Shown: positions 1 through 64,000 of the stretch, piece by piece
How positions within the stretch are numbered: position 1 is the first letter of the stretch
Layout: each line of letters begins with the position of its first letter
Assembly: GCF_003627215.1 (NCBI RefSeq)
Contig: NZ_CP032677.1
Span: forward strand, 2,671,501 to 2,735,500
Length of the DNA stretch: 64,000 nt
Source of the DNA: Pseudomonas sp. Leaf58
GTDB taxonomy: Bacteria; Pseudomonadota; Gammaproteobacteria; Pseudomonadales; Pseudomonadaceae
Direction: 5' to 3'
The notes under the pieces: model-generated
Told to the model about the DNA's origin: nothing
The model's database searches: none
What the model saw: only the letters and a program-made list of their open reading frames with translations
Position numbers and translations under genes: made by a program

Positions 1-930
1 GATCACTTCTACCTGCGGGAAGTATACGGCATCGACTTCGGCAGAGCGGAAGTTGATGTGAATGACTTCGGTGCCGCCACGGACCATGAAGAACGGCGGC
101 TTTTCGATCACGTCGTGGCCGATGTTGATGATCAGGTCGGCAGCTTCGACGGCGCGGTGCACGAAGTCACCTGACGACAATGCCGCGTTACCCAGGAAGC
201 GCGGGTGGCGCTCGTCGACCACACCTTTACCCATCTGGGTGGTGATGAACGGGATGCCGGTTTTGTCGATCAGCTGCTTGAGAACCTTGGCGGTCATCTT
301 GCGGTTGGCGCCAGCGCCGATTACCAGGATCGGGCTGCGCGCGTTTTGCAGCTTCTCGACGGCAGCTTCGATGGCCACGTGCTCGGCCAACGGGCGGCGG
401 TGCAGGCTGCGCGGGATCGGCAGTGCGTCGGTCTGCTCGGCAGCGATGTCTTCCGGCAGTTCCAGGTGCACGGCACCCGGCTTCTCTTCTTCGGCCAGGC
501 GGAAGGCTTCGCGCATACGGGCCGGGATGTTGTCAGCCGAGGCAAACTGGTGGGTGTACTTGGTGATGGGGTCCATCATGCCGCACACGTCAATGATCTG
601 GAAGCGGCCCTGCTTGGACTTCTTGATCGGCTTCTGGCCTGTGATCATCATCATCGGCATGCCACCCAGGTAGGCGTAGGCGCTGGCGGTGACCAGGTTG
701 GTCGCGCCAGGGCCGAGGGTGGACAGGCTGACGCCGGTCTTGCCGGTCAAGCGACCATAGGTAGCAGCCATGAAACCTGCGGACTGCTCGTGACGGGTAA
801 GTACCAGCTTGATCTTCGACTTGCGCAGGGATTCGAGCAGGTCGAGGTTTTCCTCACCAGGAATGCCGAATACATACTCGACACCTTCGTTTTCCAGGCA
901 TTGCACAACGACATCGGCGGCCTTGGCCAT
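1..930 (-). CDS. Acetolactate synthase large-subunit family, thiamine-diphosphate enzyme (C-terminus outside window)
   Basis: The visible 310 residues are the N-terminal and central part of a thiamine-diphosphate-dependent enzyme of the acetolactate synthase group (pyruvate to 2-acetolactate). The protein begins MAKAADVVVQCLENEGVEYV and carries FGIPGEEN, the cofactor-activating glutamate in TRHEQSA (about residue 48), and the GPGATN loop. The GDG-type diphosphate-binding motif lies beyond the window edge. No ilvN-like small subunit is adjacent, which suits a catabolic AlsS-like enzyme rather than the biosynthetic one, though this is inference. It is divergent from the LysR gene at 1115, a likely regulator. 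Glyoxylate carboligase is the main alternative. Confidence 0.8.
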   Translation of the reverse strand, partial: MAKAADVVVQCLENEGVEYVFGIPGEENLDLLESLRKSKIKLVLTRHEQSAGFMAATYGRLTGKTGVSLSTLGPGATNLVTASAYAYLGGMPMMMITGQKPIKKSKQGRFQIIDVCGMMDPITKYTHQFASADNIPARMREAFRLAEEEKPGAVHLELPEDIAAEQTDALPIPRSLHRRPLAEHVAIEAAVEKLQNARSPILVIGAGANRKMTAKVLKQLIDKTGIPFITTQMGKGVVDERHPRFLGNAALSSGDFVHRAVEAADLIINIGHDVIEKPPFFMVRGGTEVIHINFRSAEVDAVYFPQVEVI

Positions 931-1114
931 TTGGGGTACTACCTCAAAATCTTCGTGGGATTGCAGATTTATTAAGCTGCGTGACTGAGATGTTGCAGGA
1001 TGTCTCAGTGGCGCGCATCGTAGGCCCTCTGGTTAATAATAATAAATATATTGTTATGATGCCTGAGATCACACTTCGTTATAAATGCAGCTCCTAGGAT
1101 TGGTAGTCCCCACA
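931..1114. promoter_or_regulatory. Divergent promoter region, TPP enzyme / LysR
   Basis: This 184-bp gap separates divergent starts and includes an unusually AT-rich run around 1034-1061 (TAATAATAATAAATATATTG). LysR regulators usually bind such gaps, but no single operator could be assigned with confidence. Confidence 0.4.
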
Positions 1115-1996
1115 ATGAACCTCAAGGCATTGCGCTGCTGCGTCGAGATCGTGCGCCAGGGCAGCTTCACCAAGGCCGCGCAGCACCTGCATATCGCCCA
1201 GCCGGCGCTGAGCATGGCGGTTACCCGCCTGGAAGAAGAACTGGGCGTAACCCTGTTCAACCGCACTACGCGCAAGGTCATCCTGACGGCCGAGGGTGAG
1301 CGCTTTCTGCCCCGTATTGAATCGGCCCTGCGCGAAATGGATGTGGCCCGGCAAGAGCTACGCGACATGGCCGACCTGAAGCGCGGCGAAGTCCGCCTGG
1401 GCATCCCACCGATGTTCGGCCTGCACTATGTGCCTGGGCTTATGAACGCCTTCCGCCAGCTGCACCCGGGCATTGCCATGACCGTGTTCGAAGGCAGTGC
1501 CGAGGACATTGGTCATCGCCTGGAACAACGGGAAATCGACCTGGCGTTGCTCGAGTCCCGGCGCGTGCCGCCGGACAAAGAATCGATCCTGCTGGGCAGT
1601 GACGAGATGTTGGCGTGCATGCACCCCGACCACGCCTATGCCGGCAAGGCGTTTCTCACCGCCGAGGACCTGCGCAATACCGACATGGTGGTGTTCGACC
1701 GTACCTTCGTGCAACGCCACCTGCTGGATGCGTTCTTCGCCGAACATGGGATCACTTACCAAGTCGCGCTGCAGAGTAACTTTGTTTCGCTGGTGGTGCA
1801 GGCCGCGCTGGACAACATGGGCGTGGCGACCCTGCTGCGTTCGGTACAACAGCGTACGCCGGGCATCGTCGGTGTGCCGTTTCGCCCGGCGCAGCTAATG
1901 AGCTTCAGGTTGTGCTGGCGCTCGGGGGAATACCTGTCGCTGGCCAGCAAGCGCTTCATCGATTTTGCCGCGCAAACAAACTACCTGGAGCGATAA
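1115..1996 (+). CDS. LysR-family transcriptional regulator
   Basis: This is a 293-residue LysR regulator: an N-terminal winged helix-turn-helix (MNLKALRCCVEIVRQGSFTK, then AAQHLHIAQPALSMAVTRLE) followed by an effector-binding domain. An in-frame ATG at 1085 would add ten residues, but alignment with the usual family start (MNLKALR...) favours 1115. It is divergent from the acetolactate-synthase-like gene and probably controls it and itself. The effector is unknown. The next gene, on the opposite strand, ends only 6 bp downstream of its stop, so transcription converges there. Confidence 0.88.
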   Translation: MNLKALRCCVEIVRQGSFTKAAQHLHIAQPALSMAVTRLEEELGVTLFNRTTRKVILTAEGERFLPRIESALREMDVARQELRDMADLKRGEVRLGIPPMFGLHYVPGLMNAFRQLHPGIAMTVFEGSAEDIGHRLEQREIDLALLESRRVPPDKESILLGSDEMLACMHPDHAYAGKAFLTAEDLRNTDMVVFDRTFVQRHLLDAFFAEHGITYQVALQSNFVSLVVQAALDNMGVATLLRSVQQRTPGIVGVPFRPAQLMSFRLCWRSGEYLSLASKRFIDFAAQTNYLER

Positions 1997-2001
1997 AGGC
2001 A

Positions 2002-3570
2002 TTACTGACCCGCGCCCACCATCGCGCTTTGCGCCACACAATAACCATCCCTGCCCTGCTGCTTGGCCTGGTACAACGCCGCATCCGCTGCCGCCATCAG
2101 GCGCTCGGCTGTCACCCCCTCGCGTGCCAGGTCACCCACGGCTATCCCGGCACTGAACGACACTCGCCCCAACGGGCTGCCGGCATGTTCCAGCGGTTGC
2201 CGACGCAACAGTTGTTGCACCTCTTGCACCAGCAGTTGCGCCCCGTGGCCATCGGTATCAGGCAGCAGCAGGGTGAATTCCTCGCCGCCGTAGCGCACCG
2301 CCAGGTCGGCCGGCCGCTTCAAGGCCTGTTGCAGCACCTCGGCAAAGCGCCGCAGGCACTGGTCGCCCGCAGGGTGCCCGTAGCGGTCGTTGTAGGCCTT
2401 GAAGTAATCCAGGTCGAGCATCACCAGCGCCAGCGGGTAGCCTTGGCGTCGTGCCCGGCGCAGCTCCGGCTCGAAAACCGCATCGAGCCGCCGGCGGTTA
2501 CCCAGCCCGGTGAGGCTGTCGGTCAAGGCCAGGGCTTTCAGCGTCTGGTGCGCCTGGTGCAATGCCCGCTCAATGACAATGCGCTCGCGCAACTGGCGCA
2601 GTACCACGCCGCCAAATGCAGCCAGCCCCACCAGCAACAGCAGCAACACGGCCACCGATTTGATCGCGTCGTGCCGCCAGGGTGCGACGATTGACTCCCG
2701 CGACAAGCCTGCTTCTACCACCAATGGGTAGCTGGACAGCGCGCGATAGGCATACAGCCGTGGTGTGCCATCGACCACTGCCACTGCCTCGGCCACCCCT
2801 TCCGACGCATATGGCAAATGGTTGCGGAAGATTTCGCTGCTGGCCAGGCTGCGACCCACCACTTGCTCAAGGAACGGGCGCCGGACCAGAACGGTGCCGT
2901 CGCGCTTGGCCAGTACCAGCGCGCCACGCTCGTCGATCTTGAAATCGCCGTAATAACGTACAAACCACCCCACCTTGATCGTGCCCAGCAGCACCCCGGC
3001 GAAGCTGCCATCGGGGTACTCCAGGCGCCGTGAAATGGGGATGATCAGGTCGCCAGTGGAACGGCTGCGCACCACCGAGCCGATATGTACGCCACGGTCG
3101 GCATGGGTGCGGTGGTAAATGAAATAATCTCGGTCGGCATTGTTGGCGTTGGCCGGGGGGGCCGCCTGATCGGTGACGATCCAGCTGCCATCCGGGCCAT
3201 ACACGAACAACCCGTGCAACTGCGGCATGATATTTTTCTGCTGGACCAGCAAGGCATGCAGGCGCGGCCGATCGATGTGGTCGAAACCGTCACCTTGCAG
3301 GCGCTCGGCCAACGCTGCGGTGATGACGTCCACCTGGCGGATGGCGTCTTCGGCGTGCTGCGCTGTGGCCCGGGCCAGGTTGGTGACCATGTTCTCTGCG
3401 TTGCTAAAGGCATGCCGGTAGTCGCGCCAGATGCGCCAGCCTTCCACCATGACGAAGGTCAGCATTACCACCAACATGAACGCCAGGACCAAGCGAAACA
3501 ACGCCACGGCGCGGCCCTCGCCGGTTACCGCGAACAGTCCCTCTTCCTCTTGTTTCCTGGCTGCGCACAT
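2002..3570 (-). CDS. Membrane-anchored diguanylate cyclase with periplasmic sensor
   Basis: The protein (522 residues) should synthesise cyclic di-GMP at the inner membrane. A first transmembrane helix (about residues 23-44) is followed by a roughly 260-residue periplasmic region of dCache type, a second helix (AVLLLLLVGLAAFGGVVL) and a GGDEF domain. The active-site motif is GGEEF at 428-432, and the inhibitory I-site RxxD (RPAD, 419-422) lies exactly five residues upstream, so product feedback looks intact. The start at 3570 has AGGG seven bases upstream; an ATG at 3603 would add 11 residues but lacks a ribosome-binding site. The ligand is not predictable. Confidence 0.88.
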   Translation of the reverse strand: MCAARKQEEEGLFAVTGEGRAVALFRLVLAFMLVVMLTFVMVEGWRIWRDYRHAFSNAENMVTNLARATAQHAEDAIRQVDVITAALAERLQGDGFDHIDRPRLHALLVQQKNIMPQLHGLFVYGPDGSWIVTDQAAPPANANNADRDYFIYHRTHADRGVHIGSVVRSRSTGDLIIPISRRLEYPDGSFAGVLLGTIKVGWFVRYYGDFKIDERGALVLAKRDGTVLVRRPFLEQVVGRSLASSEIFRNHLPYASEGVAEAVAVVDGTPRLYAYRALSSYPLVVEAGLSRESIVAPWRHDAIKSVAVLLLLLVGLAAFGGVVLRQLRERIVIERALHQAHQTLKALALTDSLTGLGNRRRLDAVFEPELRRARRQGYPLALVMLDLDYFKAYNDRYGHPAGDQCLRRFAEVLQQALKRPADLAVRYGGEEFTLLLPDTDGHGAQLLVQEVQQLLRRQPLEHAGSPLGRVSFSAGIAVGDLAREGVTAERLMAAADAALYQAKQQGRDGYCVAQSAMVGAGQ

Positions 3571-3718
3571 TGAAATCCCTAGCCATACTGCGTTTGCCGC
3601 CATTCACTATAGTTCAGCGCTCCCTGAGCGCCGCCACGAAAAAGATTAAACCTTTGCCTCGGCTTTGCCCTCAACCGTAAGCGACGCAGATGTCGCGCCA
3701 CGGTTTAAGGAGTGAAGC

Positions 3719-4219
3719 ATGAGCAATCTCTTCATCAAGCGCGTCGGGTTCTCCATGGTGCTGGGCCTGGCATCGGTACACGCACTGGCGGCCAGTTCCG
3801 ATGACTTTGTCGAGGCGGCCACAGAGGCCGGCATTGCCGAAGTGGTCACCGGCAACCTGGCCAAGGAAAAAAGCCAGAACAGCGAAATCAAGACATTCGC
3901 CCAGGAAATGGTCACTGACCATACCAAGGCTAACCAGAAACTGGGCGACATCGCCCGCAAGCTGGATATTTCCGTGCCCGATGAGGCGGCAATAACCGAC
4001 AAGGTCAAAAAAATGATCCTGGAATGGCGAGAGGAGTCCTTCGACAAGTCGTACATCAACAACCAGGTCGACGCTCACGAAAAGGCGGTGGAGCTGTTCA
4101 AGAAGGAAGCGGCATCGTCAGACAAGGCTGAGCTGAAGGCCTTCGCCAGTGAAACCCTGCCCAAATTGGAACAGCATCTGAAGCACGCCAAGGCGCTTCA
4201 GGCCAAACACGACAAGTGA
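3719..4219 (+). CDS. DUF4142 exported protein
   Basis: This is a 166-residue exported protein of the DUF4142 family. The signal peptide ends near VHALAA-SSDDF (about residue 24), and the mature part is an alpha-helical, ferritin-like bundle rich in Lys and Glu (AQEMVTDHTKANQKLGDIAR is characteristic). The molecular role of the family is not established, although members are often stress-associated. A strong AAGGAG precedes the ATG. The small gene at 4227 begins 7 bp after the stop and is probably co-transcribed, with a terminator at 4507-4528 closing the pair. Confidence 0.85.
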   Translation: MSNLFIKRVGFSMVLGLASVHALAASSDDFVEAATEAGIAEVVTGNLAKEKSQNSEIKTFAQEMVTDHTKANQKLGDIARKLDISVPDEAAITDKVKKMILEWREESFDKSYINNQVDAHEKAVELFKKEAASSDKAELKAFASETLPKLEQHLKHAKALQAKHDK

Positions 4220-4226
4220 GGCCCGC

Positions 4227-4478
4227 ATGAGTAATGAAGCATTGAAAGCCGAAGTGCTGACCCGCCTGCTGCACGCTCACCCTCATGGGCTGGGTAAGGA
4301 AGTACTGGATAACTACCGCGGCGAGAAGGCGGTGGCCGGCATGTTGAAAGCCCTGCAGGAGGCCGGATTGATCCAGGATGGCAGCGTGGTGGTGGGCCAC
4401 GACCACCAGATCAGTGTGAACTACCCGATCAAACTGTCGGCGGCTGGGGTGGAAGCGGCCAGACAAGCCGAGGCTTGA
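4227..4478 (+). CDS. Small conserved hypothetical protein (possible winged helix)
   Basis: This 83-residue protein starts 7 bp after the DUF4142 gene. Its alternating helices (LTRLLHAHPHGLGKEVLDNY, MLKALQEAGLIQ) followed by a short strand-like segment (GSVVVGHDHQISVNYPIKLS) resemble a small winged-helix fold, but no family could be assigned. There is no signal peptide, so it is probably cytoplasmic. Operon position and the terminator just downstream support it as a real gene. Confidence 0.65.
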   Translation: MSNEALKAEVLTRLLHAHPHGLGKEVLDNYRGEKAVAGMLKALQEAGLIQDGSVVVGHDHQISVNYPIKLSAAGVEAARQAEA

Positions 4479-4506
4479 ACACACCCCCTTGTTAGGCAAG
4501 ACCGCG

Positions 4507-4528
4507 GGGCCGCTTTTGCGGCCCTTTT
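4507..4528 (+). terminator. Rho-independent terminator
   Basis: GGGCCGC-TTTT-GCGGCCC followed by TTTT forms a 7-bp GC stem 28 bp after the small hypothetical gene. Confidence 0.85.
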
Positions 4529-4568
4529 GCGACACCGGGCCGCTAAATTGAGCGCTTCTGTCTGTGGC

Positions 4569-5561
4569 TTATGGCGTCCCCACAGCGGCCGACAATTGCA
4601 GCTGACACTCCTTCAACGCCGCATCTCGCGTGGCGAGTTGCTCTTCAAGCAGCAGCAACTGACGAGCCTGCTGGGCGCACAGGTCGCGCCGCTCCTCCAG
4701 GCTTTTTGCCTGCACATCCAGCTGCCGGCGCATTTCCTCGCTGGCGCCCTGTGCCTGGGCCAGGATGGTGCGCAAGCCTTGGATCTGCGCATCGCGCTGC
4801 TCCAGCAATTCATCCTGTGCCCTGCAAGCGCTGGCCGCCTGACGGTGCTCACCCAGCAAACGCTCATTATCGCGGTGCAGGCGGGTTAGCTCGTCCTGCT
4901 TGACGATCAAGCCCTGTTGCAGTTGGCGCACTTCCACTTGCAGCTGTTGCAGTTGCGCTTCGTGGCGGCGTTGTTCCTGTTCACGCTGTTCGCGGCTGGC
5001 GGTGCGATAGTGCTCCAGCGCGTCGCGGGCATGCCGGTGCTTATCCTCCAGTGACTTCACCTGCTCGTCCTTGTCGGCCAGGCGCACCTGCAATTCGCCC
5101 AGCGACTGGTTGAGGCTGGCACTGCGCAGCTGTTCGGCTTGCAGCGTGCTTTGGGTGGAAAGCAGTTTTTCCGATTCGGCGGCCAGTGCGGCGACATCAA
5201 TTTGATGCTGCTGGTGCGCGGCAGCCAGCGCCTGTTGGGTAATCGCCAGCTGTGCTTCCAACTGTTCGCGTTGTGCGGTGAAGGTGCTTTCGGCCTGCTC
5301 GATCCTCAGGTCGGCCTCGTCCTGCAACTGGGTTGCCAGTTGCCCAACCATTCGGCTCAACACGTCGCTCAATGCTATGCCGCCCTCGGCGGCTACCGGC
5401 TGCTGGCCGTTCAGCTCCTTGAGGTAGCGGTGAATCGTGGTCTTGGAGCCGGTATTGCCCAGCTCGATACGTATGGCATCGATGCTGGGGTTCTCGCCCC
5501 GGGCAATCAGCGCCTGGCGCGCCTGCTGCACTACCACCTTGTTAATACCGCCCCGGGCCAT
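4569..5561 (-). CDS. KfrA-like DNA-binding coiled-coil protein
   Basis: This 330-residue protein has the architecture of plasmid KfrA. An N-terminal DNA-binding region (MARGGINKVVVQQARQALIA, with GNTGSKTTIHRYLKEL about residues 35-50) is followed by roughly 250 residues of nearly uninterrupted Gln/Glu/Leu-rich coiled coil. KfrA proteins are autorepressors with nucleoid- or partition-associated roles; a similar role here is inference. A good ribosome-binding site (TAGGAGC) precedes the ATG. The upstream region is AT-rich and contains repeated TTAYGTAC boxes around a GTAATTAC palindrome. No plasmid or phage genes adjoin it. Confidence 0.75.
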   Translation of the reverse strand: MARGGINKVVVQQARQALIARGENPSIDAIRIELGNTGSKTTIHRYLKELNGQQPVAAEGGIALSDVLSRMVGQLATQLQDEADLRIEQAESTFTAQREQLEAQLAITQQALAAAHQQHQIDVAALAAESEKLLSTQSTLQAEQLRSASLNQSLGELQVRLADKDEQVKSLEDKHRHARDALEHYRTASREQREQEQRRHEAQLQQLQVEVRQLQQGLIVKQDELTRLHRDNERLLGEHRQAASACRAQDELLEQRDAQIQGLRTILAQAQGASEEMRRQLDVQAKSLEERRDLCAQQARQLLLLEEQLATRDAALKECQLQLSAAVGTP

Positions 5562-5587
5562 GCTTGCTCCTACGATTTTGTACTGTG

Positions 5588-5610
5588 TTATGTACTATGT
5601 AATTACGTAC
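5588..5610. promoter_or_regulatory. Candidate operator upstream of the KfrA-like gene
   Basis: TTATGTAC (5588-5595) and TTACGTAC (5603-5610) lie 15 bp apart on either side of the palindrome GTAATTAC (5599-5606), 27-49 bp upstream of the gene's ATG. Autoregulation is expected by analogy with plasmid KfrA; binding is not shown. Confidence 0.4.
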
Positions 5611-5730
5611 CAATTATGACGATATGCAAAGCTGCCTGCAAACCTTTCCTAAGGTGGAATAATCACGGCTTATCGCATGTGAATGGCATGTTTAGGCTTT
5701 TTAGGGGCAAAACCCGTACGCCAAACAGCA

Positions 5731-5764
5731 AAACGCCCCGCTCGGCTTCAAGCCGGCGGGGCGT
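5731..5764 (-). terminator. Terminator of the tenA operon
   Basis: Read on the minus strand, ACGCCCCGC and GCGGGGCGT form a long stem around a second small hairpin, followed by TTTTGC. It lies just after the stop of the TenA gene at 5793. Confidence 0.8.
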
Positions 5765-5792
5765 CGTAAGGTTGCTAGGGGTATGCAGCGCG

Positions 5793-6449
5793 TTACTGGC
5801 TAGCCAAGCCCATCTGCCAGAAATCCGCCTCCAGGCTGGAGGCCTGGGCAAAAATCCCCACCAGTTCGGTAAACCGCTGCTCGGTCATGCTCCGTGCCGC
5901 CAATTCATCCAGGTGCTTGCGTGCCGCCGCTGCGACAGCTTGGTAACCCGCCCCGGCATACTCGCCAATCCATTCGCGGTACGGGTGGTTGCTCAAGTCA
6001 CCAATGCGTTCGGACAGCGCCCGGCCAATTTCCGCATAGCCGACAACACAAGGCGCCAGCGCCACATGCAACTCCAGCAAGTCACCCGCAGCGCCGCAGT
6101 CCAGCACATAGCGGGTGTAGGCCACCGTGGCCTGGTGCTCAGGCGCCGCCTCGATATCCGCCTGGGTTAGCCCCCAGCGCGCGCACAGGCGCAAGTGCAG
6201 CTCGGTTTCGTCCAGAATCGCTGCCAGCCCGGCCTGCGCAGCGCGAATGTCAGCCGGGCGACGGCTCTTATAGGCCGCCAGCGCCCAAGCACGGGCGAAC
6301 TGGATAAGGAACAGGTAATCCTGCACCAGGTAGGTCCGGAACGCGGCCTCGCTTAGCGTCCCCTCGCCCATCTGGCGCACGAAGTCGTGGTCGACATAGC
6401 TGTTCCACTGCGGCGCAGCGGCCGCCTTGAGCCGGTCAAAGATATCCAT
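5793..6449 (-). CDS. tenA: TenA family aminopyrimidine aminohydrolase (Cys-type)
   Basis: TenA hydrolyses base-degraded thiamin (aminomethyl pyrimidine) to the hydroxymethyl pyrimidine used for thiamin synthesis. At 218 residues it has the usual length, and it carries the expected catalytic set: Asp44 in LVQDYLF, nucleophilic Cys134 in LAPCVVGYAE and Glu207 in SSLEADFW. It follows the TenA_E-type gene by only 2 bp, so the two are co-translated or at least co-transcribed. A TPP riboswitch upstream of that gene places both under thiamin control. The terminator at 5731-5764 ends the unit. Confidence 0.92.
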   Translation of the reverse strand: MDIFDRLKAAAAPQWNSYVDHDFVRQMGEGTLSEAAFRTYLVQDYLFLIQFARAWALAAYKSRRPADIRAAQAGLAAILDETELHLRLCARWGLTQADIEAAPEHQATVAYTRYVLDCGAAGDLLELHVALAPCVVGYAEIGRALSERIGDLSNHPYREWIGEYAGAGYQAVAAAARKHLDELAARSMTEQRFTELVGIFAQASSLEADFWQMGLASQ

Positions 6450-6451
6450 GC

Positions 6452-7099
6452 TTATTGGTCCTCTGGGTAAACGGCGTCGAAGAAAGCCAACTCCAGCGCC
6501 ACGGTGCGCTGGTAGAAGTCACTCGCCAGCGCGGCTTCCTGCCGGCCAACGCGGTCGAGCTCGGCCTGCAGGAAGGCGACGAAGTCCTGGAACGCCGGGT
6601 TGTCGTGCAGGGTGATCCACTCGGCGTGGACGAAGTTGCCGGGCATCGGCTTTGGCGCCTTCAGCGCCCAGTCCAGGTACAGGCCTTCGGCAACGTTGAG
6701 TACCGCCAGCGCGGCCGCGTAGGACCGGGTGGCCGCCGCTTCGCGCATGATTGCCTTGAACCCTGCGGTGGGTGCGGTATCAGCCGGTTCGCTGCGTTGT
6801 GCGGGGCTAACACCCAAGGCTTCGAAGGCGCGCAGGAAGTAAGTGTTCTCGTCGCTGGAAATCATCCCGGCAAAGCGGCCGAAGCGCAGGCGCGCCTCGA
6901 AGGTGTCGGCAGTGGCGATGGCTGCGCCCAGCAAGGTCAGGAAGCTGTCGAGGAAGCGGTGGTCTTGCACCAGGTAGCTGACCATGATCGGGTCCGGCAG
7001 GCTGCCGTCGCACAATTGGGTCACGAAGCGGTGGCCAACGGCCGCCGACCAGGTGGGCTCGCTCTGGCGGCGCAGGGTCTGGCTGAAGCGTTCGGTCAT
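6452..7099 (-). CDS. TenA family protein lacking the catalytic Cys (TenA_E-like)
   Basis: This second TENA/THI-4 family protein (215 residues) keeps Asp46 (LVQDHRF) and Glu203 (LELAFFD). The nucleophile position, however, reads NVAEGLYLDW, so Cys is replaced by Ala137 with Glu138 next to it, as in the TenA_E class. TenA_E proteins have been linked to an earlier step of thiamin-pyrimidine salvage (formylamino-pyrimidine deformylation), so a division of labour with the Cys-type neighbour is plausible but inferred. The ATG at 7099 has AAGGA upstream; an in-frame TTG directly before it is less likely. It is the first gene after the TPP riboswitch. Confidence 0.85.
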   Translation of the reverse strand: MTERFSQTLRRQSEPTWSAAVGHRFVTQLCDGSLPDPIMVSYLVQDHRFLDSFLTLLGAAIATADTFEARLRFGRFAGMISSDENTYFLRAFEALGVSPAQRSEPADTAPTAGFKAIMREAAATRSYAAALAVLNVAEGLYLDWALKAPKPMPGNFVHAEWITLHDNPAFQDFVAFLQAELDRVGRQEAALASDFYQRTVALELAFFDAVYPEDQ

Positions 7100-7193
7100 C
7101 AAGCTGTCCTTGAAAGGGGTGACAGCGAGACCGTGAGGGTGGGCATGGACGGGCCTCGCAGTGAGGCCGGCAAAAGGCAGGTTACAAGCCCCA

Positions 7194-7282
7194 TCCCTTC
7201 GCCGGCATGATCCGGATCAGGTTCGAAGGGTCACCGCGCTGCAGCATGAAGCGGTTTCTCAGCCCGATGCCGGGCTCCCCTT
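7194..7282 (-). promoter_or_regulatory. TPP riboswitch (THI element)
   Basis: On the minus strand the leader contains the conserved core GGGGAGCCCGGC, GGGCTGAGA, GACCCTTCGAACCTGATC and ATGCCGGCGAAGGGA in the canonical order. It ends about 95 bases before the TenA_E-like gene. A GGCCTC/GAGGCC hairpin at 7152-7168, between riboswitch and start, may be part of the expression platform. It has no T-run, so translational control is more likely. Confidence 0.95.
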
Positions 7283-7340
7283 GGTGGCGCTCAGGTATAC
7301 CCCAGCACAACGGCGCTGTCACTACCCGCGCCACCCAAAT

Positions 7341-7382
7341 AATGGGCAATGGGTGACCCGCTAATGGGGACATATACCCATT
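7341..7382. promoter_or_regulatory. Repeated AATGGG boxes upstream of the multicopper oxidase
   Basis: AATGGG occurs at 7341, 7348 and 7363; the last faces CCCATT (7377-7382) across 8 bp as an inverted repeat. A TTGAC sequence follows at 7384. It lies 160-200 bp before the oxidase ATG and upstream of the divergent riboswitch. A regulator site is possible; nothing identifies the protein. Confidence 0.35.
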
Positions 7383-7542
7383 CTTGACGCGCCATTATTT
7401 AGTGCACATCAGGCGCTACAAGGATTTGTTTAACAAAGCATTACTGAAATATCTGTTGGCACAGCCGTTGCTCAGGCCCTTAAACCAGGCAAAACGCCAC
7501 TGATGGCTGAGAGCCATGTAGCCCCGAGCGAGGCATAACGCA

Positions 7543-10500
7543 ATGAAAACACCCCTGATCCGCCCTACCAGGCACGCATTCCAGCTGTCCTCCGTCACTG
7601 TGCTGATGGTCAGTCTTGGGCTGATCACGGCCATCGCCTCCCCCCTTGACGACAACAGCATGCCCCCGCCGACCGACCCGTCGGCCTACTCCGACCAACC
7701 AGACGATCCGACCCCGGCATTGCTCAATCTGAGCACCTTACCCGAGGCCAATGAAGGCTCGCTGGAGCTGACTGATGGCGCTTGGGGCGACCGCAGCACG
7801 GTCACCACCGACAACGTGCTGCCGCCACTCATGCAAACCTCGGACAGGTACCCCACCAACGGCAAGCCCAGCCCGCTGTACGGTGCCCAGCCGTTTACCC
7901 AGCAATTGCTGCTGTTTGAAGAATTCGGCCCGGAAAAGCTCGACCCGACACTGCCACCACCCGACTTGACCTTCCCGGTCCCCACCCTGGGCGCGTCGCC
8001 AGCGCAAGACCCTAACGTAGTGGCCCGCAGCGGGCCCAGCGGCACTGCGCTGGAAGCGTTTCTCAAGCAGCCGGGCCTGTATCCATTCCCGGCCCAATAC
8101 TCAAACGTGCTTGATCGCAACCCATGGAAGGCACAGATCGAGATGTTCCTCAATCGCCACCCCGTCGGTTCGCCGGCAGAAGGCCGGCCGCCAGGAAAAG
8201 GCTGGTCGCACCAGCGCTGGAACGAGTTTTATCCCCAGGCTGGGTTCAAGACCGCCCAGGCCGGCGCGCGCATCAACCTTGGCCTGCGTGACCGCAAACA
8301 AATGCACAACTATGCCCTTGGCGAATTCGCACCGGGCGGCCTGTACTACCAAACCTCCGACATCCCCACCACCCTGGGCACTACCAAGGGCATCGATACC
8401 CGCTTCCACCCGAACTTCCCGCTGCAAAACCACAAGTCGCTGTGGACCTTCGATGGCACCTTCCCGCCCAAGCTGCTGATGGTGCGCTATGGCCAGCCGA
8501 TCCTGATGCGCCATTACAACGCCCTGCCGATCGACCCGTCGGCCAACGGCGGCTTTGGCCTGCACACCATCTCTACCCACGAGCACAACGGCCATTCGCC
8601 GGCCGAGAGCGACGGCTTTGCCAACGCTTACTTCTTCCCGGGCCAGTACTATGACTACCGCTGGCCGGTGCAACTGGCCGGTTACGACACCATCAATACC
8701 CGCGCCCAGGACCCCCGTGCCGCATTCCCCTGCTCGCCGGGCGAAACCCTGTTCGTCAACGACGCCTCGCCAGGCCTGAAAACCTGCGAAAACGGCAGCA
8801 TCAAGATTCGCGGTGATTGGCGCGAAACCATGAGTACCCACTGGTTCCACGACCACATGATGGATTTCACGGCGCAGAACGTCTACAAAGGCAACGCCGT
8901 GATGATGAACTACTACAGCGCCCTGGACCGCGGCAACGAAGCCCTGCAGGATGGCGTCAACCTGCGCTTCCCGAGCGGCTCGGCCATGCCGTGGGGTAAC
9001 CGTGACTACGACGTCAACCTGGTAGTCGCCGACAAGGCCTGGGATGCCAACGGCCAGCTGTGGTTCAACCCGTTCAACACCGATGGTTTCCTCGGCGACC
9101 AGATCCTCGTCAACTGGCAGTACCAGCCCAAGCTCAAGGTCCGCGCGCGCAGCTATCGCTTCCGCATCCTCAACGGTTCGGTGTCGCGCTACTTCAAGTT
9201 TGCCGTGGTGCGTGAAATTGCCGGTAGCAGTGGCGAGTTCAAGGGCCCTTCCGGCTCCAACGTGTCGTATGCCCGCGTGCCGTTCCACATGATTGCCAAC
9301 GACGGCAACATCATGGAACACGCCGTGCCATTCGACGGCACCATGGACCTCAACGGCGACGGTGATACCAAGGACAACAACGGTATCCTGCCGCTACAAG
9401 GCATTGCCGAACGCTACGACATCATCATCAACTTCGCCAAGAACGGTATCAAGGCGGGCGACAAGCTGTACTTCGTCAACCTCGAAGAGCACCGTACCGG
9501 CAAAGGCCCTGAAGGTACGATCTCGCTGGCCGACGTGCTGGCCGAGAAATACAAGGCAGTCATCAAGCAGACCAGCAAGGGCCCAGTTTGGGATAACGGC
9601 GACCCCGCCGTCGGCAAGTTCCTGCAACTGCTGGTGCAGCCTTATACCGGCCAAGACCTGAGCATGGATCCGTTGGCCTACGAACCGGCCAAGCCGGGCA
9701 AGGCCGCAGGCCTGAAAATGATCCCGCTGCCGATTGACCGCAACTCGGCCACCGACCAGGCCAAGCTCAAGGATGCCCGCCATCGCGAGTTCATCTTTGG
9801 TCGCTCCGATGGCACCGACACCACCCCTTGGACCATCAAGACCGACGGCGGCTTTGGCTACAGCATGGACCCACGACGCATCAGCGCGGCGCCACAACTG
9901 GCCAACCAGTCCACCGATGGCGGCTTCAGCGGCGACGGAACCCTGGAAGTGTGGAAAATCATCAACGGCGGTAATGGCTGGAGCCACCCGGTGCATGTGC
10001 ACTTCGAAGAAGGCGTGATCCTCAGCCGCGACGGCAAGGCACCGCCAGAATGGGAAAAATGGGCGCGCAAGGACGTCTACCGCATCGGCCCGGATGCCGA
10101 CTCGTCGGAAGAAGTGGAAATGGCCATCCGCTTCCGCGAATTCGCCGGCACGTACATGGAACACTGCCACAACACCCAGCACGAGGACTCCTCGATGTTG
10201 CTGCGCTGGGACCTTGAGCACCCCGGCCAGTTCCAAGTTATGCCAACCCCGCTGCCGGGTTGGGATGGCGTGCAGTACATGGCTTCGGTTGGTCTGCCGA
10301 CCTTCCGCACCAAGGGCCATGATGGCACCGACGACCCAGCCAACAAGCCTCCCGTCGCCGCCAACGACAGTGCTGCAACCACGGCGGGCAAGCCTGTCAC
10401 CCTGAACGTGCTGGCCAACGACACCGACCCGGAAGGCCACCTGCCGCTGACTGTCATTGGCCTTACCCAGCCGGACTCCGGCCAGGGTATTGCCAGCACC

Positions 10501-10935
10501 GACGGCACCACGGTGACCTACACCCCACCGGCCACGGTCGCCACGCCGTTTACCGCCAGCTTCAACTACACGGCGCGGGACGCCAAGGGCGCCGAGTCGG
10601 TGGCACCGGCCACGGTCAGCATCGCGGTCAGCCCGCTGGTGGCGATGGACCAGATCCAGGTCACCAGTGCCACGGTGCAGGTACGCAGCGGCAACCGCTA
10701 CACCTGGGACCTGGCCGGCACTACCTCGGTGGCCACCGGCAACAGCATCACCGTGACCGCAGCCACCACCAGTGGCCCGCTTAACCTGGGCGCTGCCACG
10801 CTGAGTACCGCTACCAGCGGCGCCCGCTGGCGGTTGTCGGTAACCACCACCGGCGTTGGCCCGGCCACGCCGGCCACGGTGACGGTGAAATCGGCGCTGG
10901 GGCAAAGCGTGACGGTGCCAATCAGCATCAAATAG
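7543..10935 (+). CDS. Very large multicopper oxidase with C-terminal Ig-like domain
   Basis: This 1130-residue exported multicopper oxidase has all four copper motifs: HEHNGH (346-351), HWFHDH (433-438), HPVHVH (815-820) and HCHNTQHEDSSM (874-885). The last supplies the Cys875-His pathway and an axial Met for type 1 copper. An N-terminal hydrophobic segment (about 15-33) is a signal peptide or anchor. From about residue 930 an added Ig/cadherin-like module appears (NDSAATTAGKPVTLNVLAND), then a beta-rich tail, suggesting surface attachment or secretion. The long spacing between the second and third copper motifs matches bilirubin-oxidase/McoA-like proteins, some of which oxidise Mn(II). The substrate is not proven. 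A SCO1-type gene follows. Confidence 0.88.
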   Translation: MKTPLIRPTRHAFQLSSVTVLMVSLGLITAIASPLDDNSMPPPTDPSAYSDQPDDPTPALLNLSTLPEANEGSLELTDGAWGDRSTVTTDNVLPPLMQTSDRYPTNGKPSPLYGAQPFTQQLLLFEEFGPEKLDPTLPPPDLTFPVPTLGASPAQDPNVVARSGPSGTALEAFLKQPGLYPFPAQYSNVLDRNPWKAQIEMFLNRHPVGSPAEGRPPGKGWSHQRWNEFYPQAGFKTAQAGARINLGLRDRKQMHNYALGEFAPGGLYYQTSDIPTTLGTTKGIDTRFHPNFPLQNHKSLWTFDGTFPPKLLMVRYGQPILMRHYNALPIDPSANGGFGLHTISTHEHNGHSPAESDGFANAYFFPGQYYDYRWPVQLAGYDTINTRAQDPRAAFPCSPGETLFVNDASPGLKTCENGSIKIRGDWRETMSTHWFHDHMMDFTAQNVYKGNAVMMNYYSALDRGNEALQDGVNLRFPSGSAMPWGNRDYDVNLVVADKAWDANGQLWFNPFNTDGFLGDQILVNWQYQPKLKVRARSYRFRILNGSVSRYFKFAVVREIAGSSGEFKGPSGSNVSYARVPFHMIANDGNIMEHAVPFDGTMDLNGDGDTKDNNGILPLQGIAERYDIIINFAKNGIKAGDKLYFVNLEEHRTGKGPEGTISLADVLAEKYKAVIKQTSKGPVWDNGDPAVGKFLQLLVQPYTGQDLSMDPLAYEPAKPGKAAGLKMIPLPIDRNSATDQAKLKDARHREFIFGRSDGTDTTPWTIKTDGGFGYSMDPRRISAAPQLANQSTDGGFSGDGTLEVWKIINGGNGWSHPVHVHFEEGVILSRDGKAPPEWEKWARKDVYRIGPDADSSEEVEMAIRFREFAGTYMEHCHNTQHEDSSMLLRWDLEHPGQFQVMPTPLPGWDGVQYMASVGLPTFRTKGHDGTDDPANKPPVAANDSAATTAGKPVTLNVLANDTDPEGHLPLTVIGLTQPDSGQGIASTDGTTVTYTPPATVATPFTASFNYTARDAKGAESVAPATVSIAVSPLVAMDQIQVTSATVQVRSGNRYTWDLAGTTSVATGNSITVTAATTSGPLNLGAATLSTATSGARWRLSVTTTGVGPATPATVTVKSALGQSVTVPISIK

Positions 10936-10945
10936 GTGAAAAAGG

Positions 10946-10964
10946 GGGCCGCTGTGCGGCCCTT
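10946..10964 (+). terminator. Terminator after the multicopper oxidase
   Basis: GGGCCGC-TGT-GCGGCCC then TT, 10 bp after the stop. It merges into a REP element, so partial read-through to the SCO1 gene remains possible. Confidence 0.65.
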
Positions 10965-10990
10965 CGCGGGACAAGCCCGCTCCCACAGGG
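10961..10990 (+). repeat. P. putida-type REP element
   Basis: CCTTCGCGGGACAAGCCCGC followed by TCCCACAGGG, an intergenic copy of the repeat found throughout this window. Confidence 0.8.
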
Positions 10991-11059
10991 GGCGCATGGC
11001 TTGCCGGCGATGGGCTGCACAGTAGCCACCCCTATACCGTTATCGACGAGGACCGCATC

Positions 11060-12043
11060 ATGTCCGGCTCATGGCGTTTCCTGCTGGTAATCGCGCTGTT
11101 CGCTGCCAGCATCCCCTTCTGGCCGCTGCAGCCGCAACAACCCGTCGCTGAGGAAACCGCATCGCCTTGGGGCGCTGACTACTTCCCGAATGTCCCGCTG
11201 CTGACCCAGGACGGCGAAAACGTGCGGTTTTTCGACGACCTGATCAAGGACAAAGTGGTCGCCATCAACTTCATCTTCACCGGCTGCTCCGATTCCTGCC
11301 CGGTGGAAACCGCCCGCCTGCGCCAGGTGCAAAAGATCCTCGGTGACCGGGTCGGCAAGGATATCTTCCTTTACTCCATCAGCATCGACCCCTACAACGA
11401 CACCCCCACTACCCTCAAGCGCTACGCCGAAAAGTTCGGCATTGGCCCCGGCTGGACACTGCTTACCGGCGAGCCGGCCGACATCGAGCAACTGCGCCGT
11501 AGCCTGGGCCTCTATATCGAGGGCCTGGAAAACGGCCGTTCCAAGGACCACAACCTGAGCCTGATCATCGGTAACCAGGCCACCGGTCGCTGGATGAAAG
11601 CCTCCCCCTTCGAAAGCCCCTATATCCTCGCCGACCGCTTGGGCAACAGCCTGCATAACTGGAAACAAGCCAACGCCAAGCCACTGGACTATGCCCAGGC
11701 GCCCGAAGTGCGCCCGCCCAGCAGTGGCGAACAGATCTTCCGCACCCGCTGCTCGTCCTGCCACACCCTGGGCACTGCCGAGCCCGGGCAACCCGGCATC
11801 GGCCCGGACCTGCTGGGCGTGACCCGCCAGCGCGACGCCAGCTGGCTGACCCGCTGGCTCAAAGCCCCTGATGAGATGCTGGCCGAGAAAGACCCATTGG
11901 CGTTGCTGCTGTATGAACAGTACAACCGCCTGGCCATGCCCAACATGCGTCTGGGTGACGCCGAAGTCAGTGCGTTGATGAGCTACATGGAGGAAGAGAC
12001 CGCGCGCCTGCAAACACCTCTGGCAGATAAGGGCACGCCATAA
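11060..12043 (+). CDS. SCO1/SenC copper chaperone fused to cytochrome c
   Basis: The protein (327 residues) combines a membrane-anchored SCO1/SenC thioredoxin-fold domain with a C-terminal class I cytochrome c domain. The copper ligands are Cys76 and Cys80 (FTGCSDSCPVE) and His164 (KDHNLSL). Haem attaches at Cys231-Ser-Ser-Cys234-His235, with an axial Met in LAMPNM (293 or 296). It sits 124 bp after the giant multicopper oxidase. The pairing suggests copper delivery to, and electron transfer from, that oxidase (inference). SCO-cytochrome fusions also serve cytochrome oxidase assembly, but no oxidase subunit genes are near. Confidence 0.88.
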   Translation: MSGSWRFLLVIALFAASIPFWPLQPQQPVAEETASPWGADYFPNVPLLTQDGENVRFFDDLIKDKVVAINFIFTGCSDSCPVETARLRQVQKILGDRVGKDIFLYSISIDPYNDTPTTLKRYAEKFGIGPGWTLLTGEPADIEQLRRSLGLYIEGLENGRSKDHNLSLIIGNQATGRWMKASPFESPYILADRLGNSLHNWKQANAKPLDYAQAPEVRPPSSGEQIFRTRCSSCHTLGTAEPGQPGIGPDLLGVTRQRDASWLTRWLKAPDEMLAEKDPLALLLYEQYNRLAMPNMRLGDAEVSALMSYMEEETARLQTPLADKGTP

Positions 12044-12067
12044 AGCACTTTGCCGGCAACTCTGCGA

Positions 12068-12087
12068 GGGCCGATTTGCGGCCCCTT
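12068..12087 (+). terminator. Probable terminator after the SCO1-cytochrome c gene
   Basis: GGGCCG-ATTTG-CGGCCC then CTT, 24 bp after the stop; the stem is GC-rich but the T-run is short. Confidence 0.55.
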
Positions 12088-12172
12088 CGCAGGCGCACAC
12101 AAAGGCCGTGCCGGCCTGCACAACTGTCCCATTTCGTTTATCGTGTGCCCATCGCACACCGACTCCCGCACC

Positions 12173-13123
12173 ATGACCGACATCGAGCGCTACCTTCGCG
12201 CCGCCACCCGTGACAACACCCGGCGCAGCTACCAGGCCGCCATCGAACATTTCGAAACCCACTGGGGCGGTTTTCTGCCGGCCACGGCCGAGAGCATCGC
12301 CCGCTACCTGGCCGACCATGCCGACACGCACGCGGTCAGCACCTTGCGCCAGCGCTTGGCCGCGCTCAGCCAATGGCACGTCGCCCAAGGTTTCCCCGAC
12401 CCGACCAAGGCGCCGCTGGTGCGCCAGGTGCTACGCGGCATCCGTACCCTGCACCCGACGCCCCCCAAGCAGGCCGCACCGCTGTTGCTGCAACACCTGC
12501 AAACGGCTGTGGCCTGTTTTGAAGAGGAAGCCCGCCAAGCGCGCGAACGCCACGACCTGGCAGCCCTGCGCCGGGCGCGGCGCGACGCTGCCTTGCTGTT
12601 GCTGGGTTTTTGGCGCGGCTTTCGCGGTGATGAACTGGCGCGCTTGCGCGTCGAGCATATCCAAGCCGAAGCCGGCGTCGGCATTACCCTGTTCCTGCCG
12701 CACAGCAAGGGCGACCGTGAGGCCTTGGGCGTGCAGCACCGCACCCCGGCTCTCAAGGCCCTGTGCCCGGTCACAGCTTACCTGCAGTGGTTAGAGGTGG
12801 CCGGCATCGCCCATGGGCCCGTGTTTCGCAAGCTCGATCGCTGGGGCAACCTGGGCGATGCCGCGCTCAATAGCAACAGCCTGGTCGGCCTGCTGCGGCG
12901 CATGCTGGAACGCGCCGGGGTGCCAGCGGCGCTGTACACCGGCCACTCACTGCGGCGCGGCTTTGCCACCTGGGCCACGGCTAACGGCTGGGAACTGAAG
13001 TCGCTGATGAGCTACGTGGGCTGGAAAGACGCCAAGTCGGCGTTGCGCTACATCGACGCGGCGCAGCGCTTTGGCGAACTGGCCGTGCTACCGGCCAGCC
13101 AGGCGCAACAGCTTATTCCTTGA
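12173..13123 (+). CDS. Tyrosine-family site-specific recombinase (orphan)
   Basis: This 316-residue tyrosine recombinase has an N-terminal SAM-like core-binding domain and a catalytic domain with Arg151 (GFRGDEL), the His258-x-x-Arg261 pair (GHSLRRGF), Trp284 in the second His/Trp position (VGWKDAKS) and the nucleophile Tyr293 (LRYID). All catalytic positions are filled, so it should be active. ATG 12173 is preferred over an upstream alternative that would add 41 unrelated residues. There are no phage, transposon or integron genes around it and no obvious attachment site. Its last 11 bp overlap the convergent SMP-30 gene. Confidence 0.85.
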   Translation: MTDIERYLRAATRDNTRRSYQAAIEHFETHWGGFLPATAESIARYLADHADTHAVSTLRQRLAALSQWHVAQGFPDPTKAPLVRQVLRGIRTLHPTPPKQAAPLLLQHLQTAVACFEEEARQARERHDLAALRRARRDAALLLLGFWRGFRGDELARLRVEHIQAEAGVGITLFLPHSKGDREALGVQHRTPALKALCPVTAYLQWLEVAGIAHGPVFRKLDRWGNLGDAALNSNSLVGLLRRMLERAGVPAALYTGHSLRRGFATWATANGWELKSLMSYVGWKDAKSALRYIDAAQRFGELAVLPASQAQQLIP

Positions 13124-14105
13124 AGCAGTGCCGAGCGACGCCGCCCACTTCCGGGCGGATGGCATACACGTCGCCGGCGTCCGGGTAATGGTGCAGGCCT
13201 TCAGCGCTCATGCCAAAACGCGCAGTGCTGATGTACAGGGTATTCATGCCCGCCCCGCCGAAGCAGCAACTGGTGGGGCATGGCACCGGCATCAGCACCT
13301 GGTCGGTCAAGTAACCGTGGCGGTCGTAGCGCAGCAGGCAGCTGCCATGGTATTGGCACACCCATAGCCCACCTTCGCGGTCCAGGGCAAGGCCGTCCGG
13401 CCGCCCCAGCTCAGCGGGGGTTTCGGCAAACAGCGTGACCGCGCCCAGGCGCCCTTCGGCCAGGTAACGGGCGCGGTAGATCGCGCGCGCCGCCGAATCG
13501 ACGAAGTACACCGTGTGGCCATCCTGCGACCAGGCAAGGCCGGTGGGCAACGCCATGTCGTCATGGATCACCTGGTCGCTCAACTGCTCGTCAAAGCGGA
13601 ACAGCGCCCCGGTGTTGCCACTCAAGGCATCGTCCATCAGCCCTGTGACGAACCGGCCAAGCGGGTCGCAGGCGCCATCGTTGAAGCGATAGGTCGGGCG
13701 CGGGTGCACCGAGGCCGAATGCTGGCGCACCTTGCGCAACCGCACGTCGAAGATGGCCACACTGGCATCCTCGGTGAAAATCAGGTTGCCTTGATCGGTC
13801 AACGCCAGCGCACCAATGCGTGCAGCGGATTCGTACAGGCACTGCACTTCGCCATCGGGCGCCAGGCGGTTGATGCGCCCGCCAGAAATATCGACGAAGT
13901 ACAACACGCCGCTGCGCTCATCCCAGACCAGGCTTTCGCCCAGGTCGGCGCGGGTTTCGGCGACTTTGACGGGCACATAGCTGCATGCCTTGATGCCGGC
14001 GCAGGGCTCGCTCACCGCCGCCAGCGCTATGGGATAGGGCAGCCCTAGGCCCCGTGCGGCATCGGTGACCGCAACGTTTTCGGGAAAAGGCTCTGTGACG
14101 GGCAT
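13113..14105 (-). CDS. SMP-30/gluconolactonase/LRE family lactonase
   Basis: This is a 330-residue six-bladed beta-propeller of the SMP-30/Gnl/LRE family, which hydrolyses sugar lactones with a divalent metal. Family landmarks are GESLVWDERSGVLYFVDISG (metal-binding Glu), YRFNDGACDPLGRF (Asn/Asp) and GRPDGLALD (Asp). The first 50 or so residues precede the propeller and have no clear signal peptide. It is divergent from a LysR gene whose operator-like palindrome lies in the shared gap. Its 3' end overlaps the recombinase gene by 11 bp. The natural substrate cannot be told from sequence. Confidence 0.88.
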   Translation of the reverse strand: MPVTEPFPENVAVTDAARGLGLPYPIALAAVSEPCAGIKACSYVPVKVAETRADLGESLVWDERSGVLYFVDISGGRINRLAPDGEVQCLYESAARIGALALTDQGNLIFTEDASVAIFDVRLRKVRQHSASVHPRPTYRFNDGACDPLGRFVTGLMDDALSGNTGALFRFDEQLSDQVIHDDMALPTGLAWSQDGHTVYFVDSAARAIYRARYLAEGRLGAVTLFAETPAELGRPDGLALDREGGLWVCQYHGSCLLRYDRHGYLTDQVLMPVPCPTSCCFGGAGMNTLYISTARFGMSAEGLHHYPDAGDVYAIRPEVGGVARHCFKE

Positions 14106-14181
14106 TTGCGGTTACCTTCGATTCTCCTTCCTACGATAACAACAAAAAAATCAATGACTTAATATTAAAAGCATGTAACTT

Positions 14182-14200
14182 TGATATCTAATGGATATCA
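14182..14200. promoter_or_regulatory. Candidate LysR operator, perfect inverted repeat
   Basis: TGATATC-TAATG-GATATCA is a perfect 7-bp inverted repeat with 5-bp spacer, 32 bp upstream of the LysR ATG and inside the divergent promoter region with the SMP-30 gene. Confidence 0.5.
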
Positions 14201-14231
14201 CCGCCGGGTCACCGGGCTGAAGGACCGCTGG

Positions 14232-15143
14232 ATGATCGAGACACGCTTGCTGCGGCAGTTCATTGCCGTGGCCGAAGAACTGCACTTCCACAAGGCTGCC
14301 GAGCGCCTGCATATGGCGCAACCACCGCTAAGCCAGGCGATCAGCCGCCTCGAAAACAAACTCGGTTTCAGCTTGTTTCTGCGCAACAAGCGTGGGGTGC
14401 GGCTGACTGCAGCGGGCACGGTTTTTCTCGACACCGCCTACCGCACGCTGGGTGAGCTGGAACAGGGCATCGAGTATGCGCGCAATGTGTCCGCCGGCAT
14501 CAGCGGCAAGCTGACCATCACCGCCATTTCCATTGCTTATTACGAGTCGCTGCTCAGCACCTTGCGCCGCTTTCGCGAGGCGTATCCGAACGTGCAGTTG
14601 ACCATTCGCGAGATGCCGTCGGCCTCCCAGGCCAAGGCGTTGCTGGCTGGGGAGGCGGACATTGGCTTCATGCGCAGGTTACCGTTGCCGGCTGGCACCC
14701 TCGAATCACGGCTGCTGCTCGATGAGCAGATCGTCATGGCCCTGCCCGCCCGCCATGCGAAGGCGCAAGAGGGCGCGATAGACCTGCGCGCATTTGCCGA
14801 TGAGGATTTTGTGTTCACCCCGCAAGCCCTGGGCGGCGGCTACCACGCGCAGCTGACTGCGCTGTGCGAGGCGGCGGGCTTCTACCCCAGGGTGGTGCAG
14901 GAAGCGGCGCAGATCCATACCTTGCTCGGCCTGGTGGCTTGTGGCTTTGGCGTGGCCCTGGTGCCGGCCTCGTTCATCGGTTCGATCCCGCGCGAGCGCG
15001 TGCGCTTCTGCGCGATTCGCCCGTTTGACGACCAGCCTGCGCCTGGCCTGGGGCTGTACATGAAATGGAACGCCCAGAATGCCTCACCGGCGCTGGCCAA
15101 TTTCATTGCCATGTTCGAAAGCCCGGACTGCGCAGCCCACTAA
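14232..15143 (+). CDS. LysR-family transcriptional regulator
   Basis: This 303-residue LysR protein starts MIETRLLRQFIAVAEELHFH with a typical winged helix (AAERLHMAQPPLSQAISRLE). ATG 14232 is preceded by AAGGA at good spacing; the reading frame could open at TTG 14181 but that would put unrelated residues before the helix-turn-helix. It is divergent from the SMP-30 lactonase gene, which is its likely target. The effector domain belongs to the BenM/CatR-like broad group by its ligand-cleft sequence (FTPQALGGGYH). A REP element separates it from the convergent glycerate kinase gene. Confidence 0.88.
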   Translation: MIETRLLRQFIAVAEELHFHKAAERLHMAQPPLSQAISRLENKLGFSLFLRNKRGVRLTAAGTVFLDTAYRTLGELEQGIEYARNVSAGISGKLTITAISIAYYESLLSTLRRFREAYPNVQLTIREMPSASQAKALLAGEADIGFMRRLPLPAGTLESRLLLDEQIVMALPARHAKAQEGAIDLRAFADEDFVFTPQALGGGYHAQLTALCEAAGFYPRVVQEAAQIHTLLGLVACGFGVALVPASFIGSIPRERVRFCAIRPFDDQPAPGLGLYMKWNAQNASPALANFIAMFESPDCAAH

Positions 15144-15151
15144 TCAAAATC

Positions 15152-15182
15152 TGCTTCGCGGGCACGCCCGCCCCCACAGGGC
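15152..15182 (+). repeat. P. putida-type REP element
   Basis: TGCTTCGCGGGCACGCCCGC followed by CCCCACAGGG, between convergent genes. Confidence 0.8.
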
Positions 15183-15206
15183 TCACCGCACGCATCTGGA
15201 TCTCAC

Positions 15207-16346
15207 TCAAGTTCGCGTTGCGCAGCGCCACAAGCGCCCAATGTCACCAGCCCGCGCTTGCAGCAGTTCGGCAGCATTGGCACACGCTTGTTCCAGGCTC
15301 ATCGGCCCACTGGCCAAGGCAAAGGCGGCATTTACCCCATGGGTATACAGCTGCTGATAACCCTCACCCAAGGTCCCAGCCAGCACCACTACCGGCACCC
15401 CATGGCGCTTGGCAATCCGGGCCACGCCCATCGGTGTCTTGCCCCGCAGGGTCTGGGCATCGAAGCGCCCCTCGCCGGTTACCACCAGGTCCGCGCCCTG
15501 TACCAAGGCGTCCAGCCCGGCCAACTCGGCCACCACGTCCACTCCAGGGCGGAACTGCGCGCCCATGAACGCCCGGGCCGCAAAGCCCATGCCACCGGCA
15601 GCGCCACAGCCAGGGTGGTCCCGCACATCCTCGCCCAGCAGTTGCGCACAATGGTCGGCAAAATGCCCCAGCGCCTGCTCCAGCGCCTGCACCTGCTGCG
15701 GGTTGGCGCCCTTTTGTGGGCCGAAGATTGCCGATGCGCCATTGGCCCCGCACAGCGGGTTATCAACGTCGGCAGCGACTTCGAACTGCACCTCGGCCAG
15801 GCGCGGGTCGAGGTCGCTGGCATCGATGCGCGCCAGCCTGGTAAGGGCCAGGCCGCCCTCTTCCAGCGCTTGCCCGTCTGCATCCAGCAGGCGCAGGCCC
15901 AGCGCCCGTAACATGCCGCTGCCGGCGTCGTTGGTGGCGCTGCCGCCGATTGCCAGCACCACCCGTTGCGCGCCGGCGGCCAAGGCGGCGGCAATGAGCT
16001 CGCCGGTGCCCCACGTGCTGCTGCGGCAGGCATCGCGCAGCCCCGTCGGCACCAATTGCAGGCCACTGGCTTCGGCCATTTCGATGATCGCCGTGCGGCT
16101 TTGTGGCAACCAGCCCCAGCCAGCTTCGACGCTTTGCCCCAGCGGCCCACGCACGGTTTGGCGGCGCAGTTCACCGTGGCTGGCGGCAAGAATGGCCTGC
16201 ATGGTGCCTTCGCCACCGTCGGCCATTGGGCATTCGACCAGCTGCGCCTCAGGCCAGGCCTCGCCCAAGCCCGCTGCGACGGCACGGGCGACACCGGCAG
16301 CGTCGAGGCTGTCCTTGAACGAATCGGGGGCGATGACGATCTTCAT
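15207..16346 (-). CDS. garK: Glycerate kinase (GarK/GlxK family)
   Basis: This 379-residue kinase phosphorylates D-glycerate to phosphoglycerate. It has the family signature MKIVIAPDSFKDSLDAAGVA at the N-terminus, MADGGEGT, GIGGSATNDAGSG-like (AIGGSATNDAGSG) and VVTGEGRFDAQT. The start at 16346 has AGGAG nine bases upstream; a longer frame to 16442 would add 32 residues not found in the family. It faces away from the CdaR-type regulator, which is encoded upstream on the same strand, and that combination with an MFS carrier indicates uptake and use of glycerate or a glycerate-yielding acid. Whether 2- or 3-phosphoglycerate is formed cannot be told. Confidence 0.93.
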   Translation of the reverse strand: MKIVIAPDSFKDSLDAAGVARAVAAGLGEAWPEAQLVECPMADGGEGTMQAILAASHGELRRQTVRGPLGQSVEAGWGWLPQSRTAIIEMAEASGLQLVPTGLRDACRSSTWGTGELIAAALAAGAQRVVLAIGGSATNDAGSGMLRALGLRLLDADGQALEEGGLALTRLARIDASDLDPRLAEVQFEVAADVDNPLCGANGASAIFGPQKGANPQQVQALEQALGHFADHCAQLLGEDVRDHPGCGAAGGMGFAARAFMGAQFRPGVDVVAELAGLDALVQGADLVVTGEGRFDAQTLRGKTPMGVARIAKRHGVPVVVLAGTLGEGYQQLYTHGVNAAFALASGPMSLEQACANAAELLQARAGDIGRLWRCATRT

Positions 16347-16504
16347 GGGGATTCTCCTGTCCTGATGAGCGGCATGCTGACAGGTGGCTGCGCAGGTGGC
16401 CTCGGTCGAATGCACAAAACGCTGGCGGGGTTGTTTGGGCAAATGCCTTTTCGCCTACGATCATGCTCCTTGGGGGCCCGACAAAGAACGTGTCAGCCTG
16501 AAAA

Positions 16505-17602
16505 TCAGTCAGCGGGCAGCAACTGCAACCCCAGGTACAAGCTAAGCATGCCTTCCATGCGCAGAGGGTCGACCTCGCCCAGCTCGGCAATCCGCTCCAG
16601 GCGGTAGCGCAGGCTGTTGCGGTGAATGCCCAGGGCATCGGCACAGGCCTGGCTTTGACCGTCATGCGCACACCAGGTGCGCAGGGTGGTGAGCAACTGG
16701 CCGCTGCTGTCCTTGGCGCGAATGCGCTGCAACGGCTCCAGCAGCTCATCCAGCGCATCATCGTTGCGGTGCCGCCACAACAGCGCGGGCAACCGGTAGC
16801 GCTGCAGGCTGAGCAGGCGTTCGCCAGGCAGCACCTCACGGCCATAAGCCAACAAGTCGCGTACCCGGCGGTAGCCCCGGCGCAATTGCTCCAGGCTTTG
16901 CGCCGCACTGCCCAGCGCCAAGCGCTCCACCACCCAACCATGGCGTTGCAGGCGCTCCAGCAGGCGCGGTTCGTCCAGCGCCACGCCAGCGGGGCGGCAC
17001 CACAGCAATGACTGGCGCGCGGGGCTGACGCACCAACTGTCCGGATAACGGCTCATCAACCAGGCAGACAGCGCCTCGGCGGGTGCCCCAGAGGCCAGTT
17101 CGAACAAGCACGGCACCCTGTGTAGCTGGGGTTTCAGCCCCAGTTGGCGGGCTTCGTCAAGCAGCCGCGGGGAATCGCCACTGCCCCCCAAAAGTAGCGC
17201 CAGCAAGTCATCGCAGCGCTGCCGCCGCCATTGCTGGTCTGCTTGCAAATGGCGCTGGGCCAGCAGCATTTCTGCGGTCATGCGCACCAGTTCGCCAAAG
17301 GTACGCAGCTGCTGTGGGTCGCCGGTCAGGCCCAGTACACCCATCAGCCGGCCATCGAGCATCAACGGCAGGTTCACCCCCGGTTGCACGCCTTTCAGGC
17401 ATTTGGCTGCGTCGCTGTCCAGCTCGACGATCCGGCCGTTGGCCAGGACCAGTTGCGCCCCCTCGTGACGGGTGTTGATGCGCTCCGGTTCGCCACTGCC
17501 AAGGATCAACCCTTGGTTGTCCATGACATTGACGTTGCACGGCAGAATGGCCATCGCCCGGTCAACGATATCCTGTGCCAGGTCATGGTCGAGTTCGAAC
17601 AT
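16505..17602 (-). CDS. cdaR: CdaR-family sugar diacid / glycerate regulator
   Basis: This 365-residue regulator has an N-terminal sugar-diacid recognition domain (MFELDHDLAQDIVDRAMAIL, then NVMDNQGLILGSGEPERINT), a central GGDEF-like linker and a C-terminal PucR-type helix-turn-helix (ACADALGIHRNSLRYRLERI). CdaR-type proteins activate glucarate, galactarate or glycerate genes in response to glycerate-like acids. It lies between the glycerate kinase, 158 bp downstream on the same strand, and a divergently transcribed MFS carrier starting at 17766, so both are probable targets. Confidence 0.9.
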   Translation of the reverse strand: MFELDHDLAQDIVDRAMAILPCNVNVMDNQGLILGSGEPERINTRHEGAQLVLANGRIVELDSDAAKCLKGVQPGVNLPLMLDGRLMGVLGLTGDPQQLRTFGELVRMTAEMLLAQRHLQADQQWRRQRCDDLLALLLGGSGDSPRLLDEARQLGLKPQLHRVPCLFELASGAPAEALSAWLMSRYPDSWCVSPARQSLLWCRPAGVALDEPRLLERLQRHGWVVERLALGSAAQSLEQLRRGYRRVRDLLAYGREVLPGERLLSLQRYRLPALLWRHRNDDALDELLEPLQRIRAKDSSGQLLTTLRTWCAHDGQSQACADALGIHRNSLRYRLERIAELGEVDPLRMEGMLSLYLGLQLLPAD

Positions 17603-17765
17603 TGAACGGTCCTTTGGGTGTTAGGCTTTTGGGCTCGGGCACAGCAGCTTGCCCGACACGCTGTGCAAAAGCACAAAGACAGGCACGCTGAGGTCGCCGA
17701 GACTCGTCAGGGCGAGCGCCGGCACAGGCGACGCGGTGATAACCATAACAACAGAGAACCCGATC

Positions 17766-19097
17766 ATGGCACACAGCCCCGCCCCTGACCAAGGCACGGA
17801 CACCACCCGCAACGCGCTGTACCGGCGCGTCACCTTGCGGTTGATTCCGTTCATTTTCATCTGCTACCTGTTCAACTACCTGGACCGCGTCAACGTCGGC
17901 TTTGCCAAGTTGCAGATGCTCGACGCGCTGAAATTCAGCGAAACGGTGTACGGCCTTGGCGCTGGCATCTTCTTCATCGGCTATGTGCTCTGCGGCCTGC
18001 CAAGCAACCTGGCGCTCAACCGCTTCGGCCCACGGCGCTGGATCGCGCTGATGATGATCGCCTGGGGCAGCCTCTCCACCTGCCTGCTGTTCGTCACCAC
18101 GCCCACCGAGTTCTACGCCCTGCGCCTGCTGACCGGCGCTGCCGAAGCCGGCTTCTTCCCAGGCGTGGTGCTGTACCTGTCGCGCTGGTTCCCGGCGGCC
18201 CGTCGCGGCCGCATCATGGCCCTGTTCATGTCAGCGATCCCGGTATCGGGCTTGCTTGGCGGGCCGTTCTCCGGCTGGATCCTGCAGCACTTCGCCGCCG
18301 GCCAGCACGGCCTGGCCGGCTGGCAATGGATGTTCCTCATCCAGGGCCTGCCAACCGTTGCTCTGGGGGCACTGGCGGTGTTCCTGCTCAGTGACGGCTA
18401 CCAGAAAGCCGCCTGGCTGAGCCCAGCCGAACGCCAGTTGCTTGCCGCTGACCTCGACGCCGATGCTGCCAGCAAGCCAAGTACCACTGGCGACGGTGTG
18501 CTCGCGGTGCTGACCAACCCGCTGATCTGGACCTTCGGCTTCGTCTACTTTTGCATCCAGAGCGGCGTGTACGCGATCAACTTCTGGTTGCCGTCGATCA
18601 TCAAGAGCATGGGCTTCGACAACCCGCTGCTGATCGGCTGGCTCAGCGCCATTCCGTACCTGCTGGCCGGCGTGTTCATGATCCTCTGCGGGCGTTCGGC
18701 CGACCTGCGCAACGAGCGCCGCTGGCACCTTGTGGTGCCGATGCTGATGGGGGCCATCGGCTTGCTGATCGCGGTGAACTTCGCCGGCAACCCGCCCCTT
18801 GCCATTCTCGGCTTGTCGATCGCCACCATGGGCGCCCTCACCGGCTTGCCGATGTTCTGGCCGATGCCTACCGCGCTGCTCAGCGCCGGTGCGGCGGTGG
18901 CGGGTCTGGCAATCATCAACTCGGTGGGCCAGATGGCCGGTTTCCTCAGCCCGTACCTGGTCGGTTTCATCAAGGACCAGACCGGCTCCACCGATGCTGC
19001 GCTGTATTCGCTGGCAGCGTTGATCGTGCTGGGTAGCCTGGTGGCGTTGCGCGTGACGCGTGCCGGTGCGCTGAGTACTGCTGCCCGGGCCAATTGA
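17766..19097 (+). CDS. MFS transporter, anion:cation symporter family
   Basis: This 443-residue, 12-helix MFS carrier of the ACS family is probably specific for a hydroxy acid. Family features are FNYLDRVNVGFAKLQM in the first helix region and GLPSNLALNRFGPRRWIALM around the second-third loop. ATG 17766 is preferred (AGAGA upstream); the frame extends 39 residues further upstream but lacks membrane-protein character. It is divergent from cdaR, which implies control by that regulator, and with the kinase it suggests D-glycerate or tartrate-type substrates. The downstream Rieske/FAD gene may belong to the same unit despite a 199-bp gap containing REP copies. Confidence 0.87.
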   Translation: MAHSPAPDQGTDTTRNALYRRVTLRLIPFIFICYLFNYLDRVNVGFAKLQMLDALKFSETVYGLGAGIFFIGYVLCGLPSNLALNRFGPRRWIALMMIAWGSLSTCLLFVTTPTEFYALRLLTGAAEAGFFPGVVLYLSRWFPAARRGRIMALFMSAIPVSGLLGGPFSGWILQHFAAGQHGLAGWQWMFLIQGLPTVALGALAVFLLSDGYQKAAWLSPAERQLLAADLDADAASKPSTTGDGVLAVLTNPLIWTFGFVYFCIQSGVYAINFWLPSIIKSMGFDNPLLIGWLSAIPYLLAGVFMILCGRSADLRNERRWHLVVPMLMGAIGLLIAVNFAGNPPLAILGLSIATMGALTGLPMFWPMPTALLSAGAAVAGLAIINSVGQMAGFLSPYLVGFIKDQTGSTDAALYSLAALIVLGSLVALRVTRAGALSTAARAN

Positions 19098-19098
19098 G

Positions 19099-19190
19099 CC
19101 CATTCGCGGGTAACGCCGCTCCCCAGGGACAGCGCAGGTTTCAAGGCCAGCGCCAAACCTGTGGGAGCGGGTTCAGCCGCGAAGTGGCCA
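19099..19190. repeat. Pair of REP-like elements in opposite orientation
   Basis: A degenerate plus copy (CCATTCGCGGGTAACGCCGC, 19099-19128) faces an inverted copy (CCTGTGGGAGCGGGTTCAGC, 19158-19190) between the MFS gene and the Rieske/FAD gene. Confidence 0.65.
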
Positions 19191-19296
19191 GCCTAAGCCA
19201 CACAAAAACTGCCTTCCCCTTCCGATCGTCAGCTCAACGCCCCCCCGCCCCAGCCCAGGCGTCAAATGGTTCCAAAGGCCCTTTTTGGAGACCCCC

Positions 19297-20838
19297 ATGA
19301 CCCAGCACGCCGTGGCCCGCCTGGCCCAACTTGATGAACACCGCCCGCTGCGCGTCCAGGCCGGCAGCGAAGAACTCATCCTCATCCGCCAGGGCGACCA
19401 GGTGCACGCCTACCAAGGCAATTGCCCGCATGCTGGTGCGCCACTCGATGAGGGCGTGGTCTGCGGGGGGCTGCTGGTGTGCCCGTGGCACAAGGCTGCA
19501 TTCGCCGTGGACGAGGGCGCGGTCTGCGAGCCGCCGGCGCTGGCCGACCTGCGCCGCTACAAGGCTTGGGTCCAAGGCGATGAAGTCTGGGTCGACGACC
19601 AGCCCCTGCCAGCCATCGAGCCGCCCAGGCACAGCGATGCCCGCTGCTTCGTGGTGCTCGGCGCCGGTGCTGCCGGCAGCGCCGCCGTCGCCACCCTGCT
19701 GGCCCATGGCTTCGCTGGCCGGCTGGTGTGGGTCGATCAGGAACGCCAGCCAGCCTACGACCGTACGTCGCTGAGCAAATTCGTGATCGCCGGGCAGATG
19801 CCGCCCGATGAAGTGCCCGCCCTGCTCGGCGCCGACACCCTGCGCAAGGGCCGGCTAGAGCGCAAACACGGCAAGGTGCGCACACTGAACAGCCAGAAAC
19901 GCCAGGTAACCTTGGCTGACGGCCAGCAGTTCGACTACGACGCCTGCCTGCTGGCCACCGGCGGCAAGCCGCTGCGGCCTGATATCCCAGGTGTCGAGCT
20001 GCCCGGTGTGTTCACCCTGCGCTCCCGGGAAGATGCCGCGCAGCTACTGGATGCTGCCGAACCCGGCCAGCCGGTCGTGATTGTCGGCGATGGCTTCATC
20101 GGCCTGGAAGCCGCCTCGGCCTTGCGCAAGTACGGCGCGCAGGTGCACTTGGTCACTCGCCACGCAGTCCCCCTGGCCCGGCAGCTGGGCGAACGCATCG
20201 GCCGTAGCATCCGCGCGTTGCACCAACGCAAGGGGGCCACCTTCCACGGCCCCACCGAGGTCCAGCGCATCGAAGGCCAGGGCAAGGTTGAAGCCGTGCT
20301 GCTGGCCAACGGTGAACGCCTGCAGACGTCGCTGGTGCTGTTGGGCACCGGGGTAGAACCAGCGACCGCGTTTATCCAGGGTGTTTTGCTAACCGAAGAC
20401 AAATCGGTGCAAGTCGATGCCGAAATGCGCGCTGCAGATGGCCTGTGGGCCGCGGGTGATATCGCCACCTTCCCGCTTGGCGGGCGCCCCGTGCGCATCG
20501 AGCACTGGCGCCTGGCCCAGCAGCACGGGGTGATCGCCGCTGCCAACATGCTTGGCGAACAGCGCCGCTACGCAGACGTGCCGTTTTTCTGGACCTACCA
20601 GCACGGCCGCACCTACGAAGTACTGGGCCACGCGCGGGACTGGAACCGTATCGAGTTCGTCGGCGAGCCGGAAACAGGCGACTTCATTGCCCTGCAATGC
20701 GTGGATGAGCGGGTCGAAGCAGTCATCGCCCAGGGCTATTGCGATGCGATGGCGACGCTGTCACAGCGTATGAAGCGCCCAATGAGCCTGCAGGAGGCTT
20801 TGGCGCTCGTCAGCTTAGGACCGACTTTCAAGGCGTAG
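19297..20838 (+). CDS. Rieske-FAD pyridine nucleotide-disulfide oxidoreductase
   Basis: This 513-residue flavoprotein resembles AIF-like reductases. An N-terminal Rieske [2Fe-2S] domain (ligands Cys43-x-His45 and Cys62-x-x-His65, CPHAG/CPWHK) is fused to a two-dinucleotide-fold oxidoreductase (VLGAGAAGSAAV for FAD, VIVGDGFIGLEAASALRKYG for NAD(P)H, WAAGDIATFP near the C-terminus). It should pass electrons from NAD(P)H through FAD to the Rieske centre and an unknown acceptor. GGAG six bases before ATG 19297 fixes the start. It follows the MFS gene, so it may act on the imported compound, but no direct evidence exists. Confidence 0.88.
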   Translation: MTQHAVARLAQLDEHRPLRVQAGSEELILIRQGDQVHAYQGNCPHAGAPLDEGVVCGGLLVCPWHKAAFAVDEGAVCEPPALADLRRYKAWVQGDEVWVDDQPLPAIEPPRHSDARCFVVLGAGAAGSAAVATLLAHGFAGRLVWVDQERQPAYDRTSLSKFVIAGQMPPDEVPALLGADTLRKGRLERKHGKVRTLNSQKRQVTLADGQQFDYDACLLATGGKPLRPDIPGVELPGVFTLRSREDAAQLLDAAEPGQPVVIVGDGFIGLEAASALRKYGAQVHLVTRHAVPLARQLGERIGRSIRALHQRKGATFHGPTEVQRIEGQGKVEAVLLANGERLQTSLVLLGTGVEPATAFIQGVLLTEDKSVQVDAEMRAADGLWAAGDIATFPLGGRPVRIEHWRLAQQHGVIAAANMLGEQRRYADVPFFWTYQHGRTYEVLGHARDWNRIEFVGEPETGDFIALQCVDERVEAVIAQGYCDAMATLSQRMKRPMSLQEALALVSLGPTFKA

Positions 20839-20868
20839 GTAGCGCCCTGTGCCTGATGAAATGAGCAA

Positions 20869-20920
20869 GGGCCTGTACGAACTGCGTCCGCGCTTGCGCT
20901 GACACGGTTCATACAGGCCC
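20869..20920. terminator. Long hairpin, bidirectional terminator
   Basis: GGGCCTGTACGAAC (20869-20882) pairs with GTTCATACAGGCCC (20907-20920) with one wobble or mismatch, between the convergent Rieske/FAD and cold-shock genes. Confidence 0.7.
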
Positions 20921-20930
20921 AATGCTAGAA

Positions 20931-21143
20931 CTACTCTGGACGCACCTGCGCGGCCTGCAGGCCTTTCTGTCCTTTTTCAGCGACGAAAGAAACCTTCTGG
21001 CCCTCTTTCAGCGACTTGAAACCGTCCGATTCAATGGCTTTGAAGTGAACGAAAAGGTCATCGCCACCGCCGTCCGGGGTGATAAAACCAAACCCCTTCT
21101 CATCGTTGAACCATTTGACCGTTCCGGATTGTCTGTTGGACAT
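20931..21143 (-). CDS. Cold-shock domain protein (CspA family)
   Basis: This is a 70-residue single cold-shock domain that binds single-stranded RNA/DNA. RNP1 is KGFGFI (about 16-21) and RNP2 is LFVHF (about 30-34), following [10 protein letters not shown]. It is the usual family length. The ribosome-binding site GAGG lies nine bases before the ATG, and the 190-bp upstream gap to the TraX gene leaves room for a long leader typical of this family. Which of the several Pseudomonas Csp paralogues it corresponds to was not resolved. Confidence 0.95.
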
Positions 21144-21335
21144 GCTCTGAATCCTCGAATGCTAATAAATGCGATTTGCGCGGAGCGTGAGGCCAGGTTG
21201 ATCGACCGGCCTGCACACACTATAGAGTGGGCGATATGGGGCAATCTAGCCACTGGCAGTTTTACCAATACCCCTGTACGCCGTTAACAACCTGGATGTG
21301 CCGATTGCAGGGACCTTCGATTGGCTTTTAACCGG

Positions 21336-22028
21336 TCAAACCAACGTTTTGATCACCAGCAAATGCACTGGGTAGAACAGGTAACCCCAGCGCCCCACCG
21401 CAGGCAGCCGCCAATCATCATGACGCAACAACCGCTCGCCAAGCGGCACCGCCAACGCGGCCGCCATCAGCGTCAGCAGGGTAATGGGCGCCAATAGGTG
21501 TGCCAGCAACCAGTTATTGGTCAGGTTCCCGCCCATGGCCAGCAGGCCAGGCAGCAGCCAGGTCGCACCACCCTGCCGGCGTGCCATCAGCCAGGCGCCC
21601 GGCAGCATCACCCCAGGCAATCCGTACATCAGCTGTTCACTGAACACCCACCCTGCGAGCAACCCAGCTGCGCCTAGCACTCGCGCCGACATCAATGGAT
21701 GATGCCCCCCCCAGGCAACCAGCAAACCCAACACCAGCGTCGGCATGACGCTGAAGGTTGACGAGCCACTGTCGAGGCATCGATACACCGGCTCCGACAG
21801 CACTGCGAATAGCAGCATTAGCCCCACATAGCGCACATGAGCGCGGGTATACAGCGCCCCTGCCCTGGCGCGTCCCACGTTCACCGCTATCGCCAGGCAA
21901 AACAGCGGAAACGCCAGCCGGCCAAGCACGAACAGGCCTTCAGCATGTGGCCACACAAAACGAAGGTGGTCGGCCACCATGGTCAGCATCGCCGTCCACT
22001 TGACCAGGTCCAAACCGGCCGAGCGCAT
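21336..22028 (-). CDS. TraX family inner-membrane protein
   Basis: This 230-residue polytopic membrane protein of the TraX family has about seven to eight hydrophobic helices. TraX of F plasmid N-acetylates pilin, and chromosomal homologues are thought to be membrane acyltransferases of unknown substrate. Landmarks are LDLVKWTAMLTMVADHLRFV at the N-terminus and GRWGYLFYPVHLLVIKTL at the C-terminus. Its ATG lies 3 bp before the stop codon end of the gene at 22032, so the two probably form one transcript. Confidence 0.85.
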   Translation of the reverse strand: MRSAGLDLVKWTAMLTMVADHLRFVWPHAEGLFVLGRLAFPLFCLAIAVNVGRARAGALYTRAHVRYVGLMLLFAVLSEPVYRCLDSGSSTFSVMPTLVLGLLVAWGGHHPLMSARVLGAAGLLAGWVFSEQLMYGLPGVMLPGAWLMARRQGGATWLLPGLLAMGGNLTNNWLLAHLLAPITLLTLMAAALAVPLGERLLRHDDWRLPAVGRWGYLFYPVHLLVIKTLV

Positions 22029-22031
22029 GCC

Positions 22032-23108
22032 TTAGCGCCCGCGCTCGGCCGCGCTGACGCCCAGGTAGCGGTTGGTCCACACAGCCAGCGGCAAAGGCGG
22101 CTGCTGGTCGACGATACGCCGCCAGATCAGCACCAAGTCGTCGCCATTGAACATCGACCTAGGCCCGGCGCCCTGCCACACTGTCGGCACATCGGCAATC
22201 CAGTGCCCCTGGCTGTCGCGGTGGGCCATGTTGAAGCGAAACGTGTAGTTCCCAGGAATGCCCATACGTAGGTCGCTGACCACCAGCGCATCGCCAATCT
22301 GGTCGTAACGCAGCCAGTCATCGGTAAACCAACGCAAGCGCTGGTGCAGCGGGCTACCGGCCAGTGCATGCGCCAGTTCCAGGTGGCGTGGCAACCGCTG
22401 CATCTCTGGCATTTGTTGGTCAAAGCCGCTGCTGATGCCTTCGTAATAGTCGCCATCCGGGGTCTTGGCCAGCACTCGCCAGACCAAGCTGTTGAAGGCG
22501 ATCGGCACGGCGCGGAGCTGGCTGACGGCGATACCTTGCTGGTCTAGCGCCGCCTGAAAGCGCTGCTCGGCCGCCATGCGCCCGGCCAGGCCAAAACCCA
22601 GGTAGGCCGTGCTGAATAGCAGAGCCAAGGTCAGTAGCCGCGTGCTCTTGAGCGTGATGCCTGTGACGCTTGCGTAGATGACTGCCGCCAGTAGCGGCAA
22701 GGTGTAGACCGGGTCGATGATGAACACTGCAGCCCAGCTTTGCGGTGTGCTCTGCAGCGGCCACAACAGCTGTGTGCCGTAGACCGTGAAGGCGTCGAGC
22801 AGCGGGTGCGTGATCAGTACCAGCCAGAACGCCAGGAACAGCCTGGGCACGGTGTAGCCCTTGCCAGGCCAGCATGTGTTGACCAACCAGGCCAGCAGCC
22901 AGGCCAGCCCGGTGAGCACCAACAGTGAGTGGGAAAAGCCGCGATGGTAGGTCATCTGCGACACCGGGTCGGCGTAGCGAATGATCACATCCAGGTCGGG
23001 GAGCGTGGCCAGTGCCGCGCCATACAACAGCGATCGGCGGCCTTGGATGCGCCCGAGCACGCTACCTTGCAAGGCGGCGCCGAGAACGGCTTGGGTAATG
23101 GAGTCCAA
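22032..23108 (-). CDS. YdjM-type membrane-bound metal-dependent hydrolase
   Basis: This 358-residue inner-membrane protein of the YdjM/YbcI family (annotated as metal-dependent hydrolases) starts MDSITQAVLGAALQGSVLG. It carries His/Asp positions in PDLDVIIRY, YHRGFSHSL and THPLLDAFT, which are likely metal ligands, then several membrane helices and a roughly 150-residue soluble tail. The start codon is TTG, with AGGA upstream; a nearby ATG is out of frame. It precedes the TraX gene in the same direction. The substrate is unknown. Confidence 0.82.
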   Translation of the reverse strand: MDSITQAVLGAALQGSVLGRIQGRRSLLYGAALATLPDLDVIIRYADPVSQMTYHRGFSHSLLVLTGLAWLLAWLVNTCWPGKGYTVPRLFLAFWLVLITHPLLDAFTVYGTQLLWPLQSTPQSWAAVFIIDPVYTLPLLAAVIYASVTGITLKSTRLLTLALLFSTAYLGFGLAGRMAAEQRFQAALDQQGIAVSQLRAVPIAFNSLVWRVLAKTPDGDYYEGISSGFDQQMPEMQRLPRHLELAHALAGSPLHQRLRWFTDDWLRYDQIGDALVVSDLRMGIPGNYTFRFNMAHRDSQGHWIADVPTVWQGAGPRSMFNGDDLVLIWRRIVDQQPPLPLAVWTNRYLGVSAAERGR

Positions 23109-23188
23109 GGTAGCATTCCTGAAGACGGGGTCTCTGGAAGCTACCCTTATCTAACCCTGATACGCAATTCTCTGCACCTGAGGGTGAT

Positions 23189-24439
23189 CTAGAACAGCTG
23201 CCAGGTGTACACCAGCGTCACGCGGTTCTCGTCGATGTCACTGCGGTAGTTGGACCGGGCCATGGCGTTGCGCACCCGGATCCCCAGCCCCTTCAGCACC
23301 CCGCTCTGCACCGCATAGCCGAGGTCAAGGTCACGCTCACGATCACGCCCTTCATAACCCTGACCGGTATCGACATTGTTACCGGTGATATAGCGCAGGG
23401 TCGCGGTCAGCCCCGGTACCCCCATGGCCGCGAAGTTGTAGTCGTAACGCACTTGGTAAGAGCGTTCGTCGGTGTAGGCGAACTCATAGGTGGGCACTTC
23501 GTTACCCAGCGGCGAGACGTTGGCGAATACCCGTGGGAACGGGCTTTCGCCGTAAATGCCCTGGTAGCCGACATGCACGCTGTGCCCACCATGGCGGGCG
23601 GTGAACACCGAGAACAACGCCTGGTTGTCGATGTTGCCGAGCAACGCATCGCCATCCTCGCGCGCGGTGAAATAGCCCAGGTTGGCGCTCAGCACCCAGT
23701 CGCCCATTGGCTTGCTGTGTTTGAGGCCGACAAAGCCTTGTTGGTAGATGTCCTGCAACTGCCCGTACCACAGGCTGACACTGCTCTGGTTGGCATTGAA
23801 CGCGTAATCGCCGCCCATGTAGTTGAAGGCATCACTGTCGGCCTGGCGCATCGGCACATGGCCGAGCATCGCGTTCATCTTGCCGTCGCCGCCTTCGTTG
23901 CGCAGGTGAGTGCTGCTCAGGTGCCCGGCCTGCACGGTCAGCCCGGCAATTTCCGCCATGCTCAGGCTGGCGCCTTGGTAGGTCGGCGGCAGCAGGCGGA
24001 TGTCGCTGAAGGTCAGCACTGGCAGGTTCGGCTGCAGTTCGCCAACACGCAATTCGGTCTTCGACAGACGGGCCTTGAAGGTGGGCGCCAGGCGGCTGTA
24101 CTCGTCGGCAGCGCGGCCATCGCCGTGCACCGGCAACAGGCCGGTGTTGGTGCGGTCGGGGCTGCTGTCGAGCTTGATGCCCAGCAAGCCCAGGGCATCC
24201 ACGCCAAAGCCGAGCGTGCCCGGGGTGTAGCCCGACTTGAAATCGAGGATGAAACCCTGGGCCCACTCCTCGGCCTTGGATTGCTGGTTAGCCCCGACAA
24301 TGTCGGAGAAATCGCGGCTGAAGTAGTAGTTACGGGCGCTCAGGCTGGCCTTCGAATCCTCGAAGAAACCGCCTTCGGCGGCCAGCAACGGTTGGCTGAG
24401 CAAAGTCAGGCCTAGGGCGACGCAAGGGGTGTGGTTCAT
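23189..24439 (-). CDS. benF: OprD-family porin BenF, benzoate uptake
   Basis: This 416-residue outer-membrane porin of the OprD family has a short signal peptide (ending near PLLAAEGG), the family N-terminus [20 protein letters not shown] and the C-terminal aromatic [10 protein letters not shown]. Its place as the last gene after benE identifies it as BenF, taken to admit benzoate across the outer membrane. A gap of 54 bp separates it from benE. An A-rich AAAAACAA motif at 24468-24475, just upstream of the start, fits Crc/Hfq control. Confidence 0.92.
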
Positions 24440-24467
24440 TCCGAAGCTCTCTTGATCTTGTTTTTAT

Positions 24468-24475
24468 GGGTAAAG
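24468..24475 (-). promoter_or_regulatory. Crc/Hfq-type A-rich motif before benF
   Basis: AAAAACAA matches AAnAANAA about 30 bases upstream of the benF ATG. Confidence 0.45.
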
Positions 24476-24493
24476 CGTTGGAAGTACGGCAGT

Positions 24494-25693
24494 TCATGGG
24501 GCCCGGCGCAGCACCTCCCCGGCCCGTGACGGGCGTAGCTTGAGCAGCGCATGGGCCAGCAGGCCGAACAGCAAGCCCCAGAACGCTGCCGACAGGCCAA
24601 GGAAGGCCACCCCCGAAGCGGTGACCAGGAAGGTGAACAACCCGGCATCGCGCTCGGCCGGCTCGGCCAGGCTGCGGGCCAGGGCCTCGCTGATGGCGCC
24701 ATACAGGGCCAACCCGGCCAGGGCAGCAATCAGTGCCGCGGGGAACGCGGCGAACAGCGACATCAGCGTGGCCCCGGCAATCCCCAGCAGCAGGTACAGC
24801 GCACTGCCGGCAAGCGCCGCGACATAGCGCCGCCGGGGGTTTTCATGGGCTTCATGGCCAGTGCACAGGCTGGCGGTTACCGCAGCCAGGTTCAGCCCGT
24901 GGCAACCGAACGGCGCCAGCACGGCACCTGCCAAGGCGCTGGCGCTGATGATCGGGCTGGCCGGCGTGGGGTAACCGGCACTGCGCAGCACCGCCATGCC
25001 CGGCATGAACTGCCCGGTCAGGGCCACCAGCACCATTGGCAGTGCCAGGCTGAACACCGCCGACAGGCTGAACTGCGGGGTAATCCACTGTGGCGACGCC
25101 AGTTCCAGCACCAACGCCTCGCTGCGCAATGCACCACTGGCGACGGTCACCACGGTACCCACGCACAGCACCGCCGCCACGGCGTAGCGCGGCTGTACCC
25201 GGCGCATCAGCACGTAGGTGACGAACATCGCCAGTACCAGCAGCGGCTGTGCCGGCAAAGCACGAAACACTTCGGTGCCGAAGCTGAACAGGATGCCGGC
25301 CTGCATGCCGGCGGCAATGGAGCCCGGCAGGCGCGCGATGATGCGGTCGAAGGCCCCGCTGATGCCGATCAGCAGCAAGACCAGGTTGGCCACCAGATAG
25401 GCACCCACGGCCTGTTCCAGGCCGAGTTGCGGCAAAGCGCTGACCAGCAGCGCCGAACCGGGGATGGACCAGGCGATCACGACCGGTACCCGGTAGCGCA
25501 GGCTGAGCAGCGCACCGAGCACGGCGCTACCCATGGACACTGCCCAGACCCAGGAAGACAACTGTTGGTGGGACAGGCCGGCGGCCTCGGCGGCGTGGAA
25601 GATGATCACCAAGGGGCCGGCGTAGGAGATCATCGTGGCGATGCAACCGGCGACGATGGCTGATAGGGAGCAGTCCTTGATCAGGGTTTTCAT
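24494..25693 (-). CDS. benE: BenE benzoate:H+ symporter
   Basis: This 399-residue inner-membrane protein is of the BenE benzoate transporter family, with about 12 helices. Typical segments are MKTLIKDCSLSAIVAGCIAT, YAGPLVIIFHAAEAAGLSHQ and FGCHGLNLAAVTASLCTG. The start at 25693 gives the family N-terminus; the frame continues 24 residues upstream through a REP-like hairpin, which is unlikely to be coding. It belongs to the catA-benE-benF end of the benzoate cluster, providing a second uptake system beside BenK. Confidence 0.93.
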   Translation of the reverse strand: MKTLIKDCSLSAIVAGCIATMISYAGPLVIIFHAAEAAGLSHQQLSSWVWAVSMGSAVLGALLSLRYRVPVVIAWSIPGSALLVSALPQLGLEQAVGAYLVANLVLLLIGISGAFDRIIARLPGSIAAGMQAGILFSFGTEVFRALPAQPLLVLAMFVTYVLMRRVQPRYAVAAVLCVGTVVTVASGALRSEALVLELASPQWITPQFSLSAVFSLALPMVLVALTGQFMPGMAVLRSAGYPTPASPIISASALAGAVLAPFGCHGLNLAAVTASLCTGHEAHENPRRRYVAALAGSALYLLLGIAGATLMSLFAAFPAALIAALAGLALYGAISEALARSLAEPAERDAGLFTFLVTASGVAFLGLSAAFWGLLFGLLAHALLKLRPSRAGEVLRRAP

Positions 25694-25753
25694 GACGCTT
25701 CTCGCAAGGCAGCGGCCGGCCTTGGTGGCTGGCTCTTGTTCTTGTGTTGCCTT

Positions 25754-25774
25754 CTTCGCGGGCAAGCCCGCGAA
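25754..25774. repeat. REP-like hairpin between benE and catA
   Basis: TTCGCGGG-CAAG-CCCGCGAA is the core of a REP, symmetrical here, in the 98-bp gap. Confidence 0.7.
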
Positions 25775-25791
25775 AAAGGCAACGCGGTGTA

Positions 25792-26706
25792 TCAGGCCTC
25801 CTGCAAAGCCCGCGGTCGCCCACTGCGCTGCTCAGCCGCACCGGCTTGGGCCTGCTGCAACTGGAAGTCGAACTTCAACTCGGCATGCCGCCCCGCCTCA
25901 CCGTGGACAAACACCACCTCGCCCACCAGCCCATCGCGGGTGGCATAGGCAAAGTCATCCCACAGGTACTTGTCCCCGGCCAGGTTGATCTGCGTGGTCA
26001 AGTGCCGGTACCCCGGTGCCGAGATGAAGAAGTGCACATGCGCCGGGCGCTGGCCATGGCGGCCCAGCAGGTCCAGGCACTCCTGGGTTGGCCCCTGCGG
26101 ATCGCAGCCATAGCCCGACGGCACGATGGAACGCGCCCGATAGCGCCCTTCAGCGTCGGTGACGATGCGCCGGCGCAGGTTGTACTCGGACTGGCTCTGG
26201 TCGAAGAACGAGTAGGTGCCACGGGTGTTGGCATGCCACAGGTCGACCGTGGCCCCTGCCAGCGGCTGGCCTTGCGGGTCGAGCACCTGGCCCTCCAGGT
26301 ACATGACAGTGGCTACCCCCTCCTCGCTGCCGTCATCCATGCGCACCTCACCTTCAGCGATGGGCGCACCGGCCACGTATAACGGGCCTTCGATGGTGCG
26401 CGGGGTACCACCGACCAGCCCGGCCTGCTCGTCCTTGGCATCCTGCAACAAGTCGAGGAAGTGCTCGATGCCCAGCCCTGCCACCAGCAGCCCGGCCTCG
26501 CCACGCGCGCCCAGGCGGTTGAGGTAGTCGACGGCGTGCCAGAACTCGTCTTCGCTGATTTCCAGGTCTTCGATCAGCCGGGCGGTGTCCTGCAGCAGGC
26601 GCTGCACAATGCGCTTCAGGCGCGGGTTACCGGCATCGTTGCCAAAGCCTGCGGCCTGCTCGAAGAATTGCTGTGCCTCGGCAGTGTGGGAAATCTTCAC
26701 GGTCAT
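25792..26706 (-). CDS. catA: Catechol 1,2-dioxygenase
   Basis: This intradiol dioxygenase (304 residues) opens catechol to cis,cis-muconate with non-haem Fe(III). The iron ligands are visible: Tyr110 (GPLYVAG), Tyr199 (PSGYGC), His223 and His225 (RPAHVHFF). The N-terminal helical lipid-binding dimer domain is complete. It lies within the ben cluster, as the second CatA isozyme does in KT2440, rather than with catB/catC, so muconate must be processed by genes elsewhere. An A-rich motif lies 17 bases before the start. Confidence 0.96.
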   Translation of the reverse strand: MTVKISHTAEAQQFFEQAAGFGNDAGNPRLKRIVQRLLQDTARLIEDLEISEDEFWHAVDYLNRLGARGEAGLLVAGLGIEHFLDLLQDAKDEQAGLVGGTPRTIEGPLYVAGAPIAEGEVRMDDGSEEGVATVMYLEGQVLDPQGQPLAGATVDLWHANTRGTYSFFDQSQSEYNLRRRIVTDAEGRYRARSIVPSGYGCDPQGPTQECLDLLGRHGQRPAHVHFFISAPGYRHLTTQINLAGDKYLWDDFAYATRDGLVGEVVFVHGEAGRHAELKFDFQLQQAQAGAAEQRSGRPRALQEA

Positions 26707-26722
26707 GTGGGCTTACCTCATG

Positions 26723-26730
26723 TTGTTTTT
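26723..26730 (-). promoter_or_regulatory. Crc/Hfq-type A-rich motif before catA
   Basis: AAAAACAA lies 17 bases upstream of the catA ATG. Confidence 0.45.
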
Positions 26731-26736
26731 CTGGGT

Positions 26737-28086
26737 TTACGCCTGCGCCGCAATCGCCTGGGCATGCCGCCGGCCACTGGCCAGGTGCACAGCCATGGCC
26801 AGTGCGGCGATTGCGCCAGGGATGGCGAAGGCGATGAAATTGAGTTGCAGGGGCAGGTTGATGCCCATCAGTGCCCCGCCCAGCAGCGGGCCGACGATGG
26901 CACCGTTGCGGCCGATGCCCGAGGCCCAGCCCAGGCCGGTGGAGCGCACCGACAGCCCGTACATCTGCGCCGCACCGGCATACAGCAGGATCTGCGTGCC
27001 GATGGTGGTGGCACCGGCAATGAAGATCAGCAGGTACAGCACCGGCATCGGGCTGTTGACCCCCAGCAGGCTGATCGACAGCGCGGCGGCGATGAAGAAC
27101 GCCACCTTGACCTTGACCAGGTTGTAGCGATCGCCCAACCAGCCCCCCAGAATCGCCCCGGCCATGCCGCCGAAGTTCAGCGCCAGCAGGAACGACAGGC
27201 TCGATCCCAGGCTGTAGCCGGCGTTGGCCATCAGTTTTGGCAGCCAGGAGCTGAGCGCATAGACCATCAGCAGGCAGCAGAAAAACGCCAGCCACAGCGC
27301 CAGGGTGCGAATGGCCAGGCCGTTGCGGAACAGCTCGGCAACAGCGGTGAATTTGCCGGCCCTGTCGCGGGACGAGCCCGCCCCCACAGGGGCGGTCAGT
27401 AGGTCATCGGCCTGCACGTCACAGCCCGGGTCCAGCCGCTTGAGCAGCTTGCGCGCTTCTTCGGTACGGCCCTGGCGCACCAGAAAACCGATCGACTCGG
27501 GCAGGTAGTAGAGAATCACCGGCAACAGCAGCAGCGGCACCGCAGCGGCGAAGAACATCGATTCCCAGCCAAAACGCGGCAGCATGAAAATGCCCACGCC
27601 CGCTGAAAGCATGCCGCCTAGCGAGTAACCGCTGAACATGATCGCCACCAAGGTGCTGCGCAGGCGCTTGGGGGCGTATTCGTTCATTAGCGCCACGGCA
27701 TTGGGCATCAGGCCGCCACAGCCCAGGCCGGCTATGAAGCGGAAGATGCCAAACTCGCTGGGGCTGCTGGCAAAGCCGTTAAGGATGGTCGCTGTGGAGA
27801 ACAAGGCGAAACAGATGGCGATACCCTTCTTGCGCCCAATGCGGTCGGCCAAGCTGCCGAATGCCAGGGCGCCGAACATCATGCCGAACAGCGCATAGCT
27901 GCCCAGCGCACCGGCCTGCAACGGGGTCAGGCCCCACTCTTTCATGATGACCGGCAGTACCACGCCGTAGATGAACAGGTCATAGCCGTCGAAGATCAGC
28001 AGCAGGCCGCACCAGGCCATCACCATCCAGTGGAACGGGGTAAAGCGCGCATTATCGATGATCGGGTGTACGTCAAGGGTTCGCAT
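26737..28086 (-). CDS. benK: BenK benzoate MFS transporter, with REP-derived insert in the central loop
   Basis: This 449-residue aromatic acid:H+ symporter (MFS, AAHS family) has 12 helices; landmarks are WCGLLLIFDGYDLFIYGVVL in helix 1 and GSLADRIGRKKG in the 2-3 loop. ATG 28086 (MRTLDVHPIIDNARF) is taken as start; an in-frame GTG at 28098 adds four residues. The central cytoplasmic loop contains APVGAGSSRDRAG (about residues 232-244), which is encoded exactly by a REP element at 27356-27393. The frame stays open and both flanks look normal, so the protein is probably functional. It lies 30 bp upstream of catA. Confidence 0.93.
   Translation of the reverse strand: MRTLDVHPIIDNARFTPFHWMVMAWCGLLLIFDGYDLFIYGVVLPVIMKEWGLTPLQAGALGSYALFGMMFGALAFGSLADRIGRKKGIAICFALFSTATILNGFASSPSEFGIFRFIAGLGCGGLMPNAVALMNEYAPKRLRSTLVAIMFSGYSLGGMLSAGVGIFMLPRFGWESMFFAAAVPLLLLPVILYYLPESIGFLVRQGRTEEARKLLKRLDPGCDVQADDLLTAPVGAGSSRDRAGKFTAVAELFRNGLAIRTLALWLAFFCCLLMVYALSSWLPKLMANAGYSLGSSLSFLLALNFGGMAGAILGGWLGDRYNLVKVKVAFFIAAALSISLLGVNSPMPVLYLLIFIAGATTIGTQILLYAGAAQMYGLSVRSTGLGWASGIGRNGAIVGPLLGGALMGINLPLQLNFIAFAIPGAIAALAMAVHLASGRRHAQAIAAQA
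27356..27393 (+). repeat. REP element inside the benK coding sequence
   Basis: CCGGCCCTGTCGCGGGACGA followed by GCCCGCCCCCACAGGGGC aligns with the intergenic REPs (CCGGCCTCTTCGCGGGCAAG, then CCCGCTCCTACAGGG). All other copies seen in the window are intergenic. Confidence 0.75.
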
Positions 28087-28100
28087 GGCATCTGTCACTC

Positions 28101-28111
28101 TTGTTTTTGTT
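28101..28111 (-). promoter_or_regulatory. Crc/Hfq-type A-rich motif before benK
   Basis: AACAAAAACAA contains two overlapping AAnAAnAA matches 15-25 bases upstream of the benK ATG. Confidence 0.5.
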
Positions 28112-28143
28112 GTGAAAGAAAGCTCGTTGCCTGCAGGTAGTGC

Positions 28144-28905
28144 TCAGCCGAGGTCACCGCCCCCTACTGGCAGGGTTACGCCGGTGATGTACGAGGCTTC
28201 GTCGGAAGCGAGGAACAGAATCGCGCCCACCTGCTCGTCGATGCTGCCGTAGCGGTGCATCAGGCTGCTGTCGAGGGTTTGGTCGACGATCTGCTGGTAC
28301 CAGTGCTTTTCCTGCTCGGTCTGCTCGGCGCTGTTGCGTGGCACCCGCCGGGGTGGCGCTTCAGTGCCGCCAGGCGCGGTGGCGTTGACGCGGATGCCAC
28401 GGCCAGCCGTTTCAAAGGCCAGGCATGCAGTAAGGGCGTTGACGCCACCCTTGGCTGCACCGTAAGGCACACGGTTGACGCCGCGGGTAGCGATGGACGA
28501 GACGTTGACGATGGCGCCGCTGCCGCGTTCGAGCATGTACGGCAACGCGGCGTGGCAGCACCACAGCGTGGGGAACAGCGAGCGGCGTACCTCGGCTTCG
28601 ATCTGGTCCACTTCATAGTGTTCGAAGGGTTTGGCCCAGATCGTGCCGCCCACGTTGTTGACCAGGATGTCGAGGCGGCCAAAGGCATCCACTGCGCAGG
28701 CCATGACTCGGGCGCAGTCGGCGTGTTGTTCAAGGTCGGCGGTGAGCGTGAGCACGCCCTCGCCGGCCAGTTCGTGGACCAGTTCGGAGCGGTCTACCGC
28801 GACCACTTGCGCGCCTTCGGACTTGAGCCGCCAGCACACGCCACGGCCGATGCCCTGGGCGGCACCGGTGACCAGGGCGACCTTGCCTTGGAATCGGTTG
28901 TTCAT
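28144..28905 (-). CDS. benD: Benzoate cis-diol dehydrogenase BenD
   Basis: This 253-residue short-chain dehydrogenase oxidises and decarboxylates benzoate 1,2-cis-dihydrodiol to catechol with NAD+. It has the cofactor motif TGAAQGIG (13-20), NNVGG, Ser136/137 and the catalytic pair Tyr148-x-x-x-Lys152 (YGAAK). ATG 28905 (MNNRFQGKVALVTG) is chosen because GGAGAG lies at proper spacing; ATG 28911 two codons earlier is too close to it. It follows benC by 149 bp containing an inverted REP pair, which could lower its expression relative to benABC. Confidence 0.95.
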   Translation of the reverse strand: MNNRFQGKVALVTGAAQGIGRGVCWRLKSEGAQVVAVDRSELVHELAGEGVLTLTADLEQHADCARVMACAVDAFGRLDILVNNVGGTIWAKPFEHYEVDQIEAEVRRSLFPTLWCCHAALPYMLERGSGAIVNVSSIATRGVNRVPYGAAKGGVNALTACLAFETAGRGIRVNATAPGGTEAPPRRVPRNSAEQTEQEKHWYQQIVDQTLDSSLMHRYGSIDEQVGAILFLASDEASYITGVTLPVGGGDLG

Positions 28906-28930
28906 ATCCATCTCTCCGGTTCGCCACAGT

Positions 28931-29023
28931 CCCTGTGGGAGCGGGCATGCCCGCGAATGCGTCCGACCAGGCAGCGTTGTTGAACCTGCTGGCCGCTTCG
29001 CGAGCACGCCCGCTCCCACAGGG
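28931..29023. repeat. Inverted REP pair between benC and benD
   Basis: An inverted copy at 28931-28961 (CCCTGTGGGAGCGGGCATGC...) faces a plus copy at 28991-29023 (GGCCGCTTCGCGAGCACGCC...). The pair can fold into a long hairpin within the ben transcript. Confidence 0.8.
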
Positions 29024-29054
29024 TCGGCGTATTGCTTGGAATAAAGAGAAGCGA

Positions 29055-30065
29055 TCAGGCCGCAGCCGCGAACTTCTCGTAGTAGAAGTTGGCCGGGGTA
29101 ATGCCCTGCTCACGCACGTACTGGCTCACCGCCTCGACCATAGGTGGCGGGCCACACAGGTACACATCCACATCGCCATCGTTGAGGTGGCGCGGCTCGA
29201 TGTGCTGGGTCACGTAGCCCTTCTGCGGGTACTGGCTGTCGGGGTTGGCCACGCAGGCGCTGAAGGTGAAGTTGGGGATGCGCGCTGCCAGCGCTTGCAG
29301 GCGGTCGAGTTCGACCAGGTCGAAGTCGTTGGTCACGCCATAGATCAGGTGCAGCGGGTGCTCACTGCCCTGCTCGGCGATCTTCTCCAGCATCGCCGTG
29401 AACGGCGCCAGGCCAGTGCCGCCGGCCAGCAGCAGCAATGGGCGCTGGATTGGCCGCAGGTAGAAACTGCCCAGCGGCCCGGCCAGGCTCATGCTGTCGC
29501 CAGCCTTGGCCAGGTTGGTCAGAAAGCTGCTCATCAGCCCACCCGGCACGTTGCGGATCAAGAAGCTGACTTCACCGTCTTTCTGCAGCGAGCTGAACGA
29601 ATAGGCGCGGCTCTGCTCGCTGCCCGGCACCTTGAGGTTGACGTACTGCCCTGGCAGGAACGCCAAGCGGCTGAGGGCCTCGCCCTTGATCGACAGGGCA
29701 ATGGTACTGGCCGAGAGCTGGCGCACATCGCTGATGGCGGCCTCGAAACTGGCCTGTTCGGTCTTGCACAGCTGCGACGAAGCCGGGATGCGGATGACGC
29801 AGTCGCTTTCGGCGCGCATCTGGCAGGTCAGTACGTAGCCTTGGGCAATTTCGTCTTCGCTCAGGGCGTCTTCGATGAAGTTGTCGCCCAGGTCGTAACG
29901 GCCAGACTCGGCTTTGCACTTGCAGGTACCGCAGGCGCCGTCGCGGCAGTCCAGCGGTATGTTGATGCCTTGGCGGTAGGCGGCGTCGGCCACGGTTTCA
30001 TGGCCGGCGGCGTCGATGAAGCGGGTAACCCCGTCTTCGAAATTCAGTGCGATTTGGTAGCTCAT
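29055..30065 (-). CDS. benC: Benzoate 1,2-dioxygenase reductase BenC
   Basis: This 336-residue electron-transfer component carries electrons from NADH to the BenAB oxygenase. The plant-type [2Fe-2S] ferredoxin domain comes first (Cys40, Cys45, Cys48, Cys81; CRDGACGTC), followed by an FAD domain (SRAYSFSS) and an NADH domain (LLAGGTGLAPFTAML). GAGG seven bases upstream supports ATG 30065 (MSYQIALNFEDGVTRF); the longer frame adds 21 residues with no family support. It lies 72 bp after benB. Confidence 0.96.
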   Translation of the reverse strand: MSYQIALNFEDGVTRFIDAAGHETVADAAYRQGINIPLDCRDGACGTCKCKAESGRYDLGDNFIEDALSEDEIAQGYVLTCQMRAESDCVIRIPASSQLCKTEQASFEAAISDVRQLSASTIALSIKGEALSRLAFLPGQYVNLKVPGSEQSRAYSFSSLQKDGEVSFLIRNVPGGLMSSFLTNLAKAGDSMSLAGPLGSFYLRPIQRPLLLLAGGTGLAPFTAMLEKIAEQGSEHPLHLIYGVTNDFDLVELDRLQALAARIPNFTFSACVANPDSQYPQKGYVTQHIEPRHLNDGDVDVYLCGPPPMVEAVSQYVREQGITPANFYYEKFAAAA

Positions 30066-30137
30066 GTTGCACCTCGCGGGCGAGCCAGGCCACAGCGCGT
30101 CGCAGGACGCACCGGGCAGCGCTCGCAAAACCCTGGA

Positions 30138-30623
30138 TCAGATGTGGTAGATGTCGATGACCTGGCGCACGTAGTCGTTCTTCAGCACCACCTTCTTGGC
30201 CTTGATCAGCGGCTGCTCGCCACGCAGGTCGAGGGTGTAGAAGCTGCTGCCGAAGTAACTGTCGGTGGTCTTGTAGCGGAAGCTCAGGGTGTGCCAGTTG
30301 AAGCGCACTTGGCATTGCCCCTCGCTCTGCTCGACGATCTCGATGTTGCTGATGTTGTGCGAGGTGCGGGTGTCGGGCACGGTCGCACTGGAACGCTCGG
30401 TCTTGATGCGGAACACGCGGTCTTCCAGGCCGCCACGGTTGCCGTACCAGATCAGCGAGATTTCGCTTTGCGGGTCTTCGGTGAGGGTGTCGTCATCGTC
30501 CCAGCTCGGCATCCAGAAGGTGGCGTCGTGGGCATACAGTTCCAGCCACTGGTCCCACTGGCCGTCGTCCAGGTAGCGCGCTTCGCGGTAGAGGAAGTCG
30601 CGCACGGTTTCATACAGGCTCAT
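30138..30623 (-). CDS. benB: Benzoate 1,2-dioxygenase small subunit BenB
   Basis: This 161-residue beta subunit of the ring-hydroxylating oxygenase (NTF2-like cone fold) is structural and helps shape the alpha3beta3 hexamer. It begins [20 protein letters not shown] and has [20 protein letters not shown], typical of the benzoate/toluate group. Its ATG overlaps the benA stop (ATGA), indicating translational coupling. Confidence 0.96.
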
Positions 30624-31978
30624 TGCACGGCCTCCACAGGGATCAGTTGCTGCTCGTCCTTGAGGGCCTGGATCATGGTGTCCTGCCAGTACTTGTGTTG
30701 CAGCACGAACAGGCCTTCGTCCTCGGTACGCACGCCAGACAACAACGGCTGGAGTTCGATTTCCTTGGCTGCCTCATCGGCGCCTTCCACCCAGTGCGTA
30801 GCACCTCGGGACATGTCATTCCAGCCGGTGCCGCCACCATAGCCGGTCTGGCACGAGCGGAACTCTTCCAGGTCATCTGGGGTGGCCATGCCGCTGACGT
30901 TGAAGAAGTCTTCGTACTGGCGAATGCGCTTGGCGCGGGCGTCGGCGCTCTCACCTTTAGGGGCGATGCAGTAGATGGTGATTTCGGTCTTGTTCACCGA
31001 AATTGGCCGGGCGACGCGGATCTGCGAGCTGAACTGGTCCATCAGGTACACGTTCGGGTACAGGCACAGGTTGCGCGAGTTCTCGATCATCCAGTCGGCG
31101 CGGGCCTGGCCGAAGTCGGCGGCCAGCTGGTCACGGCGCTCGTAGGCCGGGCGATCTTCGGGGTTGGCCCAGCGGGTCCACAGCAACAGGTGGCCGTGGT
31201 CGAAGGAGTAGAAGCCCCCGCCCTGCTTGGCCCAGGCGCCAGCGCTCATGGTCTTGATCTCGTCGCCCGCCTCACGCTGCTTGCGCTGGTTTTGGGTGGC
31301 GGCGTAGTTCCAGTGCACAGAGCTGACGTGGTAGCCGTCGGCGCCGTTCTCAGCGGTGAGCTTCCAGTTGCCTTCGTAGATGTACGAACTGGCCCCGCGC
31401 AGCACTTCCAGGCCCTCCGGCGACTGGTCGACGATCATGTCGATGATCTTCGCCGACTCGCCCAGGTGCTCGACCAGCGGCTTGACGTCGGCATTCAGGC
31501 TGCCGAACAAAAAGCCCCGGTACGACTCGAAGCGCGCCACCTTGGTCAGGTCGTGGGAGCCGTCGCAGTTGAAGCTGTCAGGGTAACCGGCGTTGCTTGG
31601 GTCCTTCACTTTCAGCAGCTTGCCGCTGTTGTTGAAGGTCCAACCATGGAACGGGCAAGTGTAGCTGGAGCGGTTGCCGCGCTTGTGCCGGCAGAGCATG
31701 GCGCCGCGGTGGCTGCAAGCGTTGAGGAAGGCATTGAGCTCACCGTCCTTGTTGCGCGCGATGAAAACCGGCTGGCGGCCCATGGTCAGGCTGAGAAAAT
31801 CGTTTTTCTCGGGGATCTGGCTTTCGTGAGCCAGGTAGATCCAGTTGCCTTCGAAGATGTGTTTCATTTCCAGGTCGAACAGGCGTGGGTCGGTAAACAT
31901 CTCGCGCTTGCAGCGGTAGATGCCCTTTTCACGGTCGTCCTCGAGCATGGCATTGATGTAGTCGAATCCCAGGGACAT
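30620..31978 (-). CDS. benA: Benzoate 1,2-dioxygenase large subunit BenA
   Basis: This 452-residue catalytic subunit hydroxylates benzoate to its cis-1,2-dihydrodiol. The Rieske centre ligands are Cys88, His90, Cys108 and His111 (CSH...CPFH). The mononuclear iron ligands are His217 and His222 ([10 protein letters not shown]), with a later carboxylate. It is first in benABCD. Two BenR/XylS-type direct repeats lie 64-99 bp upstream, and an AACAATAA motif overlaps the region just before the ribosome-binding site AGGGAG. Confidence 0.97.
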
Positions 31979-31995
31979 GGCCAGGGTCTCCCTTG

Positions 31996-32003
31996 TTATT
32001 GTT
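31996..32003 (-). promoter_or_regulatory. Crc/Hfq-type A-rich motif before benA
   Basis: AACAATAA lies 18 bases upstream of the benA ATG and abuts the AAGGGAG ribosome-binding site, a position where Hfq/Crc would block initiation. Confidence 0.55.
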
Positions 32004-32041
32004 TAGACCTGGTCAGGTTAGGGGTTGGTATTGGCCGGCAA

Positions 32042-32077
32042 TATCCGGTTTGTGCGAGGTGCTATCCGTTTTGTGCA
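32042..32077 (-). promoter_or_regulatory. Tandem BenR binding sites of the benA promoter
   Basis: On the minus strand TGCACAAAACGGATA (32077-32063) and CGCACAAACCGGATA (32056-32042) form direct repeats 21 bp apart. They match the XylS/BenR consensus TGCA-N6-GGNTA. The second has C in place of the first T. The spacing puts both on one DNA face upstream of the benA promoter. Confidence 0.85.
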
Positions 32078-32097
32078 GGCTGATGGGGCAGGCTCAA

Positions 32098-32193
32098 GGG
32101 CCTCTGCGCGGGCACGCCCGTTCCCACAGGTATTGTGCAAGGCTCAAGCGTTGGGAATTGCTGTGGGAGCGGGCGTGCCCGCGCAGAGGCCGG
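32098..32193. repeat. Inverted REP pair between benR and benA
   Basis: A plus copy at 32098-32131 and an inverted copy at 32160-32193, almost exact complements (CCTCTGCGCGGGCACGCCCG), lie downstream of benR and upstream of the BenR boxes. Confidence 0.85.
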
Positions 32194-32199
32194 TGCGGT

Positions 32200-33156
32200 T
32201 CAGCGCCGATTACGGAAGGTTTCCGAGGGCAGTTCGCCAAACTGCTGGCGATACACCTCGGAAAACCGCCCAAGGTGCAGGAAGCCATAGTCCATGGCCA
32301 GTTCGGTCACGCTGCGTACAGCGCAGCGGGCATCGGCCAGGCAAGCATGCACCTGCTCCAGCTTGCGCTGGCGCACATACTGCTTGGGCGTGGTGCCCAG
32401 ATGCCGGTCAAACAGCGCATACAACGAACGCAGGCTCATGCACGCCTGTTCCGCCAGCACTTCGGCGGTTAGCTCAAGCTTCAGGTTGCGATCAATGTGC
32501 TCGATGATCCGCTCAAGGCTTGCGCCGGGCGAGCCCAGGCTTTCACGGCGGATATTGGTATTCATCAGCGTCAGCAGCTTGCTGGCGACGATCTGGCTGT
32601 AATGGCTTTGCACCCGCGGCAGCGAATCGCTCACTTCCGCCTCATGGCACACCATCGCCAGCAAGTTGACGAAACCATCCAGCTCATCCAGCCGGTAATG
32701 GTTACGCAAGAACCGCACCCCGCCGTCGGGCCGGTGCCAGCGCTGTTCGTCGCAGATCGAATCCAGTAGCCGGGTAGGCACTTTGAGGATGAATTTTTCG
32801 CAGTCTTCCGAGTAGGTCAGGTCAACCGGGTCGTCGGGGTTTATCAGCAACAGCTCGCCTGGCACCAGATGATGCTCACGCTTGTGCCCGCGCCACAGGC
32901 AGTTGCCGTTGAGCAGCACCTGTAGGTGGTAAATGCTCTCCAGTGCTGGCGAGGTAACGCGCACGCTGCCGCCGTAGCTGATGCGGCACAGGTCGAGTTC
33001 GGCTAACTTGCGGTGGCTGAGGCTGGCCTGGGGGTGAGTGGTGCGAGACAAGCCGATGCAATGCTGGCCGACATGCTGGTTGACATAGTCAGACACAGCA
33101 TAAGGGTCGGCGTGATGAAACACGCTACTGCGCTCGCTCAGCAGGCGGCTTTCCAT
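32200..33156 (-). CDS. benR: BenR, AraC/XylS-family activator of the ben genes
   Basis: This 318-residue activator responds to benzoate and turns on benABCD. An N-terminal AraC-binding-like domain (MESRLLSERSSVFHHADPYA) precedes two C-terminal helix-turn-helix motifs (VLAEQACMSLRSLYALFDRH and VTELAMDYGFLHLGRFSEVY). ATG 33156 gives the usual family start; a TTG two codons upstream is unlikely. An AACAATAA motif 21 bases before the start suggests catabolite repression of BenR translation, and a PcaR-like palindrome lies about 220 bp upstream. It is transcribed in the same direction as benABCD, directly upstream. Confidence 0.95.
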   Translation of the reverse strand: MESRLLSERSSVFHHADPYAVSDYVNQHVGQHCIGLSRTTHPQASLSHRKLAELDLCRISYGGSVRVTSPALESIYHLQVLLNGNCLWRGHKREHHLVPGELLLINPDDPVDLTYSEDCEKFILKVPTRLLDSICDEQRWHRPDGGVRFLRNHYRLDELDGFVNLLAMVCHEAEVSDSLPRVQSHYSQIVASKLLTLMNTNIRRESLGSPGASLERIIEHIDRNLKLELTAEVLAEQACMSLRSLYALFDRHLGTTPKQYVRQRKLEQVHACLADARCAVRSVTELAMDYGFLHLGRFSEVYRQQFGELPSETFRNRR

Positions 33157-33176
33157 AGGCAAGGCACTCGGTGTCG

Positions 33177-33184
33177 TTATTGTT
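33177..33184 (-). promoter_or_regulatory. Crc/Hfq-type A-rich motif before benR
   Basis: AACAATAA lies 21 bases upstream of the benR ATG, identical to the benA motif. Confidence 0.55.
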
Positions 33185-33373
33185 CTGGTCGCCGCAACCT
33201 GCAGCCTTGTGGGCTGTGGTTGCAGTCGTCACGATTATTCTATCGAGCCACTCGCGGGTCGCGTGGGTAGGCGACAACCGGTGGCTGGCACACTTAAGCA
33301 AAAAAGGCGGGGGTTGGGCAATGCGGTTGTCGCATTGGATGGGCGGATAGCGGACAGGTGGGCGGCACCTAGC

Positions 33374-33388
33374 GTTCGTTTATCGAAC
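33374..33388. promoter_or_regulatory. PcaR-like palindrome upstream of benR
   Basis: GTTCG-TTTAT-CGAAC is a perfect 5-bp inverted repeat. Its minus-strand form GTTCGATAAACGAAC matches the PcaR box I recall (GTTCGATAATCGCAC) at 13 of 15 positions. A T-run follows on the plus strand, so a weak terminator is an alternative. Confidence 0.4.
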
Positions 33389-33408
33389 GGTTTTTGCTGT
33401 GCTGGGCT

Positions 33409-33435
33409 ATTCGCGGTTGAACCCGCTCCTACTGG
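33409..33435 (+). repeat. REP-like element
   Basis: TATTCGCGGTTGAACCCGCT followed by CCTACTGGG, adjoining the 3' end of the lipoprotein gene. The rest of the 280-bp gap holds the palindrome at 33374 and the benR leader. Confidence 0.65.
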
Positions 33436-33436
33436 G

Positions 33437-34168
33437 TTACTGCACCGGCAGAAAGTTCATCAACAGCAGGCTTTGCGCATAATTTAAACCAATCCGTCGG
33501 TAGCGCTCATCCAGCAACTCCGCTAGCAGGTCCAGCCGCGCCACGATCTTGCCAAACTCCACCGCAAAACTCAGGTTGCTGCCCTCCTCGGAAATCTCGT
33601 TGGAAAACAACAGCAACACGCCATTGGCATCTTGCCGCTGGCTCAACATCCAAGTGGCCTTCTCGATGTTGCGCGCGGCGTTGTTGATGAACAGCGGGTC
33701 GAGGGTATCGGTCATGTAGAACTCGGTACGCCCGCCGTGGGCGGTGATCAGCATGCTACCGATGGCATAGATGAACGCGCCCACACGGTCACCGCGAAAC
33801 TCCGGGCTCAGCGCATAGCTCAAGGCTGCCAGATCGCGCCGATTACCCAGTTGCGGCAGCGGCTGGCGCTGTTCGATGGCGGTACGGATTTGCCGCTCGG
33901 CAGTGGCGGCGTCCACATAACCGGACATCTTCCACTGGTTGGGGTTGCGCAGGTACAGCTTGTTCATCAACAGGTACAAGCTCTGCAGGTTGTCGCGCAT
34001 GGACAGCGTGGCCAGGCGGTCGACGCTGGTCTGAAACAGCTCGCTGGGTTTGCCATTGCCGAACTGGTCAAGCATGTCGCGGCCTTGCTCCTGGGTGCAG
34101 GCGCACAGGCAAGTGAAGGCGCCTGCCAGCAGCAGACGGGGGAAGAAATTCGGGTAGCTTGCAACCAT
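33437..34168 (-). CDS. Conserved hypothetical lipoprotein
   Basis: This 243-residue protein starts MVASYPNFFPRLLLAGAFTC and has a lipobox LCAC (Cys24), so it is probably a lipoprotein. The mature part is alpha-helical, with a stretch of hydrophobic character around YALSPEFRGDRVGAFIYAIG and no recognised catalytic motif. An in-frame GTG two codons upstream is possible. It lies next to benR but is separated by 280 bp and probably unrelated to benzoate use. Function unknown. Confidence 0.75.
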   Translation of the reverse strand: MVASYPNFFPRLLLAGAFTCLCACTQEQGRDMLDQFGNGKPSELFQTSVDRLATLSMRDNLQSLYLLMNKLYLRNPNQWKMSGYVDAATAERQIRTAIEQRQPLPQLGNRRDLAALSYALSPEFRGDRVGAFIYAIGSMLITAHGGRTEFYMTDTLDPLFINNAARNIEKATWMLSQRQDANGVLLLFSNEISEEGSNLSFAVEFGKIVARLDLLAELLDERYRRIGLNYAQSLLLMNFLPVQ

Positions 34169-34278
34169 CGGCACCGGGTCGATATTCGGCGGCTGCAGTG
34201 GGGATCAGAGCAGCCTGGCCATGCATAGAGCCCGGAAATCGGAAAAAGTGCAGTGTTTGGCGCTATTGGATACCTGTA

Positions 34279-34355
34279 CTGGCCTCTTCGCGGGTAAACC
34301 CGCGCCTACACATTACGATGATCTTGCAGGAGCGGGTTTACCCGCGAAGAGGCCG
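34279..34355. repeat. Inverted REP pair
   Basis: Plus copy at 34279-34310 (TGGCCTCTTCGCGGGTAAAC) and inverted copy at 34326-34355 (GGTTTACCCGCGAAGAGGCC within it), between the lipoprotein and phosphatase genes. Confidence 0.85.
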
Positions 34356-34373
34356 GCACAGGCGCCCCCTGAA

Positions 34374-35165
34374 CTACATGGCGTGACGCAACATCTGCAC
34401 CACCTGCGCATGCAGCACCGGGTCACCACAGGCCACCACGCACCCGCCATTCTGCGCACTGCTGCCATCCCAGGCGGTAATCACCCCGCCCGCGCCTTCG
34501 ATGATCGGCATCAATGCCTGCACGTCATACGGCTGCAGGCTGGCTTCGACAATCACGTCGACAAAACCCGATGCCAGCATGCAATAGGCATAACAATCGC
34601 CACCGTAGCGCATCAGCCGCGCCTGGCCGGCAACGGCCTCGAACGCCGCCTTGCGCTCGGCGGTATCGAACATGTCCGGCGTGGTGCACATCAGCGTGGC
34701 GGCGGCCAGGTCGGTACAGGCGCGGGTCTTGAGCGACGTGCCGCTGCGCCAGGCACCTTCCGGGGTGCCGACAAAGCGCTCACCCGTAAACGGCTGGTTC
34801 ATCACCCCCACCACCGGGCGCGTGCCGTCGTTCAAGGCAATCAGCGTGCCCCACAGCGGCAGGCCGGTAATGAAGGCGCGGGTGCCGTCGATCGGGTCGA
34901 GCACCCAGGTCAGCGGGCTGCTGCCGACAGCCACACCCGCCTCTTCACCGAGAATGCCGTGCGCCGGGTAGCGGGCCTGGATCAGCTCGCGCATGGCGTC
35001 CTCGGCCGCCTTGTCGGCCACGGTTACCGGGTCGTACAGCCGCCCGCCTTTGTCCTCGACGTCCAGGCTGGCACGGAAATAGGGCTTGATCGCCGCAGCG
35101 GCAGCATCGGCCAGCTGCTCGGCGAACGCGCGAAACTCGCCGATCTGTTCAGCACTCAGGGACAT
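34374..35165 (-). CDS. Inositol-monophosphatase-family phosphatase (HisN-like)
   Basis: This 263-residue Mg2+-dependent phosphatase has metal-binding residues Glu74/Glu75 (GEE), the motif DPIDGT (90-95) and a C-terminal Asp in LQPYDVQALMPIIEGAGG. The sequence context (KGGRLYDPVTVADKAAEDAM) resembles the HisN histidinol-phosphate phosphatase subgroup more than SuhB, so the last phosphatase step of histidine synthesis is a reasonable guess. ATG 35165 is chosen; the frame opens 15 residues earlier without family support. Confidence 0.85.
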   Translation of the reverse strand: MSLSAEQIGEFRAFAEQLADAAAAAIKPYFRASLDVEDKGGRLYDPVTVADKAAEDAMRELIQARYPAHGILGEEAGVAVGSSPLTWVLDPIDGTRAFITGLPLWGTLIALNDGTRPVVGVMNQPFTGERFVGTPEGAWRSGTSLKTRACTDLAAATLMCTTPDMFDTAERKAAFEAVAGQARLMRYGGDCYAYCMLASGFVDVIVEASLQPYDVQALMPIIEGAGGVITAWDGSSAQNGGCVVACGDPVLHAQVVQMLRHAM

Positions 35166-35311
35166 GGGGCGGGCCTCGTGAAAATGATGGACCCGCATCA
35201 TACCCGACACGCCGTGCTGCGCCAGCCTCTGTCAGCCGCTCATGCCGCTTGGGGCGGTCTAGACTGAACAGGGCCAGAACACCGGGGGGCTGCCACACGT
35301 GGAGGTGTGAG

Positions 35312-36202
35312 ATGAGCCAATTCAAGCGTCTGTTCGTCATGCTCGGCCCGCAGATGCGTCACACGCCGGCGCTGCAACGCGCTGCGGCGTTGGCGGAGTC
35401 CTGTGGTGCCTTGCTGGATATCAACGTGTTCGTCGACGATGTCGATACCTTCGGCCTGATGAGCGATGGCCGCGAACGTGAACGGCTGCTCAGCGACAAC
35501 CGCCAATGGCTGGCGGATGAAGCCGAACAGTTGGGTAACGCCGGCCTGGATGTGTCCACCGAACTGCTGCTGACCCGTGACCCGCTGGGCAGCGTACTGG
35601 AGCGGGTCGAACGGCTGGGGTGCGACCTGCTGATCAAGGACGTGCAACACGAACCGGTCCTCAAGCGCCTGCTGGTAACGCCACTGGACTGGCAATTGCT
35701 CAAGGACAGCCCGGTCGCCGTGCACCTGGTCAGCGACATCCGCCTGCCCTTGCCCCGGCAGATTGCCGCCGCTGTGGACCTGAACAGCCATGGCGCCGGC
35801 GAGCACCTGGATGAGCAGGTGATCCATTGCGCGCATGCCCTGGCCCTGCAATGCAACGCCGAACTGCACCTGCTGCATGTTTGCGACGCGGCCAAAACCC
35901 ATATCGCCGACTTTGGTGCAGGCACGGTGACCATGCCCGGCTTCGATGGCAGCGTGCGCAATGCACAGCGTGCGGCTTTCAACCGCCTGGGCGACCTCCA
36001 GCAGATTCCGCTGGAGCGCAGGCACTTTTTGGAAGGAGCAGCGATCAAGGCCATCGCCCAGTTCGTCAGCCACAGCCGGGCGGATGTGATCGTGATGGGC
36101 AGCCACCGGCATGACGCCATGCAGACATTCCTGGGCGGGACCACGGCGCATGTATTGGAACATCCACTGTGCAATGTGTTGGCGATCAAGGCCATTCGCT
36201 GA
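35312..36202 (+). CDS. Tandem universal stress protein (UspE-like)
   Basis: This 296-residue protein contains two Usp domains, with residues about 1-145 degenerate and about 150-296 better conserved. The second ends in the nucleotide-binding signature VIVMGSHRHDAMQTFLGGTT with the AHVLEHPLCNVLAIK tail. The layout is that of UspE. GGAGG precedes ATG 35312 closely. UspE-like proteins help survival under stress or anaerobiosis, but the ligand is not known here. It is divergent from the phosphatase gene. Confidence 0.88.
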   Translation: MSQFKRLFVMLGPQMRHTPALQRAAALAESCGALLDINVFVDDVDTFGLMSDGRERERLLSDNRQWLADEAEQLGNAGLDVSTELLLTRDPLGSVLERVERLGCDLLIKDVQHEPVLKRLLVTPLDWQLLKDSPVAVHLVSDIRLPLPRQIAAAVDLNSHGAGEHLDEQVIHCAHALALQCNAELHLLHVCDAAKTHIADFGAGTVTMPGFDGSVRNAQRAAFNRLGDLQQIPLERRHFLEGAAIKAIAQFVSHSRADVIVMGSHRHDAMQTFLGGTTAHVLEHPLCNVLAIKAIR

Positions 36203-36219
36203 GTGCTGGAATACTTGAA

Positions 36220-36256
36220 CCGGCCTCTTCGCGGGCAAGCCCGCTCCTACAGGGCC
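36220..36256 (+). repeat. Canonical P. putida REP element
   Basis: CCGGCCTCTTCGCGGGCAAG followed by CCCGCTCCTACAGGG, the best consensus copy in the window. Confidence 0.88.
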
Positions 36257-36336
36257 TGGGGGGCGGCTTGCCTGCGGCGCGGCGTAGATTTTCCTGCAGA
36301 ATCTGGCACGGCAGTGCCATATAAAAAGAATGCATT

Positions 36337-36351
36337 TGATAATGATTCGTA
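36337..36351 (+). promoter_or_regulatory. Candidate Fur box upstream of the TonB receptor
   Basis: TGATAATGATTCGTA matches the 7-1-7 Fur half-site TGATAAT-n-ATTATCA perfectly on the left and at ATT..A on the right. It lies 60 bp before the receptor ATG. Confidence 0.65.
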
Positions 36352-36411
36352 GTAGTTTTTCGGCGCTTTTCCACCCTACCTTCAGCGCCTTACTCCAGGA
36401 TCGTCCCGTCG

Positions 36412-38535
36412 ATGCGTCGCACGTTCGTTTCACTTTGTGTGCTTCATGCTGTCTCCCCGCTGGCGTTTGCCGAGCCTGAGCCGCTCGGCGCTCCCGCCCA
36501 GATCGAACTCCAGGCCCTGAGCATTACCAGCCTCGCCGACAGCGAACGTGCCGATGGCCCCGTCGACGGCTACAAGGCGACCCGCTCGGCCAGCGCTACC
36601 CGCACCGACACGGCGCTGCACGAAACCCCGCAGTCGGTCAGCGTGGTACCCAAGGATGTACTGGAGGACACCGGCGCCACACGCCTGCAGGACGGCCTGG
36701 ACTATGCCGGCGGTGTCGGCCGCGCCAACAACTTCGGCGGCCAGGGCCTGACCACCTTTACTGTGCGCGGCTTCACCACTGGCGAGTTCTACCGTAACGG
36801 TTTCCCGATCAACCGCGGCTACCCCAACGCCCCAGATGCCAATACGGTCGAGCGCCTGGAAGTGATCCGTGGCCCGGCCAGCAGCCTGTACGGGCGTGGC
36901 GACCCCGGCGGCACCTTCAACGTGGTCAGCAAGCAGCCGCTGCCAGAATCGAAGGTCACCCTGGGCAGCCAGTTCGATGACCAAGGCATGCAGCGCGCCA
37001 CCCTCGATGCCACCGGCCCGCTGAACCAGGACGGCTCGCTGGCCTACCGCCTGAACCTGCTGGGCGAAGGTGGCGAGAGCTTCCGCGACGATGTGGAAAG
37101 CGAGCGCTATGACGTGGCACCGGTGCTCAGCTGGCAGGTCAACGACAACACGAAGATCGTCTTCGAGGGCGACTTCATGCGTAACAACCACCCGCTGGAC
37201 CGCGGCCTGACCCGCTACCCCACCCAGGCTGGCAGTGCCTCGCGCGATACTTACATCTGGGAAAAAGGCAGCGACAACCTGCTGCACAACGACAACAACA
37301 TGGCCCAGTTGCGCTTCGAGCACCTGCTCAACGACGACTGGACGTTGGCTGGTGGCTTCCAGTACCTCGATGGCTCGCTCAAAGGCAATGCCGTGGAAGG
37401 CACCATGGCCCCCGCAGATGGCCGCACCCTGCAGCGCAACTTCAATTACCGCAAGCTGGAGTGGACCGACCGCGACTGGCAGCTGAACCTGACCGGGCAT
37501 TTCGATACCGGTGCGTTCAGCCATACATTGCTGACCGGTGTCGAGTACGAAAACTACCACTACAGCTCGATCATCCAACGTTCCACTGCGCCCTACGCGA
37601 TCGATATCTACAACCCGGTACTGGGCCAGCCGAGGCCGCCGCTGGCAGCAGTACCAACCACCTGGGACAGCGAGCAGCTCGAGACCTGGGCGTTCTTCAT
37701 CCAGGACCAGGTGGCCCTGACCGAGCGCCTGAAGGCATTGGCCGGTGTGCGCTTCGAGCGCTTCGAGCACGACTATGACGACCGCCGGGCCGCCAACCGC
37801 GACTTCAACAAGGGCGAGAATGGCGTCACCCCGCGCTTTGGCCTGATCTACGACCTGACTGACACCGTCGCGGTCTATGCCAACACCGCTCGCTCGTTCA
37901 AGCCCAACACTGGCGCCAGCCTGCAAGGCTCGGGTTTCGACCCGGAAAAAGGCAAGTCCTATGAACTGGGTGTGAAATGGGAAGCGTTGGACCGGCAACT
38001 GAGCGTTGACGCGGCGATCTACCACATCGTCAAGGAGAATGTGTTGACCCGTGACCCGGCAGACCCCAACTACAGCATTGCCGCAGGTGAAGTACGTAGC
38101 CGTGGCCTGGATATCAACATCGCTGGCAATATCACGCCAGAGTGGCGGATGATCGGTGGTTACGCTTACGTAGACGCCGAAGTGACCAAGGACGAGCGTA
38201 TCCCCACCGGCACGCGCCTGGCGAACATTCCGCAGAACACGTTCAGCCTGCTTAATACCTATGAATTCCAGGACGGATTCGCCAAAGGCCTTGGGCTGGG
38301 GGTTGGGGTGAAGTACGTCGATGACCGCAATGGCCAGACCGAGGCAGTCACTTACAACATGGCGCAGTACACCGTTGTCGACCTGTTGACCTTCTACAAG
38401 GTCAACGACCACGTCCGCCTAAACCTGGACGTGAAGAACCTGTTCAACAAAGAGTACGACGAGGGGGCGTTCAACTTCTACGCCTACCCGGGAGCGCCGC
38501 GTACGGTGCAGGCTGGGGTTGCGTACACATTCTAA
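36412..38535 (+). CDS. TonB-dependent ferric-siderophore receptor
   Basis: This 707-residue outer-membrane receptor should import a ferric siderophore using TonB energy. A signal peptide (to about VSPLAFA, residue 20) is followed by a plug domain (TALHETPQSVSVVPKDVLED; VIRGPASSLYGRGDPGGTFN) and a 22-strand barrel ending in a C-terminal aromatic (GVAYTF). The N-terminus is short, so there is no secretin-like signalling domain and it is probably not coupled to a sigma/anti-sigma pair. A Fur-box-like site lies upstream. The siderophore is unknown. Confidence 0.92.
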   Translation: MRRTFVSLCVLHAVSPLAFAEPEPLGAPAQIELQALSITSLADSERADGPVDGYKATRSASATRTDTALHETPQSVSVVPKDVLEDTGATRLQDGLDYAGGVGRANNFGGQGLTTFTVRGFTTGEFYRNGFPINRGYPNAPDANTVERLEVIRGPASSLYGRGDPGGTFNVVSKQPLPESKVTLGSQFDDQGMQRATLDATGPLNQDGSLAYRLNLLGEGGESFRDDVESERYDVAPVLSWQVNDNTKIVFEGDFMRNNHPLDRGLTRYPTQAGSASRDTYIWEKGSDNLLHNDNNMAQLRFEHLLNDDWTLAGGFQYLDGSLKGNAVEGTMAPADGRTLQRNFNYRKLEWTDRDWQLNLTGHFDTGAFSHTLLTGVEYENYHYSSIIQRSTAPYAIDIYNPVLGQPRPPLAAVPTTWDSEQLETWAFFIQDQVALTERLKALAGVRFERFEHDYDDRRAANRDFNKGENGVTPRFGLIYDLTDTVAVYANTARSFKPNTGASLQGSGFDPEKGKSYELGVKWEALDRQLSVDAAIYHIVKENVLTRDPADPNYSIAAGEVRSRGLDINIAGNITPEWRMIGGYAYVDAEVTKDERIPTGTRLANIPQNTFSLLNTYEFQDGFAKGLGLGVGVKYVDDRNGQTEAVTYNMAQYTVVDLLTFYKVNDHVRLNLDVKNLFNKEYDEGAFNFYAYPGAPRTVQAGVAYTF

Positions 38536-38623
38536 TAGACCAAGCTACTGACAGATTTGCCAGTACTCCTGGCTGCCAATGTGAAATATCGTTTCCGACA
38601 CATGGCAGACAGGAGCACATAAT

Positions 38624-39871
38624 ATGTTCAAGGCAGGAGAACTCGATACTCGCTACGGCGAAAATGGCTATGCGAAATTTCCAGCTATACAGCCTGGCGA
38701 AAGCGCCTACATCGCTGCGATCACCCAAGCCCCCGACGGGAGCCTTGCCGCTTGCTGGTCGACTCAAGATTCGCCGCCAAGCAATTACTTCATGCGCCTC
38801 ACCCCCGAAGGGAAATGGGACAGTGAGACGGGGCATAAATTGATCGCTGTGCCAGCGGGGCAGGATGCGACCGCCGGCCACTTCGCAATGCTCACGCAAA
38901 ACCGAACGGACAACAGCAACATCGCGCAAGCTACGACGTATTACGCTGAGGGCGGAGTTTCCGTTGAAACCGCCGCTGTCGGTCTCTACGACCAACGTTT
39001 CACTGCAAGCCCCAGCTTTGGTGCAGTGGGCATTTCGCTTCACAAGCCGGATGATGCGCCGACAGCCCCCAACAGTATCGGTGGGGTCAAAGTACTGCGA
39101 AGTGTACACGCCGGCGGCGCGATCAGGTCGTTGTACATGGCCCAGCGTGATACCGATAGCGCACCGACCGCCTGGATTGCCTTGCTTGATCCGCTCACTG
39201 GCGCCCCCCTGAAGGGGCTAGGCCAGGACCGTAATCAAACGCAACTGGCGCTGCCCATTCTGGACGTCGAACCGGGCACTCCGAAGTACCCTCTGGACAT
39301 TACTGACAGTTACTTTTTTGATGACGGAAGCTTTCTTTTGGCAGGCTCTGCCGATTGGCGCCAAGTGATCGCTAAGTTCAATGCCGATGGATTGTTGGAC
39401 GCCTCTTTCGGCATTCTCCAGGTTGCCGCTTACCGTAAAACGGTCAACGTTTCGGTAGATCTTGTGAATGAGCGAATCGTCACGGTCGCCGGCACCCCCC
39501 GCAACTTCGGTGACAGGTCTGCACTGGTGGTGCGGCGGTTCATGTACAACGGTCAACCCGATACTGACTTTGGCGGGAACGGACTGGTGAATGTGTACAT
39601 GGACTATGAATGGAATAGGGTCAGCGGGATAAGCATAGACGCCGAACAGCGAGTCATTATTGCCACCGAGCAGCGAAAAGGCATTCAAGACACGATTGAC
39701 GCTACCGTTACACGGCTATTGGAGGACGGGGAGTTGGATACGAACTTTGGCACTCAGGGGCATTTTCAGATCGCTGGCCTACAGCTGGAGAAATTGCTGT
39801 TCAATGAAGGCGAACTGAAGTTACTGACACGTCGTGCTAATGAGCATTTCGCCGTTCGGCTGCACGTGTGA
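38624..39871 (+). CDS. Delta-60 repeat protein, AT-richer than neighbours
   Basis: This 415-residue protein is built of weak delta-60-type repeats, recognisable by LDTRYGENGYAKF (start), LLDASFGILQV, PDTDFGGNGLVNV and ELDTNFGTQGHFQI (near the end), spaced at irregular beta-propeller-like intervals. No signal peptide is visible. Many codons end in A or T and its base composition is lower in GC than the flanking genes, which fits recent acquisition. AGGAG sits eight bases before the ATG. The role is not known; related Pseudomonas proteins are short hypothetical propeller-like proteins. Confidence 0.78.
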   Translation: MFKAGELDTRYGENGYAKFPAIQPGESAYIAAITQAPDGSLAACWSTQDSPPSNYFMRLTPEGKWDSETGHKLIAVPAGQDATAGHFAMLTQNRTDNSNIAQATTYYAEGGVSVETAAVGLYDQRFTASPSFGAVGISLHKPDDAPTAPNSIGGVKVLRSVHAGGAIRSLYMAQRDTDSAPTAWIALLDPLTGAPLKGLGQDRNQTQLALPILDVEPGTPKYPLDITDSYFFDDGSFLLAGSADWRQVIAKFNADGLLDASFGILQVAAYRKTVNVSVDLVNERIVTVAGTPRNFGDRSALVVRRFMYNGQPDTDFGGNGLVNVYMDYEWNRVSGISIDAEQRVIIATEQRKGIQDTIDATVTRLLEDGELDTNFGTQGHFQIAGLQLEKLLFNEGELKLLTRRANEHFAVRLHV

Positions 39872-39883
39872 ACGCCTGAAGGT

Positions 39884-39916
39884 AACCCAAGGCTCACGTC
39901 ACGCGAGCCTTGGGTT
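39884..39916. terminator. Bidirectional terminator
   Basis: AACCCAAGGCTC and GAGCCTTGGGTT form a perfect 12-bp stem between the convergent delta-60 gene and pagL. Confidence 0.85.
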
Positions 39917-39923
39917 TGCTGTT

Positions 39924-40445
39924 TCAGAACCCTTTACTGTAGAACAGCGAGTACGACTCGATCCCGTCGTTAGGCTGCTTGAGCCCGGCATTGGAATAAT
40001 GCATCGCGCGGATCCCCACCTTTTGCTCCCGCGGCAACTTCAAACCAAAGCCGATGCGGTCTTCGAAGTTGACCGCCGACCCCAAGCGATGGTCGCCCAC
40101 TTCGGTCTTGGAGAACGCCGCCAAACCAATGCCGGCTTCGATGTACGGGGTGTAGGTGAACCCGCTGAATTCGTAGGTGAACACTGGGCTGAACGACAGC
40201 GAATGCGCGCCGCTGGCCTCACCGCCTTCCCAGTAGGTGTAGGCAGCATCCCAGTAGCCCGTCAGATAACCGGTGCTGCTTTGCAACCATTTTTTGTCAA
40301 AGTCGAACGACATGCCAATACGGTAGGTCATGTCGCCTTGACCAGTTGCGCCCACGGCGCCAGACATCTGCGCTGCCTGGGCCAAATTCGCCCCGGCAAA
40401 GGCCAGCACTGCAGCGGCCAGCGAAGCGGCTAGACGGGTTTTCAT
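39924..40445 (-). CDS. pagL: Lipid A 3-O-deacylase PagL
   Basis: PagL is an outer-membrane beta-barrel enzyme that removes the 3-O acyl chain of lipid A. At 173 residues it has the P. aeruginosa length. The catalytic triad is His149, Ser151 and Glu163 (MHYSNAGLKQPNDGIE), which becomes 126/128/140 after a 23-residue signal peptide, as in the studied enzyme. It ends in the barrel signature SLFYSKGF. ATG 40445 has AGGAG eight bases upstream. A striking AT-rich palindrome lies about 100 bp before it. Confidence 0.95.
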   Translation of the reverse strand: MKTRLAASLAAAVLAFAGANLAQAAQMSGAVGATGQGDMTYRIGMSFDFDKKWLQSSTGYLTGYWDAAYTYWEGGEASGAHSLSFSPVFTYEFSGFTYTPYIEAGIGLAAFSKTEVGDHRLGSAVNFEDRIGFGLKLPREQKVGIRAMHYSNAGLKQPNDGIESYSLFYSKGF

Positions 40446-40543
40446 CAACGACTCTCCTGATGGTCTACACGGCAAGCGGGGGCTTGGGCCCCTCGATTTT
40501 TGCGGTGGCCGGGTGCATCCAAACCGGTCACACGAAGTAATAT

Positions 40544-40572
40544 TTTTTGATTATTGTCCAGATAATCAAAAA
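40544..40572. promoter_or_regulatory. AT-rich perfect inverted repeat upstream of pagL
   Basis: TTTTTGATTAT and ATAATCAAAAA form a perfect 11-bp inverted repeat around TGTCCAG, 99-127 bp upstream of the pagL ATG and 53 bp after the next gene's stop. The AT composition argues against an ordinary terminator; an operator or UP-like element is possible. Confidence 0.45.
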
Positions 40573-40624
40573 GTTGATAGCCAATTCGCCACTATTGGCT
40601 GAATGTCTGGCGGCCCGGCCAAGG

Positions 40625-41371
40625 TCAGTCGTATTCGGCCTCTTCGTGCTCGCCCAGCAGGCGCCTTTGCCGGGCGCTGGCTTCCTCCAGCACCTGCGGA
40701 TTGAAACGCCAGTTCAAGTACGGCGAAAACTTCTGCGCGACCATGCGCCGGCCATAGTGCACTTGCAGCATGTCGCGCTCCCGTGACTGGGTGCAGTTGG
40801 ACCCACCGCTGTGCCAGACATCGCTGCGAAACACCAGCGCATCCCCAGCCTTGCACAGCACCGGCAAGGCCTCACGGCCCTGCCAGTGGTTCTCGCCAAC
40901 TCGCGGCGGGCGCGCCGCGCGGTGGCTGCCGGGCACAATCCAGGTTGGCCCGATGTGATGGTCGATATCACTCAGATACAGCTGTGCCGTAAGAATCTGC
41001 GCGGGTTGGGTGAAATCCCCCCGCTCGCTGAGCCAGTCGGGCAACTGCAGGGGCAGGTAGTCCAGGTGCAGGGCCATGCCGGGGTAGCCCGGGTGGCTGC
41101 GCCAGGCGGTTTGCCCGATCACATGGCAGTCCGCGCCCAGTGCCGCTTCGGCCAGGGTAATCAGCGGTGGCAGGTCAAGAAAGGGCAACCACAACGGGTT
41201 GCGGTTGAACACGCATTTGTAATGTTCCAACAACCCCTGGTAGTCCCAGTGAATGGGTTGCAGGTCATCGATGGCGCAGCGCAACAAGGCGATACGCAAC
41301 GGTTCGAGCACACCGGGGAGCAGCACATAGCCCCGCTCGTCCAACATCTCCAGCTGTAGGTCCAGGCTCAT
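40625..41371 (-). CDS. Phytanoyl-CoA dioxygenase family (Fe(II)/2-oxoglutarate) protein
   Basis: This 248-residue cupin-fold oxygenase has the metal triad His102-x-Asp104 (LHLDY) and His187 (DVWHSGG), with Arg197 or Arg199 as likely 2-oxoglutarate ligand (SRERDM). It hydroxylates an unknown substrate. ATG 41371 (MSLDLQLEMLDERGYVLLPG) follows a GGAG at acceptable distance; a 19-residue extension is unlikely. It lies between pagL and a small exported protein on the same strand; lipid substrates are conceivable but not shown. Confidence 0.87.
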   Translation of the reverse strand: MSLDLQLEMLDERGYVLLPGVLEPLRIALLRCAIDDLQPIHWDYQGLLEHYKCVFNRNPLWLPFLDLPPLITLAEAALGADCHVIGQTAWRSHPGYPGMALHLDYLPLQLPDWLSERGDFTQPAQILTAQLYLSDIDHHIGPTWIVPGSHRAARPPRVGENHWQGREALPVLCKAGDALVFRSDVWHSGGSNCTQSRERDMLQVHYGRRMVAQKFSPYLNWRFNPQVLEEASARQRRLLGEHEEAEYD

Positions 41372-41424
41372 GGCGATGCGCTCCTTCCAGGCGGGAGTAC
41401 ATTTGTACCCCGCCCGTCTTTTCA

Positions 41425-41868
41425 TCAACGCCAGTGCAGGTTGACGGTGGCCGGCACCTTGCCGTTAACCGTCACCAATTGTTGCTTCGTTTCCCCTTCG
41501 GCGCTGCCAATGACTTTGTATTGGCCCGGTGGCAACTGCACATACAGCAGCGGCCCAGCATCGGTGACGTTGAGCATCTGCTTGCCCTGGGCACTCTGAA
41601 TGTCAACGGTGGCACCGCTCTGGAACTCGCCGCCAGGGCCTGCCGATAGCTCGACGTGCAGGTCGTAGCCCTTGGTTTTGCGCAGGGCGTTGGCTTCATC
41701 TTGGCCGATACCGCCTTGCAGGTAGCGGATGCCGTTTTGCTCCTGCGGTTGCAGTTGCACGCCCTGCATGTCGATAGGGGCATTGAGGTCGGCCGCGGCC
41801 GCCAGGGTCCATGGCATGGCCACTGCGATCAGCAGCGCCGCGCCGAGCGCGTAATGATGGTTACGCAT
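41425..41868 (-). CDS. Small exported protein with carboxypeptidase-regulatory-like fold
   Basis: This 147-residue protein has a signal peptide (MRNHHYALGAALLIAVAMPW, cleavage near LAAAA-DLNAP) and a mature beta-sandwich. The pattern LPPGQYKVIGSAEGETKQQL resembles the CarboxypepD_reg-like fold. A strong AGGAGG precedes the ATG. It is 53 bp upstream of the dioxygenase gene in the same direction. Function unknown; probably periplasmic. Confidence 0.8.
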   Translation of the reverse strand: MRNHHYALGAALLIAVAMPWTLAAAADLNAPIDMQGVQLQPQEQNGIRYLQGGIGQDEANALRKTKGYDLHVELSAGPGGEFQSGATVDIQSAQGKQMLNVTDAGPLLYVQLPPGQYKVIGSAEGETKQQLVTVNGKVPATVNLHWR

Positions 41869-41992
41869 GGTATGACCCTCCTTTGAGGATGGTTTACCTA
41901 TTATCTGATCCTTCAGGCGCAGCGGTGTTCGTGCTGATGCATGGTCGTTTGGATGAAATTCGCTTTACCAAGATCAATGTTGTGCAAAAACA

Positions 41993-42859
41993 TCAAGTTG
42001 CACGACCCTCTTCAAGCAATTTCACGAACATGCTCAAACTGCGTGACACCGTGCCCCGGCGCCAGACCAGCCAGGTTTTCAGATAACGAAAGTCTTCCGA
42101 CATTGGCCAGACGCTGACGGTGCTGCAACCCGGCATGTTGTCGAGCATGCTGCGCGGCATCATCGCCAAGCCGGCACCGGCGCTAACGCAGGCCAGCATG
42201 CCGTGGTACGACTCCATCTCGTGGATTTTGCCCGGCACCGCCTGGTCCTGCACAAACCAGTTTTCAAAGTGATGGCGGTACGAACAGTTGGCGCGAAAGG
42301 CGTAGATGCTTTCACCATTGACGTCTTGGGCGCGGGTTACCGGGGCGTGGTTGAGCGGCGCGATAACCATCATCTCTTCCTCGAACACCGGGATGCCCTC
42401 CAAGGTCGGGTGCAGCACCGGCCCGTCGACGAACGCCGCTACCAGGCGGCCAGACAATACGCCTTCGAGCATGGTCCCCGACGGCCCGGTGGACAGGTCC
42501 AGGTCAACCTTGGGGTAGCGCTGGTTATAGGCCGCCAGCAATGCCGGGATACGCACCGCTGCTGTGCTTTCCAGCGAGCCCAGGGCGAAGGTGCCCTGCG
42601 GGTCCTCGCCGGCTACAGCCAGCCGCGCCTCGTGCACCAGGTCGAGAATGCGTCGGGTGTACTCAAGGAAGTTCCAACCTGCGGGTGACAGGCGTAGCCG
42701 GCTTTTTTCACGAATGAACAGTTCCACACCAAGGTCTTCTTCCAGTTGCTTGATGCGCGTAGTCAGGTTCGACGGCACCCGATGGATGTGCTGCGCGGCG
42801 GCACTGATGCTGCCCTGCTCTGCCACGGCTTTGAAGATCTCCAGTTGCACCAGGTCCAC
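41993..42859 (-). CDS. LysR regulator of the PtrR/YneJ type
   Basis: This 288-residue LysR protein begins [20 protein letters not shown] with a GTG start, and its helix-turn-helix region [20 protein letters not shown] is characteristic of PtrR/YneJ. Those proteins control succinate-semialdehyde dehydrogenase genes during putrescine or GABA use. It is divergent from just such a dehydrogenase here, 107 bp away, which strongly suggests that target. A candidate operator AATG-N7-CATT lies in the gap. Confidence 0.85.
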
Positions 42860-42877
42860 AGCCTTTCTCCAAACGTG

Positions 42878-42892
42878 AATGTTTCGCTCATT
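42878..42892. promoter_or_regulatory. Candidate LysR operator, sad promoter
   Basis: AATG-TTTCGCT-CATT is an inverted repeat with 7-bp spacer in the divergent region, followed by AT-rich sequence. Confidence 0.35.
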
Positions 42893-42966
42893 ATTATTCA
42901 GTTTTCAATAAACCCCTAGCCCACTAGTCTGGCGTCACGGTTCAACAACAACGAGAGTGTCCCGCC

Positions 42967-44352
42967 ATGAGCGCGATCAGCAGCCTGACCCACGCCATCT
43001 CCCTCGACCCGCACAGCGGCGAGCAGATCGGCGCCTACCCGTTCGACACCGACGCCGCACTGGAAGCGGCGCTGCAACGCGCCAAGGTTGGCTACCGCCA
43101 GTGGCGCCAGGTGTCGCTGGGTCAGCGCAGCGAGTACCTGCTCGCTTTGGCCAGCACCCTCGAAGCCAAGGCAGAAGCCTTTGCGCAAATGATCAGCCGC
43201 GAAATTGGCAAACCCATCGCCCAGGCCCGTGGCGAAGTCAGCAAGTGCGTGGGCCTGTGCCGCTGGTACGCCGAACACGGCCCGGCGATGCTCGCCGCCG
43301 AGCCGACCCAAGTCGAAAAAGCCCGCATCGAATACCGCCCGCTGGGCCCGATCCTGGCGGTGATGCCATGGAACTTCCCCATCTGGCAGGTACTGCGCGG
43401 CGCCGTACCGGCGATCCTCGCTGGCAACACCTATGTGCTCAAGCACGCACCGAACGTAATGGGCAGCGCCTACCTGCTGGGTGAGCTGTTCAAGGATGCG
43501 GGCCTGCCGGAAGGTGTGTTCGAAGTGTTGAACGTGACCCCGGACGGCGTCACCCGCGCCATCAACGACCCCCGCATCGCCGCGGTGACCCTGACCGGCA
43601 GCGTGCGTGCCGGCATGGCGATTGGCGCGCAGGCCGGTGCCGCGCTGAAGAAGTGCGTGCTGGAACTGGGCGGTTCCGACCCGTTCATCGTGCTGGCCGA
43701 CGCCGACCTGGATGCCGCCGTCAAGGCTGCGGTGATCGGCCGCTACCAGAACACCGGCCAGGTCTGCGCTGCGGCCAAGCGCCTGATCGTGGAAGAAAGC
43801 ATCGTCGAGGAATTCACCCGCAAGTTCGTCGAGGCTACCCGTGCACTGAAGGTCGGCAACCCGCTGGAAGATGACACCTACATCGGCCCGATGGCCCGCT
43901 ATGACCTGCGCGACGAGCTGGATGGCCAGGTGCAGGCGACCCTCGCCGAGGGCGCTACCCTGCTGCTGGGCGGGCACAAGGTCGATGGCGTGGCCAACTT
44001 CTACGCACCGACCGTGTTCGCCAACGTCACCCCGGCCATGACCGCGTTCAAGCAGGAGCTGTTCGGGCCGGTGGCGGCGATCATCAGCGCACGGGATGCG
44101 GAGCACGCGGTGGAGCTGGCCAACGACAGCGAATTTGGCCTGGCCTCGACCATCTACACGGCTGACTACGCGCTGGCCGAGCGCATGACTGCAGCGCTGG
44201 ATACCGGCGGTGTGTTCATCAACGGCTACTGCGCCTCCGACCCCCGTGTGGCCTTTGGTGGCGTGAAGAAGAGCGGGTTCGGGCGGGAGCTGTCGCACTT
44301 TGGTGTACGAGAGTTCACCAATGCCCAGACCGTATGGCTGGACCGTAGCTGA
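42967..44352 (+). CDS. sad: Succinate-semialdehyde dehydrogenase (Sad type)
   Basis: This 461-residue aldehyde dehydrogenase should oxidise succinate semialdehyde to succinate with NAD(P)+, the final step of GABA/putrescine breakdown. The catalytic Cys267 is in NTGQVCAAAKR and the general base Glu233 in VLELGGSDP; the cofactor segment is LGPILAVMPWNFPIWQVLRG. Length and motifs fit the Sad/YneI group rather than GabD. It is divergent from the PtrR-like regulator, and the putrescine genes of the same pathway lie 3 kb downstream. Confidence 0.92.
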   Translation: MSAISSLTHAISLDPHSGEQIGAYPFDTDAALEAALQRAKVGYRQWRQVSLGQRSEYLLALASTLEAKAEAFAQMISREIGKPIAQARGEVSKCVGLCRWYAEHGPAMLAAEPTQVEKARIEYRPLGPILAVMPWNFPIWQVLRGAVPAILAGNTYVLKHAPNVMGSAYLLGELFKDAGLPEGVFEVLNVTPDGVTRAINDPRIAAVTLTGSVRAGMAIGAQAGAALKKCVLELGGSDPFIVLADADLDAAVKAAVIGRYQNTGQVCAAAKRLIVEESIVEEFTRKFVEATRALKVGNPLEDDTYIGPMARYDLRDELDGQVQATLAEGATLLLGGHKVDGVANFYAPTVFANVTPAMTAFKQELFGPVAAIISARDAEHAVELANDSEFGLASTIYTADYALAERMTAALDTGGVFINGYCASDPRVAFGGVKKSGFGRELSHFGVREFTNAQTVWLDRS

Positions 44353-44362
44353 TTGGCAATTT

Positions 44363-44381
44363 GGGGCCGCAACGCGGCCCC
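44363..44381. terminator. Hairpin between convergent sad and helicase genes
   Basis: GGGGCCGC-AAC-GCGGCCCC is a perfect 8-bp stem, with no clear T-run on either side. Confidence 0.55.
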
Positions 44382-44388
44382 AGGGGCC

Positions 44389-46299
44389 TCAATCGCGAAC
44401 CTGGTCCTTGACCCAGTCCAGCATCCCCCCCGGCACGATCAGTTCGTGCCGCGCCCGTGAGCAGGCGGTGTACAACCCCGCCAGCATTCGCGCCCGCTCA
44501 TTGCGGTTGCCCGCCACCTGTGGCACCACCATCAGCTCCGGCGACACCATTACCCGGGCGAACTCCATGTTCTTCACATCCCGCACGCGCCCCAGGAACA
44601 GCTTGGGCGCCTTGTCCCAGCGGTAACGGCTTTTGGCCTTGGCAAAGTGCTCCGGCGTGTAGCCCTTGCGCAACATGTTGGCCACGGCAATGAACGCCTT
44701 GTCGTCGCCCTTGTCTTGCTCCAGCGCCTGCCAGCTGGCGTAGCGGAACAGCATCGGGTGGCGCGGGCGAGTGCCGTAGCGGTACAACTCGATGCAGTCT
44801 TCGACGAACAGTTCAAAGTCCTTGCGCGCGCTTTTCAGCAGCACGAACGGCACGCCTTGGTGGGTCAAGCGCTGGAACCAGCCGAACAGGCCCCATTCAT
44901 CGTCGACGATCAGCGCCGTGGGCTGTTCAGGCACTGTCACCGTATCGAAGAAGCTGACCCGGGTGTAATGCTCGGCACTGCCGCTGAATGCCGCCTGAAT
45001 CGCCGCTGGGTGTGCCTGGATCAGCGGGTTGAGTACGTTGTCCATCGCCGGCCCGGCGCGCAGTGAGTGGTCGATGTAGCGCTGGCGGATGAAGCCGCCA
45101 TGGTGCGGGCTGAGGCCGTTGAGGTTCTGCAGCTCATCACCCAAGGTAATGATCGACTGCGGGCTGCGGTCAAGCACGGCAAGCATGGGGGCCGACAGCT
45201 CGTGGGCCTCGTCGACGATGACATGGGTGTAGCGGCTATCGATCACATAGCCGGTCAGCGACAACAGCTTGACCCGGTGGTAGTCGCGCACGGGCAATTG
45301 GATTTCTCGCGCCGATGGGCGAATCAGCTCCTGCCAGTACAGCCGCGCCTTTTCCAGCAGCACTTCCTGGTCCAGCGGCATGGTCCCAGGCCCGGCCCAA
45401 GGCAGGTGGTGCAACTGCAGCTGGGTATCGGCGCTGTGGCAGAACGTGCGCACCGCCCGGATGCACAAGCCAACCACATCGCGCGCAGCGAGCGGGCCGA
45501 TGTCGGGGATGGCCAGCCAGCGCACCACCTGCGCGTCCTGCGGGCGCCACGACAGCTTGGTGCGATAGGGGTCGCGCAGGCGCCAGCCGTTGCTGGTGAG
45601 ATCGCGGTTGAGCAGTTCATCGGCCAGTTGGCCAAAGGTCAGTGCGGTGTAGGCAGCAGCGTCCTTGACCCGCGCCTGCAAGGCCCGCAATTGGCCCTCG
45701 GTCAATGCCAGCAGCAACGTGCGTTGTGGCTCAAGCAAGCGGGCGAACTGGTTAATCAGAAAGGTCTTGCCGGTGCCGGCGAACCCCTGCACGGCCACCG
45801 ACTCGTCGATACCGCTGATAAATTCGCGCAACAGGCGGTTCTGTTGGTCACTGAGCATCAGGTCGCTGGCCAGCGACGGCAAATACACCGGGTGCAGCGG
45901 CGTTGCCCGCTGGCGGTAGGTGTCGGCAAACTGGAAGTTCCACTGGCCTTGGTCATCCAGCAGCTCGTCGGCGGTGTACGCCGCCTCGCTGGACAGCAGT
46001 GCGATACCGTTTTCGCCGAGCATGCCCAGGCCCATGGCAAAAGCTTCACTATCGAAGTGCCGTGCCACCTGGCCCTGGAAGCGCCCGGGCGCTGCGCGCT
46101 CAACGTCGTTGGCGATGCGCACGATTTCCGCAAAGCGGCGCTCCTGCGCGTCTGCCGAGGCGGTGGCAGGCTGGCGGGGCAGGTTTTGCACGAACAACAC
46201 TGCAGCGGCTTCGAGGAAGCTGGCGGTGGTGAAGAAGTCGGTGTTGGCCGCGCTGGCTAGGCGGTCGGCCTGGTCGCTGGGCAAAGGCAGGTAGAACAT
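44389..46299 (-). CDS. Orphan superfamily 1 DNA/RNA helicase
   Basis: This 636-residue SF1 helicase has Walker A GFAGTGKT (172-179), the Walker B box DEAH in VIVDEAHELS (363-366), a Gln motif GDELQNLNG and motif VI YTACSRARHELIV near the C-terminus. The first 165 or so residues have no recognised domain. GAGG precedes ATG 46299 (MFYLPLPSD); a GTG two codons upstream would be alternative. The DUF2075/UvrD-like ATPase core is clear, but the substrate and pathway are not. It stands alone, convergent with sad. A repair or phage-defence role would be speculation. Confidence 0.83.
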   Translation of the reverse strand: MFYLPLPSDQADRLASAANTDFFTTASFLEAAAVLFVQNLPRQPATASADAQERRFAEIVRIANDVERAAPGRFQGQVARHFDSEAFAMGLGMLGENGIALLSSEAAYTADELLDDQGQWNFQFADTYRQRATPLHPVYLPSLASDLMLSDQQNRLLREFISGIDESVAVQGFAGTGKTFLINQFARLLEPQRTLLLALTEGQLRALQARVKDAAAYTALTFGQLADELLNRDLTSNGWRLRDPYRTKLSWRPQDAQVVRWLAIPDIGPLAARDVVGLCIRAVRTFCHSADTQLQLHHLPWAGPGTMPLDQEVLLEKARLYWQELIRPSAREIQLPVRDYHRVKLLSLTGYVIDSRYTHVIVDEAHELSAPMLAVLDRSPQSIITLGDELQNLNGLSPHHGGFIRQRYIDHSLRAGPAMDNVLNPLIQAHPAAIQAAFSGSAEHYTRVSFFDTVTVPEQPTALIVDDEWGLFGWFQRLTHQGVPFVLLKSARKDFELFVEDCIELYRYGTRPRHPMLFRYASWQALEQDKGDDKAFIAVANMLRKGYTPEHFAKAKSRYRWDKAPKLFLGRVRDVKNMEFARVMVSPELMVVPQVAGNRNERARMLAGLYTACSRARHELIVPGGMLDWVKDQVRD

Positions 46300-46375
46300 T
46301 GGCACCTCGGGTGAAATCAGGGCGGCACGATAGCAATTTTCGCAGTGGGACGCTGGGTTGTGTGCTGCCTAGGCC

Positions 46376-46407
46376 GGCCTCTTCGCGGGCGCGCCCGCGA
46401 AGAGGCC
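46376..46407. repeat. Perfect 32-bp palindrome made of two fused REP cores
   Basis: GGCCTCTTCGCGGGCG (46376-46391) is directly followed by its exact reverse complement CGCCCGCGAAGAGGCC (46392-46407), in the short gap between the AraC regulator and the helicase. Confidence 0.92.
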
Positions 46408-46426
46408 CGTAGCCTCACCCCCCACC

Positions 46427-47326
46427 TCAACCCCTGCCCCGCTTCAACGTCTCGCTCGGAAACTCCTTGAACAACTGCCGGTAACTCTCTGAAAACCTCC
46501 CCAAATGCCAGAACGACCAACGCATTGCCACCTCAGCCACTGTCACCCCACCGCCACGCAATAAATCACGCCGCGCACCATTCAACCGACGCATCCGTAA
46601 CCAGTGCGCCGGCGGCATCCCGGTAAAGGCCTTGAATGCCTGCTGCAACTGGCGCAGGGATACTCCGGCAACCTTTGCCAGCTCTACCAGGTTCAGCGTT
46701 TCTTCTGGGCAGTCGGCCGCCCACTCGCTTACCCGGCGCATGATTGCCCGCTCTTCGTCCCGCCGCCCCAACGCCACGCCCTGCAAACGCTGGCAGGCGT
46801 TGTCGAGGATAAACAGGCAGTCCTCCAGCAGTTGCTCCGCAAGCGTCTGCCCCTGCAGCGGGCAATTGGCCTGGCCAAGACGGGTCAGTGTGGCGCTCAG
46901 CCAACTGCCGAACAGCGCATTTTGCCCGCTGCCCAGCGGCACCATGAACAACCCCTCCAGGCGCTGCAGGTCGAGCCCATGACGGGCCAAAAAGGTTTGG
47001 TCGAACACCACCGCCACTTCCTGGTAGTTCTCCGGTGTAATCCAGATGTTACGGCTCTGTTCGTTCAGCAGGTAAAGGCTGTTTTCGCTACGGTCGAAAC
47101 AAAACGCCAGCGAACCGCTTGGTGCGCGAAAAAACTGTTCCACCCGGGTGTTCAAGCGCTCCTCATAAACCTCCACGCCATCCAGCCCCAAGCAACGCAG
47201 CTCTCCGCTGAAATGCCCGGGGGACATCTGCCGGTACTGTTGCTGCCAGCCCGGGGTGGCACGCACCAGCTCGGTGACGTCGGTGGTGTGGAAAGCCTGG
47301 ACTTGCAGGGCATTGGCGGTTTGCAC
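46427..47326 (-). CDS. AraC-family regulator next to gamma-glutamylputrescine synthetase
   Basis: This 299-residue regulator has an N-terminal ligand-binding domain and a C-terminal AraC double helix-turn-helix (LVELAKVAGVSLRQLQQAFK; VTVAEVAMRWSFWHLGRFSE). The GTG at 47326 (VQTANALQVQAFHTT) is taken as start because AGGA sits six bases upstream; the much longer frame running over the synthetase gene is spurious. It is divergent from the puuA gene and probably regulates polyamine genes; ethanolamine-type regulators of this subfamily are an alternative. Confidence 0.87.
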   Translation of the reverse strand: MQTANALQVQAFHTTDVTELVRATPGWQQQYRQMSPGHFSGELRCLGLDGVEVYEERLNTRVEQFFRAPSGSLAFCFDRSENSLYLLNEQSRNIWITPENYQEVAVVFDQTFLARHGLDLQRLEGLFMVPLGSGQNALFGSWLSATLTRLGQANCPLQGQTLAEQLLEDCLFILDNACQRLQGVALGRRDEERAIMRRVSEWAADCPEETLNLVELAKVAGVSLRQLQQAFKAFTGMPPAHWLRMRRLNGARRDLLRGGGVTVAEVAMRWSFWHLGRFSESYRQLFKEFPSETLKRGRG

Positions 47327-47339
47327 GCAGGGTCCTAAT

Positions 47340-47356
47340 TGCACTCTTTTGGTGCA
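47340..47356. promoter_or_regulatory. NtrC-like enhancer palindrome
   Basis: TGCAC-TCTTTTG-GTGCA matches the NtrC site TGCACT-N4-TGGTGCA known from glnA, in the araC/puuA gap about 155 bp before the puuA ATG. No clear sigma-54 promoter (GG-N10-GC) was found nearby. Confidence 0.5.
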
Positions 47357-47509
47357 TTCATTGCCGAAGAAAGTGGATAGATCAGCCTTGGGGGCTCCGA
47401 GCAAGATAGCCTCCAGCGTGTCACCTGGGAAGCGTAACACCGTCGAAACCGCGTGCTGGCTTTCGTGGACAGCCCGCTCCCCCACAAAAAACCCAACCAA
47501 GAGGTCTGT

Positions 47510-48868
47510 ATGAACGCCCCCTTCGATCAGCTGTCCACCTGGCTGAAAGAACACCGGATCACCGAAGTCGAATGCGTGATCAGCGACCTGACCGGCATCG
47601 CCCGCGGCAAGATCGCGCCCACCGCCAAGTTCCTCCACGAACGCGGCATGCGCCTGCCCGAAAGTGTGCTGCTGCAAACGGTCACTGGCGACTACGTTGA
47701 CGATGACATTTACTACAACCTGCTCGATGCCGCTGACATCGACATGGTCTGTCGCCCCGACCCCACCGCGGTGTACCAGATCCCGTGGGCGATCGAGCCG
47801 ACCGCAATCGTGATCCACGACACCTTCGACAAGCAAGGCAACCCCATTGAACTGTCGCCGCGCAACGTGCTGAAAAAGGTGCTCAAACTCTATGCCGAGC
47901 AAGGCTGGCAGCCGATCGTGGCCCCAGAGATGGAGTTCTACCTGACCCAGCGTTGCGCGGACCCAGACTTGCCACTGCAGGTACCGATGGGGCGTTCCGG
48001 GCGTGCCGAAAGCGGCCGCCAGTCGTTCTCGATCGATGCTGCCAACGAATTCGACCCGCTGTTCGAAGACGTCTACGACTGGTGCGAAATTCAGGGCCTG
48101 GACCTGGACACGCTGATCCATGAAGACGGCCCGGCGCAGATGGAGATCAACTTCCGCCACGGCGACGCCTTGGACCTGGCCGACCAGATCACCGTGTTCA
48201 AGCGCACCATGCGTGAAGCAGCGCTCAAGCACAACGTGGCCGCCACCTTCATGGCCAAGCCGATCACCGACGAGCCAGGCAGTGCCATGCACCTGCACCA
48301 GAGCGTGGTCGACATCGCCACCGGCAAGCCGATCTTCGCCAACGAAGACGGCAGCATGAGCCAGCTGTTCCTGCACCATATCGGCGGTTTGCAGAAGTAC
48401 ATCCCCAAGCTGCTGCCGATGTTCGCCCCCAACGTCAACTCGTTCCGCCGCTTCCTGCCGGATACCTCGGCACCGGTGAACGTCGAGTGGGGTGAAGAAA
48501 ACCGCACCGCCGGCCTGCGCGTGCCCACCTCCAGCCCCGACGCGATGCGTGTAGAAAACCGCCTGCCGGGCGCCGATGCCAACCCGTACCTGGCCATCGC
48601 CGCCAGCCTGCTCTGTGGTTATCTGGGCATGGTCGAGCGCATCGAGCCCAGCGCACCTGTCCAGGGCCGTGCCTACGAGCGCCGCAACCTGCGCCTGCCG
48701 ATCACTATCGAAGACGCACTGCAGCACATGGAAGACTGCCAGACCGTGCAGCAATACCTGGGCAAGCAGTTTGTCCAGGGCTATGTGGCGGTCAAGCGGG
48801 CCGAGCACGAGAACTACAAGCGGGTGATCAGCTCGTGGGAACGTGAGTTCCTGATGCTGAGTGTCTGA
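47510..48868 (+). CDS. puuA: Gamma-glutamylputrescine synthetase (glutamine synthetase family)
   Basis: This 452-residue GS-fold enzyme, with neighbours PuuB and a putrescine-binding protein, is assigned as the ATP-dependent ligase joining glutamate and putrescine. GS-family motifs are visible: DLTGIARGKI (about 25-34), APEMEFYL, EDGPAQMEINFRHGD and GSAMHLHQS, then NRLPGADANPYLAIAASL. The tyrosine adenylylation segment of GlnA is absent, as usual for PuuA/SpuI. ATG 47510 has GAGG upstream; the frame extends 19 residues further without family support. A possible hairpin and REP pair follow. Confidence 0.92.
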   Translation: MNAPFDQLSTWLKEHRITEVECVISDLTGIARGKIAPTAKFLHERGMRLPESVLLQTVTGDYVDDDIYYNLLDAADIDMVCRPDPTAVYQIPWAIEPTAIVIHDTFDKQGNPIELSPRNVLKKVLKLYAEQGWQPIVAPEMEFYLTQRCADPDLPLQVPMGRSGRAESGRQSFSIDAANEFDPLFEDVYDWCEIQGLDLDTLIHEDGPAQMEINFRHGDALDLADQITVFKRTMREAALKHNVAATFMAKPITDEPGSAMHLHQSVVDIATGKPIFANEDGSMSQLFLHHIGGLQKYIPKLLPMFAPNVNSFRRFLPDTSAPVNVEWGEENRTAGLRVPTSSPDAMRVENRLPGADANPYLAIAASLLCGYLGMVERIEPSAPVQGRAYERRNLRLPITIEDALQHMEDCQTVQQYLGKQFVQGYVAVKRAEHENYKRVISSWEREFLMLSV

Positions 48869-48892
48869 CCCAACCAGGGGTGCTTTACACCC

Positions 48893-48976
48893 CATTAGCC
48901 GGCAAGCCAGCTCCCACAGGTTATCAATGAGCCTGAAGTCTGCGCTGTACCTGTGGGAGCTGGCTTGCCTGCGAAT
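48893..48976. repeat. Inverted REP-like pair between puuA and the binding-protein gene
   Basis: A plus copy at 48893-48921 (CCGGCAAGCCAGCTCCCACA) and its inverted counterpart at 48949-48976 (CCTGTGGGAGCTGGCTTGCC) form a long hairpin; a smaller GGGCTGCA/TGCAGCCC hairpin follows at 48977. Confidence 0.75.
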
Positions 48977-49022
48977 GGGCTGCAATGCAGCCCCCTACAC
49001 CGAACGCGAAGAACAAGACTAA

Positions 49023-50123
<1,101 letters not shown>

Positions 50124-50136
50124 GTCGAGAACGCCC

Positions 50137-51432
50137 ATGTCTTTCAATACCCAACACACCGCTTCGTACTATGCCGCCACGGCACGCGATGCGGCGCCCT
50201 ACCCCAGCCTCGACAGCGAACTGACGGCCGACGTATGCGTGGTTGGGGGCGGGCTGACCGGGGTCAACACGGCCTTGGAACTGGCCGAGCGCGGCCTGTC
50301 GGTGGTGCTGCTGGAAGGCCGCCGTATCGGCTGGGGCGCCAGCGGGCGCAACGGCGGCCAACTGATTCGCGGCATCGGCCATGATGTCAGCGGCTTTGCC
50401 CGCCACGTTGGGCAGGACGGCGTGCATTACCTGAAGCAGGCTGGCATTGATTCGGTAGCGCTGGTAGCCCGCCGCATCGCCCAATACAAGATTGCCTGCG
50501 ACCTGCGCTGGGGCTTTTGCGAACTGGCCAATACACCCGCCCAGTTCGCCGCGTTCAAGCACGAACAGGATGACCTGGCCGCACTCGATTATCGCCCTGA
50601 AACCCGCCTGGTCGGCGCTGAGCAGCTGCATGAAATCGTCGCCAGCGAGCAGTACGCCGGCGGTTTGGTCGACATGGGCTCAGGCCACCTGCACCCGCTC
50701 GACCTGGTCCAGGGCGAGGCCCGTGCCGCCCACGGCCTGGGCGTCCGTATTTTCGAGCAAAGCCCGGTGCTGCGCATCGAGCATGGCCCCCGCGTAACCC
50801 TGCACACGGCCCGCGGCAAGGTGCGGGCAAGCAGCCTGGTGCTGGGCTGCAACGCCCACCTCGATGAACTGGAGCCGCGCCTGAGCGGCAAGGTGCTGCC
50901 GGCCGGCAGCTACGTGGTGACCACCGAGCCATTGCCTGAAGCGCTGGCCAGCCAGCTGATCCCACAGAACATGGCGCTGTGCGACCAAAAGGTCGGCCTG
51001 GACTACTACCGCCTCACGGCAGACCGGCGCTTGCTGTTCGGCGGCGCCTGCCACTATTCCGGCCGCGACCCCAAGGACATCGCCGCCTACATGCGGCCCA
51101 AGGTGCTGAAGGTGTTCCCGCAACTGGCCAACGTGCGCATCGACTACCAGTGGGGCGGCATGATCGGCATCACCGCCAACCGTTTCCCTCAGGTCGGCCG
51201 CCTCAGCCAGCACCCCAATGTGTATTACGCCCAGGGCTATTCCGGGCACGGGCTGAACGTGACGCACTGGACGGCGAAACTGTTGGCCGAAGGCATCGCC
51301 CTTGGCCATAGCCAGGGGCTGGATGTGTTCAGTGCGGTGCCCCACCTGACCTTCCCCGGCGGCAAGGCACTGCGTTCGCCGCTACTGGCGTTGGGGATGC
51401 TGTGGTATCGCTTGCGTGAGGCGCTGGGTTAA
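50137..51432 (+). CDS. puuB: Gamma-glutamylputrescine oxidase (FAD amine oxidase)
   Basis: This 431-residue DAO-fold flavoprotein should oxidise gamma-glutamylputrescine to gamma-glutamyl-aminobutyraldehyde. The FAD motif is VVGGGLTGVNTALELAERG (about 35-53), followed by GWGASGRNGGQLIRGIGHDV, and the C-terminal FAD-contact segment is YAQGYSGHGLNVTHWTAKLL. It sits 13 bp after the binding-protein gene and shares its strand. With puuA and sad in this window, much of the glutamylated putrescine pathway is present; the aldehyde dehydrogenase PuuC and hydrolase PuuD are not seen. Confidence 0.92.
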   Translation: MSFNTQHTASYYAATARDAAPYPSLDSELTADVCVVGGGLTGVNTALELAERGLSVVLLEGRRIGWGASGRNGGQLIRGIGHDVSGFARHVGQDGVHYLKQAGIDSVALVARRIAQYKIACDLRWGFCELANTPAQFAAFKHEQDDLAALDYRPETRLVGAEQLHEIVASEQYAGGLVDMGSGHLHPLDLVQGEARAAHGLGVRIFEQSPVLRIEHGPRVTLHTARGKVRASSLVLGCNAHLDELEPRLSGKVLPAGSYVVTTEPLPEALASQLIPQNMALCDQKVGLDYYRLTADRRLLFGGACHYSGRDPKDIAAYMRPKVLKVFPQLANVRIDYQWGGMIGITANRFPQVGRLSQHPNVYYAQGYSGHGLNVTHWTAKLLAEGIALGHSQGLDVFSAVPHLTFPGGKALRSPLLALGMLWYRLREALG

Positions 51433-51563
51433 GCGTGTCAAGGCCTGGGTCATTCACCCAATAATCTGGGTGCCAATCGTTCAAGATTGAACGCACCTAC
51501 TGGCCTTCTGTCGCGCACCTGCTAGCGTTGTTCTGGCCGACCTATCATGGATGCATTTTCATC

Positions 51564-52244
51564 ATGAAATCATTGCCCCGCCTTACCTTGTTGTGCGCCG
51601 CGCTGCTTACCGTGGCCGCCTGCTCCAGCAATCGCGTCGACCCCGAGGACTACTCCGGCTTCCTCAAGGACTACAGCCGGCTCCAAGAAGCCAAGAGTCC
51701 TTCGGGTGACCCGGTAATGCGCTGGATCGACCCCAAGGTCAACATCAACCAATACAGCCAGGTGTTCATCGAGCCCAGCCAGTTCTATCCCAAGCCGCAG
51801 CCAACGCCGGTCATTTCGGCGCAAACGCTGCAGGACATCACCCGCTATTTCAATGAAGCGCTGCGCCGCGAAATGGGTAGCGTAGCACCCTTGGCCAAGG
51901 GCCCCGGCCCGGGTGTAATCGTGGTGCGCCCGGCAATCACCGCGGTGTCTACCAGCAACGAGGGCCTCAAACCCTATGAAGTGATCCCCATCGCGCTGAT
52001 TTCAGCCGGTGTAAACACCGCCATGGGTGGCCGTGACCAGGATGTGGATGTTGGTGTAGAAGCTGCGTTCCTCGATGGTTCCAACCAGAAGGTGCTGGCC
52101 CAGGTGGTCCGCAAGGGCGCCGGGCAAGAGCTGGAGAACAAGACCACCCAGTTGACCCTGAATGACGTCAAGCCCGTGCTCGATGGCTGGGCCAAGGACA
52201 TGCGCGCGAGCTTCCTGGAAGCAAAACAGAAAGCTCGCCAATAA
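51564..52244 (+). CDS. DUF3313 lipoprotein
   Basis: This 226-residue probable lipoprotein of the DUF3313 family has MKSLPRLTLLCAALLTVAAC with the lipobox Cys at residue 20, then CSSNRVDPEDYSGFLKDYSR. The family is widespread in Gram-negative bacteria without a known function. ATG 51564 is used although the ribosome-binding site is weak; the frame starts 12 residues earlier. A terminator lies at 52269-52288. Confidence 0.83.
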   Translation: MKSLPRLTLLCAALLTVAACSSNRVDPEDYSGFLKDYSRLQEAKSPSGDPVMRWIDPKVNINQYSQVFIEPSQFYPKPQPTPVISAQTLQDITRYFNEALRREMGSVAPLAKGPGPGVIVVRPAITAVSTSNEGLKPYEVIPIALISAGVNTAMGGRDQDVDVGVEAAFLDGSNQKVLAQVVRKGAGQELENKTTQLTLNDVKPVLDGWAKDMRASFLEAKQKARQ

Positions 52245-52268
52245 CCTCACCAGACGCTGCAACCGCTG

Positions 52269-52288
52269 GGGCCGCTTTGCGGCCCTTT
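52269..52288 (+). terminator. Rho-independent terminator
   Basis: GGGCCGC-TTT-GCGGCCC followed by TTT, 24 bp after the lipoprotein gene. Confidence 0.85.
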
Positions 52289-52329
52289 CGCGACACAAGG
52301 CCGCGCTTACCGTTGCCCCGCATTAACGC

Positions 52330-53706
52330 TCAACACTCGACAAACGCAACGGCCAAGCCGCCGCGCGAGGTTTCCTTGTAGTTGGCATGCATATCCGCCC
52401 CGGTATCACGCATGGTGCGAATTACCCGGTCGAGTGAGATGAAATGCTCACCGTCTCCCCGCAACGCCATCTGTACGGCGTTAATCGCTTTTACCGCAGC
52501 AATCGCATTGCGCTCGATACACGGCACCTGCACCAGGCCGCCGACCGGATCGCAGGTCAGCCCAAGGTTATGCTCTAAGGCAATTTCGGCGGCGTTTTCC
52601 AATTGCGCTGGCGTAGCGCTCAGCAACTGGGCCAAACCGGCAGCGGCCATCGAACAGGCCGAGCCCACCTCGCCCTGGCAGCCCACCTCGGCACCGGAAA
52701 TCGACGCGTTCTTCTTGCACAGGATGCCCACCGCCGCTGCCGCCAGCAGGAAGTCCACCACATCCGCGTCGCAGGCGCCTGGGTTGAACTTCATGTAGTA
52801 GTGCAGCACCGCCGGGATGATCCCAGCCGCACCGTTGGTAGGTGCGGTGACCATGCGCCCGCCGGCAGCGTTTTCTTCATTCACCGCCAGGGCAAACAGG
52901 TTGACCCATTCCATGGCGCTGAGGGTGGAGCCGATCACATTGGGCTTGCCCAGCTCCTGCAGGCTGCGATGCAGCCGCGCCGCGCGGCGCTTGACCTGCA
53001 ACCCGCCAGGCAGGATGCCTTCGTTGCGCAAGCCGTTGTCGACGCAGTCGCGCATGGCCGCCCAGATACGCAGCAGGCCCTCACGCACTTCGGCCTCGGG
53101 GCGCCAGGCACACTCGTTGGCCATCATCAGTTGCGCCACGCTCAGGCCATGCGCCTTGCACAAAGCCAACATCTGCTCAGCACTGTCGAACTCGTAAGGC
53201 AGCGCCACCGCGTTCGCTTCGCCATGTGGCGCATCGACCTCAGCTTGCTCGACGATAAAGCCCCCTCCCACCGAATAGTAGGTTTGGCGCAACAGGCTGG
53301 CCTGCCCGTCCATGGCTTCCAAGCTCATGGCATTGGGGTGATACGGCAGGTTTTCGTCGAGCAATAGCATGTCGCGGCTATAGTCGAACGCCAGCGGGTG
53401 GCTGCCATCGAGCATCAAGCAGTGCTCCTGCAGCACTTGGCCGATACGCGACTCGATGGTGGCCGGATCAATGCGGTCCGGCCACTGCCCCATCAAGCCG
53501 AGCAGGCAGGCGCGGTCGGTGGCATGGCCAACCCCAGTGGCCGACAGTGAGCCGTATAGCCGCACCTCGACACGGCTTACCTTAGCCAATAGCTGTTGTT
53601 CACGCAGGGCCTGGGCAAACGTGGCGGCTGCCCGCATCGGGCCGACGGTGTGGGAACTGGACGGGCCGATGCCGATTTTGAAAAGGTCGAAAACACTGAT
53701 AGCCAT
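52330..53706 (-). CDS. sdaA: Iron-sulfur L-serine dehydratase (single-chain)
   Basis: This 458-residue [4Fe-4S] L-serine ammonia-lyase yields pyruvate and ammonia. Cluster cysteines are Cys343, Cys385 and Cys396. The protein ends in Cys458 (AVAFVEC), which in the Legionella enzyme of the same length and numbering folds into the active site as an autoinhibitory fourth ligand. The N-terminus MAISVFDLFKIGIGPSSSHT is typical and fixes ATG 53706; a 49-residue extension is spurious. It is divergent from a LysR gene. Confidence 0.95.
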   Translation of the reverse strand: MAISVFDLFKIGIGPSSSHTVGPMRAAATFAQALREQQLLAKVSRVEVRLYGSLSATGVGHATDRACLLGLMGQWPDRIDPATIESRIGQVLQEHCLMLDGSHPLAFDYSRDMLLLDENLPYHPNAMSLEAMDGQASLLRQTYYSVGGGFIVEQAEVDAPHGEANAVALPYEFDSAEQMLALCKAHGLSVAQLMMANECAWRPEAEVREGLLRIWAAMRDCVDNGLRNEGILPGGLQVKRRAARLHRSLQELGKPNVIGSTLSAMEWVNLFALAVNEENAAGGRMVTAPTNGAAGIIPAVLHYYMKFNPGACDADVVDFLLAAAAVGILCKKNASISGAEVGCQGEVGSACSMAAAGLAQLLSATPAQLENAAEIALEHNLGLTCDPVGGLVQVPCIERNAIAAVKAINAVQMALRGDGEHFISLDRVIRTMRDTGADMHANYKETSRGGLAVAFVEC

Positions 53707-53852
53707 GCTAATGCCTGAGCGTGCCCGGTGATGAGACCAGCACACGGTTATCTGGAAAAATTGAGCGGTATTGCGAATTTGCGCGATACTGCCGCGCTGG
53801 CTCAAGGATGACCAACGAAACTTCCTAAGCAAGGCTTTAGTGGTACTAAACA

Positions 53853-54794
53853 ATGCGACGACAACTCAATGGCCAGGTGTTCGTCTGGCTGCATGTGTTC
53901 GCCTGTGCCGCCCGGCACCTGTCCTTTACCCGGTGTGCCGAAGAGCTGCACATTACCCCGGGCGCGGTCAGCCAGCAGATGCGCCAGCTGGAAGAACGCC
54001 TGGGCTACCGGCTGTTCCTGCGTCGGGCGCGCGGCGTGGAGCTGAGCGCCGAAGGGCAACGCCTGGCACTCACGGTGACCGAAGCCTATGGCAACATCGA
54101 AGCCGAACTGCTGCGCCTGAACGCGGGTGAAATCCGCGGTACCTTGCGCCTGCGCTCAATCCCATCGTTCTTGGCCAAATGGCTCACGCCACGCCTGCCG
54201 CGCTTTCAACAACGCTACCCAGACATCGAGTTGCGCCTGGTTGCCGAAGACAGTGCCCAGGCGTTGCACCCCGGCGATTTCGACCTGGCCATCGACCTGA
54301 ACGATGGCAGCTACCCAGGCATGCTTTCGACGCCGCTGCTGGACGAGCAAATCTTCCCCGTATGCTCCCCCACCCTGCTGCGTGGCCGCCCGCCGCTGCA
54401 CGGGCCGGCGGACCTGGCGCATTACCCGTTGCTGCATGACATCACCGCCTGGCGCGGCAGTTCGGAATATGCCGAATGGGAGTTCTACCTGGAAGGCATC
54501 GGCGCCGCCGGCCTGGATGTGCGACGCGGGCATACCTTCAACCGCAACCACCTGACCATCGAAGCGGCGATTGCCGGCATAGGTGTGGCGATTGCCCGGC
54601 GCACGCTGCTTAACGACGAACTGGAGCGGGGTGCGCTGATCGTGCCGTTCGGCGTGCCGATCGCCAACCACAAGCGCTATGTGGTGCATTACCCGCCGGG
54701 CGGGTTGAACCAGCCAGGGGCGCGGGCGGTGCATGACTGGCTGGTGGAAGAAGCGCGCGGCTTCAGGGAACTGCACCCGCTAGGCAAGGATTAG
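53853..54794 (+). CDS. LysR regulator (GcvA/DsdC-like), divergent from sdaA
   Basis: This 313-residue LysR protein has the helix-turn-helix RHLSFTRCAEELHITPGAVS and a GcvA/DsdC-like effector domain (LTIEAAIAGIGVAIARRTLL). Members of this subgroup often control amino-acid catabolic genes, and the divergent sdaA, 146 bp away, is the likely target. The ATG at 53853 is used. The gene is followed by the repeat array at 54830. Confidence 0.88.
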   Translation: MRRQLNGQVFVWLHVFACAARHLSFTRCAEELHITPGAVSQQMRQLEERLGYRLFLRRARGVELSAEGQRLALTVTEAYGNIEAELLRLNAGEIRGTLRLRSIPSFLAKWLTPRLPRFQQRYPDIELRLVAEDSAQALHPGDFDLAIDLNDGSYPGMLSTPLLDEQIFPVCSPTLLRGRPPLHGPADLAHYPLLHDITAWRGSSEYAEWEFYLEGIGAAGLDVRRGHTFNRNHLTIEAAIAGIGVAIARRTLLNDELERGALIVPFGVPIANHKRYVVHYPPGGLNQPGARAVHDWLVEEARGFRELHPLGKD

Positions 54795-54829
54795 CCCAGT
54801 GGATGTCTTGGGCTTTGCGGTGATGCCAA

Positions 54830-54891
54830 GATCGAGCGCCGCCCTCGCGGCGCTTCGCGGGGCAAGCCCGCTCCCACATTTGTTTCGGGCC
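54830..54891 (+). repeat. Left 62-bp outer inverted repeat of the array
   Basis: It begins GATCGAGCGCCGCCCTCGCG and contains REP sequence (CTTCGCGGGGCAAGCCCGCT), ending with GTTTCGGGCC at the first unit. It matches the right arm at 61 of 62 positions. Confidence 0.95.
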
Positions 54892-55603
54892 AGTTACTCC
54901 TGTGAGGCCACCTCTGTCCGCCTTGTTTGCTCCATTCGATATCTAGGGGGCGGCTACTGTTCATCAGTCTTCAGCCATGCCCCCAGGCTGCAACCCACCT
55001 GGCACAGGAATAATTGGCCCGAAATTGTTTCGGGCCAGTTACTCCTATGAGCCCTCCCCTGTCTGCCTTGCTTGTTCCATTCGATATCTAAGGTTACGCA
55101 GCTGCGTCCCCCCATCCCCAGCCATGCACCCAGACTGCAACCCACCTGGCACAGGAATGATTGGCCCGAAATTGTTTCGGGCCAGTTACTCCTATGAGCC
55201 CTCCCCTGTCCGCCTTGCTTGTTCCATTCGATATCTAAGGTTACGCAGCTGCGTCCCCCCATCCCCAGCCATACACCCAGGCTGCAACCCACCTGGCACA
55301 GGAATAATTGGCCCGAAATTGTTTCGGGCCAGTTACTCCTATGAGCCCTCCCCTGTCCGCCTTGCTTGTTCCATTCGATATCTAAGGTTACGCAGCTGCG
55401 TCCCCCCATCCCCAGCCATACACCCAGGCTGCAACCCACCTGGCACAGGAATAATTGGCCCGAAATTGTTTCGGGCCAGTTACTCCTATGAGCCCTCCCC
55501 TGTCCGCCTTGCTTGTTCCATTCGATATCTAAGGTTACGCAGCTGCGTCCCCCCATCCCCAGCCATGCACCCAGGCTGCAACCCACCTGGCACAGGAATG
55601 ATT

Positions 55604-55665
55604 GGCCCGAAACAAATGTGGGAGCGGGCTTGCCCCGCGAAGCGCCGCGCGGGCGGCGCTCGATC
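55604..55665 (-). repeat. Right 62-bp outer inverted repeat of the array
   Basis: It begins GGCCCGAAACAAATGTGGGA and ends GGCGGCGCTCGATC; it is the reverse complement of the left arm with one mismatch in the GC-rich inner hairpin. Confidence 0.95.
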
Positions 55666-55723
55666 TGACAGGCAACATCCCTGTCAAGACGAACACCCCA
55701 CAGCGCCCTTAAAACACCGCGCC

Positions 55724-57145
55724 TTAATAAGCCTGCTTGCCCGTAAACGCATTCAGCGTGCGCACCAGAATCACGAAATCCAGCCACAGTGACCAGTTGT
55801 TGATGTACTCGATGTCCGAGTCCACCCGCTGGATCATCTGCTCGATATCCTTGGTTTCACCCCTGAACCCGCGCACCTGCGCCAGGCCGGTCATGCCAGG
55901 CTTGATATTGTGGCGGGCAAAGTAATCGACGATGTCCTGCGAATACAGCGTGTCATGTTGCAACGCATGCGGCCGTGGCCCAACCAGCGACATTTCCCCC
56001 GTCAGCACATTGAACAATTGCGGCAGCTCATCCAGGCTGGTACGGCGGATAAACGCTCCGATCCGGGTCAGCCGCGGGTCATTCCTCTGCGCCTGCTTGA
56101 CCACGCCTTCCTCCGGCTGGTGAACATGCATGCTTCTGAACTTCCAGATACGGAACGACTCGCCCGTCCAACCGGTGCGTTCTTGGCGGAAAAACACTGG
56201 GCCGCGGCTATCGAGCTTGATGGCCAACGCAACGGCCAGTAGCACTGGCGAGGCAAACAGTAGAATCAGCGCCGCCAACACCCTGTCCTCGAGGTTTTTC
56301 AGGAACAGGCTCATGCCCGTCAATGGCGTTTCCGACAAGGTCAGCACGGGGATCCCGGCAATTTCTCGCACGCTGTGGTTGATCAGCCGCAATGAGAAGA
56401 TATCCGGCACCCAGTTCACTGCAATGCACTTGTCGAGCAATTTGAAATACACATCGTTGATCACCTCCGAACCGCCCAACGGGGTCACCAAGTACACCGT
56501 GCGGATGCCGTGCTGGGCCAGGATTTCGTCCAGATCGGCAATGTGCCCGAGCACCGGCAGGCGCGGCTTGCCTTCGGTGCTTTCGCGCCCCGGCTCATCG
56601 ACCTTGTCGACCAGCACGCAACCCAGCACGCGCTCGCCAAACCAGGGGTTGTTGCTGATTTTCTGATACAGGAAGTTGGCCAGGTCACCGGCGCCAATAA
56701 TCAGTGCATTGTCTAGACGCGCATGCGCGGTAAAACGCTTTTGCAATTCACGTACGGCAAAGTGCAGGAACAACTGCGCGATGTAGCCAATGATGAACAA
56801 CTGCCCGACCAGTAGCCGCGAATAGGTTTCGCTCTGTTTGGTCAGGAAGGCCATGACCACCAGGAAGCAAAAGGTTGCCGACCAGGCCTTGAACAGCCGG
56901 AACGCTTTGATGGAAAGCCCGACGTTGGTCCGGTAAATCGCGTAATGATCGTAGATCACCGCCAGTGCACCAATCAGCAACAGCAGCATGATCACGTAAT
57001 CGGAAGTGATGTAGCCAAACTGTTCGTAGATCAGGTACCAGGCAATACCGGTCACGGCAATACCATCCAGGCCGGCCTGGATGGCGTTACTTACACTGCT
57101 TCTTCGCTGAAGTAAGGAACGACTGCTTCTGGGTTCGAAAACCAT
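55724..57145 (-). CDS. Polyprenyl-phosphate sugar phosphotransferase (WbaP/WcaJ type)
   Basis: This 473-residue integral membrane enzyme starts exopolysaccharide assembly by putting sugar-1-phosphate on undecaprenyl phosphate. Several N-terminal helices (about 20-115) precede a CoA-binding-like cytosolic domain and the C-terminal bacterial sugar-transferase domain with [20 protein letters not shown] and [12 protein letters not shown]. The ATG at 57145 is taken because GAGG sits six bases upstream; ATG 57157 and TTG 57205 are alternatives. The neighbouring glycosyltransferases on the same strand, and the order, resemble the KT2440 pea exopolysaccharide cluster. Confidence 0.92.
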
Positions 57146-57322
57146 TTCAGACCTCATCAATTCGAGCGTGGCAAGTGCCTTTGCATCCACCGACAGGGTT
57201 TGCAAATAGCTTATGCAAAACCCCTGCGGCTGGCCTATGCAAGGCCCAAGTCATTGATCTCACTGTAGCAGCCCCCCTGCTCGGCGTTCCCCGAATCATC
57301 GTCGATGTCGGTTTTGGCCGAT

Positions 57323-58081
57323 TCATCCGGTGTGCCTGGCCGAAACCACAGCCCGGCGGCATAGCAACGTGCGCAACAGGAACAGCGGGTTGCCCACCAC
57401 ATAACGCATGAACAAACGCTTGGGCTCGCGCAACAGCCGGTAAAGCCACTCACCACCAAAGCGACGCAGCCACTCCGGCGCCCGGTTGACCTTGCCGCCG
57501 AGAAAATCCAAGATCGCCCCACCGCAGACGATCAGGCACGGCCCGCCAGTGGCGGACAGCCGTGCAGCCACAGCCTCCTGCTTGGGCATGCCCATGCCCA
57601 GCACGATCAGTTCGGGTTGCTCTTGCCTGGCCAATTGCAGGTAGGTTTCGACACTGGCAAAGCCATCGTGAACCGACACCGGCACCACCCCGAACACGGC
57701 TTCACTGCGCTGCACAGCCTGGCCCAGGTACGGGTGCCGGGTGCCCCAGAACGCCACCCTTCGCCCACGGTAGGCCGCCAAAAGCCTGGGAATGAAGTCG
57801 GTGCCATTCATGTTCAAACCGGGCTCAAGCCCCAGGCGGCGATACAGGATCGACATGCCCGCGCCATCGCGCAGCAGCACATCGGCTGCAGACAGTGCCT
57901 GGCAATACTCGGCGTCGCGCACCACCAGGTTCATTGCATGGGCATTGACAAAGCCAAGCACCGTGACGGTTTGCGGGGCGGCCAAGCGCTCGACCAAGTG
58001 CTGCGCCGCAGCCTGGTCAGCCACCACCGTGAGCTTGCCGACAAGGGTCTTCCAGCGTTGCTGCCACTGCCAGTCAGCCAT
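57323..58081 (-). CDS. WecG/TagA/CpsF-family glycosyltransferase
   Basis: This 252-residue GT26 family transferase has family motifs VLGFVNAHAMNLVVRDAEYC, LLRDGAGMSILYRR, MNGTDFIPRLL and LGMGMPKQEAVAARL. It transfers a sugar to a lipid-linked precursor, probably on the cytosolic face. Its ATG overlaps the stop of the upstream GT2 gene (TGATG), so the two are translationally coupled. A gap of 177 bp separates it from the sugar-phosphotransferase gene downstream. Confidence 0.9.
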   Translation of the reverse strand: MADWQWQQRWKTLVGKLTVVADQAAAQHLVERLAAPQTVTVLGFVNAHAMNLVVRDAEYCQALSAADVLLRDGAGMSILYRRLGLEPGLNMNGTDFIPRLLAAYRGRRVAFWGTRHPYLGQAVQRSEAVFGVVPVSVHDGFASVETYLQLARQEQPELIVLGMGMPKQEAVAARLSATGGPCLIVCGGAILDFLGGKVNRAPEWLRRFGGEWLYRLLREPKRLFMRYVVGNPLFLLRTLLCRRAVVSARHTG

Positions 58082-59268
58082 CAGTCATCATCCCGTTTCG
58101 AACGCACCCATTCGACCTGGCGCTTGATCAGGAAACCCAAGTACAAGGGGACCTTTCTGGCCGCGTAAAAAGGCGCGTACAACAGCACGGAAAACGGGAT
58201 CAGTTCGCGACAGAAGCGCACCCATGCGAGCAACACCGCAAGGCCCAGCATGCCCATTGCGGCAAAAGCGATCCAGGCCGGGGCCGCCAGGCCGAACAAC
58301 AGGTACGCCAACCAGGTAACCAGGTTAAGGCCGATCAAGGCCAGCACCAGCAACGCCAGCGGGGGCACCAGCAGGTCCAGGGTCATGGCCAGCAGGCTGC
58401 CGTTGCGCGCTTTCAGCGCCGCCAGCGCACGCTTGGGCGCATCGGCCAGTATCAGCCCCAGGTGGCCGTGCTCCCAACGAGTGCGCTGGCTGTTCAAGCC
58501 TTGCTGGCTGGCGGGAAACTGGCTGGTAACCAGAGCCTCCGGGCAGAACACCGGCGCCTTACCCTGCTGGCAAAGGTCCAGGCCCAGCTTTATGTCTTCG
58601 ACCAGGTGACCATTGGCCAGGTTGACCATCGCCAGGTCGCGCCAGCCAAACGCCATGCCGGCGCCCATCAATTGGCAAGGCAGGCCCAGCCGGGTCCAGC
58701 CACGCGGGCGTACCAGGTTTTTCACGCGCCAGGCAAACTCGGCCACCTGCACTTTCAAACCGGCGCCGGCAGGTGCCCGCATCAGGTACAGCGACTGCAC
58801 CGGCCGTGCGACTTCGCGGTAGCGGCGGGCCAGGCGGTCGATTGCCCCCTCGGCCACCTGGCAGTCGGCATCCACCACGATCACTACGTCCGGTGGCTGC
58901 TGCGCCAAGTGCCGTACGCCAAAATCCAGTGCATAGCCCTTGCCGCGCAACAGGGCGTCATGGCGCTCGATAACTTCGGCGCCGGCCGCGCTGGCCAACC
59001 GCGCGGTGTCATCGGTGCAGTTGTCGGCCACCACCAGCAGGCGGTCCCCCTCTTGCAACTGCGGGCAAATGCTTGCCAGCGTTGCGCCGATGATCGACGC
59101 CTCGTCATGCGCAGGCACCAATATGGCTACTGACGGGCGCCCACCCTGGGGCAGTGCCCGTGCACGTGCCGGCAAGCAAGCCAGTAGCACTTGCGCGAAA
59201 AATACTGACACAGGGACAAGGGCGATGACCGCCACCAGGCCCAGTAACCATCCCAATACACTTATCAT
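58081..59268 (-). CDS. Membrane-anchored family 2 glycosyltransferase
   Basis: This 395-residue GT2 has one N-terminal and about three C-terminal membrane segments and a GT-A core: AILVPAHDEASIIGATLASI (nucleotide-binding), VIVVDADCQVAEGA (DxD) and the acceptor signature QRTRWEHGHLG. The layout resembles processive or membrane-embedded GT2 enzymes. Its stop overlaps the WecG-like gene start by one base, and it overlaps the upstream GT1 gene by four bases. A role in polysaccharide elongation is likely. Confidence 0.88.
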   Translation of the reverse strand: MISVLGWLLGLVAVIALVPVSVFFAQVLLACLPARARALPQGGRPSVAILVPAHDEASIIGATLASICPQLQEGDRLLVVADNCTDDTARLASAAGAEVIERHDALLRGKGYALDFGVRHLAQQPPDVVIVVDADCQVAEGAIDRLARRYREVARPVQSLYLMRAPAGAGLKVQVAEFAWRVKNLVRPRGWTRLGLPCQLMGAGMAFGWRDLAMVNLANGHLVEDIKLGLDLCQQGKAPVFCPEALVTSQFPASQQGLNSQRTRWEHGHLGLILADAPKRALAALKARNGSLLAMTLDLLVPPLALLVLALIGLNLVTWLAYLLFGLAAPAWIAFAAMGMLGLAVLLAWVRFCRELIPFSVLLYAPFYAARKVPLYLGFLIKRQVEWVRSKRDDD

Positions 59269-60467
59269 GCGTATGCCTTGAAGTAGCCGGCCAACCTGGC
59301 CGCTTCGGTGTCGATATCATGCCGATGCAGAACGCGTTGGTAGGCCGCCTCACCCATGGCCTGCAGCACCTCGACGGGTTGTGCCAGGCAGTCGGCCATG
59401 GCCGCCGCCAGCTCGTCCACGGCGCCGGCAGGGAACAACCAGCCGTTCTCGCCCGGCCGCACCAGCTCGGGGATGCCCGCCACATAGGTGGTCAGCACTG
59501 GCCGGCGCAACGCCATGGCCTCCATGATCACCACCGGCAAGCCCTCGGCAAAGCTGGGCAGCACCAGCGCGCGGGCGGCGAGGATTTCCTCGCGCACCTG
59601 TGCGCTGCTGATCCAGCCGGTGATGCGCACCTGCTGCTGCAAGCCGTGCCGGGTAATCAACGCCTCGATCTGCTCACGCATTTCACCGTCGCCGGCCAGC
59701 ACCAGCTCAAAGGCAATTGACTGGGCGGCCAGTATCTGCGCGGCCTCAAGCAACAACAGCTGGCCTTTTTGTTCGCACAAGCGGCCCACACACACCAGGC
59801 GCGGCGCGGCAGGCACGCTGACCGACGGCACTTCATGGAAGCTGCGCTCCAGCCCACAATGCACCACCTTGACCTTGGCCCAGTGGTCGTGCGCCACCCA
59901 GCGAAACAGCTGGCTGCGCCCGTAGGAGCTTACCGCCGCGACAAAGGCGGCACGCTTTACCTTTTCCCCCATGTGCAGGAACTGCGGCTTGTCGAACTCT
60001 TCAGGCCCGTGCACGGTAAAGCTGTACGCCGGCCCGCCCAGCACGTTGGCCAGCATCACCACTTCGGTGGAGTTGGTGCCAAAATGGGCGTGCACGTGTT
60101 GCGCCTCACTGGCGTGCAACCACTGCCGCAGCTGGCAGGCCTCGGCCAGATAGACCAGGTGATAGGGCCAGGCGCGGTCGGCCCGCAGGCCAAGGCGCAG
60201 GGCCAGCCACAGCGCTTGGAAAAATTGTTGCGGTTGTGCACACAGCACCTGCCAGGTGGGTGTCAGCAAACCCTTCAGGCCACCTTGCAGCACATAGCGA
60301 GTCTTGCCCCGTTCGGTAGCGTCCTCGGCATCCTGCAGCTCGGCATCCCAGCCCCGCAGGGCGATGCGCTGCACCTCTACCCCTTGCCGCTCCAGCGCCA
60401 AGATCTCACGGCGTATGAAGCTGTGGCTGACCTTCGGGTACTGATTGATGAAGTAAGCGATGCGCAT
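59265..60467 (-). CDS. Family 4 (GT-B) glycosyltransferase
   Basis: This 400-residue GT-B enzyme has the N-terminal MRIAYFINQYPKVSHSFIRR and the C-terminal nucleotide-sugar motif VLPSFAEGLPVVIMEAMALR (E-x7-E). It belongs to the Leloir GT1/GT4 group of exopolysaccharide synthesis. Its 3' end overlaps the GT2 gene by four bases. A 210-bp gap upstream separates it from the next GT2 gene; I saw only a short GATGCA/TGCATC inverted repeat at 60557-60577 there. Confidence 0.9.
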   Translation of the reverse strand: MRIAYFINQYPKVSHSFIRREILALERQGVEVQRIALRGWDAELQDAEDATERGKTRYVLQGGLKGLLTPTWQVLCAQPQQFFQALWLALRLGLRADRAWPYHLVYLAEACQLRQWLHASEAQHVHAHFGTNSTEVVMLANVLGGPAYSFTVHGPEEFDKPQFLHMGEKVKRAAFVAAVSSYGRSQLFRWVAHDHWAKVKVVHCGLERSFHEVPSVSVPAAPRLVCVGRLCEQKGQLLLLEAAQILAAQSIAFELVLAGDGEMREQIEALITRHGLQQQVRITGWISSAQVREEILAARALVLPSFAEGLPVVIMEAMALRRPVLTTYVAGIPELVRPGENGWLFPAGAVDELAAAMADCLAQPVEVLQAMGEAAYQRVLHRHDIDTEAARLAGYFKAYA

Positions 60468-60677
60468 ACGAATCCAAATCCAAACCCGCTTGATGACAAA
60501 CCACTCATGCAGCCCTTGACGTCAGGCTGTTGACTACTGGCGGTTTGTTCACTGTCGATGCACTTAGCAAATGCATCCCCCTGTTTCCCTTGTAGTCCAA
60601 GGTTGAGACCACTGCCTGGCAATATGCCTGCAAGCGGGCAAAAACATCGTCGAGCAACGCCTGGCGACGCCGGTTTC

Positions 60678-61655
60678 TCACTTGTATTCGATCAAAGCCG
60701 CCTTGCCGGCCGCGAAGCGGTGGCGCAAAAACTTCAACTGCCCGAGCATTTCCGGGAACTTACCCAACACCAGGAACACCGCCCGTAGCCAGTTCTCCCG
60801 CGCCGATTTACCACCGCGGCAGGCCAGGCGTACCGCCTGTAGTGGGTAGACCAACAGCAACAGCAGGCCCCAGCCACCCAGCAGCACACACGCCAGCAGC
60901 ACCACTATGGGGATGCCCAGGCCCCACAGCCAAGCCCGCCGCGACTCGCGCAGCCAGTGCCGCTCCGGCGGCTGACCATGCAGGTAAGCCCCCTCTGCAT
61001 AGGCATGGCCGGCACGCAGGCTGCGCCGCCACCATTGGCTGAAACGGGTCATTGCCGCGTCATGCAAGGTCATCTCGGCAGCCAGGCGCCAGACCTTCCA
61101 GCCCTTCGCTCGCAAGCGCACGCACAACTCCGGCTCCTCACCGGCAATCAGGTCAGGGCGGAAACCGCCGACGGCGGCAAAGGCGTCTACCCGCATCAGC
61201 GCATCGCCGCCGCACGCCTTGGCCTCACCGATGGGGGTATCCCATTCCAGGTCGCACAGCAGGTTGTACACCGACCGCTGGGGGAAGCGCTCACGCCGGC
61301 GGCCGCACACCACCGCCACCTCGGCATGGCCGTCGAGAAACGCCTGCGCGGTGGCCAACCAGCCACCCTCCACCTCACAATCGCCATCGACGAATTGCAC
61401 CAGGCGCATCGATGGCAGTAGCCTCTGCAACGCGGCAAAGCCTTCGTTACGAGCCCGCGCGGCGGTGAACGGGATGCCCATGTCCAGCGCCAGTACCTCC
61501 ACCCCCAGGCGCTGGGCCAGCTGCACTGAACCGTCGGTAGAGCCCGAATCGACGTACATGACCTTGTCCGCACCGTGCACCAGCGAACGCAGGCAGCGCT
61601 CCAGGCGCTGGCCTTCATTACGGCCGATCACCACCACACCGATACCGTTCGCCAT
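60678..61655 (-). CDS. Family 2 glycosyltransferase
   Basis: This 325-residue GT2 enzyme has IGVVVIGRNEGQRLERCLRS, MYVDSGSTDGSVQLAQRLGV, the metal motif VQFVDGDCEV (DGD) and a C-terminal hydrophobic segment (LWGLGIPIVVLLACVLLGGW). The start at 61655 has GAGG upstream; the frame could begin six residues earlier. Its start lies inside the end of the acyltransferase gene at 61661, six bases apart, which indicates coupling. Confidence 0.88.
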   Translation of the reverse strand: MANGIGVVVIGRNEGQRLERCLRSLVHGADKVMYVDSGSTDGSVQLAQRLGVEVLALDMGIPFTAARARNEGFAALQRLLPSMRLVQFVDGDCEVEGGWLATAQAFLDGHAEVAVVCGRRRERFPQRSVYNLLCDLEWDTPIGEAKACGGDALMRVDAFAAVGGFRPDLIAGEEPELCVRLRAKGWKVWRLAAEMTLHDAAMTRFSQWWRRSLRAGHAYAEGAYLHGQPPERHWLRESRRAWLWGLGIPIVVLLACVLLGGWGLLLLLVYPLQAVRLACRGGKSARENWLRAVFLVLGKFPEMLGQLKFLRHRFAAGKAALIEYK

Positions 61656-61660
61656 GGGCC

Positions 61661-62185
61661 TCACTCCGCACACGCTGTGGCGGCCACTTGCCTGGCCTTG
61701 ATGGTGGCCGGTACCCCTACCGCCAGCGAGTTGTCCGGCACATCCACCAGCACCACGGCATTGGCGCCGATGATGACGTTATTGCCAATGCGGATGCTGC
61801 CCAGCACCTTGGCCCCGGTGCCGATATCGACGTTGTTGCCAAATACCGGGGCAATCGGTTCGTTGACGTTCTTCAAACCAACCACTACGCCATTGCGGAT
61901 ACGGCAGTCATCGCCAAACCGGGCATAGCCGCTGATGACGATGCCGCCAAAATGGTCGATGACGAAGTTGCGGCCAATCACTGCCTCGCACGGCAGTTCT
62001 ACGCCCGTGATGATCTGCACGAACTTGAACAGGATCCTGTAAATCACCGAAAACAGCTTGCGCAGCAGTGCCGGGCGCACGCCATAGCGCCAGCGGCCGA
62101 AGCGGTACACCAGCAGCACCCAGAAGCCCTGGGCGCCCCAATCGCCACCATGGGCACGCAGGTCGGCACGTATATTCTCGAACAT
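61661..62185 (-). CDS. Hexapeptide-repeat acyltransferase (serine-acetyltransferase-like)
   Basis: This 174-residue left-handed beta-helix protein has an N-terminal MFENIRADLRAHGGDWGAQG, a short amphipathic region and hexapeptide turns such as VIGRNFVIDHFGGIVISGYA and VDIGTGAKVLGSIRIGNNVI. The start at 62185 follows an AAGGTAGG sequence; a longer frame is possible. Members of this group transfer acetyl groups to sugars or serine. In this cluster a role in acetylating the polysaccharide or a precursor is the best guess. Confidence 0.87.
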   Translation of the reverse strand: MFENIRADLRAHGGDWGAQGFWVLLVYRFGRWRYGVRPALLRKLFSVIYRILFKFVQIITGVELPCEAVIGRNFVIDHFGGIVISGYARFGDDCRIRNGVVVGLKNVNEPIAPVFGNNVDIGTGAKVLGSIRIGNNVIIGANAVVLVDVPDNSLAVGVPATIKARQVAATACAE

Positions 62186-62193
62186 GGCTTCAC

Positions 62194-63150
62194 CTACCTT
62201 GTCGGTTGGCTGGCGTACCGGGTCTTGAACAGCAGTGACCACGTCGCCCGGCAGTGACGCCAGCAGGCCTGTATCGCGCCCCACCCGCGTCGTTTCAACA
62301 GCGCCTTGAGTGCCAGCACCAGGTCGCCCAACGTGACCAGCAGCATGTGCAGGGCCAGCCCTGCCGCCCCGTGGTGCTTACGGAAATACAGCAACTCACT
62401 CTCGATCTGGTAGGACGAAATCTGCCGGCTGGCTGCCTCCAGTTCGGCCACCGACTTGGAGCTTTCCCCGCCAATGTGCACCACCGTGGTGTGCGGGTAG
62501 AACACCACCTTCCAGCCTGCCGCCTTCACCCGTTTGCAATGGTCGACCTCCTCGTAATAAAGGAAGTAGCGCGGGTCGAACAGGCCCACCTGCTCAAGCA
62601 CTTCGCGGCGCACCAGGTAGAAACAGCCAGGCAGCCAGTCGCACTCGCGCACCGAAGCATGGTCCCAGTCCATTTCGTCGACCATCTTCAAACCCGGGAA
62701 GAAGCGCGCCAGCCCGGTGCGCCCGACGAACATATTGAGCGGCGTGGGGAAGTAGCGGCAGCTGGGCTGCAGGTCGCCGTCGCGGCCCTCCAGGCGCACG
62801 CCCAGCACCCCACACTCGGGGTGGGCGTCCATGTAGTCGAGGGTTTTCTGCAGGGAATCGGCGGCGACGAAGGCATCGGTGTTCAGCAGCAAGGCGTATT
62901 TGCCTTTCAGGTGCGCCAGCAGTTGGTTGTTGGCGCGGCCAAACCCCACGTTTTGCTTGTTGCTCAGTAGCAGCGCTTGCGGGCATACCTCGGCCAGGCG
63001 CTGCACCGAGTCATCGGCCGAGGCGTTATCCACCACCAGGTAACTGGCCAACCGTTCGCTGTCGGCCTGGCGCAGCGCATCGAACATCGGCTGCAGCAAG
63101 GCAGCGGTATTGAAGTTGACCACCATGACATCAACCGGTTTGTTAGCCAT
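62194..63150 (-). CDS. Family 2 glycosyltransferase (rhamnosyltransferase-like)
   Basis: This 318-residue GT2 enzyme has DVMVVNFNTAALLQPMFDAL, VVDNASADDSVQRLAEVCP, LLNTDAFV (DxD variant) and a C-terminal signature DPRYFLYYEEVDHCKRVKAA, as in rhamnosyltransferases of the WcaE/RfbF sort. ATG 63150 is the start; a TTG five codons upstream is unlikely. It is followed by the acyltransferase gene with an 8-bp gap. The acceptor is unknown. Confidence 0.88.
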   Translation of the reverse strand: MANKPVDVMVVNFNTAALLQPMFDALRQADSERLASYLVVDNASADDSVQRLAEVCPQALLLSNKQNVGFGRANNQLLAHLKGKYALLLNTDAFVAADSLQKTLDYMDAHPECGVLGVRLEGRDGDLQPSCRYFPTPLNMFVGRTGLARFFPGLKMVDEMDWDHASVRECDWLPGCFYLVRREVLEQVGLFDPRYFLYYEEVDHCKRVKAAGWKVVFYPHTTVVHIGGESSKSVAELEAASRQISSYQIESELLYFRKHHGAAGLALHMLLVTLGDLVLALKALLKRRGWGAIQACWRHCRATWSLLFKTRYASQPTR

Positions 63151-63760
63151 TGTTTCCGTCCCCAAAGAAGTACTGACGCCTTTGCGCCATCAGCAGCGGT
63201 TCTATCTCGGGGTCATAGGCGCCCTGGCGCTGCCTGACCAGGTCGATCCAGGGGTAGGCCTGGCAGCGTGCTTCCACCCGCTCGATCAGCGCATCGGTGG
63301 TGCAGATGAAGGTAGCCGGGTTACCGCCATACACTGTGCCGGGCGGCACGTCTTTGGTCACCACAGCGCCAGCGGCCACGATCGATTCAGGCCCGATAGT
63401 GACCCGAGGCATGACGATCGCGCCATGGCCTATGAAGCAGTTGTCCTTGATATCGATGAAACCGACCGAGTCCAGGTGCCTGCCAAAGCGATGCTCGATC
63501 AACAACACCACGCCGTCATGGCCGATCAAGGTGCAGTCGGACAAGCCGACGCTGTTGCCAATGCGCACCAGTGACGGGTCAGTGATGTTGCAACCCAGGT
63601 TCACATAGAAGTTGCTACCCACAGAGTGAAAGCCCCCCCAGCGCGTCAGGTAGGCGCCCCACTCCAGCCCCGAAGGGTTGCAGTACTTCTTGTAGAACGC
63701 GCTTGCTCTCCCCGTCGCCTGCACATAATGCTTCACTGCACTGCGTATCCATCCCTTCAT
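63143..63760 (-). CDS. WcaF-like hexapeptide acyltransferase
   Basis: This 205-residue left-handed beta-helix acyltransferase, of the sugar O-acetyltransferase group, starts at MKGWIRSAVKHYVQATGRAS. It has hexapeptide repeats IGNSVGLSDCTLIGHDGVVL and the active-site-like segment NCFIGHGAIVMPRVTIGPES, then GTVYGGNPATFI. GAGG nine bases before ATG 63760 supports this start; the frame extends to a GTG at 63859, just 6 bp after the GMC gene, as the alternative. It overlaps the next GT2 gene by 8 bp. Confidence 0.83.
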   Translation of the reverse strand: MKGWIRSAVKHYVQATGRASAFYKKYCNPSGLEWGAYLTRWGGFHSVGSNFYVNLGCNITDPSLVRIGNSVGLSDCTLIGHDGVVLLIEHRFGRHLDSVGFIDIKDNCFIGHGAIVMPRVTIGPESIVAAGAVVTKDVPPGTVYGGNPATFICTTDALIERVEARCQAYPWIDLVRQRQGAYDPEIEPLLMAQRRQYFFGDGNNG

Positions 63761-63865
63761 GCTAAGTGGCCTCGCAATCACATCGATGTGGATTGTCCTT
63801 GAGGTGCAAGCGGTCTTGTTCTTGTAGGTGCCGACCGTTATGCACTCACCCGTGTACACCTTGCA

Positions 63866-64000
63866 TCACGCCACTGCCCCCCTGGCCGCGGCCATCTTGG
63901 CATTGAGGTGGTCGGCCAGGCGCACGGCAAACTGCAGCAGTGGCATGGTCGGGTTGGAAGCGCCGCCCGTGGCGAAGATGCTACTGCCTGCGACATACAG
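63866..64000 (-). CDS. GMC-family oxidoreductase, C-terminal end (5' part outside window)
   Basis: The last 44 residues of a GMC oxidoreductase are visible: LYVAGSSIFATGGASNPTMP with LLQFAVRLADHLNAK, the FAD-contact segment near the C-terminus of this family. Glucose-methanol-choline enzymes oxidise alcohols using FAD. It lies on the strand of the exopolysaccharide genes and may modify a sugar residue or the precursor. The substrate cannot be told. Confidence 0.85.
   Translation of the reverse strand: MYVAGSSIFATGGASNPTMPLLQFAVRLADHLNAKMAAARGAVA

Follow-up and report, generated by a model that had tools for sequence, protein, structure and literature searches.

A REPIN-type element family with a long interior in Pseudomonas, and a copy whose interior appears to have been amplified in place

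In a 64,000-nucleotide stretch of the Pseudomonas sp. Leaf58 genome (the window; NZ_CP032677.1, positions 2,671,501 to 2,735,500), we found a tandem array that probably represents one insertion of an approximately 330-bp, long-spacer non-autonomous element of the REP/RAYT (REPIN) type, with its interior amplified in place. The element consists of nested palindromic layers, namely an outer arm (OA), a hairpin arm (hp2), a REP, a terminal repeat and an interior of about 145 bp, after which the layers return inverted; in the window copy, head-to-tail amplification of the interior would have given rise to the five units. The family to which it belongs is REPIN-like in most of the features by which REPINs are recognized, the exception being its long and conserved spacer, and what is new here is the conserved long interior, the modular exchange of layers and the amplification of the interior only.

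Tandem Repeats Finder detected a single tandem array in the 64-kb window (54880-55612, period 147, 5.0 copies, 94% matches), with unit starts at 54882, 55027, 55174, 55321 and 55468. In the family orientation used for our alignments, all units lie on the minus strand. Unit 1 (54882-55026) is 145 bp long and only 84-85% similar to units 2-5, whereas units 2 (55027-55173), 3 (55174-55320), 4 (55321-55467) and 5 (55468-55613, ending in the right terminal repeat) are 97-100% similar to one another. The four internal junctions, which read TGGCCCGAAATTGTTTCGGGCCA, are identical and palindromic (the first at 55015-55037, the others from 55162, 55309 and 55456), and the last C of TGGCCCGAAAC occurs only in the final unit. 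The array is enclosed by an inverted repeat of 76 nt (95%), in the inner part of which 62 of 63 bases are identical. From outside to inside, each arm comprises hp2 AGATCGAGCGCCGCCCGCGCGGCGC, a REP with its GTGG foot inward and the terminal repeat GTTTCGGGCCA. On the left, hp2 (54829-54853, plus strand; one base off AGATCGAGCGCCGCCCGCGCGGCGC) precedes the REP arm (54854-54879, plus), and on the right the REP arm (55617-55642, minus) is followed by hp2 (55642-55666, minus). Diverged OAs at 54795-54828 (plus) and 55667-55707 (minus) bring the full element to approximately 54795-55707. Two genes converge on the array, one for a LysR-type regulator (53853-54794, plus; Pfam PF03466 and PF00126) that ends at the element's left edge, the other for a sugar transferase (55724-57205, minus; PF02397 and PF13727). 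Five units of about 147 bp inside inverted REP arms, a 62-bp inverted repeat matching at 61/62 and outer arms terminating in the unit's own half-hairpin had all been described in the original prediction and were confirmed by Tandem Repeats Finder, the unit comparison and the arm alignment; its claim that the terminal unit is the most diverged held for the left end and failed for the right, and its limits of 54830..55665 proved slightly short.

Open frames of 271 aa (54977-55792, plus) and 277 aa (54954-55787, minus) traverse the array, its period of 147 being divisible by 3. We rejected coding by the array, as periods elsewhere (251, 226 and 110) are not multiples of 3 and no Pfam domain passed independently (one frame scored 30 bits for EndA_linker, where the cut-off is 27, but none of its stretches passed). 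An assembly artefact was also considered, since the length of the window array is taken from the assembly alone. This explanation is extremely improbable for the locus and is refuted for the family as a whole: the units differ from one another, arrays of several periods are present at 12 other loci of a genome assembled in two contigs, and related elements occur in other genomes.

With one unit as a DNA query, the window's own genome returned 124 matching rows, many of them the two halves of one palindrome, and 40 of the 60 first-look candidates were scored. The REP-arm pattern, allowing up to 3 mismatches, matched this genome 140 times (71 forward, 69 reverse) and its reversed control 0 times; the bracket is thus not a product of chance, and the array is not the self-contained feature that had been proposed. 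Solo elements with the same ends are approximately 250 bp long, except in a subtype of about 222-225 bp whose interior is shorter (in a copy list that may miss copies), in line with the REP-bounded ancestor of about 250 bp predicted from the window alone, and they follow the bracket plan of hp2, REP, terminal repeat and ~145-bp interior, then the same layers inverted. In 71 non-redundant flanks (out of 78) from this genome, aligned at hp2, information content declines outward in 20-bp steps from 0.72 bits per base through 0.50 to 0.08, and then stays at 0.02-0.04. Because conservation falls to background 40-60 bp outside hp2, the OA, a diverged zone of about 40 bp per side with a consensus of roughly GGGCnGnnaGGTGCnTGcCTTGgGaTTTgtGGCGCCTGTG, belongs to the element, which is therefore about 330 bp long. 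Two individual loci are worth recording: at L100 (1463-2948), some 1.5 kb of foreign DNA, possibly an insertion sequence, splits the terminal repeat of one element, and at L077 two identical elements (1497-1750 and 2142-2395) lie 645 bp apart with flanks that are far less alike (196/300 bases).

Outside this genome, the search for unit and arm that had been suggested was productive, the hp2 pattern being present in 25 of 149 sampled Pseudomonas genomes with up to 178 matches in one and none in the control. Paired hp2 arms are mostly separated by 202-206 or 174-175 bp, with exceptions of 166 and 170 bp (among opened loci, where copies were possibly missed), and interior length and core are conserved in several genomes. 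The exact interior pattern was found in a named genome collection only in Pseudomonas sp. SID14000 (9 stretches), own-genome records possibly being excluded there. Judging from REP type, the other hp2-bearing genomes would belong to the P. putida group. There were no matches in the plasmid and phage collections, and the hp2 pattern matched 6 IMG/VR contigs, two of them with complete elements; the latter contigs (L193 and L196) are filed as viral and may be host DNA next to a prophage.

The terminal repeat exists in two types. T1, GTTTCGGGCCA, was found in 34 of the 149 genomes, 15 of which have only one or two matches, a level that the reversed control likewise gives in 19 genomes; T2, GTTGCAACGTG, was found in 25, including 8 with one or two matches. 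Counts of T1/T2 were 142/0 in G117, 109/0 in G170, 0/69 in G166, 52/119 in G139 and 137/20 in the window's genome (G000), and one element (L157) is a hybrid with one T1 and one T2 end. Since the terminal inverted repeats delimit the amplified unit exactly, the interior could be an independent MITE of another transposase, with GTTTCGGGCCA inverted repeats as its ends, that merely happens to lie inside REPs; two genomes in which terminal repeats occur without the hp2 pattern would agree with this. Against it, terminal repeats at the G000 loci examined lie inside REP arms or REP-enclosed arrays, and neither a target duplication nor a transposase with these ends was found, so we consider an independent MITE very improbable. 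The two genomes concerned, G023 (21 T1 matches) and G104 (11 T2 matches), may carry the repeats in other brackets.

We measured the agreement between the two arms in 77 elements from several genomes (38 from the window's genome). Identity within an element is 0.948 for REP arms and 0.761 for terminal repeats, compared with 0.701 and 0.590 between elements, and in neither case did any of 2000 shuffles reach the observed mean; hp2 is nearly invariant (0.975 within, 0.970 between, 5/2000 shuffles) and hence little informative. REP type varies between elements and genomes yet matches within an element. At least two matched base types were present at 33 of 64 arm positions (65 distinct arm pairs), and in an RNAalifold consensus of 16 elements the arms were paired throughout, 9 of 77 pairs being doubly changed (including columns AU:8/GC:8 and GC:8/CG:8), with an overall covariation term that was slightly unfavourable (+1.41). 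The arms can fold as the single hairpin with compensatory changes that is typical of REPINs; pairing in the interior is only partial. The arms may be kept alike, and interiors and REP types swapped, by template switching or gene conversion. At L225, the G139 orthologue of L059, the element is a long perfect palindrome. Its right outer arm repeats the left one exactly in inverted form, which is not the case for the arms in the window's genome, as if template switching had taken place.

A transposase of the expected kind is present in the window's genome, which has three matches to PF01797. An intact RAYT gene (G000:C1:1441812-1442264) lies between two family arrays and is bracketed by the same hp2-REP arms; its product scores 152 bits against NF047646 (REP-associated tyrosine transposase; cut-off 80) and matches PDB 4er8 with an E-value of 1.1e-9. 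REP feet face outward around this gene and inward in the elements. RAYTs of at least 190 bits to it were found in 20 of the 149 genomes, 19 of these hp2-bearing, and were missing from 6 of the 25 hp2-bearing genomes (G051, G112, G113, G122, G127 and G132); RAYTs in general are widespread (133/149), and the co-occurrence may reflect shared ancestry. Among 32 distinct transposase loci opened, four had hp2 nearby, on both sides at our own RAYT and at L179 (G101) and in part at L174 and L176, which are also the places where the linked RAYT with the same REP expected of REPINs was found; the remaining loci had other REP feet or none. The window's genome also has a second RAYT (G000:C1:5187704-5188156), 70% identical, with other flanking REP feet and no hp2. 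By its sequence and surroundings, a RAYT is likely to drive movement of the element, and the family probably spreads with the help of this transposase gene: the enzyme would use the GTGG foot to recognise the REP hairpin in its single-stranded form and would move the element, as proposed for REPINs, and by analogy may cleave these arms.

Arrays were found at 13 loci of the window's genome, comprising the window, eleven others and L099, where a ninefold 142-bp array with 100% matches consists of interior-only units inside the REP bracket. Among 54 array junctions (46, plus 8 at L099), 35 contain one REP arm, 19 contain none and 0 contain both, those without a REP arm being located in the window (4), L053 (2), L099 (8) and L061 (5), whose array unit is a shortened interior with part of the REP. 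Such arrays could arise by replication slippage or unequal exchange. On the simplest reading, junctions with two facing REP arms would be long perfect palindromes and would be lost or never form. At L099 (1381-2660 and 2731-2872 of G000:C1:1547500-1551500), the array is followed by a 32-bp minisatellite of OA-like sequence. Four distant arrays (L065, L066, L067 and L068, near 3.09, 3.16, 3.20 and 2.49 Mb of G000:C1) share an identical spacer that is not part of the element, and thus array units that contain flank seem to have been copied between loci.

Gain and loss of the element were followed at 12 solo sites, all T1 in the window's genome, in five other genomes (G057, G139, G181, G108 and G117). 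Of 60 site-genome combinations, 54 could be scored: 20 had neither element nor REP (the flanks being no more than 104 bp apart in 12 and separated by at least 131 bp of other DNA in 8), 19 had other REPs, 6 a full T1 element, 5 a full T2 element and 4 were classed as minimal, one of which (L057 in G117) is a truncated right half of the element upon inspection. At the window site itself, the two genes almost touch in G181 with no OA, hp2 or REP between them, and the interval is likewise short in G117 and G153; G057 and G108 have a short outward-footed REPIN, and G139 has the same hp2-REP arms around a different terminal repeat and interior. An insertion shared by G000 and G139 is not supported at this site, where OA identity of 0.62 on each side equals the non-orthologous mean of 0.62; as the G139 OA is no closer than unrelated OAs, the G139 element may be an independent insertion. 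Empty sites were thus observed, with boundaries too diverged for a target duplication to be read. The family is short, non-coding and inverted at its ends, with occupied and empty sites, as expected of MITEs; element-free orthologous sites, together with the RAYT gene between two family arrays, fit the REP-associated, nonautonomous, MITE-like character that had been attributed to the locus from the first.

Layers of the element do not always turn over together. The OAs of shared sites are on average 0.72 identical (29 arms), compared with 0.62 for non-orthologous arms (95th percentile 0.72), which suggests that some shells are shared while the cargo differs, as seen at L054 and L057 with G139 and at L058 with G139 and G057. 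At two shared sites, L062/L041 (with G057) and L081/L094 (with G139), the interior is of the same type and inverted relative to the flanks; inversion in place was not upheld, for some paralogue matches better than the orthologous copy does, and inversion therefore cannot be told from replacement by an oppositely oriented copy. The L058 site provides a counter-example, as the inserts of G139 and G057 there are 96% identical and oriented alike. We tentatively raise the possibility, which we think doubtful, that the interior is a second-order cargo in REP brackets, taking on the REP type that the resident RAYT recognises. Such a cargo would be swapped, turned around, multiplied or lost inside a docking shell of OA and hp2 that outlasts it. 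If true, the interior would amount to a hyper-parasite of REPINs and RAYTs, or to an example of cassette-like exchange without an integrase. Small palindromes of the form OA-hp2-OA were found in 25 of the 149 genomes, 22 of them hp2-bearing and the other three (G036, G055 and G120) with one place each. They were considered as the original target, but a deletion scar is the better fit: the two hp2 copies of the full element are inverted to each other, and the palindrome at L283 retains GCGAA from the edge of the REP. Such a remnant would result from slippage between one hp2 copy and the other.

Concerning gene context, 38 of the 41 loci could be classified (3 lack an arm), with genes called by a simple ORF rule that makes distances approximate: 24 lie between tandem genes, 11 between convergent and 3 between divergent genes, a dispersal in intergenic DNA that is shared with REPINs, and 26 of the 38 are within 40 bp of a gene 3′ end as opposed to 2 within 40 bp of a 5′ end. 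This distribution would suit a structured 3′-end element kept by the host, whether a bidirectional terminator, a stabiliser of mRNA 3′ ends or a small-RNA cassette, whose copies persist because they are functional, as would the 5 terminator-like sites in the array region (1.1 in shuffles, sd 1.2) and the folding of the unit, which exceeds that of shuffles on both strands (z -3.2 and -3.4). We nevertheless regard such an origin as unlikely. A location next to gene 3′ ends is common to REPs in general and hence not diagnostic of a function, 20 of the 54 orthologous combinations had neither element nor REP, the array region contained 0 promoter-like sites (0.4 expected), and the best Rfam match reached 19.1 bits against a gathering score of 37, well short of membership in an RNA family. 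The structured RNA cassette first suggested is not supported, in view of the last two results and of the opposite orientations of the interior at shared sites; a terminator cassette may be indicated by the 3′-end positions and terminator-like sites. Any cellular role of the family is one that we infer.

Returning to the preferred reading, a REPIN-type element with an amplified interior, we compared the family with known systems, each described here from the available part of its source. REPINs and tandem clusters of Pseudomonas fluorescens SBW25 (PMC3116915) share with it an inverted REP pair that forms one hairpin, compensatory changes within that hairpin, dispersal between genes, and clusters that are tandem or lie beside RAYT genes. 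SBW25 REP doublets peak at 71 and 110 bp and have poorly conserved spacers (PMC3116915), whereas REPs of the window family are about 180 bp apart, enclose a conserved ~145-bp interior with terminal repeats of its own, carry the additional hp2 and OA layers and show interior-only amplification. The GTAG-1 REP dimers of P. putida and P. entomophila are similarly inward-footed (TT), with spacers that have complementary ends; TT dimers outnumber HH dimers in family 1, and REP dimers of some other bacteria lie inside palindromes (PMC3733652). Their spacers are mostly 20-100 bp, and the available part of that source describes neither a ~145-bp spacer nor interior exchange. The REPtrons of E. coli and others share a RAYT-type enzyme (NF047646) beside REPs and the GTAG/GTGG foot, and their TnpAREP cuts at CT near the REP (PMC8266576); in the window family hp2 ends in ...GATCT at the OA border, where a similar cut may fall. 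Closest in plan are the short layered REPINs at orthologous sites (for example L202, L206 and L218), which share the order of outer hairpin, REP, loop, REP and outer hairpin, and differ in having a short loop in place of ~145 bp, other outer hairpins and no recognised OA.

These short REPINs, along with the published inward-footed dimers, structured spacers and tandem REPIN clusters (PMC3116915 and PMC3733652, as far as available), would allow the window locus to be an ordinary REPIN or BIME cluster, that is, an inward-footed REP pair with a spacer that is long by chance, duplicated by slippage and without identity of its own. We judge this to be quite improbable because the spacer keeps its length (mostly 202-206 or 174-175 bp from one hp2 arm to the other) and its core motifs from species to species, the two types of terminal repeat replace each other from lineage to lineage, and interiors have multiplied in the absence of REPs. 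The family has the two inverted palindromic REPs with a GT(A/G)G foot that characterize REPINs, and departs from them in its ~145-bp interior of conserved length and core, where a short, poorly conserved spacer would be expected. Titles and opening abstract lines of the papers listed for REPINs, RAYTs and P. putida repeats, with subscription papers mostly outside this scope, contained no description of the long-spacer family, which is weak evidence of novelty; the initial impression that the array was unknown to the literature may hold for the long-spacer family and does not extend to REPINs and tandem REPIN clusters as such.

REPINs are usually treated as bare hairpins. The present family shows a REP-bracketed element whose conserved interior has the length of a small RNA gene. 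Its REP type, terminal repeat, interior and outer shell each vary on their own, yet in most layers the two arms still match. It offers natural test material for the upkeep of arm symmetry, for the movement of cargo by RAYTs and for the absence of two facing REPs in arrays, and it is abundant enough in several related species for exchange and amplification to be measured.
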